In this document: positions 1 to 38,811 of the stretch, one piece after another | Layout: each line of letters begins with the position of its first letter | Numbering within the stretch: the stretch's first letter is position 1 | NCBI GenBank assembly: GCA_017440145.1 | Contig: JAFSHU010000002.1 | Coordinates: 1-38,811 of the forward strand | From: Bacillota bacterium | Lineage (GTDB): Bacteria > Bacillota > Dehalobacteriia > UBA4068 | DNA length: 38,811 nucleotides | Direction: 5' to 3' | The notes under the pieces: generated by a model | What the model was told of the DNA's origin: nothing | The model's input: only the letters and a program-made list of their open reading frames with translations | The model's database searches: none | Translations under genes and position numbers: made by a program

Positions 1-915
1 GAGAACGGCTTCTTTGGCGTGGCTCCCGGCACTAATGCCAAGTCCAATTTCAATGCGCTGGAATCCACCAAGAGAGGCACCATCTTTACCAACGTAGCCT
101 ACAACCCCGCCGACGGCACCGTGTGGTGGGACGGCCTGTCCAAGGGCGATGCCATTCCCGAATATCTGGTGGACTGGAACGGCCTTGACTGGCACCGCGG
201 CGACGAAAAGAAGCCCGCCCATCCCAACAGCCGCTTCACCGCTCCCACCAAAAACTGCCCCTGCATTTCCTCTGAATTTGAGAATCCCCAGGGCGTACCC
301 ATCTCCGCCATCGTCTTCGGCGGCCGCCGTGCTAAGACCGCTCCCCTGGTCTACCAGTCCCGCGACTGGAATCACGGCGTGTTTGTGGGCTCCATTATGG
401 CTTCCGAGACCACCGCTGCCGCCACCGGCGCTGTGGGCGTGGTTCGCCGCGATCCTATGGCTATGCTGCCCTTCTGCGGCTACAACATGGGCGAATACTT
501 CCAGCACTGGCTGGATATGGGCAAAAAGACCGATGCAGACAAGCTGCCCAAGATCTTTAACGTCAACTGGTTCCGTCTGGATGACGAAGGCCACTTCCTC
601 TGGCCCGGCTTCGGCGATAACTTCCGCGTTCTGGAATGGATCCTCAAACGCTGCGAAGGCCAGGTAGAAGCTGATGAAACCGCCATCGGCTTCGTTCCCA
701 AGGCAGAGGATATCAACCTGGAAGGTATGGATTATACCATCAGCGAAGGTCACAAATTCGGTCTGGAAGATCTGAAGGGCATCCTCACTGTAGAAAACGA
801 ATACTGGCTGGAAGATGTGGCCAGCATCCGCGAATTCTATGCCAAGATCGGCGACACCATGCCCAAGGAATTGCTGGATGAAGTGGACGCTATGGAAGCC
901 CGCCTCAAAAAATAA
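1..915 (+). CDS. pckG: Phosphoenolpyruvate carboxykinase (GTP), C-terminal half (5' end outside window)
   Basis: This enzyme interconverts oxaloacetate and phosphoenolpyruvate with GTP/GDP in the cytosol; in fermenters it may run toward oxaloacetate. The frame is open from base 1, so the gene starts upstream; 304 codons remain of a family usually about 600 residues long. Typical GTP-PEPCK segments are visible: APGTNAKSNFNAL near the start, FGGRRAKTAPLVYQ (the GRR-x-x-x-x-PL region that contacts nucleotide and substrate), and the stretch SETTAAATGAVGVVRRDPMAMLPFCGYN. Near the C-terminal third PGFGDNFRVLEWI matches the family's guanine-binding region. The ATP-dependent family has different motifs and is excluded. 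A strong terminator follows the stop, so this is the last gene of its transcript. No frameshift is seen. Confidence 0.95.
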   Translation, partial: ENGFFGVAPGTNAKSNFNALESTKRGTIFTNVAYNPADGTVWWDGLSKGDAIPEYLVDWNGLDWHRGDEKKPAHPNSRFTAPTKNCPCISSEFENPQGVPISAIVFGGRRAKTAPLVYQSRDWNHGVFVGSIMASETTAAATGAVGVVRRDPMAMLPFCGYNMGEYFQHWLDMGKKTDADKLPKIFNVNWFRLDDEGHFLWPGFGDNFRVLEWILKRCEGQVEADETAIGFVPKAEDINLEGMDYTISEGHKFGLEDLKGILTVENEYWLEDVASIREFYAKIGDTMPKELLDEVDAMEARLKK

Positions 916-941
916 GCTCCCCTCTGCAAACGTATATTTTT

Positions 942-976
942 CGCCCCCGGTTTTTATAAGCCGGGGGCGTATTTTT
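942..976 (+). terminator. Rho-independent terminator after pckG
   Basis: A perfect 9-bp GC-rich stem (CGCCCCCGG at 942-950 and CCGGGGGCG at 961-969) with a 10-nt loop is followed by TATTTTTG. It lies 27 bases after the pckG stop. Confidence 0.92.
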
Positions 977-1032
977 GTAATTGTTACTCAATAAAGTGCC
1001 TGCTTTATGGGTATATTTTATCCTTCGGCATC

Positions 1033-1061
1033 TCGACAAAGCAAAGAGGATGGTGTATACT
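1033..1061 (+). promoter_or_regulatory. Probable sigma-A promoter of gpmI
   Basis: TCGACA (-35, 5 of 6 consensus) is separated by 17 bp from TATACT (-10, 5 of 6). It lies between the pckG terminator and gpmI and implies a leader of about 115 nt. Confidence 0.65.
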
Positions 1062-1181
1062 AAAACCAATACGCACCCTTGCTTTTCTTCTTTTGAAAAG
1101 GATTTTTGGGTGAAATTCACTTTGTTCGCAAAATAATTGCAGCGATTTTCCTTTGCTGCATAAAAATATGAGGTAAGCAGA

Positions 1182-2714
1182 ATGCATAAAAAGCCTTTAT
1201 TATTGATGATCCTGGATGGCTGGGGTCTGGCTCCTGACGGGCCGGGCAATGCCATTCATTTGGGAAATACTCCCAATTTTGACCAGCTCTGGGCTTCCTG
1301 CCCTCACAGCAGCCTTGGCGCCAGCGGCCTGGATGTGGGCCTGCCCGAAGGGCAGATGGGCAACAGCGAGGTCGGCCATATGAATATGGGTGCAGGCCGG
1401 GTCGTTTATCAGGAGCTGACCCTGTTGAATAAAGAGATCGACGAGGGTTCCTTCTTCCGGAATGAAGTGCTTTGCGCTGCCATGGAAAATGCCCGGCAGG
1501 GGCATGCTCTGCATCTTTTGGGACTGGTCTCGGATGGTGGCGTTCACAGCCACATGAAGCATATCCGTGCCCTTCTGCAAATGGCCAGGGAACAGAAGCT
1601 GGAGAAGGTTTATATCCACTGCATCACCGATGGCCGGGATACGGATCCCCATAGCGGCCTGGGCTTTGTGAAAGAGGTAGAGGAATATTGCCGGGAATTC
1701 GGCCTGGGTCGTGTTGCCACGGTCATGGGTCGTTTCCATGCCATGGATCGCGATAAGCGCTGGGATCGTGTGCAGAAGGCTTATCGTACCTATGTGTTCG
1801 GCCAGGGTCAGAAGGCAGCAGAGGCGCTGCCTGCCATTGAGGCCTCCTACGCTGCGGGCGTATCGGATGAATTCATCGAGCCCATCGTGATCTGTGATGG
1901 GGAGCAGCCTCTGGCTACCATTCAGGATGGGGACAGTGTGGTTTTCTTCAATTTCCGTTCCGATCGTCCCCGGGAGCTGAGCTATGCGCTGACGGATCCG
2001 GAATTCAAGGATTTTGACCGGGAAGGGGACTACCCCAAAACCTATTATGTCACCATGACCCAGTACGACGAGGGGCTGAAGCATGTGCATATCGCTTACC
2101 CACCCCGCCGTCTGGTGAATACCTTTGGGCAGGTGCTGGCAGAAAATGGTCTTTGCCAGCTGCGTATCGCGGAGACAGAAAAATACGCCCATGTGACCTT
2201 CTTCTTCAACGGCGGCGAGGAAGAGACGCTTCCCAATGAGGATCGGGTACTGATCCCCTCGCCAAAGGTGGCTACCTATGATCTGCAGCCGGAGATGAGT
2301 GCGCCCCTGGTCTGCGATGCGGTGATCGAGCGGCTGGAATCCGGCAAATATGATGCGGTGATCCTGAATTTTGCCAACCCGGATATGGTGGGTCATACCG
2401 GTGTGCTGCCTGCTGCCATCAAGGCTGTGGAAACGGTGGATCTCTGCATTGGCCGCGTGGTGGAGACAGTGCTTTCCCTGGGCGGGAAAATGCTTCTCAC
2501 TGCGGATCACGGCAACAGCGAGCAGATGCTGGAGGGGGATAGCCCCTTTACTGCTCATTCTGTGAATCGGGTACCCTTCATCCTCATCGGTGGGGAAGAA
2601 GGCATCTCCCTGCAGGATGGTCGCCTGGAGGATATTGCCCCCACCATGCTGGAGCTGATGGGGCTGCCGCAGCCGGAAGAAATGACTGGGCATAGCCTGC
2701 TCTGCCGCGAATAA
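1182..2714 (+). CDS. gpmI: 2,3-bisphosphoglycerate-independent phosphoglycerate mutase
   Basis: Interconverts 3- and 2-phosphoglycerate in glycolysis and gluconeogenesis using two Mn ions and a phosphoserine intermediate. The 510-residue length is normal for the family. The N-terminus has LMILDGWG (metal-binding Asp), then GQMGNSEVGHMNMGAGR with the nucleophile Ser62. Further on are SDGGVHSH, FNFRSDRPREL and, near the C-terminus, LTADHGNSEQM with the second metal site. The start ATG is preceded by GAGGTAAG. The gene has its own promoter and is followed 30 bp later by the aldolase gene, probably co-transcribed. Together with pckG upstream it places lower glycolysis and gluconeogenesis genes side by side. 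The assignment is secure; this is the long alkaline-phosphatase-type iPGM, not the archaeal ApgM type found in degenerate form later in the window. Confidence 0.97.
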   Translation: MHKKPLLLMILDGWGLAPDGPGNAIHLGNTPNFDQLWASCPHSSLGASGLDVGLPEGQMGNSEVGHMNMGAGRVVYQELTLLNKEIDEGSFFRNEVLCAAMENARQGHALHLLGLVSDGGVHSHMKHIRALLQMAREQKLEKVYIHCITDGRDTDPHSGLGFVKEVEEYCREFGLGRVATVMGRFHAMDRDKRWDRVQKAYRTYVFGQGQKAAEALPAIEASYAAGVSDEFIEPIVICDGEQPLATIQDGDSVVFFNFRSDRPRELSYALTDPEFKDFDREGDYPKTYYVTMTQYDEGLKHVHIAYPPRRLVNTFGQVLAENGLCQLRIAETEKYAHVTFFFNGGEEETLPNEDRVLIPSPKVATYDLQPEMSAPLVCDAVIERLESGKYDAVILNFANPDMVGHTGVLPAAIKAVETVDLCIGRVVETVLSLGGKMLLTADHGNSEQMLEGDSPFTAHSVNRVPFILIGGEEGISLQDGRLEDIAPTMLELMGLPQPEEMTGHSLLCRE

Positions 2715-2744
2715 TTTCATATTTCGTTGAAAAGGGAAGATACA

Positions 2745-3356
2745 ATGAACAGCCTGCAAAAGCGAAGAGAAGAGATCATCGAATTTGGCCGTTTGGGCTA
2801 TGAGCGGGGCCTCTTCACGGGAACCGGCGGGAATATCAGCTGCCGCTGCCCGGAAGGGATGCTGATCACCCGCAGCGGTGTTTCTCTGCGGAGCATGGAG
2901 CCAGAGGACATCCTTCTGGTGGATGGAGAAGGCCGCCTGCTGGAAGGGGCAGAGGGCTTTCGCCCTTCCATCGAGACAGGCTTTCATGCTGCCATCTATC
3001 GGGCGCGGCCGGAAGTGAGCTGCGTCTATCATACCCACGCCACATATTGCACATACTGGGCATTGCGGGGAGAAGAGCTGCCCCTGCCCACCTCTGTTTC
3101 CCGGATTTTGCTGGGGCGGACGCCGCTGGCAGGCTATGCGGAGCCGGGAACGCCTGAACTGGTGGAGGAGATTCTGCACGCATTGCAGGCTGTGCCGGAG
3201 TGCAAAGCTTTGCTGCTGGCGGGTCATGGCGCGGTGGCGCTGGGTGCCGGGGCGGAGGAAGCCTATTATACCGCGGAGCTGATGGAGCAAAGCGCTCAGC
3301 TGGCCTATCTGCTGGAGGAAAAAGCGCCTGCCTCCCCGAAGCCCCTTGAGATTTGA
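2745..3356 (+). CDS. Class II aldolase/adducin family protein (FucA-like)
   Basis: A 203-residue zinc aldolase of the L-fuculose-1-phosphate aldolase/adducin family. Visible features are the N-terminal TGTGGNIS phosphate-binding loop, TRSGVSL, a conserved Glu in FRPSIETGFHAAIY (the usual catalytic Glu region), the zinc-binding H-x-H in CVYHTHATYC, and the third His in AGHGAVALG. The true substrate is uncertain: family members act on fuculose-, rhamnulose- or ribulose-phosphates, or dehydrate methylthioribulose phosphate, and no pathway partners for any of these are nearby. I chose ATG 2745 because GAAAAGGGAAG sits just upstream; an in-frame TTG at 2727 would have no ribosome binding site. It follows gpmI closely and probably shares its transcript. 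Confidence 0.85.
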   Translation: MNSLQKRREEIIEFGRLGYERGLFTGTGGNISCRCPEGMLITRSGVSLRSMEPEDILLVDGEGRLLEGAEGFRPSIETGFHAAIYRARPEVSCVYHTHATYCTYWALRGEELPLPTSVSRILLGRTPLAGYAEPGTPELVEEILHALQAVPECKALLLAGHGAVALGAGAEEAYYTAELMEQSAQLAYLLEEKAPASPKPLEI

Positions 3357-3415
3357 TGAAAAGTTTTTGTTTCTATAAATGATTCTAAATTATACTGATA
3401 AGAGGAGGTTTCACC

Positions 3416-4648
3416 ATGTTTGATTTTAAGTATCTGTCTGCTGCTGATCCGGAAATCGCAGAGATCGTCTTGAAAGAAAAGAAGCGCCAGGCTGATAAGA
3501 TCGAGCTGATCGCTTCTGAAAACTTCACTTCCAAAGCAGTTATGGCCACCCAGGGTTCTGTGCTGACCAATAAATATGCCGAAGGCTATCCCGGCAAACG
3601 CTATTACGGCGGCTGCGAATATGTGGATATGGCAGAAGACCTGGCTCGGGAACGCGCCAAGAAGCTCTTTGGCTGCGAGCATGTAAACGTACAGCCCCAC
3701 AGCGGCGCACAGGCCAATATGGCTGCATACTTTGCTCTGCTGGAGCTGGGCGATACCATCCTGGGTATGTCCCTGGCACACGGCGGCCATCTGACCCATG
3801 GTTCCCCGGTCAATTTCTCCGGCAAACAGTATAACTTCGTGAGCTACGGCGTAGAGCCGGATACCGAAGTCATCGATTATGACAAGCTGATGGCACAGGC
3901 CATGGAAGTCAAGCCGAAGCTGATCGTAGCCGGCGCTTCCGCTTATCCCCGCAAGCTGGATTTCCCCAAATTCCGTGAGATCGCGGATGCCTGCGGCGCA
4001 CTGCTCATGACCGATATGGCCCATATCGCCGGTCTGGTTGCAGCGGGTGAGCATATTTCCCCCGTTCCTTACTGCGACGTGGTCACCAGCACCACCCATA
4101 AGACCCTGCGTGGTCCCCGCGGCGGCATGATCATGTGCAAGGAAGAATATGCCAAAGCTATCGATAAGTCCGTATTCCCCGGCCTGCAGGGCGGCCCGCT
4201 GATGCACGTCATCGCAGCGAAGGCTGTTGCTTACGGCGAAGCTCTGAAGCCCGAATTCAAAGCCTATATTCAGCAGGTCGTCACCAATATGCGGGTCATG
4301 GCGGAAGTCCTGATCGCCAATGGTCTGCGTCTGGTCTCCGGCGGTACGGATAACCACCTGGTTCTGGTGGATGTCCGTCCCTTCGGCCTCACCGGCAAGG
4401 TGGCGGAGAATATGCTGGACGAAGTGGGCATCACCTGCAACAAGAACGCCATCCCCTTCGATCCTGAGAAACCGGGCATCACCAGCGGCCTTCGTCTGGG
4501 TACTGCTGCCATCACCACCCGCGGCTTCAAGGAAGAGGAAATCCGCCAGACTGCGGAAGCCATCAGCCTCTGCCTGAAGGGCGAAGCTGCCAAGGCCAAG
4601 GAGATCGTGGATAGCCTGACCGCTCGTTTCCCCATGTATGAGGACTAA
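3416..4648 (+). CDS. glyA: Serine hydroxymethyltransferase
   Basis: PLP enzyme that converts serine and tetrahydrofolate to glycine and methylene-tetrahydrofolate, feeding one-carbon metabolism. The 410 residues match the bacterial length. Motifs include [12 protein letters not shown] near the N-terminus, [17 protein letters not shown], the PLP-contact segment [16 protein letters not shown], and the Schiff-base lysine Lys229 in [14 protein letters not shown]. The C-terminal part has [23 protein letters not shown] lies 8 bases before the ATG. The 59-bp gap from the aldolase gene holds only a doubtful promoter, so transcription may come from gpmI or locally. Two hairpins follow the gene. Confidence 0.97.
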
Positions 4649-4691
4649 GCTTTAATCCGGGGATAAGCTAAGATTTTGAGATGATATGAGA

Positions 4692-4724
4692 AGAGAGGGA
4701 GAAGCGTAAGCTTCTCCCTCTCTT
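4692..4724 (+). terminator. Terminator hairpin after glyA
   Basis: A perfect 14-bp stem (AGAGAGGGAGAAGC at 4692-4705 with its complement at 4710-4723) closes a GTAA tetraloop. The following T-run is short (TCTTTG), so termination may be partial. Confidence 0.8.
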
Positions 4725-4782
4725 TGTGGGGTGCCTTCTTACGGATTAGAAAAATATCCGACTATAAGACAATTTTATAAGA

Positions 4783-4818
4783 AAAAGGCCATGTAACAAA
4801 AATGTTACATGGCCTTTT
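4783..4818 (-). terminator. Bidirectional terminator between glyA and the lipoprotein gene
   Basis: A perfect 15-bp stem (AAAAGGCCATGTAAC and complement) with a 6-nt loop. On the minus strand it follows the lipoprotein stop and runs into an additional T-rich tract; on the plus strand TTTT followed by a T-rich stretch also follows, so it can serve glyA. Confidence 0.85.
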
Positions 4819-4832
4819 CGTGTTTTCTTCTT

Positions 4833-5378
4833 TTATTCCAGCGCTCCAACCAGCTCTTCCAGCCCATCAATAAAGGTGATGCTGATCAGCTTGCCGCTTG
4901 CATCAAAGCCGGCCTGGCCGCTGACAGGAACCTCTGCCTTCTCGCCGTCCTTGCTGTAAGCCGCAGTGGCATTAAAGACGAAAAGCGTCTCGAATTCGGT
5001 GGGGGTGATCTCCAGCTTCGCCAGCTCCAACTCCCGGTTCAGACCCACGCAGAGGCTATGGATCTCATAAAAACCGGCTTCCCAGCACTGCTGCAGCACA
5101 GCATCCGGCATGGCGCCGTCATCCGGGTTGGCCTCCAGGATGGTGCCGATAACTTCACCCTGAATATAGAGCTGTACATCTTCGGCAGGCATTTCCTCCA
5201 GGCCCAGGGTGGGCAGGGTATCCTGAATAAAGCTGGCATAGGTTTCATTGGGGGCGATGAATAATTGTGTCAATGCCTCTTCCAGCTGTTTTTCCGGAGA
5301 AATCTTTGCAGAGCAGGCAGAGAGCAGAATGGCAAGCAAAAGAATGCAGCTCAGCAACATTATCAGAGATTTTTTCAT
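4833..5378 (-). CDS. Predicted lipoprotein of unknown function
   Basis: A 181-residue exported lipoprotein. The N-terminus MKKSLIMLLSCILLLAILLS is a positively charged, hydrophobic signal peptide followed by the lipobox LSAC, so the mature protein begins at the Cys and is membrane-anchored. The rest is acidic and soluble with alternating hydrophobic segments; a duplicated-sounding theme (VFNATAAYSKDGEKAEVPVSG and TFIDGLEELVGAL) resembles small DUF5105-like Firmicute lipoproteins, but I do not recognise it firmly. The start was set at 5378 because AGGAGG precedes it at proper spacing; a longer frame reaching 5414 would spoil the signal peptide. It has its own strong promoter and a terminator. 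No functional inference can be drawn from neighbours. Confidence 0.8.
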   Translation of the reverse strand: MKKSLIMLLSCILLLAILLSACSAKISPEKQLEEALTQLFIAPNETYASFIQDTLPTLGLEEMPAEDVQLYIQGEVIGTILEANPDDGAMPDAVLQQCWEAGFYEIHSLCVGLNRELELAKLEITPTEFETLFVFNATAAYSKDGEKAEVPVSGQAGFDASGKLISITFIDGLEELVGALE

Positions 5379-5416
5379 GGTTCTTGCCTCCTTTTTGGGG
5401 GATTCGATTATCATTT

Positions 5417-5445
5417 ATAATAACATTCCAGCTTTTCTTCGTCAA
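5417..5445 (-). promoter_or_regulatory. Promoter of the lipoprotein gene, with overlapping inverted repeat
   Basis: On the minus strand TTGACG and TATTAT are spaced 17 bp apart. An inverted repeat CCAGCTT-N9-AAGCTGG (5428-5450) covers the spacer and the -35 box, so it may be an operator; it could also act as a weak terminator for the upstream exporter gene. Confidence 0.75.
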
Positions 5446-5469
5446 GCTGGGATACAAATAAAGGTATAT

Positions 5470-6360
5470 TTATTCGGAAGGCTGCTTTTCCTGCTTCCCG
5501 TCGGCCAGAGTCAGCACCACCACCGCCGCCAGGATCAGCGTCATGCCCAGGATGGTTTTCCCGGTATAAGGCTCACCCAGAACCAGCAAACCGACCAGAA
5601 TTGCGGTCAGGGGCTCAAATGTGCTCAAAATGGAAGCGCGCTGCGGGCCGATATGCCGGATCCCCATGGGCAGAAGCGTGGCCGCTCCCAGCGCCAGGGT
5701 CAGAGACAATACCAGCTGCATTCCCCAGCCGCTCCAGCTCATGCTGACCGGGAATTTCCCGGCGAGCACGGCAACGGCCCCGGTGAGCACAGCCATAAAA
5801 AGGTGCAGGTAAAAGGCCAGCTTCATAGGGGGCATTTTGGAAAGACCGCTTTTGTCCAGATAAATCATATACCAGGCAAAGGTGGCGCCGGAGGCAAAGG
5901 CCACCAGCGTACCCAGCAGATTTCCGATGTGACCGGGGCTATAGCATAAAACCACGCCTACCAGAGTCATCCCCACGCAGACCGCAGAAAGCGGACGAAT
6001 TTTTTCTTTGCAGAAAATCAGGCAGCCCAGCAGGGTGAAAGCCGGGTAAGAAAAATGCAGGCTTGTTGCCATACTGGTTCCCACCAGGCTATAGGATCCG
6101 ATCAGCATCATCATGGTTGTGCCCAGGGAGAGGGCAAGGATGATCATCTGTTTGATCTCAGCCCGCTGCAGCTTTCGCTCTTCCCTCGGCAGACGCAGCA
6201 GAAGCAGAAAAGCGAAGGGCAGGCACAGCAGGCAGCGCAAAAAGCAGTTGCTGAAGGAGTTTCCGCCCTGGCTTACGATAAAGGTGACCGCCCAGGGGGA
6301 CAGTCCATATAAAAATGCAGAAAATGTGGTATAAAAAATCCCTTTAAAATAATTGCTCAT
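5470..6360 (-). CDS. EamA-family (DMT superfamily) transporter
   Basis: A 296-residue integral membrane protein with about ten hydrophobic segments arranged as two repeats of five, as in drug/metabolite exporters of the EamA family. Typical features are the N-terminal FYTTFSAFLYGLSPWAV, the basic loop RLPREERKLQRAE between early helices, and the second-repeat signature STFEPLTAILVGLLVLGEPYTGKTILGMTLILAAVV. The substrate cannot be read from sequence; relatives export amino acids, metabolites or drugs. The start at 6360 has GGAG upstream and removes a 26-residue basic non-membrane extension in the open frame. A near-perfect promoter directly precedes it. Confidence 0.9.
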   Translation of the reverse strand: MSNYFKGIFYTTFSAFLYGLSPWAVTFIVSQGGNSFSNCFLRCLLCLPFAFLLLLRLPREERKLQRAEIKQMIILALSLGTTMMMLIGSYSLVGTSMATSLHFSYPAFTLLGCLIFCKEKIRPLSAVCVGMTLVGVVLCYSPGHIGNLLGTLVAFASGATFAWYMIYLDKSGLSKMPPMKLAFYLHLFMAVLTGAVAVLAGKFPVSMSWSGWGMQLVLSLTLALGAATLLPMGIRHIGPQRASILSTFEPLTAILVGLLVLGEPYTGKTILGMTLILAAVVVLTLADGKQEKQPSE

Positions 6361-6409
6361 AGCCCTTTTTCTCCGGTGTTTTCTTCGGAAAAGTGATGGA
6401 TTCCCAGCT

Positions 6410-6438
6410 ATTGTAGCAAATCCGGAAAAGACTGTCAA
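6410..6438 (-). promoter_or_regulatory. Strong promoter of the EamA transporter gene
   Basis: Minus strand: TTGACA, 17-bp spacer, TACAAT, with an extended TGC before the -10 box. Eleven of twelve consensus bases match. Confidence 0.82.
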
Positions 6439-6530
6439 TTCGGGGCAAGGGCAGATTCATTCAGCCTCTCCGCCTTGTTTTCTGGGAGAGCGCAGCGGTG
6501 GCGGGGATTTTCTGCTTTCTGCCAGAGAAA

Positions 6531-6551
6531 AAGGAGCCATTATGGCTCCTT
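6531..6551 (-). terminator. Terminator after feoA
   Basis: AAGGAGCC and GGCTCCTT form an 8- to 10-bp stem around a short loop just after the feoA stop; on the minus strand the stem runs into TTTTTCTC. Confidence 0.8.
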
Positions 6552-6553
6552 GC

Positions 6554-6802
6554 TCATTCCTTTTCTTCCGGCTGTACCAGGATTTTGCTGCCATCCCGGT
6601 TTCGCAGCGCGATTATGGCGCCGCAGATTCGATAAGCCCTTGGGTCACCGGCCGGCGCCGGGAAGAGATACTGTATCTCCGCGCCGGGGAGCAGACCCAG
6701 ATCAGTCAGCTTGTTTTTCAGGGGAATCTCCGCTGTTATCCGGGAAACGCGGGCCTTTGCCCCGGGGGAAAGCTCTGTCAGCTTGCATTCCTTCCTCTGC
6801 AT
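6554..6802 (-). CDS. feoA: FeoA-domain protein
   Basis: An 82-residue SH3-like FeoA domain. FeoA is a small cytosolic partner of the ferrous iron permease FeoB; similar domains also occur at the C-terminus of metal-responsive regulators. Visible family features are KLTELSPGAKARVSRI at the N-terminus, the central LTDLGLLPGAEIQYL (equivalent to the usual RLxxLGxxPGxxV core), and AIIALRNRDGSKILVQ with the terminal hydrophobic strand. An AAAGGAGG site precedes the ATG. No feoB lies in the window; instead it is the last gene after two DUF881 genes with a 64-bp gap and a shared terminator. A role other than iron uptake is therefore possible. Confidence 0.85.
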   Translation of the reverse strand: MQRKECKLTELSPGAKARVSRITAEIPLKNKLTDLGLLPGAEIQYLFPAPAGDPRAYRICGAIIALRNRDGSKILVQPEEKE

Positions 6803-6866
6803 GGATTCGCCTCCTTTAAGAGCATGGTATGCAGAGTCCGAATTTTTGTGCCGGCTCCGGCTTTGT

Positions 6867-7691
6867 TTATTTTTCTAAAGGAACGCTGTGTGTGAATTCT
6901 CTGTGCTCTGCCGCTGGGATGAGGATTTCTGTGCTTTGCGCCAACTGGGGGCTTACTCCATAAAGGGCGGCCAGGCTTTGCAGAATGCCGCCCGGGTAAT
7001 CCAGCCCTTTTTCCAGGGTGGCCGCGTCCCCGATCGCCTGAATGCACAGGGGATAGCTCAACCGTTTTCCATTCATGGTGATGTTGTAGGCGGTATCCGT
7101 CACATAGCGCCCTGTCTCCGGATTCAGGCGGACAGAGCTGCTTGCTTCCTCCGCGATGCTGGTGTAGCTGGTAAAGCGTTCCCCATTGATGGCCACAGCC
7201 TCTGCACCGCTGAGAAAGAGTTCATTGACCAGATCGATGAGATCATAATACATTAAATTGCTTTGCTCCCGAAAGGTGATGCATACACCGGGCCCTTTGA
7301 TGGATTGATTCCCGGTTGCCAGCAGGAGCAGATTGATGCGTGCATTCACGGAATCCGTCAGACTGTCTCCGTTTTTCACCAGAGCCTTTGTTTGCTCCAG
7401 CTCATTTTGCAGGCCACGGAGCTCTTCCCGCAGGGCGTTTTTGTTTTCATTCACATTTTTCACCAGCAGAGCCAGCTCAGCCGGGTTTCCATTCCCCAGC
7501 CCTGTTGCCTTTCCGCTGATAAGAGGGCTGTTTAAAACGATCAGTCCTGTGAGCAGCAGCAGGAACAGGCTGCCTGCCCGAAAAATTCTTTGCTGCAGGG
7601 AAGCCGCCGCTCTTTCAGCAGGAAAAATTGCAAATACCAAAGCAGCACCGCTCAGAATCCCCAGCATAAGCCAGAAAACGCATGTCCACAT
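6867..7691 (-). CDS. DUF881 family membrane protein (first of pair)
   Basis: A 274-residue protein anchored in the membrane by two N-terminal hydrophobic segments (about residues 4-24 and 38-55), followed by a likely coiled coil (about 72-110, NENKNALREELRGLQNELEQ) and an extracytoplasmic DUF881 domain. DUF881 hallmarks are SIKGPGVCITF, YYDLIDLVNELFLSGAEAVAINGERF, and YPLCIQAIGDAATLEKGLDYPGG. The function of DUF881 is not established; members often sit near the small basic protein gene and division genes in Firmicutes. Having two membrane segments is more than the usual one; the first 60 residues could be a remnant of, or replacement for, the absent small basic protein (inference). A GGAAAGGAAAG site precedes the ATG. 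It lies 21 bp after its paralogue. Confidence 0.85.
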   Translation of the reverse strand: MWTCVFWLMLGILSGAALVFAIFPAERAAASLQQRIFRAGSLFLLLLTGLIVLNSPLISGKATGLGNGNPAELALLVKNVNENKNALREELRGLQNELEQTKALVKNGDSLTDSVNARINLLLLATGNQSIKGPGVCITFREQSNLMYYDLIDLVNELFLSGAEAVAINGERFTSYTSIAEEASSSVRLNPETGRYVTDTAYNITMNGKRLSYPLCIQAIGDAATLEKGLDYPGGILQSLAALYGVSPQLAQSTEILIPAAEHREFTHSVPLEK

Positions 7692-7712
7692 AGATCTTTC
7701 CTTTCCGGGAAC

Positions 7713-8456
7713 TTAGTCATTTTTTGCAGCGGTGCTGAAGCTGACGGCATAGGAGCCTCCATAGGCAGCGATTTCGATTCGCTCTGCCGGATCTACCTCC
7801 ACCGGGATATAGGTGCGAAGCAGGGAACGGTAGCGATCGGAATGATTCAGCGCCGCCTGCAATGCCTCCGGATCCCCAATGGCTTTGATCTCATAGGGAG
7901 GCGCCAGCCGGGTGGAATTCACCAGAATCACGGAGCCCAGACAGCGAATGGCGGTGCTGTCAATGACTCTCTGCTCGTTGATGGAGATGGCCTCTGCCTC
8001 TGGGGCAAGGGCCCGGATGAGATATAGCAGATCCTTGTCATGCACAATATAACTGGCCGGGTTGTAGCCCGTCGGGTTGGCTTTCTGGGCCTGGGCTGCT
8101 CCTTCGCTGTTGTCTGCCAGGCGAATGATGATCCCCGGGCCCTGCAGGCTGCGAAGACCCGCCGAGAGATGCAGATTCTCCAGGGTGGCGGTGAGTGCGC
8201 TTAAAAGGCTTTGCCCCTCCGCCTCCTGGCTGCGGATCAAAGCCAGCTCTTCCTGGATATTTCGTATTTCCTGCTGCAGCGCTGCGGCTTCCGCTTCCGC
8301 GTTTTCGAGATAAGCGGCCAGCTCAGCCCCATCTTTGTTGGCTTCCTTTCCTGAACGGTGGTGGAGCCCGATGCCGCTGAGGAACAATATGCCAAAAAGG
8401 GAAAGAAAGAGGAGCCGGAATACTATATCCTTTTTCTGTTTTTCTCCGCCGGCCAT
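7713..8456 (-). CDS. DUF881 family membrane protein (second of pair)
   Basis: A 247-residue paralogue of the next gene. It has a basic cytoplasmic start (MAGGEKQKKD), one membrane helix (about residues 12-29), a long coiled coil (about 40-95, rich in Glu, Ala and Gln) and a DUF881 domain with SLQGPGIIIRLAD, DLLYLIRALAPEAEAISINEQRV and APPYEIKAIGDPEALQAAL. The helix-coil-domain layout matches the common DUF881 form. GGGAGG precedes ATG 8456; an upstream in-frame ATG at 8585 has no ribosome binding site and would add a non-membrane leader, so I rejected it. The gene is the first of the DUF881-DUF881-feoA unit and is divergent from cdaA. Confidence 0.85.
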   Translation of the reverse strand: MAGGEKQKKDIVFRLLFLSLFGILFLSGIGLHHRSGKEANKDGAELAAYLENAEAEAAALQQEIRNIQEELALIRSQEAEGQSLLSALTATLENLHLSAGLRSLQGPGIIIRLADNSEGAAQAQKANPTGYNPASYIVHDKDLLYLIRALAPEAEAISINEQRVIDSTAIRCLGSVILVNSTRLAPPYEIKAIGDPEALQAALNHSDRYRSLLRTYIPVEVDPAERIEIAAYGGSYAVSFSTAAKND

Positions 8457-8737
8457 ATGTCCCTCCCAAGGCTTTTTGGAAACAGGTATTAGACTGAATT
8501 CCTGCTTTTCCTGCCTGCACTGCAGCTTCTGACAAAGGCTCTCTTCTTCCCCGGGAATCCCTGCCGGAAAGAGAAAATTCAGCAAAATGCTTTGGGAGCA
8601 AAAGAAACAGCCTCGCTTTTGCTGCGTCTAATTTATGATCGCTAAGTTTGCTGTTTGGCGCAGGGTTTTGCTTATGGACGGCGAAAAATTTAAATAAGGA
8701 ATACTTTGCTTTAAACTGTCAATGGGAGGGATGTTGC
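8457..8737. other. Divergent intergenic region between the DUF881 operon and cdaA
   Basis: No gene seen. A weak plus-strand promoter is possible (TTGCTT at 8668, 17 bp, TAAATA at 8691) and a minus-strand TTGACA lies at 8717-8722 without a good -10 at standard spacing. A GGGAGGG ribosome binding site for cdaA sits at 8724-8730. Confidence 0.4.
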
Positions 8738-9553
8738 TTGCTGGCTACGATGGCAGATTGGGCAATTTGGGATTATATTGCAGCCATAATCGATATTGCC
8801 ATTCTTTCCTTTGTTGTGTATAAATTGCTTATGCTGATTCGCGGTACCCGTGCTGTTCAGCTGCTCAGAGGCATCTTTATGATTCTGATCTTGTCCATTG
8901 TCAGTGAGTGGGTGGGCCTGCATGCTGTTCAGTGGATTCTGGATCAGATCTGGGGCGCGATCTTTCTTATTTTGGTTGTGGTATTCCAGCCGGAGATCCG
9001 ACGTGTTCTGGAGCAGCTTGGCCGGGGCAGCCTGTTTACGGGGCGAACATCTTTATCTACTTCGGATATTGCTCATCTGGTGGATGCCATGGTGGATGCA
9101 GCCGTGGCCTGCGCCAAGACGAAAACCGGTGTCCTTTTGGTGGTGGAGCGGGAAACCGGCTTGAATGACTACATCGAAAGCGGCATCCGGGTGGATGCTG
9201 CTGTTACAAAAGAGCTGCTGCTGAATGTTTTTGTGCCAAATACCCCCTTGCATGACGGGGCTGCGATCATCCGGGGCGATCGGGTGGCTGCTGCTGCCTG
9301 CTTCCTGCCTTTATCCGATAATCCCTATATCAGCATGGCGCTGGGTACCCGGCACCGGGCTGGTATTGGCATTACCGAAGTTTCGGATGCTGTTGCTTTG
9401 ATCGTTTCTGAGGAGACCGGCATCATTTCCCTTGCACAGGATGGGAAGCTGGTTCGCCATCTGGAGGAAAGACAGCTGCGGGAAAGTTTGATCGCATATT
9501 TCAGCAAAGCCAGTACGGCTACGCCTTTCTGGAAGAAAGGAGGAGAGGCATGA
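8738..9553 (+). CDS. cdaA: Diadenylate cyclase CdaA
   Basis: Membrane-bound enzyme that makes the second messenger c-di-AMP from two ATP. The 271-residue product has three N-terminal membrane helices (about residues 12-33, 42-58, 66-84), a linker, and the DAC domain with the catalytic DGA motif (LHDGAAII, residues 172-178) and the RHR motif (GTRHRAGIG, about 203-211). The length agrees with CdaA (about 270). I chose TTG 8738 because GGGAGGG ends 7 bases upstream; ATG 8750, four codons on, is too far from that site. The stop overlaps the cdaR start (ATGA), the classic cdaA-cdaR translational coupling. c-di-AMP controls potassium and osmolyte uptake and cell-wall homeostasis, which fits the glmM and glmS genes downstream. 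Confidence 0.96.
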   Translation: MLATMADWAIWDYIAAIIDIAILSFVVYKLLMLIRGTRAVQLLRGIFMILILSIVSEWVGLHAVQWILDQIWGAIFLILVVVFQPEIRRVLEQLGRGSLFTGRTSLSTSDIAHLVDAMVDAAVACAKTKTGVLLVVERETGLNDYIESGIRVDAAVTKELLLNVFVPNTPLHDGAAIIRGDRVAAAACFLPLSDNPYISMALGTRHRAGIGITEVSDAVALIVSEETGIISLAQDGKLVRHLEERQLRESLIAYFSKASTATPFWKKGGEA

Positions 9554-10902
9554 AGACAACGATAGAAAAGCTTCAGGCGATCTCTAAGCAGATGTGGCAG
9601 CCTCCGCTTTTTTGGGGCTTTAAGGTCTGCGCTGTTCTGCTGGCCGTTTTGCTTTGGGTCTATGTGATGGAAACGCAGAACCCCATGACGGAAGAAAGCT
9701 ATACCGTTCCCGTGGAGATGCGGGATCTCAGCGCCCGCCTGGCCATCCCGGATACGAATCGACAGGTAACCATTCGTGTTCAGGGGAACAGCTCCGCTAT
9801 GGATGAGCTTTCTTCCCGGCAGATTTTTGCCTATTGTGATTTTTCCGATGTTACGGAAGGGGAGGCTACGCTGCCTGTTCAGGTGGAGCTGCCCGAAGGC
9901 GTGAATCTGGTGAATGTTTTGCCGGAAAGTATGTCTTTTACCCTGGAAGCTGTTGTCAGTGAGGCTTTTCCTGTTGAAGTCCGCAGCCAGGGCCAAGCTG
10001 CCGAGAGCTATAAGGCTCTGGATCCCGTTCTGGATCCGGCAATGATCACCCTCTCCGGGTCGAAGGATTACCTGTCGCAGGTTGCGACTGTTTTTGTAAA
10101 TGCAGACATAAGCGATTCCACGGAGAACTATAATAAAAAGCTTTCTGTGGAAGTTTTGGATAACAGCGGTAAAAATATCAGTGAGTGGTTCAGCTTCAGC
10201 CCCTCCACGGTGAATGTGATGATCCCCATCGTGTATGAGCAGCCGGAAAAGAGCGTGGCGGTTTCCCCGGTCTATGTGGGTGAGCCTGCGCTGGGCTATC
10301 GTATCAGCCGGGTAGTGGTTGAGCCCGCCACGGTTCGCGCCTTTGGTGATCTGGATGTTCTGAACAATCTTTATTATATTGAAACCGCTGCTGTGGATGT
10401 GAATGAGCTGAAAAAAACCACCAGCTTCAGCGTGAATCTGAATCATGGGAACAATATATCCCTTTCTGCAGAGACGGTCACAGTCGTGGTTCAGATCGAG
10501 CCGGAAAGCACCGTCACGGTGAAGAAGGAGCTGGTTTATTACGAGAATCTGGCAGAAGGCCTGGCCTGCACGCTGCCCAATCTGGAATTGGAGATTCTTT
10601 TGAGCGGTGCAGATACCTATATCAGCAATCTGGATGAAAATCAGGTGGTTCCCTTTGTGGATATGAGCCTGATCAGCGGCCCCGGTTCTTATACGCTGCC
10701 GATCCAGGTGAACCGACCGGCAAATGTAAGCCTGCTCTCCACCAAGCCTGCCACAGTAGAAGTGACAGTGGAGGCACATGATGGTGAGATCCCCGAGGAT
10801 TCCGGGGAGCAGCCGGAGCAGCAGGAGCCGGATTCCACGGAAGCTCCTGCAGAAGGGGAGAACGGCGAAGCAGAGACTCCGCCGGAGGAGGGTTTGGATT
10901 GA
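9550..10902 (+). CDS. cdaR: CdaA regulator CdaR (YbbR-domain protein)
   Basis: A 450-residue membrane-anchored extracytoplasmic regulator of CdaA. After a short cytoplasmic start and one membrane helix (about residues 24-44, VCAVLLAVLLWVYVM) come repeated YbbR domains of 80-90 residues each, marked by repeated patterns such as VEMRDLSARLAIPD, VTIRVQGNSSAMDEL, ITLSGSKDYLSQV and VRAFGDLDVLNNL; I count three to four. The C-terminal 40 residues are a low-complexity Pro/Glu-rich tail (EQPEQQEPD, EAPAEGENGEAETPPEEG), probably disordered. The ATG overlaps the cdaA stop, with GGAGGA upstream; the stop in turn overlaps the next start. CdaR homologues bind CdaA and modulate its output in other Firmicutes; that role is inferred here from synteny and domains. 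Confidence 0.93.
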   Translation: MKTTIEKLQAISKQMWQPPLFWGFKVCAVLLAVLLWVYVMETQNPMTEESYTVPVEMRDLSARLAIPDTNRQVTIRVQGNSSAMDELSSRQIFAYCDFSDVTEGEATLPVQVELPEGVNLVNVLPESMSFTLEAVVSEAFPVEVRSQGQAAESYKALDPVLDPAMITLSGSKDYLSQVATVFVNADISDSTENYNKKLSVEVLDNSGKNISEWFSFSPSTVNVMIPIVYEQPEKSVAVSPVYVGEPALGYRISRVVVEPATVRAFGDLDVLNNLYYIETAAVDVNELKKTTSFSVNLNHGNNISLSAETVTVVVQIEPESTVTVKKELVYYENLAEGLACTLPNLELEILLSGADTYISNLDENQVVPFVDMSLISGPGSYTLPIQVNRPANVSLLSTKPATVEVTVEAHDGEIPEDSGEQPEQQEPDSTEAPAEGENGEAETPPEEGLD

Positions 10903-12518
10903 CAGAGAATAGAATACGCCTGTCCGGATTGAGCCTGCCTTTATCGGAGCTTGCTTCTGTGGAACAGGAAAATGCAGCTTTGCCCCGCCTGGTTTGCCGT
11001 CGGGCGGGGGCTTCCCCGGGGGATTTGCTCGGGATGGAGATCATAAAGAAATCGCTGGATGCCCGGGATAAGGGGCATCCGGCTTTCATTTACACGGTGG
11101 AGGCCAGCTTTCGCCGCCCTGTTCGGGGGAAGAAGGCAGAAGAGAAGAAAATGCTCTCCCCTAAAAAGACGGCTTCCCAAATGGATCGCCGCCCTGTTGT
11201 GGTGGGAGCCGGCCCTGCCGGGCTCTTCGCTGCTTTGACCTTGGCAGAAGCCGGGATGAAGCCCCTGGTTATGGAGCAGGGGAAGGATGTGGAAGCCCGC
11301 AGCCGGGATGTGGAGGGCTTCTGGAAAGGGGAGGCCCTGCTGCCCCGGAGCAATGTCCAGTTTGGCGAAGGCGGGGCAGGTGCCTTTTCCGATGGCAAGC
11401 TTACCTCCCGCAGCAAGGATAGCCGTGGCGCGGAGGTTCTGAAAATTTTCGTGGAATGCGGCGCCCAGCCGGAGATACTCTACTGGCACCGCCCGCACAT
11501 TGGCAGCGATCGTCTGCCCATTGTGATCGCGAATCTGCGGCAGCGCATCATTGCTGCCGGTGGCAGCTTCCAATACGAGCAATGCCTGAAGAGTCTGGAG
11601 ATTTCTCAGGGGCAGCTTCGTGCTTTGCGTTTTGTGGATGCAGAAGGCAAGGAGCAGGAGATTGAGACGAAGACTGCCATCTTGGCTGTGGGGCACAGCG
11701 CCCGCCCGCTCTACCGGGAGCTGGCAAAGCTGGGTCTGGCTATGGAGGCCAAGGCCCTGGCCGTGGGTCTGCGTATCCAGCATCGGCAGGAGCTGATCGA
11801 TAGGGATCAGTACGGCAGCTTTGCCGGGCATCCATTGCTGGGCGCGGCGGATTATCAGTTGACCTATAAAGATCTGGCCCAGGAACGGGGCTGCTATACC
11901 TTTTGCAACTGCCCCGGTGGCTATATCGTCAATGCCTCCAGTGAGGCGGAACACCTGGTCGTTAATGGCATGAGCCTTTCCGCCCGGGACAGCGGCTGGG
12001 CAAACAGCGCTGCTGTGGTGCAGGTTTTCCCGGGGCGGGATTTTGGCAGAGAAGTCCTGGATGGCCTCTTCTTCCAGGAAAGGCTGGAGTCTGCGGCCTT
12101 TGCTGCCGGCGGCGGCGCACACGCCGTACCGCTGATGTCGATCTCTGCCTTCTTGGGTCGGGATTCCGGCTCTTCCGCGGAGGAACTGCTGCTTCCCGCC
12201 AGCCAGCTCAGAACCGCCGCCTGGAAGGAGACGGATCTTCGCGCCATTTTAGGTGAGGAGCTGAGCAGCAGCCTGCAAAGGGCCTTGCTGCATTGGGATC
12301 GGCAGCTTCCCGGCTTTGCCGGGGAGGGCATTTTGGCGGCTGTGGAGAGCCGCACCTCCGCACCTTTGCGCTTGCTGCGCGGGGAAAACGGCATGTCCCT
12401 GAATTGCCGGGGCCTGTATCCGGCAGGGGAGGGGGCAGGCTATGCCGGAGGCATTGTCAGCTCTGCCATTGATGGGATTCGCGCAGCCCAGGCCATGCTG
12501 GAGCAGGCGCAGGCGTAA
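10899..12518 (+). CDS. FAD-dependent oxidoreductase (COG2509-like, uncharacterised)
   Basis: A 539-residue flavoprotein. An N-terminal domain of about 90 residues (with RRAGASPGDLLGMEIIKKSLDAR) precedes the Rossmann FAD site VVVGAGPAGLFAALTLAEAG (GxGxxG at 103-108) and the Glu of VMEQG. FGEGGAGAFSDGKLTSRSKD and a C-terminal YPAGEGAGYAGGIVSSAIDGI (second FAD contact) match the group annotated as uncharacterised FAD-dependent dehydrogenases. Its substrate is not known. The start is TTG 10899, whose last two bases fall in the cdaR stop; GGAGGAGGG lies upstream, so it is translationally coupled. The N-terminal domain is part of the conserved family and argues against a later start. It sits between cdaR and glmM, an arrangement I recall from other Clostridia. 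Confidence 0.85.
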   Translation: MTENRIRLSGLSLPLSELASVEQENAALPRLVCRRAGASPGDLLGMEIIKKSLDARDKGHPAFIYTVEASFRRPVRGKKAEEKKMLSPKKTASQMDRRPVVVGAGPAGLFAALTLAEAGMKPLVMEQGKDVEARSRDVEGFWKGEALLPRSNVQFGEGGAGAFSDGKLTSRSKDSRGAEVLKIFVECGAQPEILYWHRPHIGSDRLPIVIANLRQRIIAAGGSFQYEQCLKSLEISQGQLRALRFVDAEGKEQEIETKTAILAVGHSARPLYRELAKLGLAMEAKALAVGLRIQHRQELIDRDQYGSFAGHPLLGAADYQLTYKDLAQERGCYTFCNCPGGYIVNASSEAEHLVVNGMSLSARDSGWANSAAVVQVFPGRDFGREVLDGLFFQERLESAAFAAGGGAHAVPLMSISAFLGRDSGSSAEELLLPASQLRTAAWKETDLRAILGEELSSSLQRALLHWDRQLPGFAGEGILAAVESRTSAPLRLLRGENGMSLNCRGLYPAGEGAGYAGGIVSSAIDGIRAAQAMLEQAQA

Positions 12519-12661
12519 AAAGATCTCTCTGGAACGCATTTTTAATGAAGGAAAGTGCAGCAGCCCATGATTTTCGGGCTTTCTGCATACAAATAAAACA
12601 GAATCGAAATTATAGAATCGGCACAGCGTTTTTCCCTGTTTGTGCCGGGATGGAGGAATTT

Positions 12662-14005
12662 ATGGGCAAATATTTTGGTACAGACGGGATTCGGGGCCGG
12701 GTGAATGATGGCCTCAGCGGCGAAATGGCCTTTACCCTGGGCATGGCTGCTGCAGCTGTGCTGGCGGAGGAAAGTGACCGCCGGAAGCCCCTTCTTCTTA
12801 TTGGTAAGGATACCCGCATTTCCGGCTCCATGCTGGAGGCCGCGTTGGCAGCGGGCTTTGCCAGCTCCGGCTGTGATGTTCTGCTGCTGGGTGTGATCCC
12901 TACACCCGGCGTGGCGGCTTTGACCCGCCTGCTGGATGCAGACGCTGCTGCCGTGATTTCTGCTTCCCATAACCCTTATCATGATAATGGCATTAAATTT
13001 TTCAATAATCTGGGCTATAAGCTGCCGGATGGAGTGGAAGCCCGAATCGAGGCCCTGATCGATGCACCGGAGCAGATCAAACGGGCTCTGGATGGGAATA
13101 TCGGTGTGATCGAAAGCTACCCGGATGCTGCCAGAATGTATCGGGAATGGGCGCTGCAGCAGCTCAGCCCGGATCTGAAGAGCCTGCGTATCGTGGTGGA
13201 TGCTTCCAACGGCGCCACCTCTGCTGTGGCGGCAGAAGCCTTCCGGCAGCTGGGCGCGGAGGTGATCTCCATTTCCGATCAGCCGGACGGCTGCAATATC
13301 AACGACCAATGCGGCAGCACCCACATGGAGCACCTGCAAAAGCGCGTGCTGGCAGAAAAAGCGGATCTGGGTCTGGCCTTTGACGGCGATGCAGATCGTA
13401 TGCTGGCTGTGGATGAGCAGGGCCAGCTGGTGGATGGGGATCAGATCATCGCCATTATCGCCGCCTGGCTGAAGGAACGGAATGCGCTGGCCACGAACAG
13501 CGTGGTCATTACCCAGATGAGCAATATGGGCCTGCGTCTGGCTATGGAAAAGCTGGATATTGCAACAGAAGAAACCAAAGTGGGGGATCGCTACGTTCTG
13601 GAACGCATGCTGCAGATCGGCGCCGTGGTGGGCGGTGAGCAATCCGGCCACATCATCCTTGGCTCCTATAACAGCACCGGTGACGGCCTGATCGCAGCCC
13701 TGCAGCTGCTGGCCATTTTGGTGGATCGCAAGCAGCCCCTGAGTCAGCTGGCCGCTGTGATGCATCGTCTGCCCCAGGTTTTGATCAATGTTCGGGTGAA
13801 GGATAAGAGCGGCATCGATAAGGACGCGGATATTCTGGCTGCTCGCCGCCGGGTGGAGGAACAGCTGCAGGGACGGGGTCGGCTTTTGCTCCGCCCCTCC
13901 GGCACGGAATCCCTGATCCGCGTGATGGCCGAGGGGGATGACGAGCGGGAACTGCATCAGCTGGTGGAAAATCTCGCTGCCCTGATCGGAGAGCGACTGG
14001 GTTGA
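12662..14005 (+). CDS. glmM: Phosphoglucosamine mutase
   Basis: Converts glucosamine-6-phosphate to glucosamine-1-phosphate for UDP-GlcNAc and peptidoglycan synthesis. The 447-residue product begins MGKYFGTDGIRGRVND, has the phosphoserine loop ISASHNPYHDNG with Ser102, the Mg-binding loop FDGDADRML, the sugar-binding segment GGEQSGHII, and the C-terminal phosphate loop RPSGTESLIRVM. All catalytic elements are intact. The start was set at ATG 12662 with GGAGG six bases upstream; a 39-residue N-terminal extension in the open frame has no family counterpart. The 143-bp gap before it holds two hairpins (12556-12587 and 12619-12647) of unknown role. Known cdaA-cdaR-glmM synteny supports a link, as GlmM inhibits CdaA in some Firmicutes. 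Confidence 0.97.
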   Translation: MGKYFGTDGIRGRVNDGLSGEMAFTLGMAAAAVLAEESDRRKPLLLIGKDTRISGSMLEAALAAGFASSGCDVLLLGVIPTPGVAALTRLLDADAAAVISASHNPYHDNGIKFFNNLGYKLPDGVEARIEALIDAPEQIKRALDGNIGVIESYPDAARMYREWALQQLSPDLKSLRIVVDASNGATSAVAAEAFRQLGAEVISISDQPDGCNINDQCGSTHMEHLQKRVLAEKADLGLAFDGDADRMLAVDEQGQLVDGDQIIAIIAAWLKERNALATNSVVITQMSNMGLRLAMEKLDIATEETKVGDRYVLERMLQIGAVVGGEQSGHIILGSYNSTGDGLIAALQLLAILVDRKQPLSQLAAVMHRLPQVLINVRVKDKSGIDKDADILAARRRVEEQLQGRGRLLLRPSGTESLIRVMAEGDDERELHQLVENLAALIGERLG

Positions 14006-14048
14006 TGTGGCGGAAGCCCGGCAGGAGATAGGCTGCATCGGGCGAATT

Positions 14049-14121
14049 TATAATATTTATAGAAACTGCATGGAAGGGCATCGTCCTTGCTTTTGCAAAG
14101 CGGGATTTTTGGCAAGGATGC
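14049..14121 (+). promoter_or_regulatory. Possible internal promoter and structured leader of glmS
   Basis: A perfect TATAAT lies at 14049-14054, but its -35 region is poor. Downstream, GCA-TCCTTGC (14078-14090, with a 3-nt bulge) pairs with GCAAGGA-TGC (14112-14121) to form a 10-bp hairpin ahead of the CAGGAGG site. The glmS ribozyme consensus is not visible. Confidence 0.35.
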
Positions 14122-14146
14122 GCTACTACATTTTCAGGAGGTCAAT

Positions 14147-15976
14147 ATGTGCGGAATCATTGGTTATATTGGGCCCCGTTTGGCTGTACCCATTCTCTTA
14201 GAAGGATTGAAAGCCCAGGAATACCGGGGCTATGATTCGGCGGGCGTAGCAGTTCTGGAAAATGATGAGATTCGCCTCATTCGCAGCCAGGGCAAAATCG
14301 CTATGCTGGAAGAGCGCATCGGCGGCGAAATCGGAAGCGCCACCATTGGCATTGGCCACACCCGCTGGGCAACCCACGGCCGCCCCTCAGACATCAATTC
14401 CCATCCTCACCTGGATTGCAAAAATGAAATCGCCATGGTGCATAACGGCATCATCGAAAACTTTGTTGAGCTGCGGGAATGGCTGACCGAGCGGGGGCAT
14501 GTCTTTGCCTCTCAGACGGATACGGAGGTTCTGCCCCATCTGATGGAGCATTATTACCACGGGGATCTGGTGGAGGCCATGACCCAGACTGTGGAGCGGC
14601 TTCACGGCTCCTATGCTACGGTGGCTCTGTGTAAGCATGAACCCCGCAAGCTGGTGGCTGCCCGCCGGGATAACCCCCTCATCATCGGCCTGGGGGAAGG
14701 GGAATATTTCTTTGCCAGCGATATGGCGGCGCTGATCCAATACACCCGGGATGTTCTCATTCTGCAGAATGGGGATATTGCTCTCATTACGGAGGAGGGC
14801 GTTACCCTGTATAATGACGGCAAACAGATCGAGCGGGAAGTCCACCATATCGATTGGGATCGAACAGCAGCCCAAAAGGGCGGCTACGAGCATTTCATGC
14901 TCAAGGAGATCAACGAGCAGCCCTGGGCTCTGGGTCAGACCCTGAAGGGGCGCATTTCCGGGGATGCCTCTGCTGTGGATCTGAAGGAGTTGGATTTCTC
15001 CCCGGAATATCTGAAGAGCATTCAGAAAATCGCCATCGTGGCCTGCGGCACGGCTTATCATGCGGGCCTGGTGGGCAAAAATATTATGGAAAAGATGCTG
15101 CGTCTTCCGGTGGAGGTGGATGTGGCTTCCGAATTCCAGACCCGTGACCCGCTGGTGGATCGGCATACCCTTTCCATCATCATCAGCCAGTCCGGGGAGA
15201 CTCTGGATACCCTGATCGCCCTGCGGGAATGCCGGAAACGTGGCTCGAAGATTGTTGCCATCTGCAATGTGGTGGACAGCACCATCGCCCGGGAAGCGGA
15301 TTATGTGCTTTATACCTGGGCCGGTCCGGAAATCGCTGTGGCTTCCACCAAGGCATATATCACCCAGCTGATGGTGATCTACATGCTCACCTTCTATCTG
15401 GCGCAGCACATGGGCAAGGCGGATCATGCGGAGCTGCGTTCCCTGATCTCCCAGCTGTATCGGGTTCCGGAAGCAGCCCAGCTGGCCATTGATATGAATG
15501 ATGCCCGGGCGCAGGAGCTTTCCCAGCGCATGAAGGATCAAAGCAGCGCCTTCTTCATCGGCCGCGGCATGGATCATTGCGTGGCATTGGAAGGTGCGCT
15601 GAAGCTGAAGGAAATTTCCTATATCCACGCGGAGGCCTATGCTGCCGGTGAGCTGAAGCACGGCACCATCGCCCTGATCGAAAAGGACGTGGTGGTTCTG
15701 GCGCTGACCACCCAGTCTGCCCTGCAGGCGAAGATGATCAGCAACATCCAGGAGCTGCAATCCCGGGATGCCTTTGTGATCGGTGTGACCATGGAGGGGA
15801 ACGAGGCCGTCTCCAAGGTCTGCGATACCACCCTCTTCCTGCCCCAGATCGATGAACGCCTGGCGCCCATTCTTTCTGTCATCCCCATGCAGCTCTTTGC
15901 CTATTATTGCGCGGTGGTGAAGGATTGCAATGTGGATCAGCCCCGGAATCTGGCGAAAAGCGTTACGGTTTTGTAA
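14147..15976 (+). CDS. glmS: Glutamine-fructose-6-phosphate aminotransferase (isomerizing)
   Basis: First committed step of amino-sugar synthesis: fructose-6-phosphate plus glutamine gives glucosamine-6-phosphate, the substrate of GlmM after it. The 609-residue length equals that of well-known GlmS proteins. The mature N-terminal nucleophile Cys2 is in MCGIIGYIG; the glutaminase domain has GHTRWATHGRPSDINSHPH and MVHNGIIENF. Two SIS sugar-isomerase domains follow, with CGTAYHAG, SQSGETLDTL and ALEGALKLKEISYIHAEAY, ending in the typical NLAKSVTVL. ATG 14147 has CAGGAGG upstream; an earlier frame opening would bury the Cys. It is the last gene of the cdaA cluster, followed by a terminator. Confidence 0.98.
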   Translation: MCGIIGYIGPRLAVPILLEGLKAQEYRGYDSAGVAVLENDEIRLIRSQGKIAMLEERIGGEIGSATIGIGHTRWATHGRPSDINSHPHLDCKNEIAMVHNGIIENFVELREWLTERGHVFASQTDTEVLPHLMEHYYHGDLVEAMTQTVERLHGSYATVALCKHEPRKLVAARRDNPLIIGLGEGEYFFASDMAALIQYTRDVLILQNGDIALITEEGVTLYNDGKQIEREVHHIDWDRTAAQKGGYEHFMLKEINEQPWALGQTLKGRISGDASAVDLKELDFSPEYLKSIQKIAIVACGTAYHAGLVGKNIMEKMLRLPVEVDVASEFQTRDPLVDRHTLSIIISQSGETLDTLIALRECRKRGSKIVAICNVVDSTIAREADYVLYTWAGPEIAVASTKAYITQLMVIYMLTFYLAQHMGKADHAELRSLISQLYRVPEAAQLAIDMNDARAQELSQRMKDQSSAFFIGRGMDHCVALEGALKLKEISYIHAEAYAAGELKHGTIALIEKDVVVLALTTQSALQAKMISNIQELQSRDAFVIGVTMEGNEAVSKVCDTTLFLPQIDERLAPILSVIPMQLFAYYCAVVKDCNVDQPRNLAKSVTVL

Positions 15977-16018
15977 GCCGGGCTTCGGAGCTTTGAAGTA
16001 GAATCAGGATAAAGCAAA

Positions 16019-16064
16019 ATCCCCTCTTTGCGGCGAGGCTGCCGGGAAGAGGGGATGTTTTTTT
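16019..16064 (+). terminator. Terminator after glmS
   Basis: A perfect 10-bp outer stem (ATCCCCTCTT at 16019-16028 with complement at 16047-16056) encloses a smaller CGGC/GCCG helix and is followed by GTTTTTTT. It closes the cdaA-glmS cluster. Confidence 0.92.
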
Positions 16065-16190
16065 CTTCGCACTGAGCTATGAACAGGCGATCGCATATGC
16101 TTTTTATGATTTCAGCGGAGGATTTTATTTTTTGTTTTGGGGTATACTATGGTATACATTTCTGCCTTTGCCTGGGAAAGGATGCTGCCT

Positions 16191-16889
16191 ATGCGCGTGA
16201 ATGACCGCTATACCTCTTTTTATTATGCCCTGGATGAGGATTGGGGGAAAATCGAGATCGATCGAAAGAAAACAGCCCTTCTGATCGTGGATATGCAGAA
16301 TTATTTCGTGCGCCGCCCGGCATGCGAGAATCCCAGCCCCCGGGAGCAGCTGGAAAACCAGCGCTGGAGCCCCTTTTATGATAGAATCGAGCAGGAGACA
16401 ATCCCCAATAACGTAAAGATTTTAGCCCGGTTTCGCCGCTTGGGCATGGATGTAGCCTTCGCCCGCATCACCTGCCAGCGGGAGGACGGCCGGGATCGTT
16501 CTTTGGATCACAAATCCACCGGCTTCAATGAATTGAAGCTGCCCCTGGGTGACCCGGAAGGGGAGATCATTCCGGAACTCAGGCCCATTCGGGATGAGTT
16601 GGTGGTGATGAAAACAACGGATTCCGCCCTGACCGGGACAAACCTGCGCCTGATGCTGCACAATATGGGCATCGATACGGTGGTCGTAACGGGCGTCTTT
16701 ACGGATCAATGCGTATCCTGTACGGTTCGCAGCCTGGCTGACGAAAGCTTTCGGGTCTATTTGATCGAGGACGCCACCATGGCCGGGACGCTGGAGCTGC
16801 ATCAGCAGGCGCTGACTATGCTCAATAATATTTACTGCCATGTGATCAATACGGAGGAGCTGCTGAAAGCTCTGGGGGAGGGGAATTAA
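16191..16889 (+). CDS. Isochorismatase-family cysteine hydrolase
   Basis: A 232-residue cytosolic hydrolase of the isochorismatase/nicotinamidase superfamily. The catalytic triad is visible as Asp34 (LLIVDMQNYF), Lys141 (VVMKTTDSALTGT) and Cys174 (TGVFTDQCVSCTVR), with the usual cis-peptide region GVFTDQCV. The substrate is unknown; relatives hydrolyse isochorismate, nicotinamide, ureidoacrylate or N-carbamoyl compounds. I prefer ATG 16191, with GGGAAAGGA upstream, over ATG 16149, which abuts a TATACT box (16143-16148) that may be the -10 of its own promoter. The gene stands alone and is convergent with glnA, sharing the hairpin terminator between them. Confidence 0.85.
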   Translation: MRVNDRYTSFYYALDEDWGKIEIDRKKTALLIVDMQNYFVRRPACENPSPREQLENQRWSPFYDRIEQETIPNNVKILARFRRLGMDVAFARITCQREDGRDRSLDHKSTGFNELKLPLGDPEGEIIPELRPIRDELVVMKTTDSALTGTNLRLMLHNMGIDTVVVTGVFTDQCVSCTVRSLADESFRVYLIEDATMAGTLELHQQALTMLNNIYCHVINTEELLKALGEGN

Positions 16890-16914
16890 GCAAGCTCTTT
16901 CCGGGAGGCAAAAA

Positions 16915-16945
16915 AAAGAGGACAGCCGGATTGGCTGTCCTCTTT
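16915..16945 (-). terminator. Shared terminator of glnA and the isochorismatase gene
   Basis: A perfect 13-bp stem (AAAGAGGACAGCC and complement) with a 5-nt loop. On the minus strand it is followed by a run of Ts, so it best serves glnA; on the plus strand only TTT follows. Confidence 0.88.
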
Positions 16946-16967
16946 GCGGTTTGCATTCGTATAAAGA

Positions 16968-18398
16968 TTACAGATCGTAGTAAGCTGCGAATTCTGCGGG
17001 ATGCGGAATCTGTTCGATCTTGCGGCCTTCTGCGCGTTTGCGGTCGATCCAGATTTCGATGAGGCGTTTGGGGAAAACGCCGCCGGCCAGCAGGTATTCA
17101 TGGTCAGCTTCCAGAGCCTGCAGAGCGCCTTCCAGAGTGCTGGGCAGGGACTGGATCTTTGCCAGCTCTTCCTTGGGCAGGGTGAAGAGGTTGAAATCGT
17201 AGGGACCCCAGCCGTTGGCGGAGGGATCGATGCGGTTCTTGATGCCGTCGATACCGGCCATCAGGATGGCGGCATAGGTGAAGTAGGGGTTGCAGGTTGC
17301 ATCCGGGGAACGCAGCTCAAAGCGTTTTTTGCTGGGAGATTTTGCGTAAGCGGGGATGCGGATAACAGCGCTGCGGTTGGAGGTGGCGTAGCCGATGGTT
17401 ACGGGAGCCTCGAAGCCGGGAACCAGACGCTTGTAGGAGTTGGTGGTGGGGTTGGTGAATGCGCAGAGAGAAGGCGCATGTTTCAGCAGACCGCCCATGA
17501 AGAACATAGCGGTTTCGCTCAGACCGGCATAGCCGTTTTCATCGTAGAACAGGGGCTTGCCGTCTTTCATCAGCAGCATATGGACATGCATGCCGTTACC
17601 GGCCTGTGCATAAACGGGTTTGGGCATGAAGGTGGCGGTGCGGCCTTCGCGGACGGCTTCGTTCTTGACCATGTATTTGATGAGCATGGTGGCATCTGCC
17701 ATCTGAGAGAGGGTGCCCAGCTCGACTTCGATCTCCATCTGGCCGGGGTTGCCCACTTCCATATGATGATATTTGATATCCACACCGCGTTCTGCCAATT
17801 TCAGGCAGATGCGGCTGCGCAGATCCTGTGCTACATCCTTGGGTGCGCAGATATGATAACCGTCTTTGCTGCCCACATGATAGCCGTTGTTGGGGCCTTC
17901 AGCGCCGGAATGCCACTGTGCTTCGGTGGAATCCAGCTGATAGAAGGTGTTTTCGGCCTGCACCTGGTAAGCGGCGCGGTCAAATACGTGGAATTCGAAT
18001 TCGGGGCCGATCATCATTTCATCGGCGATGCCGCATTCACGCATATATTCTTCAGCGTGCTTGACCACGTTGCGGGGATACTGATCAAAATCCTTGTTGC
18101 TGGGCTGGGCAATGATCTTCACATCGCCGATCATGGTCAGAGTGGGAACTTCCATGAAGGGGTCAATGGCAGCGCTGCTCAGGTCGGGAATAAAGACCAT
18201 GTCGCTGTTTTCTACGGGTGCATATCCGTAGTTGGAACCATCGAAGCCGATGCCGTATTCCATGGTATCCTCAGTGAACCGCTCGATGGGGATAGTGATG
18301 TGGCGCCAACGGCCATCCAGGTCGGTCATTTTGAAATCGACCATCACGATCTGATTTTCTGCGCAGTATTTTTGTACATCTTCCAAAGTCTTGAACAT
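16968..18398 (-). CDS. glnA: Glutamine synthetase, type I
   Basis: Makes glutamine from glutamate, ammonia and ATP; the main ammonia-assimilation enzyme, and it supplies the glutamine used by GlmS. The 476-residue product has GFDGSNYGYAPVENSDM, the metal-site GPEFEFHVF, the ATP and glutamate region NGMHVHMLLMKDGKP, PTTNSYKRLVPGFEAPV, and the NRSAVIRIP and RFELRSPDATCNPY segments. At the position of the adenylylated Tyr in the NLYDLPPEE motif of enteric enzymes it has NLFTLPKEE with Phe405, so adenylylation control at that site is unlikely. The length is closer to the longer beta subtype than to short Firmicute GSI-alpha. AAGGAGAT precedes the ATG. It forms a single-gene unit. Confidence 0.97.
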   Translation of the reverse strand: MFKTLEDVQKYCAENQIVMVDFKMTDLDGRWRHITIPIERFTEDTMEYGIGFDGSNYGYAPVENSDMVFIPDLSSAAIDPFMEVPTLTMIGDVKIIAQPSNKDFDQYPRNVVKHAEEYMRECGIADEMMIGPEFEFHVFDRAAYQVQAENTFYQLDSTEAQWHSGAEGPNNGYHVGSKDGYHICAPKDVAQDLRSRICLKLAERGVDIKYHHMEVGNPGQMEIEVELGTLSQMADATMLIKYMVKNEAVREGRTATFMPKPVYAQAGNGMHVHMLLMKDGKPLFYDENGYAGLSETAMFFMGGLLKHAPSLCAFTNPTTNSYKRLVPGFEAPVTIGYATSNRSAVIRIPAYAKSPSKKRFELRSPDATCNPYFTYAAILMAGIDGIKNRIDPSANGWGPYDFNLFTLPKEELAKIQSLPSTLEGALQALEADHEYLLAGGVFPKRLIEIWIDRKRAEGRKIEQIPHPAEFAAYYDL

Positions 18399-18447
18399 AG
18401 TGTATCTCCTTCGAAATGCTTATTTTATGAAATGCACCTGTATAATT

Positions 18448-18476
18448 AGAATAGCATTTTTGAAAAAAATTAGCAA
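18448..18476 (-). promoter_or_regulatory. Possible promoter of glnA
   Basis: Minus strand: TTGCTA, 17-bp A/T-rich spacer, TATTCT, about 50 bp before the start codon. No clear GlnR or TnrA box was recognised. Confidence 0.45.
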
Positions 18477-18567
18477 TGGGTTTTCGAAAAATCATATTAT
18501 TAAATTCTATTGAAGAACTATAGGTTTTCCGCTGAGTGAAAAGAGCAACTTGCTGCTTTCAGAAAAG

Positions 18568-18606
18568 AAAAACCCGCTGATGCCCTCTGAGGCGCAGCGG
18601 GTTTTT
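18568..18606 (-). terminator. Terminator after the TetR regulator gene
   Basis: A perfect 12-bp stem (AAAAACCCGCTG and complement) with a second short CCTC/GAGG helix inside. The AAAAA/TTTTT ends make it usable in both directions; it separates the regulator gene from glnA. Confidence 0.88.
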
Positions 18607-18621
18607 GCTGTTGTGGATCGC

Positions 18622-19293
18622 TCAGCGCTCCTGGCCATCCAGCAGGCTGGAGCGCTTGCTGAAGCGCTGGTGATAAGCCGGGGTCAGCAGGCTATCGATA
18701 TAGATCCCGATCATTTTCCGGATATACGCAATAATGTCTGTATTGCCCTGGTTCAGGCACCAATCCATAACCACGCCCTTGGTGATGACGCAGAGATCAT
18801 TGGTGGTATCCTCAACATCCGTATCCAGGGGAATGTAGCCGTTATACTGCGCTGCGATCAGCAGCTCCATGACCAGGGCAGCTGCCTGATCCTGAATTAC
18901 ATCCGCCTGGCCGATCCTGCGGCGGGTGTTCAAATATTGGTTCCTGGAATTATAGAAATTGGAAATATATTCCACACCGGCTTCTTTGAAATAGCCCAGA
19001 TAAATTTCGTATACCCGGAGCAACTCAGCTTTGATGTCACCATCCGCTGCAACTTCCTCCCGGACAGTGTCAATATCGAATACTTTTCGCAGATAGTAGG
19101 AAAGCAGCTCATCTTTACCATTAAAATAATGATAGAAGGTACCAATGGAGATTCCCGCGGTTTCTGCGATATTGCGTACGGTAAGATTTTCGTAAGTATC
19201 TTCCCGCAGCATTTTCATCATGGTTTTATAAATTACTTCCTTCGTCTTGATGTAATTATGGCGGCGTGTGGCACCGCTCGTCTGTTCCGTCAT
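18622..19293 (-). CDS. TetR/AcrR-family transcriptional regulator
   Basis: A 223-residue DNA-binding repressor. Residues about 18-65 form the TetR N-terminal domain: TKEVIYKTMMKMLREDTYENLTVRNIAETAGISIGTFYHYFNGKDELL, with the helix-turn-helix in VRNIAETAGISIGTFYHYF. The C-terminal ligand domain has no recognisable signature, so the inducer is unknown. The start at 19293 has AAAGG 7 bases upstream; the ATG two codons earlier is too close to it. The gene is divergent from an NSS transporter gene, and TetR regulators often control the adjacent divergent transporter, so regulation of that gene is a fair inference. It has its own consensus promoter and terminator. Confidence 0.92.
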   Translation of the reverse strand: MTEQTSGATRRHNYIKTKEVIYKTMMKMLREDTYENLTVRNIAETAGISIGTFYHYFNGKDELLSYYLRKVFDIDTVREEVAADGDIKAELLRVYEIYLGYFKEAGVEYISNFYNSRNQYLNTRRRIGQADVIQDQAAALVMELLIAAQYNGYIPLDTDVEDTTNDLCVITKGVVMDWCLNQGNTDIIAYIRKMIGIYIDSLLTPAYHQRFSKRSSLLDGQER

Positions 19294-19342
19294 ATTCATA
19301 CCTTTCTGTTGCATACTGCAGCCAATAGAGTACTTATCTAAA

Positions 19343-19371
19343 ATTATAGTTGTTTTTTTCTTCGGGGTCAA
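19343..19371 (-). promoter_or_regulatory. Promoter of the TetR regulator gene
   Basis: Minus strand: TTGACC, 17-bp spacer, perfect TATAAT, about 50 bp before the start. No convincing TetR palindrome was found beside it. Confidence 0.78.
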
Positions 19372-19436
19372 TATCCGGGACTGAAAACAAATTTTTCCGC
19401 ATAAAATGAAGAAATGATAGAAAATGTGAGGAGTTT

Positions 19437-20849
19437 ATGGGGAAAGAAGAAAAAACCGCCAATCGTGGCCAGTGGGCCTCTACGCAGGGATTCATCTGGG
19501 CCGCCGCCGGCTCTGCCGTGGGCTTGGGTACCATTTGGAAATTTCCGGGAAAGGCCTATGAGGGGGGTGGCGGTGCGTATTGCCTCGTCTATATTCTTGT
19601 CATTCTGCTGCTGGGTGCCATCGCCATGCTGGGTGAATTTGCTGTCGGCCGGCACAGCCAGCGGAACTGCGTTGCTGCCTTTCATCAGCTAAAAAAAGGC
19701 TGGGGCTGGGTTGGGCTTCTGGGGGTGCTCAGCAGCCTGATCGTAATGTTCTACTATATCGAAGTCGGGGGATGGGTAATCCGCTACATTCTTGCTTACA
19801 TAATGGAACCAAGCCGCGTTTTTGCGGATCCGAATGCCTATTTTGCCGATTTGGTGGGTGGGGATGGCGCCTTCCCCTGGGATGGTGCGGTTCTCTATCC
19901 TTTGATTTTTACTGTGGCAACGGCTCTCATTCTGTCCGGCGGCATCAGCGGAGGAATTGAAAAATTCAATAAGCTGGTCATGCCTCTGCTTCTGGTCGTT
20001 ATGGCGGTATTGGTTTTTGCCACCCTGGCTTTGCCCGGCGCCATGGATGGAATCCGCTTTTTGATAAAAGTGGATTGGTCTACGATCAATTTTGGAACGA
20101 TTCTTTCCGCGCTGGGGCAGTGCTTTTTTTCTCTTTCTTTGGGGATGTCCGTGATGGTCACATATGGCTCGTATTTATCCCGCCAGGAAAACCTGGTGCA
20201 GAACGTATGGGTGATCTGTCTGATCGATACAGTGGTAGCCTTTCTTTCCGGCTTTATTATCATCCCTGCTGTTTTTGCCACACCGAATACGGCCATGGGC
20301 GGCGGGGGAAGCTTTACCTTCACGGCTCTTAGCGGCGTGTTTTCTCTGATGCCCGGCGGCATATATGTGGGCCTGCTGTTTTATCTGCTGCTGCTTTTTG
20401 CTGCGCTGACCTCTTCCGTCTCTTTGGTGGAGGCGATCGTTTCCTACCTGACGGAGGAATGGGGCCTGGGGCGTCGCACGGCGATTTGGAGTATGAGCAC
20501 GCTGATCTTTTTCGTAGGCATGGCCTATACTGTCTCATACAGTGGAGAAAACGCCGGAACTCCCTTGTATCTCTTGTGGTTTGATCGGCGGGGCTTTTAC
20601 CCGGTCACAGCAGCAGCCTTTATTGAGCTTCTGGCGGATCGTCTGATGATCCCCCTGGCAGCCCTGGCTTCCTGCCTTTTCGTGGGCTGGGTCTGGGGAA
20701 CGGATCAGGCCAGGCTGGAAATCGAACAAAACGGACACTTCCCCTTTCGCTGGGGAAAGCTGTGGGCCTTTTTGATCCGCTACCTGGCACCAACTGCGAT
20801 TGGGATGATCCTACTTTGCGGCCTATGGTTCGGCTTCAGTTTGAGCTGA
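19437..20849 (+). CDS. Sodium-dependent transporter, NSS/SNF family
   Basis: A 470-residue integral membrane protein of the neurotransmitter:sodium symporter family, the family of LeuT and MhsT, which take up amino acids or related small molecules with sodium. The hallmark is helix 1, WAAAGSAVGLGTIWKFPGKAYEGGGGAY, with the unwound Gly-Leu-Gly that binds sodium and substrate, followed by LLLGAIAMLGEFAVGRHSQ. Helices run throughout, with about 11 to 12 predicted. Later segments such as TYGSYLSR and FFVGMAYTVSYSG are typical of bacterial members. GAGGAG precedes the ATG. It is divergent from the TetR gene and ends 3 bp from the convergent TSCPD gene. The substrate cannot be told from sequence. 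Confidence 0.93.
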   Translation: MGKEEKTANRGQWASTQGFIWAAAGSAVGLGTIWKFPGKAYEGGGGAYCLVYILVILLLGAIAMLGEFAVGRHSQRNCVAAFHQLKKGWGWVGLLGVLSSLIVMFYYIEVGGWVIRYILAYIMEPSRVFADPNAYFADLVGGDGAFPWDGAVLYPLIFTVATALILSGGISGGIEKFNKLVMPLLLVVMAVLVFATLALPGAMDGIRFLIKVDWSTINFGTILSALGQCFFSLSLGMSVMVTYGSYLSRQENLVQNVWVICLIDTVVAFLSGFIIIPAVFATPNTAMGGGGSFTFTALSGVFSLMPGGIYVGLLFYLLLLFAALTSSVSLVEAIVSYLTEEWGLGRRTAIWSMSTLIFFVGMAYTVSYSGENAGTPLYLLWFDRRGFYPVTAAAFIELLADRLMIPLAALASCLFVGWVWGTDQARLEIEQNGHFPFRWGKLWAFLIRYLAPTAIGMILLCGLWFGFSLS

Positions 20850-20852
20850 AGC

Positions 20853-21119
20853 TCAGTCCTGCTGCTGCATCTTTTCCCAGGCCAGCTCCACTGCCCGGGA
20901 TAACTGGTCGGAGCAGGAGGTACCCTTGCTTCCGCAAAGGATACCACGGCATTTGTGGATCACATCCTGGTAGCTCAGTCCTTCCACCAGGCTGGCGATT
21001 GCTTTCAGGTTGCCGTTGCAGCCGTTGGTGTATTGTACATTGTGGATCATGCCCTGCTCATCCATATCAAAATCGATCACAGTGGAGCAGGTGCCGCTGG
21101 GATAATATGTAAAACGCAT
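20853..21119 (-). CDS. TSCPD domain protein (TIGR03905-like)
   Basis: A complete 88-residue cysteine-containing protein matching the small TSCPD family, known as a stand-alone protein in anaerobes and as a C-terminal domain of class II ribonucleotide reductases. Visible hallmarks are YYPSGTCSTVIDFD, YTNGCNGNLKAIASLVEGL, CRGILCGSKGTSCSDQLSRAVELA. The four spaced cysteines could bind a metal; no function is established for the stand-alone form. GGAGG precedes the ATG. It is convergent with the NSS gene with 3 bp between stops, and a small GAGCT-GA-AGCTC palindrome (20843-20854) spans both stops. A promoter with two TATAAT boxes lies upstream. Confidence 0.9.
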   Translation of the reverse strand: MRFTYYPSGTCSTVIDFDMDEQGMIHNVQYTNGCNGNLKAIASLVEGLSYQDVIHKCRGILCGSKGTSCSDQLSRAVELAWEKMQQQD

Positions 21120-21152
21120 AATGAACCTCCATGATTATTCTTTGTTTAGAAT

Positions 21153-21194
21153 ATTATAGCATGATTATTATAGCATAATTATTGAAGAAATCAA
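21153..21194 (-). promoter_or_regulatory. Promoter of the TSCPD gene, with a tandem duplication of the -10 region
   Basis: On the minus strand a TTGATT (21189-21194), 16-bp spacer and extended -10 TGCTATAAT are present. The -10 block ATTATAGCATRATTATT (plus strand) occurs twice with a 14-bp period (21153-21169, 21167-21183), giving two extended -10 boxes. The rest of the 21120-21351 gap is A/T-rich with no gene seen. Confidence 0.65.
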
Positions 21195-21351
21195 TATACA
21201 GGAGCTTTTTATCAATATATTATGCAAAACCGTGAAGAGAAGGATTTGAAAGAATAGTTGAGGAGTATGCTTCTATAGCTGGGTTTTTCTTTTTCTTTTT
21301 TCGGGATATTCTCAGAGAACATAACAAAAATAAATTATAAAAATAAAAAAG

Positions 21352-21380
21352 ATGACTTTTCTTGTTCTTCGTGGTACAAT
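21352..21380 (+). promoter_or_regulatory. Promoter of the LysR-type regulator gene
   Basis: ATGACT, 17-bp spacer, TACAAT. The -10 box overlaps the 17-bp dyad also found twice before hydC, which suggests autoregulation. Confidence 0.6.
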
Positions 21381-21394
21381 AAATTTACTTTATC
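21378..21394 (+). promoter_or_regulatory. Putative LysR-box operator 1 at the lysR promoter
   Basis: AATAAATTTACTTTATC, identical at 16 of 17 bases to the reverse complement of a site upstream of hydC. It contains ATAAA-N5-TTTAT and so a T-N11-A LysR box. A second inverted repeat, GATAGG-N6-CCTATC (21395-21412), follows directly. Confidence 0.6.
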
Positions 21395-21482
21395 GATAGG
21401 TTTTTGCCTATCATAGAGATTTATGCTTGTGTGGAACGGATTTTCACGGCAGAGAATTTCTCAGTTACGGAAAGGTGTTGCT

Positions 21483-22385
21483 ATGGATTTTCGTCAGTTG
21501 GAAGCTTTTGTTGCTGTAGTGGAGCTGGCCAGTTTCTCCAAGGCTGGAGAAAAACTCTTTCTGACCCAGCCCACGATCAGTTCGCATATTCATTCTTTGG
21601 AAAAAGAACTGGATCAGCCGCTTTTGATCCGGAACAACAAATCCGTTTATGCGAATGAGGCAGGCCACCGCCTGTTTGATTATGCAGTGCGTATGCTGCA
21701 TCTGCGGGAAGAGGCCATCTCAGCCTTGCTGCAAAATGAGATGGATAGCGGGAGCATCAATATCGCAGCTTCTACCATCCCGGCAAAATACGTTTTGCCC
21801 AGGCTGATTTCCGGCTTTCGGCAGAAGCACCCAAAGATCAGCTTCAGCGTATCCCGCTGTGATGCGGAGGGCATCTGCCAAAAAATACTGAGTGATGAAG
21901 TGAATCTTGGTTTTTCCGCCACATTAATTGATAGCGTTCATTGTTATAATTATCCTATCGCAGTGGATGAGCTGGTCGTGATTGCGCCGAATACTGAGTA
22001 TTACCGGAATCTGGGAAAGGAAGGCTTCCCGATGGAAGCCCTGTATACAGAGCCTTTTCTTTGCCGGCAGCTGGGATCGGATACTCGCTATGAGCTGGAA
22101 AATTACCTCCCCAAATCTCCGAATTGGCATCATTTGAATATCGTCGCGGAAATTGGCGATACGGAAATGCTGCTTCGTTCTGTGGAGGAGGGGATGGGGA
22201 TCGCTGCGGTCTCCAAATATGCGGCAGAGGACTTCAGTCGCTTCAATCGGGTGCTGAGCTTTCCGCTGGAAGGGCAGAGCGCCGCCCGGAAATTATATAT
22301 GGTCCGCAGAAAAAAAGCGAGACTTTCGCAATTTGAACGATCTTTTATTGATTATGTACTTGAACATGTCGAAGATTTGGTGTAG
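21483..22385 (+). CDS. LysR-type transcriptional regulator, probable regulator of the hydrogenase operon
   Basis: A 300-residue LTTR. The N-terminal winged helix-turn-helix is MDFRQLEAFVAVVELASFSKAGEKLF followed by LTQPTISSHIHSLEKELDQPLL; the remaining 200 residues form the periplasmic-binding-like effector domain (STIPAKYVLPRLISGFRQKHP, and later SVEEGMGIAAVSKYAAED). It resembles LTTRs annotated as selenium-metabolism-associated, but the effector is unknown. AAAGGTG precedes ATG 21483; an earlier in-frame ATG at 21423 would add an unrelated 20-residue leader. A terminator follows the gene. The same 17-bp dyad lies over its own promoter and over the hydCBA promoter downstream, so it probably controls both. 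Confidence 0.93.
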   Translation: MDFRQLEAFVAVVELASFSKAGEKLFLTQPTISSHIHSLEKELDQPLLIRNNKSVYANEAGHRLFDYAVRMLHLREEAISALLQNEMDSGSINIAASTIPAKYVLPRLISGFRQKHPKISFSVSRCDAEGICQKILSDEVNLGFSATLIDSVHCYNYPIAVDELVVIAPNTEYYRNLGKEGFPMEALYTEPFLCRQLGSDTRYELENYLPKSPNWHHLNIVAEIGDTEMLLRSVEEGMGIAAVSKYAAEDFSRFNRVLSFPLEGQSAARKLYMVRRKKARLSQFERSFIDYVLEHVEDLV

Positions 22386-22469
22386 AATATAGCTGTATCA
22401 TCAAGTTATCAAAAGGTTGGTCAGAACTTTGCGCCCACGAAAAGCAGACAATCAAATTTTTGCATTGGA

Positions 22470-22512
22470 AACCGCTCTTTATAGAAAGAATCTATAGGGG
22501 CGGTTCTTTTTT
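22470..22512 (+). terminator. Terminator after the LysR-type regulator gene
   Basis: AACCGC pairs with GCGGTT and TATAGA with TCTATA in one interrupted stem with a 5-nt loop, followed by CTTTTTT. Confidence 0.85.
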
Positions 22513-22513
22513 G

Positions 22514-22542
22514 TATCAATATCGATATTATCGATATTGATA
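22514..22542. repeat. Perfect 29-bp palindrome next to the lysR terminator
   Basis: TATCAATATCGATA, one central T, then its exact complement TATCGATATTGATA. It begins at the end of the terminator T-run and carries two ATCGAT cores. It could be an operator or, followed by CTCTTTT, a second weak terminator. Confidence 0.8.
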
Positions 22543-22768
22543 CTCTTTTGAAGCTGGCTATGTCTTGCGGCCATGTTTTCCATGTGTCAAAATAAAGAAG
22601 ACCTGTAAAACTGGGGCGCTGAACGCATAATTATTGCTTTGTTCTGTTTTTATTCAGATCGACAAATTGGATGGATTTGGGTATTTCCCTCTTGTTATAT
22701 GCGTCTAACGGCAGATTTGTCTGACTGCCACTCTGCAGCTGGAAATTTTTAAAAAATTGAATTATGCT

Positions 22769-22797
22769 TTGACAATGAATATATTGTATGATAAAGT
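22769..22797 (+). promoter_or_regulatory. Probable promoter of the hydCBA operon
   Basis: Perfect -35 TTGACA, 17-bp spacer, -10 TAAAGT (4 of 6). The -10 lies inside the first GATAAA-N5-TTTATC operator, so the bound regulator would touch the polymerase site. Confidence 0.55.
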
Positions 22798-22836
22798 AAA
22801 TTTATCATAGAAAAAATCGGATAAAGCAAATTTATC
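22790..22836 (+). promoter_or_regulatory. Two LysR-box operators upstream of hydC
   Basis: GATAAAGTAAATTTATC (22790-22806) and GATAAAGCAAATTTATC (22820-22836) differ at one base and start 30 bp apart, close to three helical turns, so two dimers could lie on the same DNA face. The third copy is at the lysR promoter. Confidence 0.65.
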
Positions 22837-22921
22837 GTTGTTTTTCCCCGATCAAAATGTTCTGTGTGCATGAAGTTCTGTTGGATCGCCCTTGTTCGGG
22901 CCTTTGTATCGGTTTCATTGT

Positions 22922-22976
22922 TTTGTGTTCCTTTGCTTTCATTGGCCGCTTGCTTCTAAGCCGGCGGGAACACAAA
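22922..22976 (+). ncRNA. Structured leader hairpin of the hydCBA transcript
   Basis: A perfect 10-bp stem (TTTGTGTTCC at 22922-22931 with GGAACACAAA at 22967-22976) encloses a second helix GCC-GCTT/AAGC-GGC with one bulged base. No U-tract follows, so it is not a terminator. It matches no riboswitch I recognise. Confidence 0.45.
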
Positions 22977-23089
22977 TATTATTTATAGAAAGTTTTTATT
23001 TTGAAAGAAAGCTAGTTTTCTCTGTTGCATGCAAATCAGCTGCAGCAGAAAGGTTTAAACAAACTGGGCAAAATCTAGGGAGGTAAAAA

Positions 23090-23590
23090 ATGAGCGAACA
23101 CACTGATTGCTGCTTCTGTGCTGCCAACATGGACGAGCAGGCCAAGTACGAGCAGATCGCACAAGTGATCGATACGTACAAAGAAAAAGAGGGTAGCCTG
23201 ATCATGGTGCTGCACTCTGCACAGCAGATCTACGGCTACCTGCCGCTGGAACTGCAGAAATTTATTGCTGACCGGATGGGGCTTCCCCTTTCTGAAGTTT
23301 ATGGCGTTGTCAGCTTCTATTCCTTCTTCTCCATGACTGAGAGAGGCAGACATACCATCCGCATCTGCCTGGGTACTGCTTGCTACGTACGCGGCGGTAA
23401 AAAGCTGGTGGATGCTCTGGAAGAAAAACTCCAGGTGAAGGTCGGCGGCGTTACCGCAGATAAGAAATTCACCCTGGAAGTGGCTCGCTGCATCGGTGCT
23501 TGCGGCCTGGCTCCTGCAATCATGGTGGACAATGACGTTTATAAAACGATGAGCCCTGCTACTTTGGACAGCATGCTCAATCAGTATTAA
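23090..23590 (+). CDS. hydC: Electron-bifurcating [FeFe] hydrogenase, gamma subunit (NuoE-like)
   Basis: A 166-residue thioredoxin-like [2Fe-2S] subunit of the cytosolic trimeric hydrogenase. Known enzymes couple NADH and reduced ferredoxin oxidation to hydrogen formation, or use NADP. The cluster ligands are Cys93, Cys98, Cys134 and Cys138 (CLGTACYVRGG and CIGACGLAP), the classical NuoE spacing; MVLHSAQQIYGYLP and GVVSFYSFF precede them. The N-terminus has an extra Cys cluster, CCFC (residues 7-10), that is not part of the usual site and may be incidental. AGGGAGGT lies upstream. It is the first of three tightly spaced genes. Confidence 0.94.
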   Translation: MSEHTDCCFCAANMDEQAKYEQIAQVIDTYKEKEGSLIMVLHSAQQIYGYLPLELQKFIADRMGLPLSEVYGVVSFYSFFSMTERGRHTIRICLGTACYVRGGKKLVDALEEKLQVKVGGVTADKKFTLEVARCIGACGLAPAIMVDNDVYKTMSPATLDSMLNQY

Positions 23591-23606
23591 ACAGGAGGTG
23601 GAAAAT

Positions 23607-25478
23607 TTGGTTACCAAGATCAATTCTATCAATGACCTGAACCAGATCAAAGCGGCTTATGAAGCAGAATTGGGCAAATATAAGCATCAGATCCTTCTCT
23701 GCGCCGGCGCCGGCTGCATCTCCTGCGATTGCGGAAAAGTCCGCGATGCCGTCGTGGCTGAGCTGGAAAAACAGGGTTTGGCTGACAGCGTAAAACTGAT
23801 CGAAACCGGCTGCATCGGTACCTGTGCTCTGGGTCCCGTTGTTCTGATTCTGCCGGAGCGCACTTTCTATGTACAGATCACCCCCGAAAAGGTGCCTGCA
23901 CTGATCGAAAGCCATATCGCCAAGGGCGAAATCATGGAAAAATATACCTTCCAGGATAAGCTCACCGGCGAATTCATTCCCTGCATCGATGATATCCCCT
24001 TCTTCAAAGAACAGGTTCGCATCGCCCTGCGGAACTGCGGTGCCATCGAGTATGCTTCTCTGGAAGCTTACATTGCAAACGGCGGCTACTACGCTGCTGA
24101 AAAGGCGCTGACCTCCATGTCTGCCAAAGATGTGGTGGACGAAGTCAAGGCCTCCGGTCTGCGTGGCCGTGGCGGCGGCGGTTTCCCCACCGGCGTCAAA
24201 TGGGAAGCCGGCTATAATGCAAAAGGCGACCGGAAATTCATCGTCTGCAATGCGGACGAAGGCGATCCCGGCGCATTCATGGATCGTTCCGTCATCGAAG
24301 GCGATCCCCACAACCTGATCGAAGGTATGATCCTGGGTGGCTATGCCATCGGCGCTACCAAGGGTTATGTATACATCCGCGCCGAATACCCCATCGCTGT
24401 TGACCGTCTGGATGTTGCCATTGCCCAGGCCAGAGAAGCTGGTCTGCTGGGCGGCAAGCTCTTCGGCACGGATTTCGAATTTGATCTGGAAATCCGCATC
24501 GGCGCCGGCGCTTTCGTTTGCGGCGAAGAAACCTCTCTGATGGCCTCCATTGAAGGTCAGCGCGGCGAACCCCGCCAGAAACCGCCGTTCCCCTTCCAGA
24601 GCGGTCTCTTTGGTTGCCCCACCATCATTAACAACGTGGAAACCTTCGCCAACATCCCGGCCATCATTAAGGATACCGCTGCGGAATTTGCCAAAGTCGG
24701 TACGGAAAAAGCCAAAGGCACGAAGGTCTTTGCGCTGGCCGGTGATATTGTCAACTCCGGTATTATCGAAGTTCCGATCGGTACCCCCATGCGCCGCATC
24801 ATCTTTGATATCGGCGGCGGCATGATCGGTGGCCGTGAATTCAAAGCTGCCCAGGTCGGCGGCCCCTCCGGCGGCTGCATCACCAAAGAAAACCTGGATG
24901 TTCCCATGGAATATGATGCCCTGATCGCTCTGGGCGCTATGATGGGCTCCGGCGGCTTGATCGCCATGAACGATGAAACCTGCATGGTGGATACCGCCCG
25001 CTTCTTCATGGATTTCATTCAGGATGAATCCTGCGGCAAGTGCGCGGCCTGCCGTATCGGCACCAAACGCATGCTGGAAATGCTGATCCGCCTCACCAAG
25101 GGCAAAGGCGAGCCCGGCGATGTGGAACGTCTGCTGGAACTGGGCCAGGTGGTCAAAGATACCGCTATGTGCGGCCTTGGTCAGACTGCTCCCAACCCCA
25201 TCATCTCCACCATCAGCAATTTCCGTGATGAGTATGACGCACATATCGAAGACCATCGCTGCCCGGCCGGTGTCTGCCGCGCTCTGACCGTCTTTGAAAT
25301 CGATCCGCAGTCCTGCCTTGGCTGCACGCTCTGCGCCATCAACTGCCCCGTGAACGCCATCTCCGGCGAACGCAAATCCCCGCATTACATTGATCCTGCT
25401 CTGTGCATTGGCTGCGGCGTCTGCCGTGACAACTGCCGTCCGAATGCAATTCATCCGACCAAACGGGAGGTGCTGTAA
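23607..25478 (+). CDS. hydB: Electron-bifurcating [FeFe] hydrogenase, NuoF-like flavoprotein subunit
   Basis: A 623-residue flavoprotein where NAD(P)H is oxidised. Order of domains: an N-terminal thioredoxin-like [2Fe-2S] fold (Cys residues in CAGAGCISCDC and TGCIGTCALGP), the NuoF FMN/NADH domain with GLRGRGGGGFPTG (residues 184-196), NADEGDPGAFMDRSVIEGDP and CGEETSLMASIEGQRGEPR, a [4Fe-4S] site SCGKCAACRIGT, and two C-terminal [4Fe-4S] ferredoxin motifs (CLGCTLCAINCP, CIGCGVCRDNCRP). I chose TTG 23607, because AGGAGG (23593-23598) is at proper spacing; a GTG at 23598 overlaps that site. It lies 16 bp after hydC and 3 bp before hydA. Confidence 0.95.
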   Translation: MVTKINSINDLNQIKAAYEAELGKYKHQILLCAGAGCISCDCGKVRDAVVAELEKQGLADSVKLIETGCIGTCALGPVVLILPERTFYVQITPEKVPALIESHIAKGEIMEKYTFQDKLTGEFIPCIDDIPFFKEQVRIALRNCGAIEYASLEAYIANGGYYAAEKALTSMSAKDVVDEVKASGLRGRGGGGFPTGVKWEAGYNAKGDRKFIVCNADEGDPGAFMDRSVIEGDPHNLIEGMILGGYAIGATKGYVYIRAEYPIAVDRLDVAIAQAREAGLLGGKLFGTDFEFDLEIRIGAGAFVCGEETSLMASIEGQRGEPRQKPPFPFQSGLFGCPTIINNVETFANIPAIIKDTAAEFAKVGTEKAKGTKVFALAGDIVNSGIIEVPIGTPMRRIIFDIGGGMIGGREFKAAQVGGPSGGCITKENLDVPMEYDALIALGAMMGSGGLIAMNDETCMVDTARFFMDFIQDESCGKCAACRIGTKRMLEMLIRLTKGKGEPGDVERLLELGQVVKDTAMCGLGQTAPNPIISTISNFRDEYDAHIEDHRCPAGVCRALTVFEIDPQSCLGCTLCAINCPVNAISGERKSPHYIDPALCIGCGVCRDNCRPNAIHPTKREVL

Positions 25479-25481
25479 TTC

Positions 25482-27284
25482 ATGAACATTAAACTGACGA
25501 TTAACGGTATCCCCTGCGAAGCGCCTCAGGGCAGCACGATCCTGCAGGCTGCTAAGCTGAACGGTATCCATATCCCCACTCTGTGCTATCTGGAAGGCAT
25601 CCATAAATTCGGTACCTGCCGTATCTGCGTTGTTGAAGTAGAAGGCGCCCGCAATCTGCAGGCCTCCTGCATGGTGGAAGCCAAAGACGGTATGGTCATC
25701 CACACCAACAGCAAACGCGTCCGCGATGCCCGCAAGGTTATGTATCAGCTGATCGTTTCCGATCATAACCAGGACTGCCTGGCCTGCGACCGCAACCAGG
25801 ACTGCGAACTGCAGGCGCTCGGTCGTGAACTGGGTGTCACCGATAACCCCTATTACGGTGAAAAGAACGAAAACGGCATTGATATCAGTGAATCCGTCAC
25901 CCGTGATATGACCAAGTGCATCCTCTGCCGCCGCTGTGTCAGCGTCTGCAACAATATCCAGGGTGTTGGCGTTCTGAATGCCGAAAACCGCGGCTTCTCC
26001 ACCATCATCGCTCCTGCTGCCAACCAGCCTCTGGGCGCTTCTGACTGCGCTTTCTGCGGCCAGTGCACCGTGGTTTGCCCTGTTGGCGCTCTGAAAGAAA
26101 CCAGCCATCAGGAACGCGTTTGGGCCGCTCTCAATGACCCGAACAAATATGTCATCGTCCAGCCCGCTCCCGCCGTCCGCGTTGGCATCGGCGAATGCTT
26201 CGGCCTGGAACCCGGCACCAGCCAGACCGGCCGTTTGGTCACTGCTCTGCGTCGCTTGGGCTTTGATGATGTCTTTGATACCAACTGGGCTGCAGACCTG
26301 ACCATCATGGAAGAAGGCACTGAATTCCTCCAGCGCGTCAAGGCTGCTGTCACCGGCGGCAAAGCTGTTCTGCCCATGGCAACCAGCTGCTCCCCCGGCT
26401 GGGTCAAATTCATTGAAAACAATTTCCCGGATCAGCTGGGCCATCTGTCCTCCTGCAAATCCCCCCATATGATGATGGGTGCCGTTCTGAAATCCTACTA
26501 TGCGAAGAAGATCGGCAAGAAGCCGGAAGACATCTATGTCGTCTCCATCATGCCCTGCACCGCCAAGAAGACCGAAATCGCCCGTCCCGAAATGTACAAT
26601 GACGGCGTTCCGAATGTCGATGCAGTTCTGACCGTCCGCGAACTGGGCGATATGGTGAAATCTGCCGGTATCGACTTCCTGGCTCTGCCGGAAGGCGAAT
26701 TCGATTCTCCGCTGGGCATGTCCACTGGCGCAGCCGATATCTTCGGCCTCACCGGCGGCGTTATGGAAGCTGCTCTGCGTACCGTTTATGAAATCATCAC
26801 CGGCCGTGAGCTGCCCTGGCCCGATCTGCATGTTCCGCCCATCGTTGGTCTGGAGCAGATCAAGGAAGCTACCATCAAGCTGGAAGATGTGAAACCTGAA
26901 TGGAAGATCTTGGAAGGCTTCGAGGTCAACATCGCTGTTACCAGCGGCCTGGAAGGCGCCCGCATCATCATGGACCAGGTCAAAGCCGGCACCTGCAAAT
27001 ACCACTTCTTCGAAGTCATGGGTTGCCCCGGCGGCTGCATCACCGGTGGTGGCCAGCCCCGTCCGAAGGACATCTTCGAAGCCCGGAAAAAACGTATGGA
27101 AGCCCTCTATGCCGAAGATGAAGGCAAGGCTCTGCGTAAATCCCATGAGAACCCCGCTCTCATCGAATTCTACAAAGAATGGGGCGAACCCTGCGGCCAT
27201 AATTCTCATGAATACCTGCATACCCACTATGTACCCCGCGGCAAATACAATGACCTCACCGAAGAGACCTTCGTTGTAAAATAA
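25482..27284 (+). CDS. hydA: Electron-bifurcating [FeFe] hydrogenase, catalytic subunit
   Basis: A 600-residue hydrogenase with the H-cluster. N-terminal [2Fe-2S] domain (Cys35, Cys46, Cys49, Cys63), a His-Cys [4Fe-4S] site (His95, Cys99, Cys102, Cys108), two ferredoxin clusters (CILCRRCVSVC, CAFCGQCTVVC), then the H-domain: L1 TSCSPGW (301-307), L2 MPCTAKK (from 357), L3 FFEVMGCPGGCITGGGQP (about 509-526). L1 has Ser where many monomeric enzymes have a second Cys; I recall this variant from trimeric enzymes. The C-terminus HNSHEYLHTHYVPR resembles HndD-type subunits; there is no extra [2Fe-2S] domain as in some Thermotoga HydA. A GGGAGG site inside the hydB end drives it. Maturase genes are not in the window. 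Confidence 0.97.
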   Translation: MNIKLTINGIPCEAPQGSTILQAAKLNGIHIPTLCYLEGIHKFGTCRICVVEVEGARNLQASCMVEAKDGMVIHTNSKRVRDARKVMYQLIVSDHNQDCLACDRNQDCELQALGRELGVTDNPYYGEKNENGIDISESVTRDMTKCILCRRCVSVCNNIQGVGVLNAENRGFSTIIAPAANQPLGASDCAFCGQCTVVCPVGALKETSHQERVWAALNDPNKYVIVQPAPAVRVGIGECFGLEPGTSQTGRLVTALRRLGFDDVFDTNWAADLTIMEEGTEFLQRVKAAVTGGKAVLPMATSCSPGWVKFIENNFPDQLGHLSSCKSPHMMMGAVLKSYYAKKIGKKPEDIYVVSIMPCTAKKTEIARPEMYNDGVPNVDAVLTVRELGDMVKSAGIDFLALPEGEFDSPLGMSTGAADIFGLTGGVMEAALRTVYEIITGRELPWPDLHVPPIVGLEQIKEATIKLEDVKPEWKILEGFEVNIAVTSGLEGARIIMDQVKAGTCKYHFFEVMGCPGGCITGGGQPRPKDIFEARKKRMEALYAEDEGKALRKSHENPALIEFYKEWGEPCGHNSHEYLHTHYVPRGKYNDLTEETFVVK

Positions 27285-27320
27285 GTTCTCTTTGAAGAGA
27301 GAAGATTTGCTTTTGAACGC

Positions 27321-27358
27321 AAAAAGAGCGAAAACCCTTTTGGTTTTCGCTCTTTTTT
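27321..27358 (+). terminator. Strong terminator of the hydrogenase operon
   Basis: A perfect 16-bp stem (AAAAAGAGCGAAAACC and complement) with a 5-nt loop ends in a run of T. Its A-rich foot also makes it usable on the minus strand. Confidence 0.94.
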
Positions 27359-27430
27359 GTGTTGGCATATGATTTTTTGTTTCGGAGCAAGCAAAACAGC
27401 CCCTTTCCCGCATTTCGGATGAAGCTCTGC

Positions 27431-27478
27431 CCTGAGAGGAGTAGAGGGGGCTTTGCCAGAAAGCGGTATCCTCTCAGG
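27431..27478. other. Stable two-tier hairpin in the hydA-endQ/uvrD gap
   Basis: CCTGAGAGGA (27431-27440) pairs perfectly with TCCTCTCAGG (27469-27478), and GCTTT/AAAGC inside form a second helix. It lies beyond the hydA terminator in an otherwise gene-free gap of about 370 bp. No promoter was assigned, so it may be untranscribed. Confidence 0.5.
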
Positions 27479-27605
27479 CCAGACCCTTTCCGCTATACCT
27501 TGTCGTTTCTCAGAAAAAGGACAGGAAGCGCTCTTCTTTCGCGGCGAGCTGCCAAAGCGGAGTGGGCAGGGGAGAGACGGGCTTGAGTTTTTCTTCCCGG
27601 CAGAA

Positions 27606-27642
27606 GCAAACCCCTGTGCCGGGAGAAGGTTCAGGGGTTTGC
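27606..27642 (-). terminator. Possible terminator after the EndoQ-UvrD gene
   Basis: GCAAACCCCTG and its perfect 11-bp complement flank a 15-nt loop, 14 bp after the stop on the minus strand. The following U-rich tract is interrupted, so termination strength is uncertain. Confidence 0.55.
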
Positions 27643-27655
27643 AAAGAGATTTTGC

Positions 27656-30600
27656 TTATAAGTCTCCGAAAAGGGAGAGCTGCACCTCTTTCGGTCGCTG
27701 CTTTCGTCCTTCCTCCACCCGCAGCAGCTCTTTCGGGATGGCCTCCACGAAGGGAGAGACCGGTTCCCCACCGCAGAGCACCAGCTCCCGGCCTGCACGG
27801 GTCATGCCCACATAGAAGAGGCGGCGCTCCTCTTCCAGGTTGCTTTCCAGTCCGGGGCGGCGCAGGGGCAGCAGGCCATCTCTTGCACCGCTCAGCAAAA
27901 CAACAGGATATTCCAGACCCTTTGCAGCATGCAGCGTCATCAGCGTTACGGCCTCGCTGCGATATATGCGTCCACCGCAGCGCCAGAGGTCGCCGTCCAG
28001 GCTGCTGCCGGCATCCTGCAGGAATTGTGTCAAATCATGATAAAGCAATGCCATTCCAAGCAGCTCATCCAGACCCGCTGCCCCTGTCAGCAGAGCATCC
28101 TGAATATAGCCTTCCAGCAGCCGGGCGGGGCTGGTCTTCTTTCGTTTCATATTATAATTTTTCAGCAGCTTGAGCCAGTCCTGCGTGGGCTGGGACAGGT
28201 CGTTCAGCTTGCCGATGCCCCGCAGCAGAGCAGCCATGTCCTTCGCAGGGCGCAGCGACAGGATCGATTCTATGTCTTCCTCCGGTAACTGTGCCTTCCG
28301 CAGACAGCAGGCCAGACGCAGCTGATCCCCGGGGGCTTCCAGCAGGCGGAAGAAGGAGAGAACGGCCTGCACCGCCGGGCTCTCCTGAAAATCCCCTTTC
28401 CCGGAGAGCCGGTAGGGAATTCCCTCTGTTTCCAGGCAATGGGCGAGGATCTCGGCCTGCTGATGGGTTCTGTATAAGACGGCTATGTCGTTTAAGCCAT
28501 ATTCGCCGCCGGATTTGCTGTGGGCGCTCAGCATATCCGTGCCACCGATCAAATGGCTGATCTCCTTTGCGATGGCGATCCCTTCGTTGAGCGGGCTGTC
28601 ACAGCGCAGCAAACGCACAGCTGGGCCTTTTTCTCCGTGGGCAGACAATTCTCCGCTGGCCGCCGGGAGTACATGAGCAGCCGCAGAGAGAATCTGCGGC
28701 GTGGAACGGTAATTGTCCCGCAGCCGGTGGATCTCCAGCTGCGGATAATCCTGCTGCAGGCGCTGGAAGCAAAGCGGATCTGCACCGCGGAAGCCATAGA
28801 TGGACTGATCCGGGTCACCGATCACGAAGAGGCTGCTTCCTCCTTTGCTCCAGGCTCGGATAAGCTGGTATTGCAGCAGGTCGATGTCCTGAAATTCATC
28901 CACCAGCAGATAGCGGAAAGCGCTGCGATCCGCATTTTCTCCTTCCGCTTCCTCCAGCGCATAGAGGAGAAGATCGTCAAAGTCCCAGGCGTTGTAGTTC
29001 TTTTGCAGCTGCTGGTATGCAGCAACGAGAGAAGGGGAATCGTTTTCTGCCGCTTCCCTGTTTTTTGCGCGGGAGACCTGTGCCAGCAGCTGCTTCACGC
29101 TGATGTCTGCCTTCTCCTTCTCCAGAACCTGCCGGGCCAGCTCCTGGCTGGTCTCGGCGTCCAGCAAATGTGGGGAAAGCCCGGCTTGTTTGGCCCGCTG
29201 CAGGGCAAGGCTGTGAAAGGTGCCGATATGCAGCAGCCGGGAGGCGGGGCCCACCTGATCTGCCAGGCGTTCCCGCAGCTCTCGCCCTGCCTTGTTGGTA
29301 AACGTGACCGCTGTGATCTCCTGAGGCGGGGTGCCTTGTTCGATCAGCCAGGAAATGCGGCTGACCAGGGTTCTGGTTTTGCCGCAGCCCGGCCCAGCAA
29401 TCACGGCCAGGGCAGGGGAAAGGGAGGTGGCGGCCTGGAGCTGGCTGGGGTTCAGGCGGATGCCTGCTTTCCCGGAAGGAGGGATTTCTTCTGAATCCGC
29501 TGCTGCTTCCAGGGGCTTCCCTGCTTCTGCCGGTTTTTCTGCCTTTGCCGGGAGAAAGCTCTGCCCGCTGAAAAGCGTGGCTTGTCCGTTGAGCCGGTCA
29601 ATATCCTCCGGGCTGAGAATGGAAACCTTGCCATATTCCCCATCATAGCCGGGGGATAATTCGATTTTGCCCTGGCGCAGGCGGTGAATGCTTTCTGCCA
29701 CGCAGGGGCCGGACAGGTGCTGAATATCCTCCAGAGGGGCTTCCCGCAGGATATAGAATTCCGGGCCCAGGCTCCGCAAAAGCTGCCTATAGATTTCCCG
29801 GACTTTTCCGCTGCCGGGTCCCACAGCAAGAGAAGCGCCGATCACTTCTGCCAAAGGAACCAGACTTTCGAAGGGGCGGGCGTTTTCCGGTTGGAAGCCT
29901 TCCTCCCGGTCTGCCAGCTCCTCCACCCGATGGGCCACACCCAGTGTCAAGGGCTTTCTGCAGACCGGGCAGAGGCCTTGCCGGGCGATTGTCTCCTGCG
30001 GGGAGAGGCATTGCTTGCAGTTGCGATGGCCGTTGAAGTGGTATTTCCCTTCTGCCGGGAAAAATTCAATGGTGCCTTGAAAGGCTGAGCCATCCCGATC
30101 CTTTAAGGCAGCCAGCAAATGGGGGTAGCTCAGCTCACAGCGGAAAAGATTCGCTTCCCGGCCCAGCTTATCCGGGGAATGTGCATCGGAATTGGAAACC
30201 AGGGTGTAGCGATCCAGCTGGGAAAGCCGCCAGTTCATAGGCGGATCGGAGCTGAGGCCGGTCTCCAGGGCCCAGATGTGGGCTGTCAGGTCTTCGAAGC
30301 ATTCCTCGATGCTGTCAAAGCCCGAATAGGCACCCAGAACAGAGAAGTGGGGCGTCCAGATATGAGCCGGAATGAAAATGGCATCCTCGCAGCAATCCAG
30401 ACTCATTTCCAAAAGATCCCGGCTGTCCAGGCCGATGATGGGGCGGCCATCGGAGCGAAGATTGCAGCCCAGCTTTTCCAAACGCTGGGAGAGCCGCTCT
30501 GCTGCCTCCAAGGAGGGCAGGAGAATGACATTATGCACCTTTCTGGTTCGTCCGTTTTTTTTATAGATTGAGCTGATCTCCCCGCTGAGGATAAAGCGGG

Positions 30601-30847
30601 GCCTTAGCCGATCCGCAGCTACACCGCTATCCGGTATGCGAATATCCTCTTTCAGGCGATACAGGCCTTCCTCTGCGGGTTCCAGGCTTTCCTGCAGCAG
30701 CTGCCGCCAGGCCAGGTGGGTAAAATCACCGCTGGCCACCAGGTGAATGCCCTTCCGGCGAGCACTGGCCTCCAGCTGAACCGGGAGCAGATCCCGGCTG
30801 GTGGCCCGGGAATAGGCAGAATGTATGTGTAAATCAGCGATGAACAT
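27656..30847 (-). CDS. Endonuclease Q-like PHP nuclease fused to a UvrD/Rep-family helicase
   Basis: A 1063-residue two-part repair protein. Residues 1 to about 410 look like the TIGR00375/EndoQ family, which nicks DNA at deaminated bases: metal motifs DLHIHS (5-10), GDFTH (40-44), GEIS (89-92), HNVILLP (105-111), PAHIWTPHFS (160-169), NSDAHSP (219-225), and a zinc finger (CKQC 277-280, CPVC 293-296). After a Pro/Glu/Ala-rich linker (about 430-460), residues 466-1063 are a superfamily 1A helicase: Q-motif LNPSQLQAA, Walker A AGPGCGKT (485-492), LLVDEFQDID with Walker B near 648-655, GDPDQSIYGFRGAD, DNYRST, LMTLHAAKGLEYPVVLL and VGMTRAG. The helicase is apparently intact. AAGGAGGA precedes the ATG, and a near-perfect promoter lies upstream. 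Confidence 0.93.
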   Translation of the reverse strand: MFIADLHIHSAYSRATSRDLLPVQLEASARRKGIHLVASGDFTHLAWRQLLQESLEPAEEGLYRLKEDIRIPDSGVAADRLRPRFILSGEISSIYKKNGRTRKVHNVILLPSLEAAERLSQRLEKLGCNLRSDGRPIIGLDSRDLLEMSLDCCEDAIFIPAHIWTPHFSVLGAYSGFDSIEECFEDLTAHIWALETGLSSDPPMNWRLSQLDRYTLVSNSDAHSPDKLGREANLFRCELSYPHLLAALKDRDGSAFQGTIEFFPAEGKYHFNGHRNCKQCLSPQETIARQGLCPVCRKPLTLGVAHRVEELADREEGFQPENARPFESLVPLAEVIGASLAVGPGSGKVREIYRQLLRSLGPEFYILREAPLEDIQHLSGPCVAESIHRLRQGKIELSPGYDGEYGKVSILSPEDIDRLNGQATLFSGQSFLPAKAEKPAEAGKPLEAAADSEEIPPSGKAGIRLNPSQLQAATSLSPALAVIAGPGCGKTRTLVSRISWLIEQGTPPQEITAVTFTNKAGRELRERLADQVGPASRLLHIGTFHSLALQRAKQAGLSPHLLDAETSQELARQVLEKEKADISVKQLLAQVSRAKNREAAENDSPSLVAAYQQLQKNYNAWDFDDLLLYALEEAEGENADRSAFRYLLVDEFQDIDLLQYQLIRAWSKGGSSLFVIGDPDQSIYGFRGADPLCFQRLQQDYPQLEIHRLRDNYRSTPQILSAAAHVLPAASGELSAHGEKGPAVRLLRCDSPLNEGIAIAKEISHLIGGTDMLSAHSKSGGEYGLNDIAVLYRTHQQAEILAHCLETEGIPYRLSGKGDFQESPAVQAVLSFFRLLEAPGDQLRLACCLRKAQLPEEDIESILSLRPAKDMAALLRGIGKLNDLSQPTQDWLKLLKNYNMKRKKTSPARLLEGYIQDALLTGAAGLDELLGMALLYHDLTQFLQDAGSSLDGDLWRCGGRIYRSEAVTLMTLHAAKGLEYPVVLLSGARDGLLPLRRPGLESNLEEERRLFYVGMTRAGRELVLCGGEPVSPFVEAIPKELLRVEEGRKQRPKEVQLSLFGDL

Positions 30848-30933
30848 AAATCCTCCTTGGAAAAGCTGCCTTTCTTGCTGTGATTTTGTGAAAGGAGTTC
30901 GCCGGTGCAGCCAGGCCGGCTTGCTTCGGCTTC

Positions 30934-30962
30934 AGTATATTTGTTTTTCTTTTTTCTGTCAA
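30934..30962 (-). promoter_or_regulatory. Near-consensus promoter of the EndoQ-UvrD gene
   Basis: Minus strand: TTGACA, 17-bp spacer, TATACT (11 of 12 consensus bases). The -35 box touches the end of the hairpin that follows the upstream ApgM-like gene. Confidence 0.82.
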
Positions 30963-30984
30963 CGCAGCCCTTGGGCGCTGCGTT
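30961..30984 (-). terminator. Hairpin after the ApgM-like gene
   Basis: AACGCAGC (30961-30968) pairs with GCTGCGTT (30977-30984), extended by CCC/GGG inside. No U-run follows on the minus strand, so it may be a weak terminator. It directly abuts the next promoter. Confidence 0.4.
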
Positions 30985-30990
30985 TTCGTA

Positions 30991-31782
30991 TTACTGGCCG
31001 GGGATGCAGTCGAATTGAAAATCGCACTGATATTTTCCGCTGAAACGCTGCATCAGCATGGGCCCGGCAGATAAAAAGAGTCCGCTTTCTGCTGCAGCCT
31101 TCTCGTTGAAGGAAGGAGTGCTGGGGCTGCCGTCCCGGCCGCTGCGGTAGATGAAAAAGGGGACAGCTGCGCGGCAGGGCGCATTTTTTCCGGAAGATGC
31201 GGCATAGCCCGCTGTCAGCAGAAGGCTGTAGGGCCTATTCTGCGCATTCAATTCCTGCAGGAGCGGCTGGAGGAAATCCCGATCCATGGCTTCGATGCAG
31301 GAAATTTTTTCTCTGCGGCACTGAGCCTTTGCTGCTTCGGAAAGATGGATGCAAAGAAGCGTATAGCCATCTGCCAAAGCCTGCAGGCTGGCCTGTACTT
31401 TACGCTGATAGCCTTCTTCTATCGTTTCTTTTTTCTTTTCCACAGAGATATAGTGCAGCGCAGCGGCCTCTGCCAGAGGCTGCAGTTCTTTTTCTGCGGA
31501 GATCAGGGATCCGCTGAAGCCATAGAGCTGGCGCAGGGGATCGAGCCTCTCCGCTATGCCCTGGACGCAATATTTTTCCGGGGCGTATCCCAGTGTGGAG
31601 AGCAGCGCAATGCGGCTGTCCACCGGCAGTTCTGCAGGGATCGTGCGGACCAGGCCTACCTCTGCGCTTTGAGCCAAGCTGTCCATATTCGGCGTGTGTG
31701 CTGCCTCTAAGGGCGTGGGCTCCGTTTCCTTCGGCTGCAATTCTTCAGCCATTGCTGCTGCGAAGATAAAAATATGTTTCAT
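30991..31782 (-). CDS. ApgM-like phosphoglycerate mutase relative, shortened and lacking metal ligands
   Basis: A 263-residue protein related to cofactor-independent phosphoglycerate mutases of the archaeal ApgM type, which are normally about 400 residues. Retained blocks are TPLEAAHTPNMDSLA, VGLVRTIPAELP, a Ser56 at the nucleophile position followed by ALLSTLGYAP, and the late K-x-x-x-IEAMD-x-x-x-x-PLL helix. Lost are the first metal Asp (GDGMAD is AAAMAE here), the DEAGH motif (SEAAKA here) and the DH motif of the C-terminal metal site (TAGYAAS here). The middle domain is mostly missing. It is therefore probably a pseudoenzyme, not obviously a pseudogene: the frame is intact and GAGG precedes ATG 31782. 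ApgM relatives near threonine/lysine genes are sometimes proposed homoserine kinases; here it is divergent from lysC. Confidence 0.75.
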   Translation of the reverse strand: MKHIFIFAAAMAEELQPKETEPTPLEAAHTPNMDSLAQSAEVGLVRTIPAELPVDSRIALLSTLGYAPEKYCVQGIAERLDPLRQLYGFSGSLISAEKELQPLAEAAALHYISVEKKKETIEEGYQRKVQASLQALADGYTLLCIHLSEAAKAQCRREKISCIEAMDRDFLQPLLQELNAQNRPYSLLLTAGYAASSGKNAPCRAAVPFFIYRSGRDGSPSTPSFNEKAAAESGLFLSAGPMLMQRFSGKYQCDFQFDCIPGQ

Positions 31783-31892
31783 GCTTTCCTCTTTTCTGCA
31801 AAATATCGGGTTTGAGAAGATTTTCCTGCTTTGCGACAGAAGCATTAAGACCAGGCTTTTCCCGCGGCCCTGCCCGGAAAGATTCTTGCTAC

Positions 31893-31921
31893 TTGCGAAA
31901 CGGGCATATTGGTGCTATACT
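31893..31921 (+). promoter_or_regulatory. Promoter of lysC
   Basis: TTGCGA, 17-bp spacer, TATACT with an extended TGC before the -10 box. It implies a leader of about 200 nt. Confidence 0.65.
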
Positions 31922-32127
31922 ATAATTTATTATACTTCTTTTCTTTAACGTAGTAAAGGGATTTCCGGAGATTCCGGCTGACCCCATGAGAAATCACTGC
32001 TTTTATGGGCAGAGAGATGCCGCTCTTTTGAAATCCATAGCAAGGGCGCTGCCCGCATATATATTTGTAAAACTCCCCGGATGGGCTTCCTCCGGGGCAG
32101 CGGATAAATTTTTTAGGAGAATGACAT
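31922..32127 (+). promoter_or_regulatory. Leader of lysC with two possible RNA stems
   Basis: GGGCAG (32007-32012) can pair with CTGCCC (32049-32054). CCCCGGA (32075-32081) pairs with TCCGGGG (32091-32097) and is followed by ATAAATTTTTT, terminator-like and just before the TAGGAGA site. The lysine riboswitch and T-box signatures are not evident. The remainder of the divergent gap (31783-31892) shows nothing clear. Confidence 0.4.
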
Positions 32128-33363
32128 ATGGCAATCATGGTTCAAAAATTTGGCGGCAGCTCTGTGGGCAGCCCGGAGCGGATGCGGCGGGTGGCCCGGC
32201 GTATCGCAGAAGCAGCGGATGCAGGGAATCAGGTGGCGGTGGTGGTCTCCGCCATGGGGGATACCACAGATGACCTGATCGCCCTTTCCCGGGAATTGAA
32301 CCCCAGGCCTTCCAGGCGGGAAATGGATATGCTGCTTTCCACCGGTGAGCAGCAATCCATCGCACTTCTGGCTATGACGCTGCAAAATATGGGCTATGAT
32401 GCCATCTCCCTCACCGGGCGTCAGGCCGGTTTTCATACGGATGGCGCTTATGCCACTGCAAAAATCCTTTCCATTGATACCGGCCGCGTGCGGGAGGAGC
32501 TGGATGCCGGGCGCATCGTGATCGTGGCAGGCTTTCAGGGGGTGGATTCCCGTGGGGAGATCAATACCCTGGGCCGCGGCGGCTCCGATACCTCTGCCGT
32601 TGCCCTGGCCATCGGCCTGAATGCGGATGTTTGTGAGATCTTCACGGATGTGGATGGGGTCTATACCGCTGATCCGCGCATCGTGAAAAAGGCCTGGAAA
32701 ATGCCGGAGGTCTCTTACGATGAGATGCTGGAAATGGCAGCCATGGGCGCATTGGTTCTGCAGCCCCGTTCCGTGGAGCTGGCCAAGCAATATGGCGTGA
32801 AGCTGCACGTTCGCTCCAGCTTCAATCATAACGAGGGTACCATTGTCAAGGAGGAGGCAAACATGAATAAGGATATGGAGAAGGAATTGATCGTTTGCGG
32901 CGTGGCCCACGATATGAATGTGCTGAAGGTTACGCTCTTTGGCGTGCCGGATCGCCCCGGTGTGGCGGGGGATATCTTCAGCCAGCTTTCCCGGCTGGGT
33001 GTGAACGTGGATATGATCGTACAGAGCGGCAGCCGGGATATGCGGCAGGACATCAGCTTTACCTGCGGCCGCGATGACCGGGCCAAGGTGGAAAGCATCA
33101 TGCAGAGCATCGTGCGGCAGCTGCCTGCGGAGAATTACACCGTTGTGGATACGGTGGCGAAGATTTCTGTGGTGGGCGCCGGCATGATCACCCACCCCGG
33201 CGTGGCAGCCACGATGTTTAAGGTTTTCAGCGAGAATAAGGTGAATATCTGGATGATCTCCACCAGCGAGATCAAGATTTCCTGCATCATTGATGAGGAT
33301 GAAGTGACCAAAGCGCTGCTGAGCCTGCACACGGCTTTTGGTCTGGATGATGAGAATGCCTGA
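32128..33363 (+). CDS. lysC: Aspartate kinase (alpha subunit)
   Basis: Phosphorylates aspartate, the entry to lysine, threonine, methionine and diaminopimelate synthesis, hence also to peptidoglycan. The 411-residue product has the N-terminal KFGGSSVGS (residues 7-15), SAMGDTTDDL, a GFQGVDSRGEINTLGRGGSDTSAVALA catalytic segment, EIFTDVDGVYTADPRIV, and two C-terminal ACT domains (VTLFGVPDRPGVAGDIF, ISVVGAGMITHPGVAATMF) for feedback by amino acids. Length and layout match the Bacillus aspartokinase II type. TAGGAGA precedes the ATG. The gene has an internal in-frame start for a beta subunit (separate entry) and a terminator. It is divergent from the ApgM-like gene. Confidence 0.97.
   Translation: MAIMVQKFGGSSVGSPERMRRVARRIAEAADAGNQVAVVVSAMGDTTDDLIALSRELNPRPSRREMDMLLSTGEQQSIALLAMTLQNMGYDAISLTGRQAGFHTDGAYATAKILSIDTGRVREELDAGRIVIVAGFQGVDSRGEINTLGRGGSDTSAVALAIGLNADVCEIFTDVDGVYTADPRIVKKAWKMPEVSYDEMLEMAAMGALVLQPRSVELAKQYGVKLHVRSSFNHNEGTIVKEEANMNKDMEKELIVCGVAHDMNVLKVTLFGVPDRPGVAGDIFSQLSRLGVNVDMIVQSGSRDMRQDISFTCGRDDRAKVESIMQSIVRQLPAENYTVVDTVAKISVVGAGMITHPGVAATMFKVFSENKVNIWMISTSEIKISCIIDEDEVTKALLSLHTAFGLDDENA
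32863..33363 (+). CDS. lysC: Aspartate kinase beta subunit from internal in-frame start
   Basis: An in-frame ATG at codon 246 of lysC is preceded at 5 nt by AAGGAGGAGG (32848-32857), a very strong Shine-Dalgarno sequence. It would give a 166-residue product (MNKDMEKELIVCGVAHDM...) containing both ACT domains. In Bacillus subtilis aspartokinase II the beta subunit also begins at codon 246 from an internal start; that precedent is known, and the use of the start here is inferred. Confidence 0.75.
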   Translation: MNKDMEKELIVCGVAHDMNVLKVTLFGVPDRPGVAGDIFSQLSRLGVNVDMIVQSGSRDMRQDISFTCGRDDRAKVESIMQSIVRQLPAENYTVVDTVAKISVVGAGMITHPGVAATMFKVFSENKVNIWMISTSEIKISCIIDEDEVTKALLSLHTAFGLDDENA

Positions 33364-33388
33364 TCGGCAGTTTTTGCTTGAAAAGATT

Positions 33389-33417
33389 GGCGCCCTTCTC
33401 CGGAGGGGTGCCTTTTT
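33389..33417 (+). terminator. Terminator after lysC
   Basis: GGCGCCCTTC and GAGGGGTGCC form a 10-bp stem with two G-U pairs and a TCCG tetraloop, followed by TTTTT. Confidence 0.88.
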
Positions 33418-33568
33418 ATTTGTCGGGGAACCGGCTGCCCAGCGCTTACAACAGTGGGAAGGCGTTTCTGCTGCCTGAAAGCATCCCGGGAAAATATTCC
33501 GGTTTTTTGCGGGAAAGTGGGAAAAGGGGCTGCTCCTGCATTCTTAATAGGAAAAGTTTCAAAAGGTC

Positions 33569-33597
33569 TTTTCATGAAAGGTTTTTCCTGTTATACT
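33569..33597 (+). promoter_or_regulatory. Possible promoter of the surface protein gene
   Basis: TTTTCA, 17-bp spacer, TATACT. It lies about 190 bp before the ATG. A short near-palindrome CTTTTCATGAAAG covers the -35 region. Confidence 0.5.
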
Positions 33598-33667
33598 ATA
33601 TATTGTATTAGAGCATATAAATGGGGGACTAGGATGTTTTACAGTAATATGGGAAGACCGCCAAGCT

Positions 33668-33709
33668 CATAGCTTTCTCCGCTATGGATGCTGCGGACAT
33701 TCCTGTAGC
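33668..33709 (+). promoter_or_regulatory. Tandem small hairpins in the surface protein leader
   Basis: CATAGC/GCTATG (7-nt loop, 33668-33686) is followed by GCTGC-GGA paired with TCC-GTAGC (33690-33709). No known riboswitch was recognised. The rest of the 33364-33787 gap holds only the lysC terminator and the promoter. Confidence 0.35.
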
Positions 33710-33787
33710 TGTTTGATTATATATTTTGCTGGTCGAATCTCCGCCTGCTATGGAAGAGCGGGCCTATTCCGGAAAGGAAGTTGAGCT

Positions 33788-36700
33788 ATGAAGAAATTAC
33801 GCATGAGACACTACTGGATGTGGTCAATTTTAATCGTGGTGGCCGCGATTTTTGCAACGGCTGTGCATTTTGGCCTGCCCGCCGCAGAAGCCGATTCTCC
33901 GGCAGCCACAAGGATCTCCGACCCCTCCACATTGGATGCATGGAAGGATTTCCTGGGTGAAAATGTGACCAGCACAGCCAATGCAGGGCTTGTCTGGATG
34001 GATAAGACCGTCCTTACCGATAATACGGAGCTGCCCCTGGTTACGATGACAGACCCAGAGAATAACTTCCTGGTTGCGCTCTCTGCCATTGCTTCCAACA
34101 AATCCATCACGGGCTATTCCCATATCCCCACGGATACCATGCTGGTGCTGGATATTTCCCGCTCCATGGGTCCCAATACAGAAGATGGGGATAACAACAA
34201 CGATGCGGTGGATGAGCTGGTATCCGCGGCAAATGCTGCCATTTCCCGCTTGCAGGCGGTCAATAACTATAACCGCGTGGGCGTTGTGCTCTATTCCGGC
34301 AACTATACCACCAATAGCACTGCGGATTATGGGGATTCCATTCTGCTGCTTCCCTTGGGCAGATACAGCCACGAGACCGATACTTATCTGGTTCGGGACA
34401 GCCAGACCTTCCGCGTGGGAGATAACAATGTAACAGCCCAGAGCGTTAAGGTGAACAATAACGTCTATAATGGCTCTCAGGATATGCCCCAGTCCGAGCG
34501 TGAGGTATACGGCGGCACCTATATCCAGGGCGGTATCTATCGTGCGATGCAGGCATTTCTGGATGTAGAGGATACCACCATTGAAGGCACCGGCTTCCAG
34601 GCCGGCACCAAGAGAATGCCGATCATGGTGCTGATGAGCGATGGCCTGCCTACCATTGCCACCAACAATTATATGGGCAGCGCCGGCAGCATCGGCACCT
34701 CCAATATGGGTGACGGCGGCACCCCCTCGGGTTATCTGGCCTCTGCCATTCCTTTCGTGACCCAGCTTACCGCTTCCTATGCCCGGGAGAGAATCGAGGA
34801 GCATTATGATCGTTCCTCCCTCTTCTATACCCTGGGCTTCAAGGTGGATGATTCCCCTGTTTTGGATCCCTCTGTCTCGAATTCTGCGGTTCTGGGCCAT
34901 TGGTCTACTTATAATAATACTGCTGCCAATGCCACTATGCAGCTTGCCGTCGGCCAGCGCTGGGTAGAGGGCGGCTGGTGGGGCCAGAGCGGCCATTATG
35001 AAACAACCTATACCAGCATTGCGAAGAGCAGCTATGATCTTTCCCGGGATTATGTAACTCAGTATTTTGATGCGGACTCTTCTCTGGCAGATGCATTCCG
35101 TGCCATCGTAGATCAGATCATTTTCCAGTCTCTCTATACGCCCACCCTGGTGGAAGGGGGCGATTCTGCCTTCGGCGGGTATCTGGAATTTATCGATGAT
35201 ATCGGCCAGCACATGGAAGTGAAGGATATCAAGGGCATTCAGGTTGCTGATACGCTCTTCACCGGTGCCATGCTTACCAGCAATTTGGGTGTTGGTTCCC
35301 TGGGTACACCGCAGAACCCCACCGATCTGGGCAATGCGATGATCGAGGCTGTTCAGACCCGTTTGGGCATTGCGGATATTCAGACTGCAGATAAGCTGGT
35401 TGCGGATGCTTACCATGCCGGTCAGCTGGCTTATGATCCCGTTACCGGCGAATTCAGCAATTACATCGGCTGGTACGCGGATGCAGATGGGAATTACCTG
35501 GGCTTTGCCTCCGATGAAACCGATCCTGTGCCCGGTGCGGTTTATTCCTGCAAATCCTACGGCTTCCTGGGGGAAGTGTTGAACGGCCACGCTGCCAGTG
35601 ATATGATGTTTGTCTCCGTCCAGGTGCGTACCAATCTGGCAAACGGAAACTCCGCTGTTCATTACAGAATTCCTGCTTCCCTGATCCCGGTAGTTTCCTT
35701 CAATGTCTCTCTCACCGGCACCAGCCTGGAGGATCCCGGAGCCATCACCCTGGAATACAATGACGAAGTTTCTGTCGATACGGATAATGATGGCGTTTAT
35801 GATACCACAAAGCAGATTACTCCGCTGCGCCTGATCTATGAGGTCGGTCTTTCTTCTGAGATCAACGAGCGGAATGTGGCAGAGATCGTGGGTTCCTCCT
35901 GGGAATATCAGGAGGATGGCGTTTATTCCTTCTACACCAACCGCTGGGATGTGAACGATTTGGATCATGCCCATCCCTTCCTGGCAAAAAATACGGTTGC
36001 CCATTTTGAGCCCTCCCATGAAAATGAGCGCTATTATTACACGGAAAACTCCGTTGTTTATGAGCTGGTGGGCGGCAATTATGTTCCTTATACCGGTGCG
36101 GAGAAGCCGGTTTATGCGGCAGGCAAATATTTCCGCGCCTATTCCGTGTTCGAAAAGAGCAACAGCGTAAGCGAAGGCAATGCAACGATGCACCTGGTTT
36201 ACGAAGCGATCTCCCAGACCTCTTTGGAGAAGGCGCTTCCCGATGTGGAGGAGGATGAAAGCCCCAGCAGCAGCACGACCTGGTACATCCCCAAAGGCAC
36301 GATCTTCCTTACTCTGGAAGATTACTATCTGCCCAAGGGCGAATTCACCGATGAGACCCATACTGCTGTAACGGGCAACAATACGGATTCTTTGATTTAT
36401 GCGCTTTACCCCTCCGTGGATCACCATGAGGATGACCCTGCTACTACGGAAAACGAAGAGCATTACTATGCCGACGGCATCCTGGGGAATAACGGCCGCC
36501 TGAGCCTTACTGCAGCCCAGGGCCTGAAGATCACCAAGGCGCTGGATGCCACCATGATCGGCCGGACGGATATTTTCACCTTTGAGATCACGCCGCAGAA
36601 TGCAGCGGCTGTTGCCGGCGAATACCGCCTGCAGATCGTGGCGGCTGACGGAACGGAGACTGAGCAAACGCTGACCTTTGATTCCGGCTCTGAAACGGTA

Positions 36701-38811
36701 GAGATTAAGGCCGGGGAAACGGCCTGGCTGCTGGATCTGCCTGTGGGCGCTGTGTATAATGTCAAGGAACTGACTACCGGCAAGGATTATCAGGTGGCGG
36801 CTGTGAATAACGAAGCTGTTCAGGAGATTGATCTTAGCATCAGCCAGGGCGTGATTGAGGAAGCAGCCTTCCTGAATACCCTGAAGCCTCCGGTAAGTAC
36901 CGGCACCCTGGTTCTGGAGAAGCTGGTGGAACACCCCTTTGGGGATGCTTATGAAAGCACTGTTGACAGAGAATTTACCTTTGATTTGAGCTTCACTCCG
37001 CCCGGCGGCGGTACTCCCACGGAGGATACGGTCACCCTGCATGCAGGGGAGACGGCTTTCTTTGATGAGATAGAAGTGGGTACCGTTGTCAGCATTACAG
37101 AAACCACCATCCCTGATGGCTTCACCTCTGATGCTTCTAATGACGGGGATACCAAAACCATCACCATCGAAGGGGAAGAAAACTACCTCGTAGCTTTCAC
37201 CAATACCTATGAACCCAGCAGGGTTTCCCCGGAGCATGTGAATCTCACCGGCGATAAGAGCTTCACCGGCCGCGAAGGCGATGAGTGGCTGGATACGGAT
37301 GAATTCACCTTCAAGCTGCAGAAGCGTGTCGGCACCGCCTGGGAAGATATGCAGATGGATGACGGCGCGGGCGGAACGATCACCGCAGAAGCCACTGTCA
37401 ACAAAGAGAACAAAACCTTTGATTTCAGCGCCTTTATCCGGGCCGAAAACTATGACCATGTTGGCACCTATTCCTATCGTATCGTAGAAGTATTCACCGT
37501 TAATCCCTGGTTGGGCATTACCTATGACGAGGCTGTACGCTGGCTGGATATTCTAGTCCTGGATGAGGACATGGACGGCCAGCTGGAGATCGCATCTGTC
37601 GAGGGCTTTAACGGTATGGATGTGGAGAGTGACGATGCAACGGGCGTCACCGTCTGGGATGCCAACGCCACCTTCTATAATACCTACGCACCGGCCGGCA
37701 GTGATGCCATCAGCCTTGTGGTAAATAAGCTGATCGAGGATCAGACCGTGGAGGATCAGGAGGAAAGCCTGGTTTCCAAAGCGGGCTATCTCTTCGGCCT
37801 CTATCAGGGCGATGATCTGCTCATGGAGCTGCCTGCCACCTCCGGCGCTGGGGAAAGTCTCATTACCCTGACCTTTGGTAGTGCGGATATTGGCCAGACC
37901 ATTGAATACATCCTGAAGGAGATTATTCCTGAAAATGCCGAAGATCGGGTTCCCGGCATTCAGTACAGCAAGCAGGAATATTACATTACTGTTGAGGTGG
38001 AGGATGATACCCTGGGCGGCGTGACCGCCACGGTAACGGCTCTTGAAAATGCGGATGGCGCTGTGGAGAGCACCGGCGAGGAAGTAACGGTCGCTTTCAC
38101 AAATACCTATGCCCCCGCACCCGTGGAACTGGGCGGCAGCAAAACGCTGGTGGGTGCGGAAATCAGCGATGGCGTATTCACCTTTGAGCTTTATGATGCC
38201 AATGGTGCAGCACCCGCTTTGATGGACAGCGAAACCAACACGGGCGAAAGCTTCAGCTTTGATACCTTCTGGCTGGATCAGCCTGGAGACTATCACTATA
38301 TTATCAAAGAGAAAGCTGGCGATGACCGGAATATCCGCTATGATGATACTGAATACGCTGTCACCGTTACAGTTACGGAAACAGATGGCGTTTTGAGTGC
38401 AGCTATTTCCGTTGAAGACGATTTGCCGATTGCTTTCACCAATACCTACGTTCCGGATCCGGACGACATCACCGTAGACATCACCGCGAAGAAGACGGTG
38501 CAGAATCTGGGTACGAAGGAAATCGGCCCTGAAGGCTTCGAATTTGTGCTGAAGGATATTGCCGAGGGCGGCAGCGAGCTGAAAGAACGCTCCGATGAAG
38601 CGGGTCTGGCAGAGTTCCAGCTGAGCTATAGCTGGGAAGACATTGGCAAGGTCTTCAACTACACGCTGACGGAAACGGACGAAGGCGCAAACCATGTTAC
38701 CTACAGCGATGCCAGCTACGATATCTCCGTAGCTATCACGCTGGACGAAGTGAACAACAAGCTGGTCGCAACCATCACCAAGGACGGCACTCCCGTGGAA
38801 GAAGTTGTGGC
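33788..38811 (+). CDS. Very large secreted adhesin with VWA domain and Cna-B/pilin-type repeats (3' end outside window)
   Basis: An open frame of 1674 codons still running at the window end. The start has a signal peptide (MKKLRMRHYWMWS, hydrophobic core to about residue 30, likely cleavage after PAAEA), with GGAAAGGAAG upstream. A von Willebrand A domain follows, with the MIDAS motif DISRS (Asp122, Ser124, Ser126) and MSDGLP (Asp285). A middle region (about 455-895) is unassigned. From about residue 900 come repeated beta-rich blocks ending in NTY or similar: FLNTL near 36880, FTNTYEP near 37200, FYNTYAP near 37677, FTNTYAP near 38100, FTNTYVP near 38440. They resemble Cna-B/Spy0128 isopeptide domains (for example FTFELYDANG, YHYIIKEKAGDD). 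It is probably a surface adhesin or tip pilin; an anchor such as LPXTG would lie past the window. Confidence 0.88.
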   Translation, partial: MKKLRMRHYWMWSILIVVAAIFATAVHFGLPAAEADSPAATRISDPSTLDAWKDFLGENVTSTANAGLVWMDKTVLTDNTELPLVTMTDPENNFLVALSAIASNKSITGYSHIPTDTMLVLDISRSMGPNTEDGDNNNDAVDELVSAANAAISRLQAVNNYNRVGVVLYSGNYTTNSTADYGDSILLLPLGRYSHETDTYLVRDSQTFRVGDNNVTAQSVKVNNNVYNGSQDMPQSEREVYGGTYIQGGIYRAMQAFLDVEDTTIEGTGFQAGTKRMPIMVLMSDGLPTIATNNYMGSAGSIGTSNMGDGGTPSGYLASAIPFVTQLTASYARERIEEHYDRSSLFYTLGFKVDDSPVLDPSVSNSAVLGHWSTYNNTAANATMQLAVGQRWVEGGWWGQSGHYETTYTSIAKSSYDLSRDYVTQYFDADSSLADAFRAIVDQIIFQSLYTPTLVEGGDSAFGGYLEFIDDIGQHMEVKDIKGIQVADTLFTGAMLTSNLGVGSLGTPQNPTDLGNAMIEAVQTRLGIADIQTADKLVADAYHAGQLAYDPVTGEFSNYIGWYADADGNYLGFASDETDPVPGAVYSCKSYGFLGEVLNGHAASDMMFVSVQVRTNLANGNSAVHYRIPASLIPVVSFNVSLTGTSLEDPGAITLEYNDEVSVDTDNDGVYDTTKQITPLRLIYEVGLSSEINERNVAEIVGSSWEYQEDGVYSFYTNRWDVNDLDHAHPFLAKNTVAHFEPSHENERYYYTENSVVYELVGGNYVPYTGAEKPVYAAGKYFRAYSVFEKSNSVSEGNATMHLVYEAISQTSLEKALPDVEEDESPSSSTTWYIPKGTIFLTLEDYYLPKGEFTDETHTAVTGNNTDSLIYALYPSVDHHEDDPATTENEEHYYADGILGNNGRLSLTAAQGLKITKALDATMIGRTDIFTFEITPQNAAAVAGEYRLQIVAADGTETEQTLTFDSGSETVEIKAGETAWLLDLPVGAVYNVKELTTGKDYQVAAVNNEAVQEIDLSISQGVIEEAAFLNTLKPPVSTGTLVLEKLVEHPFGDAYESTVDREFTFDLSFTPPGGGTPTEDTVTLHAGETAFFDEIEVGTVVSITETTIPDGFTSDASNDGDTKTITIEGEENYLVAFTNTYEPSRVSPEHVNLTGDKSFTGREGDEWLDTDEFTFKLQKRVGTAWEDMQMDDGAGGTITAEATVNKENKTFDFSAFIRAENYDHVGTYSYRIVEVFTVNPWLGITYDEAVRWLDILVLDEDMDGQLEIASVEGFNGMDVESDDATGVTVWDANATFYNTYAPAGSDAISLVVNKLIEDQTVEDQEESLVSKAGYLFGLYQGDDLLMELPATSGAGESLITLTFGSADIGQTIEYILKEIIPENAEDRVPGIQYSKQEYYITVEVEDDTLGGVTATVTALENADGAVESTGEEVTVAFTNTYAPAPVELGGSKTLVGAEISDGVFTFELYDANGAAPALMDSETNTGESFSFDTFWLDQPGDYHYIIKEKAGDDRNIRYDDTEYAVTVTVTETDGVLSAAISVEDDLPIAFTNTYVPDPDDITVDITAKKTVQNLGTKEIGPEGFEFVLKDIAEGGSELKERSDEAGLAEFQLSYSWEDIGKVFNYTLTETDEGANHVTYSDASYDISVAITLDEVNNKLVATITKDGTPVEEVV

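Follow-up and report, generated by a model that had tools for sequence, protein, structure and literature searches.

Organization of the locus

The window analyzed here, a stretch of 38,811 nucleotides from a Bacillota bacterium, carries a gene for a LysR-type regulator followed on the same strand by hydC, hydB, and hydA, with three closely similar 17-bp repeats at the promoter-like sequences upstream of the regulator and of hydC (Table 1). The start of the regulator was set at 21483 and not at the upstream ATG at 21423, because both the family model and the relatives begin at 21483. The catalytic subunit of the hydrogenase scores 846.9 bits on NF040763 (cut-off 765). With the order hydC-hydB-hydA and an A6 catalytic subunit present, the operon is assigned from its sequence to the HydABC-type [FeFe] hydrogenases of group A6, bifurcating-type, the NuoE- and NuoF-like partners scoring below the cut-offs of the Nuo models.

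Table 1. Coordinates of the genes and noncoding features at the locus
Feature	Position	Strand	Description
Regulator core promoter	21352-21380	+	ATGACT-N17-TACAAT, 9/12, TG before -10
17-bp repeat copy 3	21378-21394	-	- strand reads GATAAAGTAAATTTATT; covers the -10 and start of the regulator promoter
LysR-type regulator	21483-22385	+	NF040786 (LysR_Se/HrsM type); PF00126 and PF03466
20-mer	22519-22538		ATATCGATATTATCGATATT, identical in the sister species; core of a perfect 31-bp palindrome (22513-22543)
Second conserved noncoding block	22622-22640		AACGCATAATTATTGCTTT; 17-base windows with 15 identical bases in the sister species
hydCBA core promoter	22769-22797	+	TTGACA-N17-TAAAGT, 10/12, TG before -10
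17-bp repeat copy 1	22790-22806	+	GATAAAGYAAATTTATC; overlaps the -10 of the hydrogenase promoter
17-bp repeat copy 2	22820-22836	+	GATAAAGYAAATTTATC type; centre ~25 bases downstream of the probable start, 30 bp from copy 1
hydC	23090-23590	+	NuoE-like thioredoxin-type 2Fe-2S subunit; 163/166 residues identical in the sister species
hydB	23598-25478	+	NuoF-like flavoprotein subunit
hydA	25482-27284	+	Group A6 [FeFe] hydrogenase; no in-frame stop (no selenocysteine)

A scan of the region returned 10 promoter-like sites against 4.5 in shuffled sequence. The -10 boxes named in the initial annotation, TACAAT (21375-21380) and TAAAGT (22792-22797), are present as claimed. Both core promoters recur in the sister species, G001, the one further species of this genus in the genome listing, with TTGACA-N18-TAAAGT before hydCBA and ATGACT-N17-TAAAAT before the regulator. 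Transcription of hydCBA would start near 22804, 7 bases behind the -10 box, giving a leader of ~284 bases before hydC. No Rfam family reaches its gathering score over 21000-23200, where two weak matches fall below it, and the 284-nt leader folds somewhat better than shuffled sequences (z = -2.35, with 5 of 200 shuffles equally good).

Three repeats on two promoters

The coordinates given for the three 17-mers in the initial annotation are all exact, with copy 3 matching at 16 of 17 bases on the other strand, and the repeats do flank a LysR-family gene that adjoins hydCBA. Copies 1 and 2 differ at 1 of 17 bases, as do copies 1 and 3, and copies 2 and 3 differ at 2 of 17. The arms of copy 1 are longer than first noted, forming 9 perfect base pairs (TATGATAAA/TTTATCATA, 22787-22809). 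With a start near 22804, copy 1 would span about -14 to +3 of hydCBA and copy 2 about +17 to +33; copy 3 lies across the start region of the regulator gene, its first three bases being part of the -10 box.

A trio of such likeness was reproduced in 0 of 400 whole-region and 0 of 400 120-base-block dinucleotide shuffles of the two intergenic regions, in a test for which the regions and the motif length were picked once the motif was already known. A pair at up to one mismatch arose within the hydrogenase intergene alone in 1 of 400 shuffles of either kind, and between both regions in 2 of 400 (whole region) and 7 of 400 (120-base blocks). In the draft assembly, which has 1,587,371 bases and is 84% complete, these three places are the only ones that match the 17-mer at up to one mismatch; two further matches at two mismatches both lie inside mechanically listed open frames, one of them of 165 amino acids and with no Pfam match. 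The repeats are real, beyond chance, and confined to this locus at up to one mismatch.

The genome search suggested for the motif gave a specific answer with the full 17-mer and an unspecific one with the bare dyad: GATAAAN5TTTATC at up to one mismatch is met at 11 places, three of them at the locus, versus five for the reversed pattern, so that the dyad alone is no specific word. The LysR box of the T-N11-A form claimed for the repeat is formally there, but it is held by 40% of all 17-mers in the hydrogenase intergene and by 49% upstream of the regulator, and it is therefore uninformative.

Conservation in the relatives

Over the compared stretch the sister genome and the L031 record are one and the same (2,900 of 2,900 bases). 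The sister shows the same order of genes (transporter, TSCPD gene, regulator, hydC, hydB, and hydA), with identities of 589/600 for hydA and 606/626 for hydB, and of 233/300 for the regulator, including 58/65 in its HTH part. Identity between window and sister is 57 of 99 at the fourfold sites of the regulator gene and averages 45-48% in the noncoding regions, which shows that sequence free of selection has diverged well. Each of copies 1 and 2 is identical at 10 of 17 bases, a level that 35% of noncoding windows reach; copy 3 is identical at 14 of 17, a level reached by 1.2% of noncoding windows, and it shares the best conservation among the noncoding 17-mers upstream of the regulator gene. 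Part of this conservation of copy 3 is the overlap with the -10 box. The initial annotation had named a lack of conservation at orthologous loci as refuting its reading, and the two hydrogenase copies do show such a lack, standing at background in the one sister species compared.

No perfect dyad with 6-bp arms and a spacer of 3-9 bases was found at the hydrogenase promoter of the sister; the hydrogenase intergene of that species holds five perfect 6-bp-arm dyads, at the terminator, the palindrome, and the leader. When the motif was relaxed to the form at the sister's regulator promoter, matches at up to two mismatches at the locus were limited to that promoter, with none at the sister's hydrogenase promoter. 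The pair of repeats is also absent from 18 further hydC upstream stretches of the family (20 such loci, with L073 and L079 left out), where the best likeness to the 17-mer is one with three mismatches, 53 bases before hydC in G003, and a few likenesses with four mismatches occur elsewhere. The regulator itself lies within 1.5 kb upstream of hydC at 2 of 22 hydC loci, those of the window's genome and of the sister, in a set that includes several loci truncated at contig ends and many distant paralogs. On the reading proposed below, the hydrogenase copies would be a recent, lineage-specific addition. The HTH parts of the two regulators differ at two neighboring places (SSHIH versus SAHIN), which makes a joint change of regulator and site possible, though unproven.

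A regulator of the selenium family

The regulator scores 296.4 bits on NF040786 (cut-off 250) and its counterpart in the sister 293.3. The model is broad, passing four regulators of the window's genome (contigs C59, C79, C130, and C133, in 1.6 Mb), one of them merely 33% identical; the other three score 282.0 (C130), 285.2 (C133), and 277.9 (C79), and the C130 gene is found between yedF/activase and a double-cubane reductase. The equation of NF040786 with LysR_Se is drawn from the name of the model and from gene neighborhoods. In a tree of 40 rows the window regulator and that of the sister group together (100/100), then with those of G002, G014, and G018 (99/95), and these five then join G003 and the C130 and C133 paralogs (99/96).

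In the four nearest tree rows outside the genus (G002, G014, G018, and G003), the regulator is divergent from selD in 4 of 4. Members of the family often lie beside selD, yedE, or yedF, whereas in the genus of the window the gene is beside hydCBA instead: no selenium genes were found near the regulator at the window locus, and selD is on another contig (C54). Among the 45 regulator loci tested, which include five distant LysR proteins (L052-L056), 16 have selD, yedE, or yedF in the flanks (≤1.5 or 5 kb), a count in which one case is a short yedE piece and one locus (L013 and L031) is counted twice. The window's genome has a SelB at 386.8 bits, over the cut-off, and a SelD over its cut-off with one in-frame TGA; the sister has a SelD with an in-frame TGA, and its best selB match, at 191.1 bits, is below the cut-off in a draft that is 84% complete. 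From model scores and neighborhoods, the regulator is assigned to the selenium family, sitting beside a hydrogenase in this genus.

A second genus brings the same kinds of genes together: in G002 one 14-kb stretch (L149:1900-13117) carries a hydrogenase operon, a DJ-1-like gene, selD, the regulator, ahcY, and yedE, the operon being composed of NuoE- and NuoF-like subunits and a group A [FeFe] hydrogenase that scores over TIGR02512 and below the A6 cut-off. In G014 a contig of 4.2 kb has the regulator, selD, and a hydA-like piece containing one in-frame TAA. No hydrogenase was found beside the regulators of the remaining fetched loci.

With respect to selenium-dependent counterparts, none of the two [FeFe] hydA matches and none of the two partial PF00374 matches (69/508 positions) in the window's 84% complete genome has an in-frame stop. 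A molybdopterin oxidoreductase of the formate dehydrogenase type was considered as selenium partner and dropped, PF00384 matching in 0 of 5 genomes and in 11 of 14 controls. A site for the motif upstream of selD was likewise dropped, the likeness there having four mismatches, and the word ATATCRATAT, tried as common to other NF040786 promoters, gave no consistent pattern over ten loci. We also noticed a conserved block upstream of selD in both species of the genus (GGAAGCCCAAGTTTTATAGAAAAAGCRAATATT; L156:1243-1275 and L159:1243-1275) that is a candidate selenium-regulator site.

Relation to HrsM and a possible circuit

The LysR_Se subfamily has been named before, with the archaeal HrsM counted as its ortholog (PMC5322559), a link that is repeated in PMC9312934. 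PMC5322559 states that, in the presence of available selenium, HrsM can act as a repressor of selenium-free hydrogenases, and it suggests selenophosphate as the effector. The same paper reports that selenoproteins and Cys homologs alike were lowered when HrsM was disrupted in M. maripaludis, so that HrsM may be no plain repressor. PMC11097638 describes HrsM as a repressor that binds the frc/vhc intergene and gives its signal as unknown. The initial annotation presented the link between regulator and hydrogenase as apparently undescribed; in the archaeal member of the selenium-LysR group, described as repressing selenium-free hydrogenases (PMC5322559, PMC11097638), there is a precedent. Within the literature searched, to the extent that the texts were accessible, no LysR regulator is named for a bifurcating HydABC and selenium control of hydrogenases appears for methanogens only. 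Candidate reports of a LysR-hydABC link were set aside, as the portions available concern the [NiFe] HydABC of Campylobacterota, or treat HydABC and a selenium-cluster lysR separately.

The locus resembles the HrsM system of Methanococcus in having a LysR protein of a selenium-associated subfamily, a hydrogenase without selenocysteine, and a proposed repression. HrsM is archaeal and acts on the selenium-free frc and vhc [NiFe] hydrogenases, which have selenocysteine isoforms, whereas the locus is bacterial, with an [FeFe] hydrogenase of bifurcating type and no selenocysteine isoform seen; the likeness rests on how HrsM has been described.

Classic LysR regulators recognize a T-N11-A box, control their own gene, and activate from a site near -65. 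The locus agrees with this scheme in the formal T-N11-A dyad and in the site over the regulator's own promoter, and departs from it at the hydrogenase, where the sites lie over the -10 box and downstream, the place of a repressor, and where copies 1 and 2 are not conserved. Sites over the -10 box and downstream of the start therefore fit a repressor better than a classic LTTR activator.

On this basis our leading, still tentative reading is that a single local regulator uses the three 17-mers as operator-type sites, and that this regulator is most likely the selenium-type LysR protein whose gene lies between them. The repeats, their non-chance occurrence, the promoter-like sequences, and the identities of the genes are observed; for the binder, the sign, and the ligand of such a circuit we infer the following. 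The regulator bound at copy 3 would cover the -10 and start of its own promoter, resulting in negative autoregulation, and it would bind cooperatively at copies 1 and 2, which are about three helical turns apart. Occupation of both would cover the -10 of hydCBA and the early transcribed region and thereby shut out RNA polymerase. By analogy with HrsM, this repression would take place when selenium is plentiful, perhaps sensed as selenophosphate. If the regulator binds here, repression with negative autoregulation is the most likely outcome, and selenium status is, by analogy within the family, the likely signal.

A local, lineage-specific repressor circuit of the HrsM type beside a bifurcating-type hydrogenase is thus plausible and, as a control circuit, unproven. 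It is favored by the non-chance repeats on both core promoters flanking the regulator, by the selenium-family identity of the latter, by SelB and SelD in the same genome, by the position next to selD in the nearest relatives outside the genus, by the 14/17 conservation of copy 3, by the hydrogenase precedent, and by the clustering of such genes in a second genus. Against it stand the loss of the hydrogenase copies in the sister despite a nearly unchanged HTH part (58/65), the perfectly conserved and clearly constrained element at 22519-22538, which competes for the role, the three additional NF040786 regulators of the genome, and the lack of any selenocysteine form of the hydrogenase among those seen. 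The autoregulated LTTR controlling the hydrogenase, as initially proposed, is partly supported, by the repeats on both promoters and by the LysR gene beside hydCBA, and is weakened by the missing conservation of copies 1 and 2 in the sister. The wider proposal, that of a bacterial counterpart of HrsM in which a selenium-sensing LysR protein represses a bifurcating [FeFe] hydrogenase and itself through species-specific double operators, with fast operator turnover and gene linkage kept, we regard as doubtful. If true, it would tie the hydrogen metabolism of this anaerobe lineage to the supply of selenium. In both species of the genus a LysR gene of the selenium type is fixed next to hydCBA, and in a related genus a single stretch unites such a gene with selD, yedE, and a further hydCBA; hydrogen metabolism and a trace element are thereby connected in a way that can be tested.

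Alternative sites and binders

A different element may be the one through which the regulator acts. The site proper would then be the palindrome at 22513-22543, which has ATATCGATATTATCGATAT as its core and stands ~230 bases before the -35 of the hydrogenase promoter, and the 17-mers would be secondary or species-specific. Compared up to their last 60 bases, the two hydrogenase intergenes have no exact word in common that is longer than its 20-mer; 300 shuffled pairs reach at most 15 bases (mean 10), and the region averages 48% identity. Each of the two genomes has a single exact copy of the 19-base core, and the four places with three mismatches across both genomes are all in long open frames. 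That every base is identical, with no paired changes, is suggestive of a protein site. On the other side, the distance from the promoter is large for a LysR protein, going by the usual geometry of the class, and the element was not found in the regulator's own promoter; it also comes immediately after the poly-T stretch that ends the regulator's apparent terminator, and its own score is that of a terminator-like hairpin, so that it may be a second terminator. The T-N11-A dyad of 6-N5-6 shape that it holds means little by itself. Taken together, we consider this alternative unlikely, though worth keeping in view. A second conserved block (22622-22640) was observed between the regulator terminator and the hydrogenase promoter.

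The 17-mers may also be operators for a regulator that is not linked to the locus and that controls both the hydrogenase and the regulator genes; a redox or metal regulator would be an example, as would any of the three further NF040786 proteins. Since the genome has four NF040786 regulators, another of these could be the binder, and exact copies of the core AAGYAAATTTAT outside the locus leave room for a different one: the core is found six times in the window's genome and four times in the sister, compared with none for the reversed control in both. Three of the six are at the locus; of the others, one precedes a rubrerythrin gene, one is in the leader of the C133 NF040786 regulator, and one is in a leader before trpB, the last being common to the sister. 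These outside places lack the full 17-mer, having at least three mismatches to it, and their distances to promoter-like boxes differ. No specific protein is named by this explanation, which we hold to be rather improbable. A regulon defined by the motif was also sought and rejected: looser matches, inspected at 14 outside loci with a mechanical list of frames and for some neighbors with Pfam, are mostly in open frames and otherwise between genes without shared function, one three-mismatch match upstream of the rubrerythrin gene being the exception.

That the repeats are no operators at all, but AT-rich promoter sequence made alike by local duplication or drift with selection on the -10 boxes only, is quite improbable, given that the trio was reproduced in 0 of 800 shuffles, that the perfect arms of copy 1 reach beyond its -10 box, and that copy 2 overlaps no -10 box, even though the sister's hydrogenase promoter lost the repeats yet keeps its -35 and -10, copies 1 and 3 overlap -10 boxes, and the two regions are 63% and 70% A+T versus 46% for the window.

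Two further arrangements came to our attention in the sequences compared. In the sister, two copies of AAATAAATWTGCTTAAT flank a TTGACA/TATAAT promoter before genes that were recognized by eye as ABC-transporter-like (L168:1499-1590). In L173:1480-1700 and L170:1480-1700, a conserved short leader peptide ending in Trp and a hairpin with a T run precede the trpB-bearing frame (TIGR00263, 536.5 bits), an arrangement that looks like a trp attenuator and gave no Rfam match.

Follow-up and report, generated by a model that had tools for sequence, protein, structure and literature searches.

What does a bacterial enzyme do that joins, in one polypeptide, an Endonuclease Q (EndoQ)-like nuclease to a UvrD/Rep-type helicase? 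Published descriptions place EndoQ mainly in archaea and only sparsely in bacteria, and a gene of this design, apparently unstudied so far, lies in the stretch of 38,811 nucleotides from a Bacillota contig that was analysed here (JAFSHU010000002.1, hereafter the window). In the papers naming EndoQ that were searched, which cover part of the literature, the EndoQ-helicase fusion is unreported; it may have been mentioned in other papers, and its architecture may already be catalogued in domain databases. A sequence-only reading of this DNA had described a single frame of 1063 residues, and the frame is uninterrupted, running from an ATG start through 1063 codons with no internal stop (Table 1). 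A scan of 84,980 species genomes returned 463 relatives, the best 80 of which were examined as loci, and 71 of these have one frame of more than 950 residues that holds both parts. With the unbroken frame found again in so many of the best contigs, the fusion is neither a product of chance nor an assembly error; a sequencing or frameshift artefact is ruled out, and the unreported frameshift between the halves that the earlier reading had named as a way to be wrong was not found.

Table 1 Features of the EndoQ-UvrD fusion gene and its start signals (positions count from the first letter of the window)
Feature	Position	Strand	Basis
EndoQ-UvrD fusion gene, 1063 codons	27656..30847	-	Single open frame; homologues alike in length and architecture
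EndoQ-type nuclease part, residues 1-416	29600..30847	-	PfuEndoQ E 4e-48; TM 0.89; mapped residues
Zinc finger H274-C277-C293-C296	29960..30028	-	Aligned to PfuEndoQ C249/C252/C268/C271
Clamp-binding-type motif 1, QATLF, residues 422-426, start of disordered linker	29570..29584	-	Conservation, disorder, consensus
Flexible linker, residues 427-461	29465..29569	-	pLDDT under 50
SF1A UvrD/Rep-like helicase, residues 462-1052	27692..29464	-	PF00580 + PF13361; motifs Q to VI; fold
Clamp-binding-type motif 2, QLSLF, residues 1056-1060, disordered C-terminal tail	27668..27682	-	Conservation, consensus
Ribosome-binding site AAGGAGGA	30851..30858	-	Direct sequence reading
Sigma-70-type promoter-like site TTGACA-17-TATACT	30934..30962	-	11/12 consensus matches

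The nuclease part is composed of a PHP catalytic domain, a zinc finger and a C-terminal EndoQ domain. Residues 4-416 match PfuEndoQ in sequence searches and the N-terminal half matches TIGR00375 in HMM searches (E 1e-52), with no Pfam model matching the EndoQ part. The PHP catalytic residues of the window protein are D5, H7, H9, E90, H105, H162, E195, D221 and H223; D6, H8, H10, E76, H84, H139 and E167 of PfuEndoQ and its SDAH motif are identical in it and invariant in 71/71 fused proteins, which bears out the earlier claim that all visible PHP metal motifs are in place. The base-selecting pocket (H139/G169/S171 in PfuEndoQ, H162/G197/S199 in the window protein) is likewise invariant in the 71 fused proteins. 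In PfuEndoQ, E76, H84 and H139 are essential, and the pocket for U/Hx is given its shape by H139, G169 and S171 (review PMC8307549). We predict that the EndoQ part nicks 5' to dU and dI and probably also to AP sites. The zinc finger announced by the sequence-only reading is present, but not with four cysteines as in PfuEndoQ: it reads His-Cys-Cys-Cys, and as the His at the first ligand position (H274) is invariant in 71/71 fused proteins, zinc binding is likely retained in an altered form. The TIGR00375 score (179.8 bits) lies below the curated cut-off of 326.6, itself a narrow one, passed by no more than 2 of the 213 genomes of the window's phylum that match. Thus, the window protein is EndoQ-like by sequence and fold and, by strict membership, a distinct branch, owing to the zinc-finger change and the score below the cut-off.

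The C-terminal half matches UvrD-helicase (PF00580, E 9e-56) and UvrD_C (PF13361), both above cut-off, and the UvrD-type match extends over residues 465-1027 in HMM and sequence searches. The SF1A motifs Q, I, Ia, Ic, II, III, IV, V and VI are all present, as expected of the complete SF1A helicase that had been claimed, and Walker A, Walker B, Y713, R714 and R1017 are invariant among the fused proteins. The fusion thus shares with UvrD, Rep and PcrA all motifs, the overall fold and a similar IV-V-VI spacing, but it stays well under their NCBIfam equivalog thresholds (PcrA, 297.6 bits vs a cut-off of 911.2; Rep, 295.8 vs 951.5; UvrD, 249.1 vs 1144.5), and its genome also has a separate PcrA. 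Motifs IV and V are 259 residues apart, near the 284 of this PcrA, so that the 2B subdomain is almost full size, whereas a much reduced tail of 45 residues follows motif VI, vs 128 in this PcrA: the fusion is without the long C-terminal extension of PcrA and has a clamp-type motif at its end instead.

With an alignment of 64 rows from the fused family as input, AlphaFold2 gave a model with a mean pLDDT of 88 and two clearly disordered stretches (422-461 and 1053-1063). Foldseek searches of the PDB with this model match PfuEndoQ (5zb8_B, target TM 0.89, rmsd 2.8 Å), including its dU-DNA complex (7k30), as well as UvrD (4c2t, target TM 0.71), with UvrD, PcrA and Rep at a target TM of about 0.6-0.7. 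Set against 5zb8, the EndoQ fold spans the PHP, zinc-binding and C-terminal domains; the lack of this fold, which the sequence-only reading had named as grounds for abandoning it, is therefore not what the model shows, and domain searches and structure prediction together confirm both the EndoQ and the UvrD-type half. The mutual placement of the two halves is not fixed by the model (pTM 0.60).

A nuclease paired with a UvrD-like helicase is also the design of Gabija, and the helicase half does match GajB models (best E 1.2e-71); a role against uracil-containing phage DNA has moreover been suggested for bacterial EndoQ (review PMC8307549). An anti-phage protein attacking phage DNA with uracil or unusual bases nevertheless appears very improbable to us, given that PcrA/Rep models outscore GajB (297 vs 240 bits), the neighbours in the window are metabolic and not defence genes, no defence neighbours recur in the 80 loci, no copies were found in plasmids or phages, and the gene sits in a dnaN neighbourhood in seven contigs. 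Its neighbours, its absence from plasmids and phages and its better match to PcrA/Rep led us to reject a defence system; unlike in Gabija, the partner of the helicase is an EndoQ domain on the same chain and there is no sign of a defence setting.

The fusion is not rare. Fusion-type EndoQ occurs in 62/399 sampled genomes of the window's phylum (about 150 of the 399 have only stand-alone EndoQ, typically of 390-450 residues) and in several other phyla, and cultured carriers include Christensenella, Eubacterium callanderi and Anaerostipes. In deep lineages the EndoQ and helicase parts are encoded by neighbouring genes on the same strand; this holds for seven loci, in MAGs or genomes that bear the labels Omnitrophota, Nitrospirota, Patescibacteria, Bacteroidota, Pseudomonadota and Myxococcota. 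A tree of the EndoQ part gathers fused and paired forms in one clade (support 100/100), apart from the clostridial stand-alone forms and with a branch of 2.45 between it and stand-alone EndoQ, and the paired forms branch inside this clade. One locus (L042) looks split; it has a single in-frame stop where the two parts meet, and the tree places it among the fused proteins. The phylogeny that had been proposed as a gauge of the spread of the fusion thus finds an architecture that is widespread and old, and the assignment to EndoQ and UvrD/Rep is supported by the fold, the conserved catalytic and pocket residues and the wide conservation of the fusion. The simplest reading would be that an ancestral gene pair became fused, either once or on two occasions (the tree leaves the count unsettled). 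In four genomes (G043, G288, G308 and G328) fusion-type EndoQ occurs twice, in a fused gene and in a shorter frame of ~440-470 residues.

The earlier reading overlooked two clamp-binding-type motifs, one at the junction and one at the C-terminus. The clamp consensus has been given as QL[S/D]LF or QxxLF (PMC12309361) and as Q-phi-x-[L/M][F/L] (PMC13254535), and a conserved motif of the QL[S/D]LF or QxxLF type in a flexible segment, the mark of a sliding-clamp client, is found in the fusion. Q422 at the junction is kept in 68/71 fused proteins, though the linker between the halves varies, and at the C-terminus Q1056 is kept in 70/71 and F1060 in 65/71. Strict consensus matches are seen at 43/72 junctions and 53/72 C-termini, members off the consensus being mostly near variants such as QLSFF; for the strict pattern, the 71 fused proteins hold 24 junction and 48 C-terminal motifs vs ~2 and 0.6 from shuffling. 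Such a C-terminus is present in only one of 473 background ORFs (those flanking the relatives), and it is absent from the genome's own PcrA, as is a clamp-type motif from the stand-alone EndoQs examined. In the paired lineages, the EndoQ proteins end in NQLSLF, TQLKLF, GQITMF and similar, and the helicase proteins in QLSLF, QITLF, QLNLF and similar. Were these motifs decoys, with independent domains and with linker and tail motifs serving another partner or none, members with near matches only (QLSFF, QMSFL, EKYLLF) would be easily accommodated, but not the retention of both motifs across phyla in otherwise variable segments, their numbers far above shuffling, their rarity in the background or their place at matching ends of both proteins in paired-gene lineages, and we hold this explanation to be quite unlikely.

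We consider instead that the two conserved motifs suggest a fusion that operates on the sliding clamp. Archaeal EndoQ binds PCNA through a C-terminal PCNA box (KD 55 nM), which raises nicking and is needed for PCNA stimulation (PMC4858679), and the motifs of the fusion would be its parallel by analogy; for the clamp of B. subtilis, a canonical QLSLF peptide has no more than micromolar affinity (PMC12309361). The 80 loci show no general conserved operon partner; the only one is dnaN-gyrB, the fusion gene being divergent to dnaN, followed by gyrB, in seven Desulfobacterota-type contigs (L053, L057, L069, L070, L072, L077 and L078), which may represent one ancestral arrangement.

The distribution of uracil-DNA glycosylase (UDG) bears on the substrate. 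In the window's phylum, UDG is missing in 18/62 genomes with fusion-type EndoQ vs 21/337 others (p=1.4e-6), counted over genomes that are not independent of one another; within the same draw of 399, it is missing in 15/151 genomes with stand-alone EndoQ only and in 6/186 with neither type (fusion-type vs neither, p 7e-8). In the window's class, a UDG-family gene is missing in 7/11 genomes with the fusion vs 1/32 without it (p 7e-5). The 18 UDG-less fusion-type genomes are spread over 12 families, and on stratification by family the association is weak (p 0.03) and is carried by the window's own family; the absence of UDG from the window's own genome is suggestive only, as this genome is 84% complete. 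General gene loss was examined as a reason with EndoIV, which shows no bias (missing in 8/62 fusion-type genomes vs 39/337 others, p 0.83), and the Endonuclease V gene is uninformative on this point since it is absent from all 43 genomes of the window's class. Loss of UDG is no universal companion of the fusion, as 25/29 genomes with a fused or paired form outside Bacillota retain it. It can fairly be said that, in some lineages of Bacillota, the fusion allows or goes along with the loss of UDG, and in some Clostridia-type bacteria the fusion may take the place of the enzyme that usually repairs uracil.

This retention of UDG by most carriers outside Bacillota would also suit a nuclease part that has drifted to another lesion, a mismatch or a branched structure, the fusion then being a general excision or replication-fork enzyme. 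Given the score below the TIGR00375 cut-off and a clade far from stand-alone EndoQ, the substrate range could have shifted, and the His for Cys replacement touches a zinc finger that helps to form the base pocket. However, all checked pocket and catalytic residues are unchanged and invariant, and carriers in this phylum preferentially lose UDG and not EndoIV; thus, we regard a drift of this kind as unlikely.

Helicases of the UvrD type translocate in the 3'-to-5' direction and are able to begin at nicks. EndoQ cuts on the 5' side of a deaminated base, so that a 3'-OH is left behind and the downstream strand carries the lesion at its 5' end (PMC4357722, PMC8307549); one scheme put forward by the discoverers of EndoQ has a helicase act after this nick (PMC4357722). 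We postulate that the fusion is probably a clamp-tethered nick-and-unwind enzyme that excises deaminated bases, and we infer its substrate, clamp binding, order of steps and direction of unwinding as follows. The EndoQ part would flip out the deaminated base (uracil or hypoxanthine, and probably abasic sites too) and nick 5' to the lesion, leaving a 3'-OH, whereupon the attached 3'-to-5' helicase would load at this nick, the undamaged strand being its most useful track, and move along this intact strand away from the 3'-OH. The lesion-bearing strand would thereby be displaced, stripped off from the 5' end that bears the lesion while a polymerase extends the 3'-OH, and flap removal and ligation would complete the repair. 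The two flexible clamp-type motifs, one behind each enzymatic part, would keep the protein on the clamp at sites of replication or repair synthesis and may hand the site over to a clamp-bound polymerase, a clamp loaded at 3'-OH ends holding both the fusion enzyme and the polymerase. The coupling of nicking to displacement proposed by the sequence-only reading, though a prediction, fits the fold, the residues, the conservation of the fusion, the adjacent-gene versions and the anticorrelation with UDG in the phylum; its "self-contained" repair machine is too strong, as the clamp-type motifs suggest use of the clamp and a polymerase and ligase would still be required. That this single chain, recognising, nicking and unwinding from the clamp, replaces UDG-initiated base excision repair in several Bacillota lineages is a bolder proposal that we put forward only tentatively.

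Compared with Endonuclease Q itself (PfuEndoQ, PDB 5zb8 and 7k30; TIGR00375), the fusion has in common the fold of the entire N-terminal 416 residues, the catalytic and base-pocket residues, a zinc finger and a sliding-clamp motif just behind the nuclease domain (a PCNA box in archaea), and differs in the attached helicase, the bacterial type of its clamp motif, the first zinc Cys replaced by His, the separate deep clade and the score below the cut-off. AddAB, RecBCD and AdnAB also combine an SF1A motor and a nuclease in one enzyme, and RecB has a clamp motif as well (PMC13254535), but theirs is a RecB-family end-resection nuclease, whereas that of the fusion is PHP/EndoQ-type and predicted to be lesion-specific. 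The fused and paired forms represent a second, helicase-coupled EndoQ lineage in bacteria, present in the window's phylum and in several others. If the proposed function is true, they would let bacteria deal with deaminated bases without a glycosylase, operating from the sliding clamp as a bacterial counterpart of archaeal EndoQ-PCNA, and would help to explain how some genomes survive without UDG. The fusion also makes the question of what follows the EndoQ nick directly testable with one protein.

The strong promoter ascribed to the gene stands as a sequence match (30962-30934 on the minus strand), and AAGGAGGA upstream of the gene reads as a strong ribosome-binding site. With an apgM-like gene on its upstream side and a hydrogenase gene converging on it from downstream, the fusion gene is probably transcribed on its own. 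The upstream neighbour (30991-31845, minus strand) encodes a short apgM/homoserine-kinase-like protein; its 284 residues align with both ends of ~400-residue models but not with their middle, and it may be a shortened or decayed member. On the downstream side, the plus-strand ORF 25482-27284 is an iron hydrogenase; a 1278-residue ORF at 23577-27413 (minus strand) lies opposite this and the plus-strand ORF 23598-25478 and is probably an antisense shadow. At the far end of the window, a plus-strand frame of at least 1674 residues (33788-38809) runs off the window end; judged by eye, it resembles a secreted surface protein of large size in which a von Willebrand A-like region is accompanied by repeats of pilin-type domains. 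No family matched convincingly for the long minus-strand ORFs 33830-37459 and 37553-38695, which appear to be antisense shadows of this frame.
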